Part shown: in pieces, positions 1 through 11,544 of the stretch
Numbering within the stretch: the first letter of the stretch is position 1
Layout: each line of letters opens with the position of its first letter
From: Patescibacteria group bacterium
GTDB taxonomy: Bacteria > Patescibacteriota > Patescibacteriia > Veblenbacterales > UBA10138
NCBI GenBank assembly: GCA_003512705.1
Contig: DOPF01000023.1
Location: forward strand, 1 to 11,544
DNA: 11,544 nucleotides
Direction: 5' to 3'
Position numbers and translations under genes: made by a program
The notes under the pieces: generated by a model
Told to the model about the DNA's origin: nothing
What the model saw: only the letters and a program-made list of their open reading frames with translations
Database searches by the model: none

Positions 1-379
1 AACGCAGCTCTTCACTAGCTTGCCTGTCTTCATTTTCGATTTCAAATGGTGGAGTTTCTGCTTCGTTAATTATTTGCACTGTTGAAGCCAATACCTCCAC
101 GCCACCCGATGTCAAATTTTTATTCTCGCTCCCCTGTTTACGTGCCTGCACTTTACCAGTCACAGACAAAACAAACTCGGGGCGAATTTTTGTCATGGCT
201 TCTTTACCAGCGTCATCAAGTTCAATTGGAACCAACACCACCTGCATAAGGCCAGTCATATCACGCAAATCAATAAAGGCGATTTTGCCCATATTACGCC
301 GCACGTGTACCCAACCCATTAGTAAAACCTCATGACCAATTTTATTAATAGCGTCGCTTGTGAAGATGCGTTTATTCAT
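1..379 (-). CDS. aspS: Aspartate--tRNA ligase, N-terminal part (runs off the window)
   Basis: AspS charges tRNA-Asp with aspartate in the cytoplasm. Translating the minus strand from the ATG at 379 gives 126 open codons to the window edge with no stop. The opening residues MNKRIFTSDAINKIGHEV lead into the anticodon-binding OB-fold of class II AspRS: 'GWVHVRR' at about residues 23-29 and 'FIDLRDMTGLMQVV' at about 36-49. The last visible residues, 'ASEELR', match the linker just before the family's 'RLKYRYLDLR' block. Bacterial AspRS is usually near 580-600 residues, so about four fifths lies outside and no catalytic motif is visible. The start follows a leader repeat (388-419) with AGGA 12 nt upstream of the ATG, which is long for a ribosome-binding site. 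The toxin-antitoxin pair lies immediately upstream in the same direction and may be co-transcribed. Confidence 0.9.
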   Translation of the reverse strand, partial: MNKRIFTSDAINKIGHEVLLMGWVHVRRNMGKIAFIDLRDMTGLMQVVLVPIELDDAGKEAMTKIRPEFVLSVTGKVQARKQGSENKNLTSGGVEVLASTVQIINEAETPPFEIENEDRQASEELR

Positions 380-387
380 AATTTAAT

Positions 388-419
388 AGTTTCCTATTTA
401 GGCAAGTAAGAAAGTAGTT
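388..419 (-). repeat. Leader repeat, copy 1 (ahead of aspS)
   Basis: First of three copies of a roughly 30-nt direct repeat. On the minus strand the core reads ACTTGCCTAAATAGGAAA. This copy lies between the toxin stop and the aspS ATG. It ends in AGGAAACTA, so it supplies the only Shine-Dalgarno-like sequence of the aspS leader. Confidence 0.9.
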
Positions 420-428
420 TGGGTGGTA

Positions 429-692
429 TTAATCCTTATAAACATCGTGGTCACCGATGGCGTGAAATAAAACCTCGTTCTTACCCAACCATTCAAACAC
501 AATCCGCATATGATAATTAACGGAAAAACTATATCGCCCCGCCAATCGCCCTTTGAGTTTGTGCACTTTAAGCGACCGATGATTAAGTTGGGTTTTAAAT
601 AGATTTACTTTTTGAAAAATTTCTTCCTGAATTTCGTCGGACAGCGACTGAATCTGTCTAACAAACGATGGCGTGAAACGAACAGCAATCAT
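429..692 (-). CDS. RelE/ParE-superfamily toxin (probable mRNA interferase)
   Basis: This 87-residue protein resembles RelE-family toxins, which usually cut mRNA in the ribosome A site and are neutralised by a co-encoded antitoxin. Visible signs are the N-terminal 'RFTPSFVRQIQSL' strand-helix, the central 'HKLKGRLAGRYSFSVNYHMRIVFEW' region split into basic and aromatic strands (about residues 44-68), and the C-terminal 'GDHDVY' (about 80-85). The Arg of 'YHMRIVF' and the His of 'GDHDVY' sit where RelE/YoeB/YafQ relatives carry catalytic residues. The start ATG overlaps the antitoxin stop by four bases (ATGA), which implies translational coupling. Length and order (antitoxin first) are typical. 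Assignment to a subfamily, or to ribosome-dependent rather than ParE-like gyrase activity, cannot be made by eye. It is intact with no frameshift. Confidence 0.85.
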   Translation of the reverse strand: MIAVRFTPSFVRQIQSLSDEIQEEIFQKVNLFKTQLNHRSLKVHKLKGRLAGRYSFSVNYHMRIVFEWLGKNEVLFHAIGDHDVYKD

Positions 693-913
693 ATCACCAT
701 TCTTTTCACCAGTTTGCGCAAATCACCTTTTAGCACCTTACCCTCTCGGGCCTCTTGTTCCGAACGCAACACAGCTTGCACCGCCTGTTCCTCGGCAAAG
801 CTGGTAATGGCTTTGCGAATAATATCGGCCTTGTTTGCTCCCAGACCACTTTTAACCAAATTAATTACGGCTTCCTCTAGTTTGGGGGTTAATGGTACAG
901 AAACGGTACTCAT
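689..913 (-). CDS. Ribbon-helix-helix antitoxin
   Basis: This 74-residue partner of the RelE-type toxin begins with the short strand 'TVSVPLTPKLEEAV'. That is followed by 'GLGANKADIIRKAITSFAEEQ' (about residues 23-43), the pattern of a CopG/ParD-like ribbon-helix-helix DNA-binding domain. The charged C-terminal part ('EGKVLKGDLRKLVKRM') is where such antitoxins wrap the toxin. It precedes the toxin with a four-base overlap. A sigma70-like promoter and a near-perfect 28-bp palindrome lie just upstream of its start, so it very likely represses its own operon, as this class usually does. No clear Shine-Dalgarno sequence precedes the ATG at 913. Confidence 0.85.
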   Translation of the reverse strand: MSTVSVPLTPKLEEAVINLVKSGLGANKADIIRKAITSFAEEQAVQAVLRSEQEAREGKVLKGDLRKLVKRMVI

Positions 914-945
914 AAGCTTAATAATGGTTAATTCTTAATAACTAG

Positions 946-973
946 TACTATATTATCATATGATATTATAGTA
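946..973. promoter_or_regulatory. Palindromic operator of the toxin-antitoxin operon
   Basis: This 28-bp palindrome has one central mismatched pair (953/966). Its core is TATCATATGATA and its arms are TACTATA and TATAGTA. It covers the spacer and -10 region of the predicted promoter, immediately 3' of the -35. Ribbon-helix-helix antitoxins bind short palindromes of this kind, so it is the likely autorepression site. Symmetry and position are seen; binding is inferred. Confidence 0.75.
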
Positions 974-979
974 TGTCAA
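952..979 (-). promoter_or_regulatory. Promoter of the toxin-antitoxin operon
   Basis: On the minus strand there is a perfect -35 TTGACA (979-974) and a GATAAT -10 (957-952), 16 bp apart. The predicted transcription start is near 945, about 32 nt before the antitoxin ATG. A second TATAAT (970-965) is only 3 bp from the -35 and cannot pair with it. Confidence 0.7.
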
Positions 980-990
980 TCCATTTCATA

Positions 991-1024
991 CTACTTTCCT
1001 ATTTAGGCAAGTAAGAAAGTAGTT
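991..1024 (-). repeat. Leader repeat, copy 2 (ahead of the TA promoter)
   Basis: Same element as at 388-419. Here the ends form a perfect 8-bp inverted repeat: CTACTTTC (991-998) and GAAAGTAG (1015-1022). The AGGAAA that serves as ribosome-binding-like sequence would be inside the stem. On the minus strand it is followed by ATG (989) opening a seven-codon micro-ORF (966-989) that ends inside the TA promoter, apparently the stub of a displaced gene. Confidence 0.9.
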
Positions 1025-1042
1025 CATAATCAAAAATATACG

Positions 1043-1846
1043 CTAGTTACTTATTTGACACTTATTATTAGCGCAGGCCGCAGACTTTTGCACCGGTGTA
1101 GTGCATTCATTCAATTTACAAATTTCATCTGCTTCTAAATAAGTTCTGGGATCGGAATTTAAAACGGCTTCGCATCCACAGCTGGAATAAATCAGCTTAC
1201 AATCACTGTCTTGCGAGCACCAATTAACTAGCACCCCCTCAACGTTCATAAATTTATTCTCGGGCACGCTCGTCCAATCATCAAAGCGTGCCACGTCAGT
1301 ACCGCGCACGATTTCTTTAGTATAGGTTGCGACTTGGTAGTCCGCATTGCCATATTGTGTTACAACTTGCTGCCAGCTGTCTTGACTAAAGGGATATTCA
1401 TCCTTATATAAAGCAAGGTAAGTAAATGTATGCACAGAATCGTATTGATAAACTGCCACACCCATAATGTGTCCATCCTCAAAAGCTACCAATATCGTGT
1501 TATCACCGATAAATTGCAAATCGTCCACATTCCAACTTGTGGATCCTAATACCGGCTGCATAGGTATTGATTGCTGCAACTTGCTCCACTGCGCGATAAA
1601 ATTATTTATAACCGCGCGCTCGGTAGCTTCAATATCTGCGGCCGGACACGGCATGAATTCGCAGTTTGGCCCACTTCGGCCGACGGCTGAACCATCGGGA
1701 CAAAGTTTAGCTTCCAAAGTGCAGCCCGCGAAAATATTCTGGTTAGGGCCTTGCGAACCCAAAAACACATACGCCATAGCCGCCAACATTACGGCGATCA
1801 AAGAAATGGTTATTACCGCGCCGAGATAAATATATCCTTTTTTCAT
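1043..1846 (-). CDS. Membrane-anchored Cys-rich protein, function unknown
   Basis: This 267-residue protein has a single N-terminal membrane helix (about residues 5-29) and an extracytoplasmic body. It has twelve cysteines in two clusters. Four are in the first module (42, 49, 62, 67), with the pattern 'CTLEAKLCPDGS..GR.GPNCEFMPC'. Eight are in the C-terminal module (210, 216, 223, 225, 243, 248, 258, 263), with 'CSQDSDCKLIYSSCGC' then 'CKLNEC' and 'CANNKC'. The even number and regular spacing suggest disulfide-bonded modules. From memory, CPDGS/GPNCEF modules recur in Patescibacteria surface proteins. The Cys-free middle (about 75-205), with 'VAFEDGHIMGVAVYQYD', is not recognised. The ATG at 1846 directly follows a leader repeat, with AGGA only 4 nt upstream. 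No enzymatic motif is seen. Confidence 0.75.
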   Translation of the reverse strand: MKKGYIYLGAVITISLIAVMLAAMAYVFLGSQGPNQNIFAGCTLEAKLCPDGSAVGRSGPNCEFMPCPAADIEATERAVINNFIAQWSKLQQSIPMQPVLGSTSWNVDDLQFIGDNTILVAFEDGHIMGVAVYQYDSVHTFTYLALYKDEYPFSQDSWQQVVTQYGNADYQVATYTKEIVRGTDVARFDDWTSVPENKFMNVEGVLVNWCSQDSDCKLIYSSCGCEAVLNSDPRTYLEADEICKLNECTTPVQKSAACANNKCQISN

Positions 1847-1878
1847 AGTTTCCTATTTAGGCAAGTAAGAAGGTAGTT
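1847..1878 (-). repeat. Leader repeat, copy 3 (abuts the Cys-rich gene)
   Basis: Third copy of the leader repeat, with one internal change (AGGT for AAGT on the plus strand). It touches the start codon of the gene that ends at 1846 and supplies its AGGAAA. With copy 2 it brackets the Cys-rich gene; copies 1 and 2 bracket the toxin-antitoxin pair. Confidence 0.9.
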
Positions 1879-1882
1879 GACA

Positions 1883-1954
1883 GTCATTGCGAGGATCCTC
1901 CCAAGGTGGAGACGAAGCAATCTTATGAGATCGCCACGCTACGCTCGCGATGAC
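1883..1954. repeat. Palindromic 'CATTGCGAG' repetitive element
   Basis: This 72-bp element has terminal arms GTCATTGCGAG (1883-1893) and CTCGCGATGAC (1944-1954), complementary over 11 bp with one G-T pair. Inside are the perfect palindrome GAGGATCCTC (1891-1900) and the short inverted repeat ATCT/AGAT (1920-1930). From memory, elements with these ends (CATTGCGAG..GAAGCAATCT) are scattered through many bacterial genomes as non-autonomous palindromic repeats. It lies 11 bp past the asnS stop and may act as a transcript 3' end, although it has no T-tract. Confidence 0.75.
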
Positions 1955-1965
1955 AAAAACGTAAA

Positions 1966-3285
1966 TCATGGTCTTAATCGATTTAATAATCTCGGAAAAG
2001 GAATGGTTTCACGCACATGCTGTAAGCCACAAACCCAAGCCACAATCCTTTCAAGTCCATAACCAAATCCGGAGTGTGGTACGCTGCCGTATTTACGCAG
2101 ATCCAAATACCACTGGAAATCTTTTACTGGTAATTTATGTTCTTTCATTCTCATTAACAGTTCATCATGATCGTCTTCCCTCTGGCTTCCACCAATAATT
2201 TCCCCATAGCCTTCGGGTGCTAATAAATCAGCATTTAAAACATGGGTTTGGTCTTTAGGATCACGCTTCATATAAAATGCCTTCACTTTGCTCGGATATT
2301 TTTCCACGAAAATCGGTTTGTCGTACATTTTGGTCAAAAGCGTCTCGTCATCCGCGCCCAAATCATCCATATCGCCAATGTCGCTACCCTCTTTACGCAA
2401 TTTGGCAATAGCTTCAGTATGGGTGATTCTATAAAACGGCGCTTTAACATTTTGTAAGGGCTTAATATCGCGTTCTAAAATTTCCAATTCTTTTTTGTTT
2501 TGCTGCAAAACTTTTTCAACAATAAAAGAAATCAGCTCCTCCTGAATTTTTAAATTACCTTCATGCTCTATGAACGCCATTTCCGCATCCATCATCCAAA
2601 ACTCGGTTAAGTGCCGACGAGTTTTTGACTTCTCGGCTCTAAACACCGGCCCAAAATCAAATACTCGGCCGTGCGCTGCGATAGCCGCTTCCAGATATAG
2701 CTGGCCCGATTGGGTTAAGTATGCCGGCTCGCCAAAATAATCAATCTCAAATAATGTGGTTGTCCCCTCACAAGACGTCGGTGTTAAAATTGGCGAATCT
2801 ATTTTAATAAAACCCTCATTGTTTAAGTACCAAAAGGTTGAGTTGATAATAGTATTGCGTACTCGCTGAATAGCCCACTGCTTACTAGACCTTAGCCATA
2901 GATGCCGATTATCCAATAAAAAATCAGGCCCGTGCTCTTTTTTGCCAATGGGATATTCTTCGGCTTTTTGCACTAATTCAATTTTCTTTGCTTGTAACTC
3001 AAATTCTTCTTTTTGGGGGTGCTTAGAAACCGTGCCTTGAATAATTACCGTTGATTCCAAAGTTAAACTCTGAGCTGCCTGCCACGAGGCGGCATCTACC
3101 TCTTTTTCACTTACCACTACTTGTGTAAAACCAGCTCCGTCCCGCAACTCAATAAAGTAAATCTTACCCGATGATCTTATATTTGCTACCCAACCTTTGA
3201 GACCCACCTCCTGGCCAACAAACTCGGGCAATTTATTTGAAAAAATTGCTTTCATGCCCAGTATATCAACTTCGCTCTGGCTCAC
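1966..3285 (-). CDS. asnS: Asparagine--tRNA ligase
   Basis: AsnS charges tRNA-Asn with asparagine in the cytoplasm (class II, subclass IIb). The N-terminal OB-fold spans about residues 27-105 ('LKGWVANIRSSGKIYFIELRDG'). Motif 1 is near 158-170 ('GFIKIDSPILTPT'), motif 2 at 215-238 ('FRAEKSKTRRHLTEFWMMD') and motif 3 at 406-417 ('GFGYGLERIVAW'). 'TPTSCEGTTTLFEIDYF', 'YLTQSGQLYLEAA' and the ending 'HVRETIPFPRLLNRLRP' are typical of AsnRS rather than AspRS. Length matches the family. The longest frame opens with GTG at 3285. The ATG at 3255 puts 'GWV' at the usual distance from the N-terminus, and the GTG sits in the loop of a small inverted repeat (TTCGCT/AGCGAA, 3271-3294), so the ATG at 3255 (429 residues) is at least as likely. 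Neither start has a clear Shine-Dalgarno. With aspS in the window, direct charging of both tRNAs is implied. Confidence 0.95.
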   Translation of the reverse strand: MSQSEVDILGMKAIFSNKLPEFVGQEVGLKGWVANIRSSGKIYFIELRDGAGFTQVVVSEKEVDAASWQAAQSLTLESTVIIQGTVSKHPQKEEFELQAKKIELVQKAEEYPIGKKEHGPDFLLDNRHLWLRSSKQWAIQRVRNTIINSTFWYLNNEGFIKIDSPILTPTSCEGTTTLFEIDYFGEPAYLTQSGQLYLEAAIAAHGRVFDFGPVFRAEKSKTRRHLTEFWMMDAEMAFIEHEGNLKIQEELISFIVEKVLQQNKKELEILERDIKPLQNVKAPFYRITHTEAIAKLRKEGSDIGDMDDLGADDETLLTKMYDKPIFVEKYPSKVKAFYMKRDPKDQTHVLNADLLAPEGYGEIIGGSQREDDHDELLMRMKEHKLPVKDFQWYLDLRKYGSVPHSGFGYGLERIVAWVCGLQHVRETIPFPRLLNRLRP

Positions 3286-3406
3286 AAAAGCGAATTAAAA
3301 ATAAATTTTGTCTTAAATAAACTTGAACGATTGTCATAAATTGATGCACATTAATACGCCGCCAGTTAAGCTTTTAGCGAAGTTGTTAACCCGAGCATAT
3401 AAGTAT

Positions 3407-3435
3407 ATTATAATAATTTTTGGTCATTTTGGCAA
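3407..3435 (-). promoter_or_regulatory. Promoter of asnS
   Basis: On the minus strand, TTGCCA (3435-3430) and a perfect TATAAT (3412-3407) are separated by 17 bp. The start of transcription should be near 3400, giving asnS a leader of about 115-145 nt. I looked in that leader for T-box features and found none. The -35 shares bases with the T-tract of the pilin-operon terminator. Confidence 0.75.
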
Positions 3436-3461
3436 AAAAGGTGCCGCCGACTGACGCCACC
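3434..3461 (-). terminator. Intrinsic terminator of the minor-pilin operon
   Basis: On the minus strand, GGTGGCGTC and GGCGGCACC pair as an 8-pair stem (GGTG/CACC, one G-G mismatch, then CGTC/GGCG with one G-U), with a four-base loop. The stem is followed directly by TTTTTT (3439-3434). It ends about 24 bp past the stop of the last pilin gene. Confidence 0.75.
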
Positions 3462-3485
3462 CGATTTGATGGTTTTTCTAAATTT

Positions 3486-4697
3486 CTAATATTGTTCTTC
3501 CCAATGATTCACTTCGATAATCGGACTTTCCGTACCGTTAAGTACCGGGTCGAGCGGTTGATAAACCAATAGACTATCGTATAAAACACTGCAGGTACCG
3601 GTATCTACCCCTTGAATAAGTAAATGCCAAGTAATTATACCGCCGGTTACGTCAAATACGGGATTACCCGATGTATCTAAAATAAACTGATTGGCCGAGT
3701 AAAGCAGTCCCGCCATAGTCAGGCTACCGCCGTTTAAATCAACTTCCAGGTCGTCTTTGGCCATAATTCCCGACCCGGTGGCCGTACTGTTAATTACCAG
3801 CGCGTCGCTGGCACCAAGAGTAATTTCAACATCACCGCTCGCTGATAATATGCCATTGATGGTTAAATCTTTATTGGTCCATTCAGCGTCGCCAGTCACA
3901 AAAGTAATACCGTTTAAAGTAGTGCCGCCGGGCAAATTTTCGAAATCTGCCGAAGAATAAACCTGATCCGCCCGGTTTTTTAGAGAAGTGGGTGAGGCCG
4001 AGTCAAAATCAATTGCCGGCATGCCGATACTGTCAGCCCCTTCAGTTTGAGTTGAATTATTAAGCACCAACTCGGATTGATTATTAATTATAATATTATT
4101 ACTCGATGTGGCCTCACCATCATTTATGGTTAAAATGGCTTTGCTGGTAACTTTAAAATCTTGATTAGCATGCACTTTACCACCAGTAATGGCGCAATTG
4201 CGCTCAAAAGTAATATTGCCGTTTTGTTGTCCGCCGGTCCCCCCGCCAAAAACCGCCTGCTCCCAACTGTCGGCTGAATTGGTGGCGCGAGCCAAACGGA
4301 TTTGAATTATACGCTGTGTTTGCTGCCCACCCAAGTTATGCTGAGCGGTTACCGTAATGTCGGCCAAAGCCGAGCCTATACTATTAGCCACAACGGTATA
4401 AGAACCATCAGCATCAAAAACCGAATTGCGCACCAAAGTTTCATTACTTAATACACCGGCAATAAATTTAGATCGCCAGTCGGGATCGTTTTTTAACTTA
4501 TAAATAGCTTCATTCGCTCCCGCTTCGGCTAAATAATAAGTTTCGGTAGCTACGTTTTCACTTTTAGAAATCTTAATTTCGCTAGTTGACTGTTCCAGGA
4601 AAAAACCAGCCAACAGCAATAGTCCGGCGGTTATGGCCGCCACGGCCACCAGCACAAAACCGGCTGGTTTGTTAATTGATATTACGCGGTGCCACAT
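3486..4697 (-). CDS. PilX/GspK-like minor pilin with a long C-terminal domain
   Basis: This 403-residue protein is the last gene of the minor-pilin operon, probably part of the complex that primes or caps a type IV pilus or pseudopilus. A short leader ends in 'PAG', then comes the hydrophobic helix 'FVLVAVAAITAGLLLLAGFF' (residues 14-33) and the PilX N-terminal signature 'YYLAEAGANEA' (54-64). The residue five after the predicted cleavage site G13|F14 is Ala, not Glu. The family GspK, the tip pseudopilin, likewise lacks Glu5, whereas the other three pilins here have it. The C-terminal 330 residues are rich in Asn, Thr, Gly and short strands ('ALVINSTATGSGIMAKDDLEV'), suggesting a beta-solenoid-like surface domain. 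The start overlaps the preceding gene by 26 bp, so translation is likely coupled. Confidence 0.75.
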   Translation of the reverse strand: MWHRVISINKPAGFVLVAVAAITAGLLLLAGFFLEQSTSEIKISKSENVATETYYLAEAGANEAIYKLKNDPDWRSKFIAGVLSNETLVRNSVFDADGSYTVVANSIGSALADITVTAQHNLGGQQTQRIIQIRLARATNSADSWEQAVFGGGTGGQQNGNITFERNCAITGGKVHANQDFKVTSKAILTINDGEATSSNNIIINNQSELVLNNSTQTEGADSIGMPAIDFDSASPTSLKNRADQVYSSADFENLPGGTTLNGITFVTGDAEWTNKDLTINGILSASGDVEITLGASDALVINSTATGSGIMAKDDLEVDLNGGSLTMAGLLYSANQFILDTSGNPVFDVTGGIITWHLLIQGVDTGTCSVLYDSLLVYQPLDPVLNGTESPIIEVNHWEEQY

Positions 4698-5211
4698 TGG
4701 TTTGTAAGGTTATGGTTTGATTATTGTCAGTAAAGCTGATGTTAATATTTATAACATCAACTCCACTAAAGTTGAACGCTGTTACAAATTCTCCTACCAA
4801 CCTGTCTTCGTCCACCGCCGCTTCGGGTGGGTTTCCAAATTCATCTTCGTCATTATAATAAACATGCGTCGCGGGGTCAGCAGTAAAATAATAATGGCTT
4901 ACCTCTCGATACAGGTTGCCCGCATCAACATGATAACGGATATATTGAACCGGTGTACTGCTAATATTTCCATGCCCATCTTCAAATAAAATTTCCGCTG
5001 CCGGTAACACTGTTAGCACCACATTGGCCTGCCGCAATTCTCGGGTCATGCGGTCTAACACCGCCCGCTGATTTTGAACAATTTCCGCGCGGCTTTCAAG
5101 TGTCATTTTAACTTGAGTAGATAATAAGAAAACACTATAACTAACGCCCACCAACAGCAGGGTTATAAAAATACCAATGATTAGTTCAGCTATAGAAAAT
5201 CCTTTGCGCAT
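4672..5211 (-). CDS. PilW/GspJ-like minor pilin
   Basis: This 179-residue prepilin has the class III signal 'MRKG|FSIAELIIGIFITLLLVG', with Gly at -1, Phe at +1 and Glu at +5. It should therefore be cleaved and N-methylated by a prepilin peptidase and inserted in the membrane before assembly. A helical stretch ('RAEIVQNQRAVLDRMTRELRQAN', about residues 41-63, split by turns) follows, as in PilW/GspJ proteins, and then a beta-rich globular part with 'VQYIRYHVDAGNLYREV'. It begins at the base after the stop of the upstream pilin gene and overlaps the downstream one by 26 bp. The GspJ/PilW assignment rests on gene order and the 'DRMTRELRQA' pattern. Confidence 0.78.
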   Translation of the reverse strand: MRKGFSIAELIIGIFITLLLVGVSYSVFLLSTQVKMTLESRAEIVQNQRAVLDRMTRELRQANVVLTVLPAAEILFEDGHGNISSTPVQYIRYHVDAGNLYREVSHYYFTADPATHVYYNDEDEFGNPPEAAVDEDRLVGEFVTAFNFSGVDVININISFTDNNQTITLQTNVAPRNIN

Positions 5212-5643
5212 TTATTTTTGACTAATTATACTATTTAAGATCAAAGTTTTGGCTGAACCAAACCGACTTAACCAATAAACCGTAACGGTAATTTTCTTCA
5301 AACCGGTGTCGGATACGGTAGTATTTAAATCAGAATCTATATACCCCGCCACCGTTTCTCGTTCCAAAATATAAGCCGCATCATTGGGATCAGCCGATAC
5401 TTTAGCCCTTGGTTCAACCGTGCCAGTAACAATTTCATCATAAGGCGATATCAAGATTTCTTCCATTTTTGCCCGAGCATAAGCCGAGGCTAGGCTGGCC
5501 TGTTCGGCGCTTTTGTTAGCTCGGAGAGCCAGCGGAAAAATACTGACGACCGCGACCATACCCACTGCTAAAACCGCCGTAGCCACCATAACCTCGATTA
5601 GGCTAAACCCACTTTTTGGCTGCAATTTAATTAATCTGAACAT
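5212..5643 (-). CDS. PilV/GspI-like minor pilin
   Basis: This 143-residue prepilin has the processing site 'PKSG|FSLIEVMVATAVLAVGM' (Glu at +5) and 'SAYARAKMEEIL' further on, a helix pattern typical of PilV/GspI. The remainder forms a small beta-rich domain ending 'KTLILNSIISQK'. The 5' end overlaps the preceding gene by 17 bp and its TAA is immediately followed by the next ATG, so all four pilin genes form one translationally linked operon. It is second in the order H-I-J-K, which matches the assignment. Confidence 0.8.
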   Translation of the reverse strand: MFRLIKLQPKSGFSLIEVMVATAVLAVGMVAVVSIFPLALRANKSAEQASLASAYARAKMEEILISPYDEIVTGTVEPRAKVSADPNDAAYILERETVAGYIDSDLNTTVSDTGLKKITVTVYWLSRFGSAKTLILNSIISQK

Positions 5644-6070
5644 AACCTGATGGTTTTACCTCAACGCTCACTGTTTTATTACTAACTTCATTATAAAGCA
5701 CTATGATACCCGATTCCACCACTGCTCCCGAGGTAGTAAAAACCACCTCGTTATTGGTAAAACCGCCGGTGTTTTGCCAAGCCACATCCAGGCTTAAGTC
5801 GCGCCCCTTAATTACCGTGTCGCTAGCCTCGCGCCGTACCACTTCATAGCGATCGGGGTTAGAATAAATTTTAACTAAATAGGTTTTTTGTTCGGCTACG
5901 GTGTTTTGCTGTGCCAAACGCAAATCACCCAATAAAGCCCGGGCGTCGCCATTCAATTTGGTACTTTGCTGCCCCACCCGATACGCCGGTATAGCCACTA
6001 AAACTAATATCACCAAAATGCCTATGGCTACCAATATTTCCATTAATGTCATTCCCACCTTACGTATCAT
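5627..6070 (-). CDS. FimT/GspH-like minor pilin
   Basis: This 147-residue prepilin is the first gene of the operon. Its leader is 'MIRKVG', followed by 'MTLMEILVAIGILVILVLVA' with Met at +1 and Glu at +5; Met at +1 is a normal variant of Phe. The part after the helix, 'LNGDARALLGDLRLAQQNTV', is the characteristic FimT/GspH segment. A beta-domain follows with 'FTTSGAVVESGIIVLYN', the region where GspH relatives often have 'F.p.G....G.i'. There is no Shine-Dalgarno, and the predicted transcription start is only about 3 nt before the ATG, so the mRNA may be leaderless. The operon probably serves pilus assembly, with possible roles in attachment or DNA uptake; the main pilin and motor genes are not in the window. 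Confidence 0.8.
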   Translation of the reverse strand: MIRKVGMTLMEILVAIGILVILVLVAIPAYRVGQQSTKLNGDARALLGDLRLAQQNTVAEQKTYLVKIYSNPDRYEVVRREASDTVIKGRDLSLDVAWQNTGGFTNNEVVFTTSGAVVESGIIVLYNEVSNKTVSVEVKPSGYVQIN

Positions 6071-6079
6071 GATATTTTT

Positions 6080-6110
6080 ATTATATCACAAACGACTGAT
6101 ACGGTTATCA
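6080..6110 (-). promoter_or_regulatory. Extended -10 promoter and possible operator of the pilin operon
   Basis: On the minus strand, TGATATAAT (6088-6080) is a consensus extended -10, with no recognisable -35. Where the -35 would lie there is a perfect inverted repeat, TGATA-4-TATCA (6097-6110), a possible regulator site. The -10 lies about 10 bp from the ATG at 6070, implying an mRNA with almost no leader. Confidence 0.55.
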
Positions 6111-6138
6111 GCTAACCAGCCGCGGCCGAATGCTAAAG

Positions 6139-6273
6139 CTACTCTAATTCCTTCTCAATGCCAGTCATTTCCCGCTCCAGCATAACTTCGGAACTTTTCA
6201 AGGCTTTCTTTAACCGATCGGCAATTTGCTTTTCCCGTTGGCTCAAACCAGCCTTACCATCCAGTTTTGACAC
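6139..6273 (-). CDS. Possible small charged helical protein, or remnant of one
   Basis: A 44-codon frame opens with GTG at 6273 and ends in TAG at 6139. It can be read upstream to 6297 but without an ATG. The product is protein-like: 'KAGLSQREKQIADRLKKAL' followed by 'KSSEVMLEREMTGIEKELE', strongly charged, with heptad-like spacing of Leu/Ile/Val and thus probably helical or coiled coil. No family is recognised. An out-of-frame ATG (6293) reaches a stop after three codons, so the 5' end of an older gene may have been lost. It precedes the pilin operon on the same strand. Coding is suggested only by amino acid composition. The remaining AT-rich sequence 6300-6425 shows nothing I can name. Confidence 0.35.
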   Translation of the reverse strand: MSKLDGKAGLSQREKQIADRLKKALKSSEVMLEREMTGIEKELE

Positions 6274-6425
6274 TTGGCTTTCTATTTCTTCATGTATTTA
6301 TAAGTGTAGGTATTAGTTTTAAAATTTTATTAAGTAAATTTTATTTCTTAACCACAAAATAACTGCGCTAAATACAGTTTAAAGACAATTTTTATTGTAT
6401 AATATTTTCAGCGAAATTTAAAGAA

Positions 6426-6463
6426 CCAAAAACCGGCCGCTAAATTTTAACTAGCAACCGGTT
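6426..6463 (-). terminator. Intrinsic terminator of the SIMPL-domain gene
   Basis: On the minus strand, AACCGG pairs with CCGGTT (6463-6458 with 6436-6431) and an inner GCTA pairs with TAGC, separated by a 2x2 internal loop and a 9-nt apical loop. TTTTTGG follows. It begins 24 bp past the stop of the gene ending at 6487. Confidence 0.7.
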
Positions 6464-6486
6464 GCGTAGCAAGATAAATGACCTAA

Positions 6487-7263
6487 CTAACGTATTTCGT
6501 AGCGCAGAGTAACGGTTATCACCATGTCCTGCGAACCGGGTTCTATGGCGGGGGCGTTACCGCCGCCGATGCTCACATCCGACTTTATCTCCGACCCGCC
6601 CATGCCATAGGCATAGTAAGGCTGCGGGTAATTATAACCTTCGTCTATGGACAGTAAATCACCCAAGCCAAATCCACCGGATCTGGCCACGGCCCTCGCC
6701 TTGGCTTGCGCTTTTTGTATGGCTTCTTCCCGCGCCTGGTCTTGCACCGCCGCGGGATCGTCAACTGTAAAAGTTAACTGGGAAACCTGATTAGCGCCGT
6801 TATCTACCACACCCGAAACTAGGTTGCCAATTTTTCCAAAGTCACGCACTTTTACTTCCACACTTTGCTGCACGGTATAACCAACTATTTGCGGTGGCGG
6901 ACAAGTACCGGTATAGCAACTTGAATACTGATACCGCGGCTGAACTTCGTAGCTCTGGGTGCTGATATCTTTACTATCTACCCCCTGACCTTTTACAAAA
7001 TCCAAAGCCTTATTGACTTTATCTGTATTGGTTTTTTGCAGAGTGGCGATATCGCGACCACCCTCGGTGATAACACTAAAGTTAAATTGCGCCACATCGG
7101 GCACGGCCACGGCTTTGCCTTCGCCGGTTACGGAAAAACTTCGGTAGCCCGACGGGTTAACATTTTTGGCGTAGGCTTGTACGTAAACCAGCACGCCGTA
7201 TGATGCCACGGCCAGCGCCACTACCAGCATGGCACCAACGTAAGCTTTGATTTTGTCGTTCAT
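6487..7263 (-). CDS. SIMPL-domain (DUF541) membrane-anchored protein
   Basis: This 258-residue protein has one N-terminal membrane helix (about residues 8-30) and a SIMPL (DUF541) domain outside the membrane. Family landmarks are 'FSVTGEGKAVAVPDVAQFNFSV' split at about 43-64, 'VGYTVQQSVEVKVRDFGKIG' (about 127-146) and 'AREEAIQKAQAKARAVARSGG' (about 177-197), then the final strand 'DMVITVTLRYEI'. The two cysteines are close together (116 and 121, 'CYTGTC') and may form a disulfide loop. Relatives include the E. coli oxidative-stress-linked protein YggE and are otherwise of unclear biochemical function; I assign no reaction. It has its own promoter and terminator, so it is monocistronic. No Shine-Dalgarno precedes the ATG at 7263. 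Confidence 0.88.
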   Translation of the reverse strand: MNDKIKAYVGAMLVVALAVASYGVLVYVQAYAKNVNPSGYRSFSVTGEGKAVAVPDVAQFNFSVITEGGRDIATLQKTNTDKVNKALDFVKGQGVDSKDISTQSYEVQPRYQYSSCYTGTCPPPQIVGYTVQQSVEVKVRDFGKIGNLVSGVVDNGANQVSQLTFTVDDPAAVQDQAREEAIQKAQAKARAVARSGGFGLGDLLSIDEGYNYPQPYYAYGMGGSEIKSDVSIGGGNAPAIEPGSQDMVITVTLRYEIR

Positions 7264-7293
7264 AAATTAAATGAATAATTATTAGATAAAATC

Positions 7294-7322
7294 ATTATAT
7301 ACTAAAAAATAAATACCAGCAA
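7294..7322 (-). promoter_or_regulatory. Promoter of the SIMPL-domain gene
   Basis: On the minus strand, TTGCTG (7322-7317) and TATAAT (7299-7294) are 17 bp apart. The start would be near 7287, about 24 nt before the ATG. Confidence 0.75.
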
Positions 7323-7332
7323 TCGCCTGCCG

Positions 7333-7349
7333 CATGGTTTCAAACCATG
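7333..7349. repeat. Short perfect inverted repeat upstream of the SIMPL promoter
   Basis: CATGGTTT and AAACCATG are separated by one base. It lies about 10 bp upstream of the SIMPL-gene -35 and could be a regulator-binding site; this is inferred from position only. Confidence 0.5.
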
Positions 7350-7366
7350 TTAATCATAAGAACGCC

Positions 7367-7402
7367 TAAGGGATTTTGTCCCACGTGGGACAAAATCCCT
7401 TA
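7367..7402. repeat. Perfect 36-bp palindrome
   Basis: The sequence is its own reverse complement over 36 bp with no central spacer. Each arm is TAAGGGATTTTGTCCCAC and the centre is CCCACGTGGG. It lies between the leftward SIMPL promoter and the rightward small-peptide unit. It has no T-tract suited to termination on either strand. It may be a palindromic repeat element or a divergent regulatory site. Confidence 0.9.
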
Positions 7403-7456
7403 AGATAAAATATAGTGAAATAATCAGCCATCAACCGAAAGCGCGGGTGATTACAT

Positions 7457-7485
7457 TTGACAAATAATCATCAACAAGTTAACTT
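7457..7485 (+). promoter_or_regulatory. Possible promoter of the plus-strand small-peptide unit
   Basis: A perfect -35 TTGACA (7457-7462) is followed 17 bp later by TAACTT (7480-7485), which keeps the important T, A and final T of the -10 but is otherwise weak. A start near 7492 would place the folded leader at the 5' end of the transcript. Confidence 0.4.
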
Positions 7486-7502
7486 TAATGGCTCATTAAC
7501 AT

Positions 7503-7616
7503 CCAATACCTTTCGGTAATTGGCGGTCTTTTGGCCCCCCAGCTACCGGAAGGGAGCGCTCAAAAAATAAGCGCTTAAGCTCAAGAGAGTTGGTCGCTCT
7601 TGGTGCCAATCCTTCC
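7503..7616 (+). ncRNA. Structured leader RNA, class unknown
   Basis: Several stems can be drawn. A hairpin at 7503-7523 has CCAATACC pairing with GGTAATTGG around one bulge, with loop TTTC. A closing stem GGAAGG/CCTTCC (7548-7553 with 7611-7616) encloses two perfect hairpins, AGCGCT (7555-7560 with 7570-7575) and CAAGAG/CTCTTG (7582-7587 with 7597-7602), giving a three-way junction. An alternative hairpin GCTACC-GGAA-GGGAGC (7542-7557) competes with it. GGCCCCC (7533-7539) is complementary to GGGGGCC at 7659-7665 inside the peptide gene. It precedes a short ORF and a terminator, so a cis-regulatory leader is the simplest reading. No known riboswitch class was recognised. Confidence 0.5.
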
Positions 7617-7641
7617 CCTTTATTCTTAATGCTTAAACTAT

Positions 7642-7797
7642 ATGTTTAGAGCATTTTCGGGGGCCTTGGCACTAGCTCTAACTTTATTGGTGCTTAATTG
7701 GTTCCTTCCCACATTGCTGCAGGCAATAGTGGATGTAGCGCTAAAGCTACTACAATTGTTGAGTAACGCGCTCGACAATTTGCCGCCAGCCATGTAA
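7642..7797 (+). CDS. Small hydrophobic peptide, 51 residues
   Basis: This is the only convincing plus-strand gene. The product starts 'MFRAFSGALALALTLLVLNW' (residues 1-20), a membrane segment with one positive charge in front. It continues with 'FLPTLLQAIVDVALKLLQLL' (21-40), which could be a second or amphipathic helix, and ends 'SNALDNLPPAM'. Only five residues are charged (R3, D31, K35, D45 and the terminus region). No Shine-Dalgarno is visible. Support for a real gene comes from the consistent hydrophobic pattern, a strong terminator starting 8 bp past the stop codon, and a folded leader upstream. The family is not recognised. A small membrane protein is most likely; a type I toxin-like peptide is possible but no antisense RNA was identified. 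Confidence 0.55.
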   Translation: MFRAFSGALALALTLLVLNWFLPTLLQAIVDVALKLLQLLSNALDNLPPAM

Positions 7798-7804
7798 AAA
7801 GTTT

Positions 7805-7841
7805 AGGCCGTACGATACACATCGTCACGGCCTTTTCTTTT
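7805..7841 (+). terminator. Strong intrinsic terminator after the small peptide gene
   Basis: AGGCCGT and ACGGCCT pair perfectly. Inside them ACGAT pairs with ATCGT around the loop ACAC, with a single bulged C. The stem is followed by TTTTCTTTT. This 12-bp stem with T-tract argues that a plus-strand transcript truly ends here. Confidence 0.85.
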
Positions 7842-7871
7842 AATAAAAATGTGCCGTCATAAAGCACTCCA

Positions 7872-7889
7872 TTTGTACCCATTCGCGCG
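7872..7889. repeat. Half copy of the 30-bp palindromic repeat
   Basis: This is the 18-nt left part (TTTGTACCCATTCGCGCG) of the palindrome found whole at 7981-8010 and 9881-9910. The right arm is absent and a different GC-rich hairpin element begins within 6 bp, suggesting replacement or insertion at the palindrome centre. Confidence 0.85.
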
Positions 7890-7894
7890 TGGCG

Positions 7895-7929
7895 CCCCGT
7901 TGGGTCCGCCGCGGCGGACTTCTACGGGG
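7895..7929. repeat. GC-rich nested hairpin element
   Basis: CCCCGT (7895-7900) pairs with ACGGGG (7924-7929) and encloses the perfect 16-bp palindrome GTCCGCCGCGGCGGAC (7904-7919). It is much richer in GC than its surroundings. It is not followed by a clean T-tract on either strand, so it looks like a palindromic repeat rather than a terminator. No other copy is in the window. The rest of 7930-7978 shows nothing I can name. Confidence 0.75.
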
Positions 7930-7978
7930 AAAAAATTGTACGCTTTTTTGTAAACATTATTAACAACAAACTATCCCC

Positions 7979-8012
7979 ACTTTGTACCCATTCGCGCGAA
8001 TGGGTACAAAGT
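7979..8012. repeat. Palindromic repeat, full copy A
   Basis: A perfect 34-bp palindrome whose 30-bp core (arm TTTGTACCCATTCGC) recurs intact at 9881-9910 and as a half at 7872-7889. The centre is CGCGCG. It lies downstream of the purC terminator. Confidence 0.92.
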
Positions 8013-8079
8013 CAAATTAATAAATCTGCCGTTAATTAATTTTCGGGATACGTCCCATACCTTGATAGATGTGGGGGTA

Positions 8080-8117
8080 AAATAAAAAAAAACCCGAGGC
8101 GCTTTGCCACCCCGGGG
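8080..8117 (-). terminator. Intrinsic terminator after purC
   Basis: On the minus strand a GC-rich stem (CCCGGGG... with ...CCTCGGG, imperfect inside) is followed by TTTTTTTTATTTT. It lies about 25 bp past the purC stop. Its 3' arm and T-tract resemble those of the terminator after purB. Confidence 0.8.
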
Positions 8118-8141
8118 TATTTAAAGAAATATTTCTCCTGC

Positions 8142-9191
8142 TTAAAACATCATTTCCGGCCGGTAATCCTTGACCGTGGTGCCGATAAGAGTTTCGGCGG
8201 TTTTGGGGTATATCTCCGCCACTTCGGCAATCAGATTTCGCGGCTCGGGAATTTGAGCAATAAAAGCCAGATGTTCAGGATCTTTCGGGTCCAGTTTATT
8301 GATACCCTTAATGAGCTGGCCTTTTTTGTCACGGAATGGAGTTTCGATGCCTTTTCCCCACTGCCGCACCTTCTCCTTATCGTGAGACTCTGGTTCTGTA
8401 GTGTTCTTCATAGAGAAGGCGTATTCATCCACACCGGTATAGCGGCTACTGTCCGGAGTAAAGACCTCATCCACCAGACCCAGAAACTCCTCACCGTCGT
8501 GGCCGGTTATCATCCCGATTTCCTTTTTGCTATCGAGAAGAATAAAACCACGAGTCTCGGCGTGGACGTATGCCCGCCGGTACGCCTCGGCGCATAATTC
8601 CACCCCCTGGTTATAGTAAATACCCAGCAACTCCCTGGCTGCCTCTTGCGTAATATTGATATCGCTCCCGTCGGTCGACTTGGTTGAAGGTGTAAACAGC
8701 GGCGCGGGCAACTTACTCCACTTCACGATACCCGGTGGTAACTGCACACCAGCCACGACGCCATTATTTTCCAGGTAATCTTGATAGCCAGACCCTCCTA
8801 ACATAGCCCGGAAAATCATCTCCACTGGAAAAACCTGGGCCCGACGCACGAACAGAGTTCTACCCATGGGAATGTCGGGATGTGCTTGTGTCACCTTTCG
8901 AACCATGTCAATATTTTTCTGACTGGTTCTGTGTATCAGGTGATTGGGCATATCCCCCAGAACCCGCGTGAACATAAAATGTGTAATGGCGGTTAAACTC
9001 TCACCCTTGCCCGGGATGAGGAACTTTAGCACTTTGTCAAAAATGCTGATAGTGTCCCTGGCAACCTGGGCGAGTGTGGTCGGCAGACTGGGGAGGTTAT
9101 ATGTATCCCTAACCTTACCTTGGTACAAAAGGTGCTCACGCAAACTGGGAATTATGGCGGACCACCTTACTGAATCCGGAATATGTGCCAT
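8142..9191 (-). CDS. purC: Phosphoribosylaminoimidazole-succinocarboxamide synthase (SAICAR synthase)
   Basis: PurC joins aspartate to CAIR using ATP to give SAICAR, in the cytoplasm. Landmarks (349-residue numbering) are 'YQGKVRDTY' (23-31), 'RDTISIFD' (45-52), 'IPGKGESLT' (59-67), 'VEMIFRAMLGGSGYQDY' near 123-139, 'FTPSTK' (166-171) and 'DEVFTPDSSRY' (241-251). The protein is longer than the short bacterial form (about 240) and nearer the length of long forms. In the 'DGSDINIT' block a Ser stands where many relatives have His ('GHDENI'), and 'LDSKKEIG' replaces the usual 'DTKFEFG'. The frame is open from a GTG at 9197, but AAAGGA sits 8 nt before the ATG at 9191, so that start is chosen. 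It overlaps the end of purE by 25 bp, implying one operon. Confidence 0.9.
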   Translation of the reverse strand: MAHIPDSVRWSAIIPSLREHLLYQGKVRDTYNLPSLPTTLAQVARDTISIFDKVLKFLIPGKGESLTAITHFMFTRVLGDMPNHLIHRTSQKNIDMVRKVTQAHPDIPMGRTLFVRRAQVFPVEMIFRAMLGGSGYQDYLENNGVVAGVQLPPGIVKWSKLPAPLFTPSTKSTDGSDINITQEAARELLGIYYNQGVELCAEAYRRAYVHAETRGFILLDSKKEIGMITGHDGEEFLGLVDEVFTPDSSRYTGVDEYAFSMKNTTEPESHDKEKVRQWGKGIETPFRDKKGQLIKGINKLDPKDPEHLAFIAQIPEPRNLIAEVAEIYPKTAETLIGTTVKDYRPEMMF

Positions 9192-9745
9192 GACCACTTT
9201 CCTTTCTTCTGTTGTTTTATCAACTCTATTTTTGTCTGCACGATCGCTTCGTCCAGTGTAAAACGCTCAACCAACTTTGGATTGTTTGAATCAGGTAACT
9301 TAATTGATGGTAACTGACCTTCCACAGCATAAATACAAGCCCTTAAAAATCCGTCAGGGCCATCAAAATTCTTAAAAACTACCTGTGTTCTAGGCACTTC
9401 AGTGATACTTAGTCGAGCGGCCTGAGTGTGAATAGGATTTTGCGGATCGGCAAACGCCTGCCCTACAACCACCAACTTGTCGTTCTTGAGCGTGTTACGA
9501 AGATAGGCATCGAATGTTCCAGTCAGATGATTGGCCCAACCGGCACCGACGATGACAACATCCACCAGATCAGGAAGTCTACGACATATATTTAACACAT
9601 CATCAGTATTCCAATGAAGACTGGCGATAATTACTTCCACCACCACGACATTACCCAGTGAAACTTGTTTTTTCAGGTATTCCCAGCCGTTTTGACATTG
9701 CGGCAGATCAGATCTTGATCCGATCATTACAGCGATTCGTCTCAT
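9167..9745 (-). CDS. purE: PurE-like AIR carboxylase family protein (divergent)
   Basis: PurE class enzymes make or rearrange CAIR, the substrate of PurC, which is encoded next. Family marks in this 192-residue protein are 'VMIGSRSDLP' (6-15, the GSxSD phosphate loop) and 'VIVGAGWANHLTG' (64-76, matching 'AGAGGAAHLPG'). The usual 'SAHRTP' motif is replaced by 'SLHWNT' (42-47), keeping the Ser and catalytic His but losing the adjacent Arg. About 30 extra C-terminal residues (Lys-rich, 'KTKIEL..QKKGKW' type) go beyond the normal 160-170. AGGTG lies 4 nt before the ATG at 9745. Its leader is related to that of purB. The operon position supports the function, but a classic class I or class II activity is uncertain. 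Confidence 0.75.
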   Translation of the reverse strand: MRRIAVMIGSRSDLPQCQNGWEYLKKQVSLGNVVVVEVIIASLHWNTDDVLNICRRLPDLVDVVIVGAGWANHLTGTFDAYLRNTLKNDKLVVVGQAFADPQNPIHTQAARLSITEVPRTQVVFKNFDGPDGFLRACIYAVEGQLPSIKLPDSNNPKLVERFTLDEAIVQTKIELIKQQKKGKWSWHIFRIQ

Positions 9746-9751
9746 ATATCA

Positions 9752-9836
9752 CCTGTGAATTATGAAATTGACAAGGGACGGTTTAAAAGCCCTTCCCTAG
9801 TTATTTTTGCGTTATTTTATGCCAATACCTTAGCCT
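9752..9836 (-). promoter_or_regulatory. Purine-gene leader element, purE copy
   Basis: An 85-nt region shared with the purB leader (11420-11502) in the same orientation and at a similar distance from the start. On the plus strand, matching blocks in order are CCTG, ATGAAATT, AGG, CGG, GCCCTTCCC (9789-9797), AGTT, ATTTTT, TTATTTT, GCC and TTAGCCT (9830-9836). The most conserved block reads GGGAAGGGC in the mRNA sense. The promoter could not be placed with confidence; TTGTCT-17-TAGGCT on the minus strand (about 9831-9859) is a candidate. Confidence 0.7.
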
Positions 9837-9854
9837 ATTTTGCTGGTATTGGCA
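9820..9854. repeat. 10-bp inverted repeat upstream of purE
   Basis: TGCCAATACC (9820-9829) and GGTATTGGCA (9845-9854) are perfect complements around a 15-nt loop that contains TTAGCCT. The purB leader does not have this stem. It could be an operator or an upstream RNA hairpin. Confidence 0.7.
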
Positions 9855-9880
9855 AGACAAAAACATAACCCTATTTTACG

Positions 9881-9910
9881 TTTGTACCCATTCGCGCGAA
9901 TGGGTACAAA
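9881..9910. repeat. Palindromic repeat, full copy B
   Basis: This perfect 30-bp palindrome is identical to the core at 7981-8010. It lies between the purB terminator and the purE leader, so the two full copies bracket the purE-purC operon with its leader and terminator. Confidence 0.92.
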
Positions 9911-9915
9911 GTTAA

Positions 9916-9948
9916 TAAAAAACCCCGAGGCGATTACCTAACCTCGGG
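9916..9948 (-). terminator. Intrinsic terminator after purB
   Basis: On the minus strand, CCCGAGG and CCTCGGG form a perfect 7-bp stem around an 11-nt loop and are followed by GTTTTTT. It begins about 28 bp past the purB stop and separates purB from purE-purC. Confidence 0.85.
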
Positions 9949-9976
9949 ATGATTAATGTTTCTATTGCGATTACCG

Positions 9977-11404
9977 TTACCGCAAGTAGTCGTCGGCCAT
10001 GAATGCGATATCTACAGCCTTAGATGCCGCCAGCCCAGTATATTTCTCTGGCGAGTAAAATAGGACCGCCAGTTCTTTAGGGATGGCCGCTAGCGCTTGG
10101 GATACCTTTACATCGTACTCGGCGATAACCCCAATAGCATCAATAAGAAAGACATCCCTCTGATGACATATAGCCATGGCTTGCTCATTGACCAGTTTAT
10201 GAGCATCACCTTCATAACCAGCCATTTGCAGGGCGATGTAAATAGGTTCGGCCAAGATCACCTTTGCGCTTTGTAATAAATTCTTTCGCAAAGCGTCGGA
10301 ATTAACTGTCAGACGAGCTAAGAAAGGAGTGGGGTCGTCTTCTTTTCGCCGCAGTAAAGTATCTAATTGTTGCGTCAGATTCACAATGATTATTGGAAAG
10401 TCACGCATAACGCAGCTACCGACCAAGTCGCGCTGGTGTTCACTAATTAGCGTATCCAGAACTTTGCCAAACTCATTTTTTGTCCGAATGTACATCCCTT
10501 CCAAGTTCTCAAAGTTAATTGGATTACGCTTATGCGCCATGGTAGAAGAACCAACCTGACCCTTATCAAACGGCTCGCCCACTTCAGCAATCTCGCTTCT
10601 CATCAAATGCCGGCAGTCCCTACCCAGTTGCGCCAGTGTTGCCGCGGTCATTAAGCAGGAAAATAAATAGTATGCCAATGGCTCCGGCGGTAATATCTGG
10701 CTGCTGATTGGCGCTGGCTTCAAGCCCACCTTTGCCAACACTCTTTCCTCAAATGATTCACCTTCCGGAATTAAGCCAAGACAGAATTGGGCATTATATG
10801 CTCCGACGGCGCCGGAAATCTTCCCGACCAATCCACCGGAAAACTCATCCATCTTGCGGGCATTAAAGATAAGCCGAGACAGGATGCAGGCTAGCCAAAA
10901 ACCAACAGTAATTGGCAGAGCGTGCTGCCCATGGGTGCGGCCAATTTGCACCGTGTCGCTGTACTTAAGAATCAAATCACGAAACAAACCAATAACCTCG
11001 GCGATTTTTAACTGAACCACATGATTATGTGCCCGTACGAACGCCAGAATCCGGCCGGTATCTAACGGGTCATAACTAGTCAGTGGAATATGAATCCAAC
11101 GAGCCAAACGAGGAGGGCAGACGCCATTAATTTTTTGCACCAATGCCCTGATGTCGTGTTTGGTTACTTTGCGTTCCCATTCTTCAACTTCGGTGGTGGT
11201 GATTTCTTTTACCTTATCCCGAACTTCGGGCGTCAATAATTCATAATCAGCCGCCGGCATCTTTCCGATTTCGGCCAACACATCCAGAGTGGCCAACTCC
11301 ACTTCGGCAACTGGAACTATAATGTTATCGTGTCCAAAAAATTCTTTTAAATCCCTTGGCTGATAACGAAGTGTTCCAGGTAACGTCAGATTTCTACTAG
11401 TCAT
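9977..11404 (-). CDS. purB: Adenylosuccinate lyase
   Basis: PurB removes fumarate from SAICAR (giving AICAR) and from adenylosuccinate (giving AMP). It is a cytoplasmic homotetramer of the aspartase/fumarase superfamily. In 475-residue numbering, 'TKHDIRAL' is at 81-88, 'TSYDPLDTGRIL' at 109-120, 'IGRTHGQHALP' with the catalytic His at 154-164, and the signature loop 'VGSSTMAHKRNP' at 284-295. Relatives usually have Pro where this loop has Ala ('SSxMPxK'). Length is normal. The frame opens with TTG at 11413, but the AGGAAAGGG sequence is 9 nt before the ATG at 11404 and touches the TTG, so the ATG is chosen. It has its own terminator and a leader shared with purE. Confidence 0.93.
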   Translation of the reverse strand: MTSRNLTLPGTLRYQPRDLKEFFGHDNIIVPVAEVELATLDVLAEIGKMPAADYELLTPEVRDKVKEITTTEVEEWERKVTKHDIRALVQKINGVCPPRLARWIHIPLTSYDPLDTGRILAFVRAHNHVVQLKIAEVIGLFRDLILKYSDTVQIGRTHGQHALPITVGFWLACILSRLIFNARKMDEFSGGLVGKISGAVGAYNAQFCLGLIPEGESFEERVLAKVGLKPAPISSQILPPEPLAYYLFSCLMTAATLAQLGRDCRHLMRSEIAEVGEPFDKGQVGSSTMAHKRNPINFENLEGMYIRTKNEFGKVLDTLISEHQRDLVGSCVMRDFPIIIVNLTQQLDTLLRRKEDDPTPFLARLTVNSDALRKNLLQSAKVILAEPIYIALQMAGYEGDAHKLVNEQAMAICHQRDVFLIDAIGVIAEYDVKVSQALAAIPKELAVLFYSPEKYTGLAASKAVDIAFMADDYLR

Positions 11405-11419
11405 AACATCCAACCCTTT

Positions 11420-11502
11420 CCTGAAATATGAAATTTTAAAGGAGCGGCAACTGCCCTTCCCCAGTTGATTTTTTCTTTATTTTTACGCCCCAACTTTAGC
11501 CT
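11420..11502 (-). promoter_or_regulatory. Purine-gene leader element, purB copy
   Basis: An 83-nt counterpart of the purE leader, with the same blocks in the same order, including GCCCTTCCC (plus strand 11453-11461) and TTAGCCT (11496-11502). Here the conserved block forms the loop of a perfect hairpin: CAACTG and CAGTTG around eight bases (11448-11467). In the purE copy this stem is not kept, although other weak pairings exist. Confidence 0.7.
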
Positions 11503-11511
11503 GAAACAAAT

Positions 11512-11544
11512 AAAAAAGCAAGGGCTTGAAAAAGCACCTTGCTT
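11512..11544 (-). terminator. Intrinsic terminator upstream of purB (touches window edge)
   Basis: On the minus strand, AAGCAAGG and CCTTGCTT form an 8-bp stem around a 13-nt loop, followed by TTTTTTATTT. It is either the end of the upstream gene outside the window or an attenuator at the start of the purB transcript. The stem may extend past the edge. Confidence 0.75.

Follow-up and report, generated by a model that had tools for sequence, protein, structure and literature searches.

The stretch of DNA analysed here, called the window throughout, comprises 11,544 nt of contig DOPF01000023.1 from a Patescibacteria group bacterium (assembly GCA_003512705.1). All window genes recognised by family searches lie on the minus strand; they encode asparagine–tRNA ligase, pilin-like proteins and a SIMPL protein, and include purC as well as purE-like and purB-like genes. 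The initial annotation had described a single plus-strand gene at 7457–7841, organised as a complete unit with a TTGACA element, a folded leader, a 51-residue open reading frame (ORF) and a 12-bp terminator. Each of these parts was located, and no other gene was recognised on the plus strand. It opens with a sigma-70-type promoter-like site at 7457–7485, a consensus match only, in which TTGACA (7457–7462) is followed after 17 nt by TAACTT. The predicted promoter matches the consensus at 9 of 12 positions in all, the −10 hexamer TAACTT being weak, and the 17-nt spacing of the two elements places the predicted RNA start near 7491. At this predicted 5′ end lies a boxA-like element, GCTCATTAACA (7491–7501), followed by stem P1 (7509–7553), a small hairpin, P2 (7554–7576), seen in the predicted fold of the window leader only, and hairpin P3 (7581–7603). 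The ORF for a membrane-type peptide of 51 residues occupies 7642–7797, stop codon included. An in-frame stop sits a few codons upstream of its ATG at 7642, with no start codon in between, and no ordinary Shine-Dalgarno sequence was seen before the AUG.

The unit ends in an intrinsic terminator at 7806–7841, composed of a 12-bp stem with one bulged base (7806–7832) and then TTTTCTTTT. A simple terminator scan did not list it. Related units carry a terminator-like hairpin and T-run within 70 nt past the stop in 43 of 47 cases, three units having been omitted as too short or holding N. Folding of the whole unit, ORF and terminator included, is far more stable than that of its shuffles (z −7.4, with 0 of 100 reaching the same stability), whereas the leader on its own stands out less (z −2.4, with 3 of 200 shuffles reaching it).

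Several other elements occur around the unit. Upstream of it, window positions 7365–7404 form a long near-perfect inverted repeat of 18 pairs, which is also the source of a sub-threshold Rfam microRNA match. The palindromic repeat TTTGTACCCATTCGCGCGAATGGGTACAAAG is present in two copies (7981–8015 and 9881–9915), with a half-copy near 7872 found by eye. A 38-nt direct repeat occurs three times (382–419, 987–1024 and 1841–1878), its copies 89–95% identical to the reference copy, and a RelE-like and ParD-like toxin–antitoxin pair, both members below curated cut-offs, lies on the minus strand at 429–913. Operon or pathway context was considered as a clue to function and set aside. When 401 neighbouring ORFs of 50 units were clustered, every gene family was confined to the vicinity of 8 units or fewer, and the clustering gave no recurrent partner beyond SIMPL, a protein found near three units of the window's own family. 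On the evidence of its layout and neighbours, the unit looks like a stand-alone gene.

The initial annotation recognised no relative of the peptide, a statement now outdated, as relatives were found in at least 60 genomes and 55 protein clusters, none of them characterised. A single-sequence search of 57 genomes recovered the peptide from three further genomes of the window's family (65 to 70% identity) and from two other families (35 and 48% identity, E about 1e-4). A profile built from eight peptides (A1) matched 63 of 380 genomes of the class at E≤0.05, and a second profile built from 49 peptides (A5) matched 83 of the 380 at the same threshold. At E≤1e-6, profile A5 retained 60 genomes, 49 of which had supplied the profile and 11 had not; the remaining 23 matches are weak and were left out of the peptide family count. 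Outside the class, no match better than E 0.0049 was obtained among 379 genomes of the phylum, and this best match holds an internal stop and was taken as chance. A single-sequence scan of GTDB species contigs likewise returned no relative. The 55 clusters from the protein collection have no Pfam domain, and their source names include Candidatus Veblenbacteria, Buchananbacteria, Falkowbacteria and the Parcubacteria group. The 49 family members gave no match in Pfam, NCBIfam or PHROGs at E 0.01.

All 60 genomes have one peptide match at E≤1e-6 except G122, where the match is split in two, each piece at a contig end. Five other genomes, including G272, show second matches with E between 2e-4 and 0.05. 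Frameshifted homologues had been named in the initial annotation as evidence that would count against a gene; a broken peptide frame was seen in just 1 of the 60 confident genomes, G272, in which the leader is still found. Four genomes of the window's own family (G001, G003, G004 and G006) gave no match to profile A5. On a tree of 49 peptides the family label switches 21 times, as few as 22 families allow; 200 shuffles of the labels gave a mean of 37.9 and a minimum of 34. By copy number and tree, the peptide gene is nearly always single-copy and is inherited vertically within one class of Patescibacteria. Ka/Ks ranged from 0.11 to 0.42 in 11 of 17 compared ORF pairs, and pN/pS from 0.24 to 0.40 in the 6 of 17 pairs with saturated synonymous sites. 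By these ratios, the 51-codon ORF is under purifying selection, i.e. selected as a protein.

The peptide is divided by proline 23, which is invariant in 49 of 49 peptides. The stretch preceding this proline is hydrophobic (Kyte-Doolittle average 2.1), and this first helix is not amphipathic. In all 49 peptides, the 22 residues following the proline exceed their own shuffles in amphipathicity (z >1, mean 2.9). Charged residues are few, with net charges of −3 to +1 across the family. AlphaFold predicts the window peptide as a single helix spanning residues 2–45 (mean pLDDT 88.8, pTM 0.50). Foldseek found no PDB match for this predicted helix at E≤10, and 11 sequence profile matches in the PDB at E≤1, mostly to designed helical proteins, were taken as composition. 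We infer that helix 1 spans the membrane while helix 2 rests on the membrane surface, and that the peptide's target would be the membrane itself or a membrane partner.

A hydrophobic peptide of under ~60 residues with an amphipathic helix has the size and character of a type I toxin, and the initial annotation had drawn this likeness. The peptide would then depolarise the membrane, with the leader holding translation back and a small RNA serving as antitoxin; the tisB mRNA of E. coli likewise carries a long structured leader (PMC7708055). Three results make a type I toxin unlikely. None of the 49 peptides matches any Pfam family at E 0.01, and Pfam includes type I toxin families. Minus-strand promoter-like sites, from which an antisense RNA could start, are no commoner than chance predicts (seen in 16 of 50 units, against 15.3 by shuffling) and absent from the window unit. 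The gene is also nearly always in one copy and inherited vertically. What does hold from the same annotation is the completeness of the unit, with its folded leader, small membrane-type peptide and terminator; it resembles structured-leader mRNAs that encode small membrane proteins.

To follow the leader across genomes, a covariance model, R1, was built from 12 leaders aligned by MAFFT (alignment A3), with the structure written by hand. Over 380 genomes, R1 matched 19, at one place each, and each of the 19 places immediately precedes the peptide; 12 of these sequences had gone into the model and 7 had not. Most of the 60 genomes with the peptide thus escape R1. The initial annotation had proposed searching related genomes for both peptide and leader, and both are kept, in 60 and 19 of 380 genomes, respectively. 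Applied to the sequences of the 50 units, R1 gave 34 matches at E≤5, two of them on the reverse strand of the leader; these and other weak matches among the 34 were not counted. A search of 7440–7860 with Rfam 15 covariance models returned just two matches, no better than chance (E 1.9 and 8.7) and well short of the gathering scores.

Stem P1, predicted by folding and by covariation, consists of a lower stem (7509–7518 with 7544–7553) and an upper stem inside it. Alignment A7, which holds 24 R1 matches at E≤0.1 from 27 sources, has changes on both sides in 13 of the 14 P1 pairs, with 90% of cells paired. The whole structure reaches a covariation score of 0.57 on A7, against 0.225 when shuffled and at most 0.198 when slid, in an alignment fitted to R1 in a way that favours the structure. 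On A3, which was aligned free of structure, 9 of the 14 P1 pairs changed on both sides and 85% are paired; the covariation score of the complete structure is 0.394 and falls to 0.226 on shuffling and to 0.260 on sliding by one. By this covariation, the leader is a conserved structured RNA; the searched genomes showed it nowhere but in front of the family peptide. The unit is more than chance because its relatives keep the peptide, the leader and the terminator. A chance ORF behind a chance fold, which the weak −10 and the short ORF might favour, is refuted by the comparison, with purifying selection and covariation accompanying the conserved parts; its probability is negligible.

Conservation of both RNA and peptide, always together where both are found, could also be read as a sign that the gene chiefly makes the leader RNA, which the peptide from the same transcript would perhaps anchor at the membrane as a membrane ribonucleoprotein. 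OLE RNA, reportedly a membrane-associated RNA–protein complex, offers a precedent. The RNA–peptide contact supposed here would fall to a peptide with few charged residues and a net charge near zero or below, and no leader without the peptide occurs among the 19 R1 matches. We regard such a dual-function RNA as improbable.

Hairpin P3 carries the loop AGUUGGUCG (7588–7596), including the motif UUGGUC at 7590–7595, on a stem of 7 bp in the window. On A3 only 56% of P3 is paired because the loop length differs between families, and P3 was therefore tested without the model. Of 50 leaders, 38 contain the motif TNGTC 20–75 nt ahead of the ATG, 28 of these 38 at 48–58 nt. Its flanks pair by at least 4 bp in 28 of the 38 motif leaders, with 26 different 5′ strands. 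Dealing the right flanks among the leaders gave 10.4 stems on average and never more than 17; where leaders had several motifs the best stem was kept, somewhat favouring the observed value. UNGUC is absent from 12 of the 50 leaders, several of them from one family (f49). A likeness of AGUUGGUCG to the tRNA D-loop was rejected on inspection, as the first G varies (UUAGUC, UUCGUC).

A conserved loop in a freely changing stem, within a leader exclusive to one gene, is what a riboswitch or a protein-binding site would be expected to have, and with no Rfam family matched, a new class is conceivable. P1 and P3 would then gate translation of the peptide for reasons unrelated to ribosome synthesis, and the peptide would regulate a membrane transporter or enzyme. 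We consider both parts of this reading possible but doubtful. The units have no conserved pathway neighbour, no gene family recurring beyond the 8 of 50 noted above, and the boxA-like element is left unexplained. A switch in which the 3′ strand of P1 (GGAAGG) re-pairs with the pyrimidine-rich tail before the AUG was also considered. Such re-pairing reaches at least 6 bp in 38 of 50 leaders, with a median p of 0.29 and p≤0.05 in 6 of 50; composition explains most of it, and it is not clearly above chance.

The core of the P3 motif recurs just past the 3′ end of 16S rRNA. Trailers were collected behind 16S genes whose 3′ end follows a single fixed pattern, present in 71 of 115 genomes of the class and 72 of 191 of the phylum, and the sample is part of these fixed-pattern matches; of 59 class trailers, 57 were used, a truncated one and one containing N being set aside. 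GUCG lies within 90 nt in 56 of 57 class pre-16S trailers (18.9 by shuffling) and RGUCG in 52 of 57 (10.2 by shuffling), while four control words are at chance. The 50 unit leaders are similarly enriched, with TNGTC in 38 (9.5 by shuffling), TTNGTC in 25 (3.4) and GTCG in 27 (8.9). By inspection, the short trailer element sits between two hairpins. The form [AU]NGUCG was observed in this setting just past the 16S 3′ end in both the class (loci L175–L236) and the phylum (loci L237–L266). A phylum-wide draw contained GUCG in 21 of 30 returned loci, against 7.0. The element is therefore not confined to the class, and a hitherto undescribed 16S maturation factor may act there. Since the shared core is only ~5 bases, the link between trailer and P3 is suggestive, not proved.

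The 5′ end of the leader may supply a second resemblance to ribosomal RNA precursors. With two units close to contig ends set aside, 20 of 48 leaders contain the pattern GYTCWTTW between 85 and 190 nt ahead of the ATG, compared to 1.2 by shuffling and 2.3% of background windows. The window leader carries GCTCATTA, one base off the strict pattern GYTCTTTA, and 28 of the 48 leaders lack the boxA pattern. On inspection its distance from the −10 varies, so that the element looks RNA-level rather than part of the promoter. Among 22 leaders of 16S genes in the class, the core [CT]TTTRAMA is found in 19 (3.3 by shuffling), several times inside TTTTAAAA palindromes, and TTTGACAA in 10 (0.2 by shuffling). 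The full GYTCWTTW is present in only 2 of the 22 (1.6 by shuffling). In genome G005, GTTCTTTA is present in the 16S leader. The window's bin has no 16S gene, so the rRNA comparison rests on other genomes of the class. These 16S regions also show an AAAACAG...CTGTTTT hairpin upstream of 16S in 12 of 22 leaders, with none by shuffling (among loci L175–L234).

NusB is encoded in 18 of 20 unit-bearing genomes, the window's genome included, and none was found in the other two (G037 and G223). A search of the same 20 genomes (G000 included) gave no rho match above the curated cut-off. All 20 contain sub-threshold matches only, interpreted as ATPase subunits. The best-known use of boxA, against Rho, therefore does not apply, and protection from Rho is disfavoured as the role of the element. 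Another use is documented in PMC5725501: the Nus complex at boxA represses E. coli suhB, mainly at translation, and also represses a toxin gene of Citrobacter koseri through boxA.

Our preferred reading, to which we assign a probability of about one half, is that the unit encodes a small membrane peptide behind a leader resembling an rRNA precursor, and that binding of Nus or ribosome-assembly factors to this leader ties peptide output to ribosome production. Such factors probably bind the leader. NusB and S10 would bind the nascent leader at boxA, and a further factor, the same one that would recognise the GUCG element of the pre-16S trailer, would bind the P3 loop. Binding would control the folding and translation of the message, and peptide output would thereby be coupled to ribosome production. 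More tentatively, the leader could be a mimic of the rRNA precursor: when rRNA is scarce, free assembly factors would bind it and set the amount of peptide. If true, ribosome assembly would be wired directly to the cell membrane, in bacteria without detected Rho.

How Patescibacteria regulate their genes has been little studied, and a covarying leader with rRNA-like signals makes a specific claim about possible ribosome–membrane coordination in reduced cells. Neither the structured RNA nor the family of small membrane proteins has an entry in the libraries searched, yet both are conserved across 22 family codes of uncultured bacteria. The unit was undescribed in the literature consulted on Patescibacteria small proteins, structured RNA and boxA leaders, a body from which most subscription journals fall outside coverage.

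Among known systems, OLE RNA shares with the unit the linkage of a structured RNA and a membrane protein. Unlike OLE RNA, the unit leader is ~150 nt long, forms one message with the peptide and has no Rfam match. The tisB/istR1 system of E. coli (PMC7708055) is similar in its long structured leader and its tiny hydrophobic, amphipathic, membrane-type peptide; in tisB mRNA a standby site lies ~100 nt upstream of a sequestered ribosome-binding site. The unit differs from tisB/istR1 in lacking a Pfam match and any sign of an antisense promoter, and in being single-copy and vertically inherited. E. coli suhB and the ParE-like CKO_00699 of Citrobacter koseri (PMC5725501) share with the unit a boxA-like element near the 5′ end of a coding mRNA. 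In contrast to these leaders, that of the unit is long and conserved, with P1 and P3, and precedes a small membrane peptide, and its dependence on Nus factors is putative. Set against boxA- and Nus-regulated mRNAs generally, the unit occurs in genomes of which 18 of 20 encode NusB and 0 of 20 a Rho above cut-off. The Patescibacteria pre-16S rRNA differs in that its trailer element lies between two hairpins, whereas the P3 motif is in a hairpin loop. What the unit leader has in common with this precursor are short cores only, the boxA core of the 16S leaders and the GUCG core of the 16S trailers.
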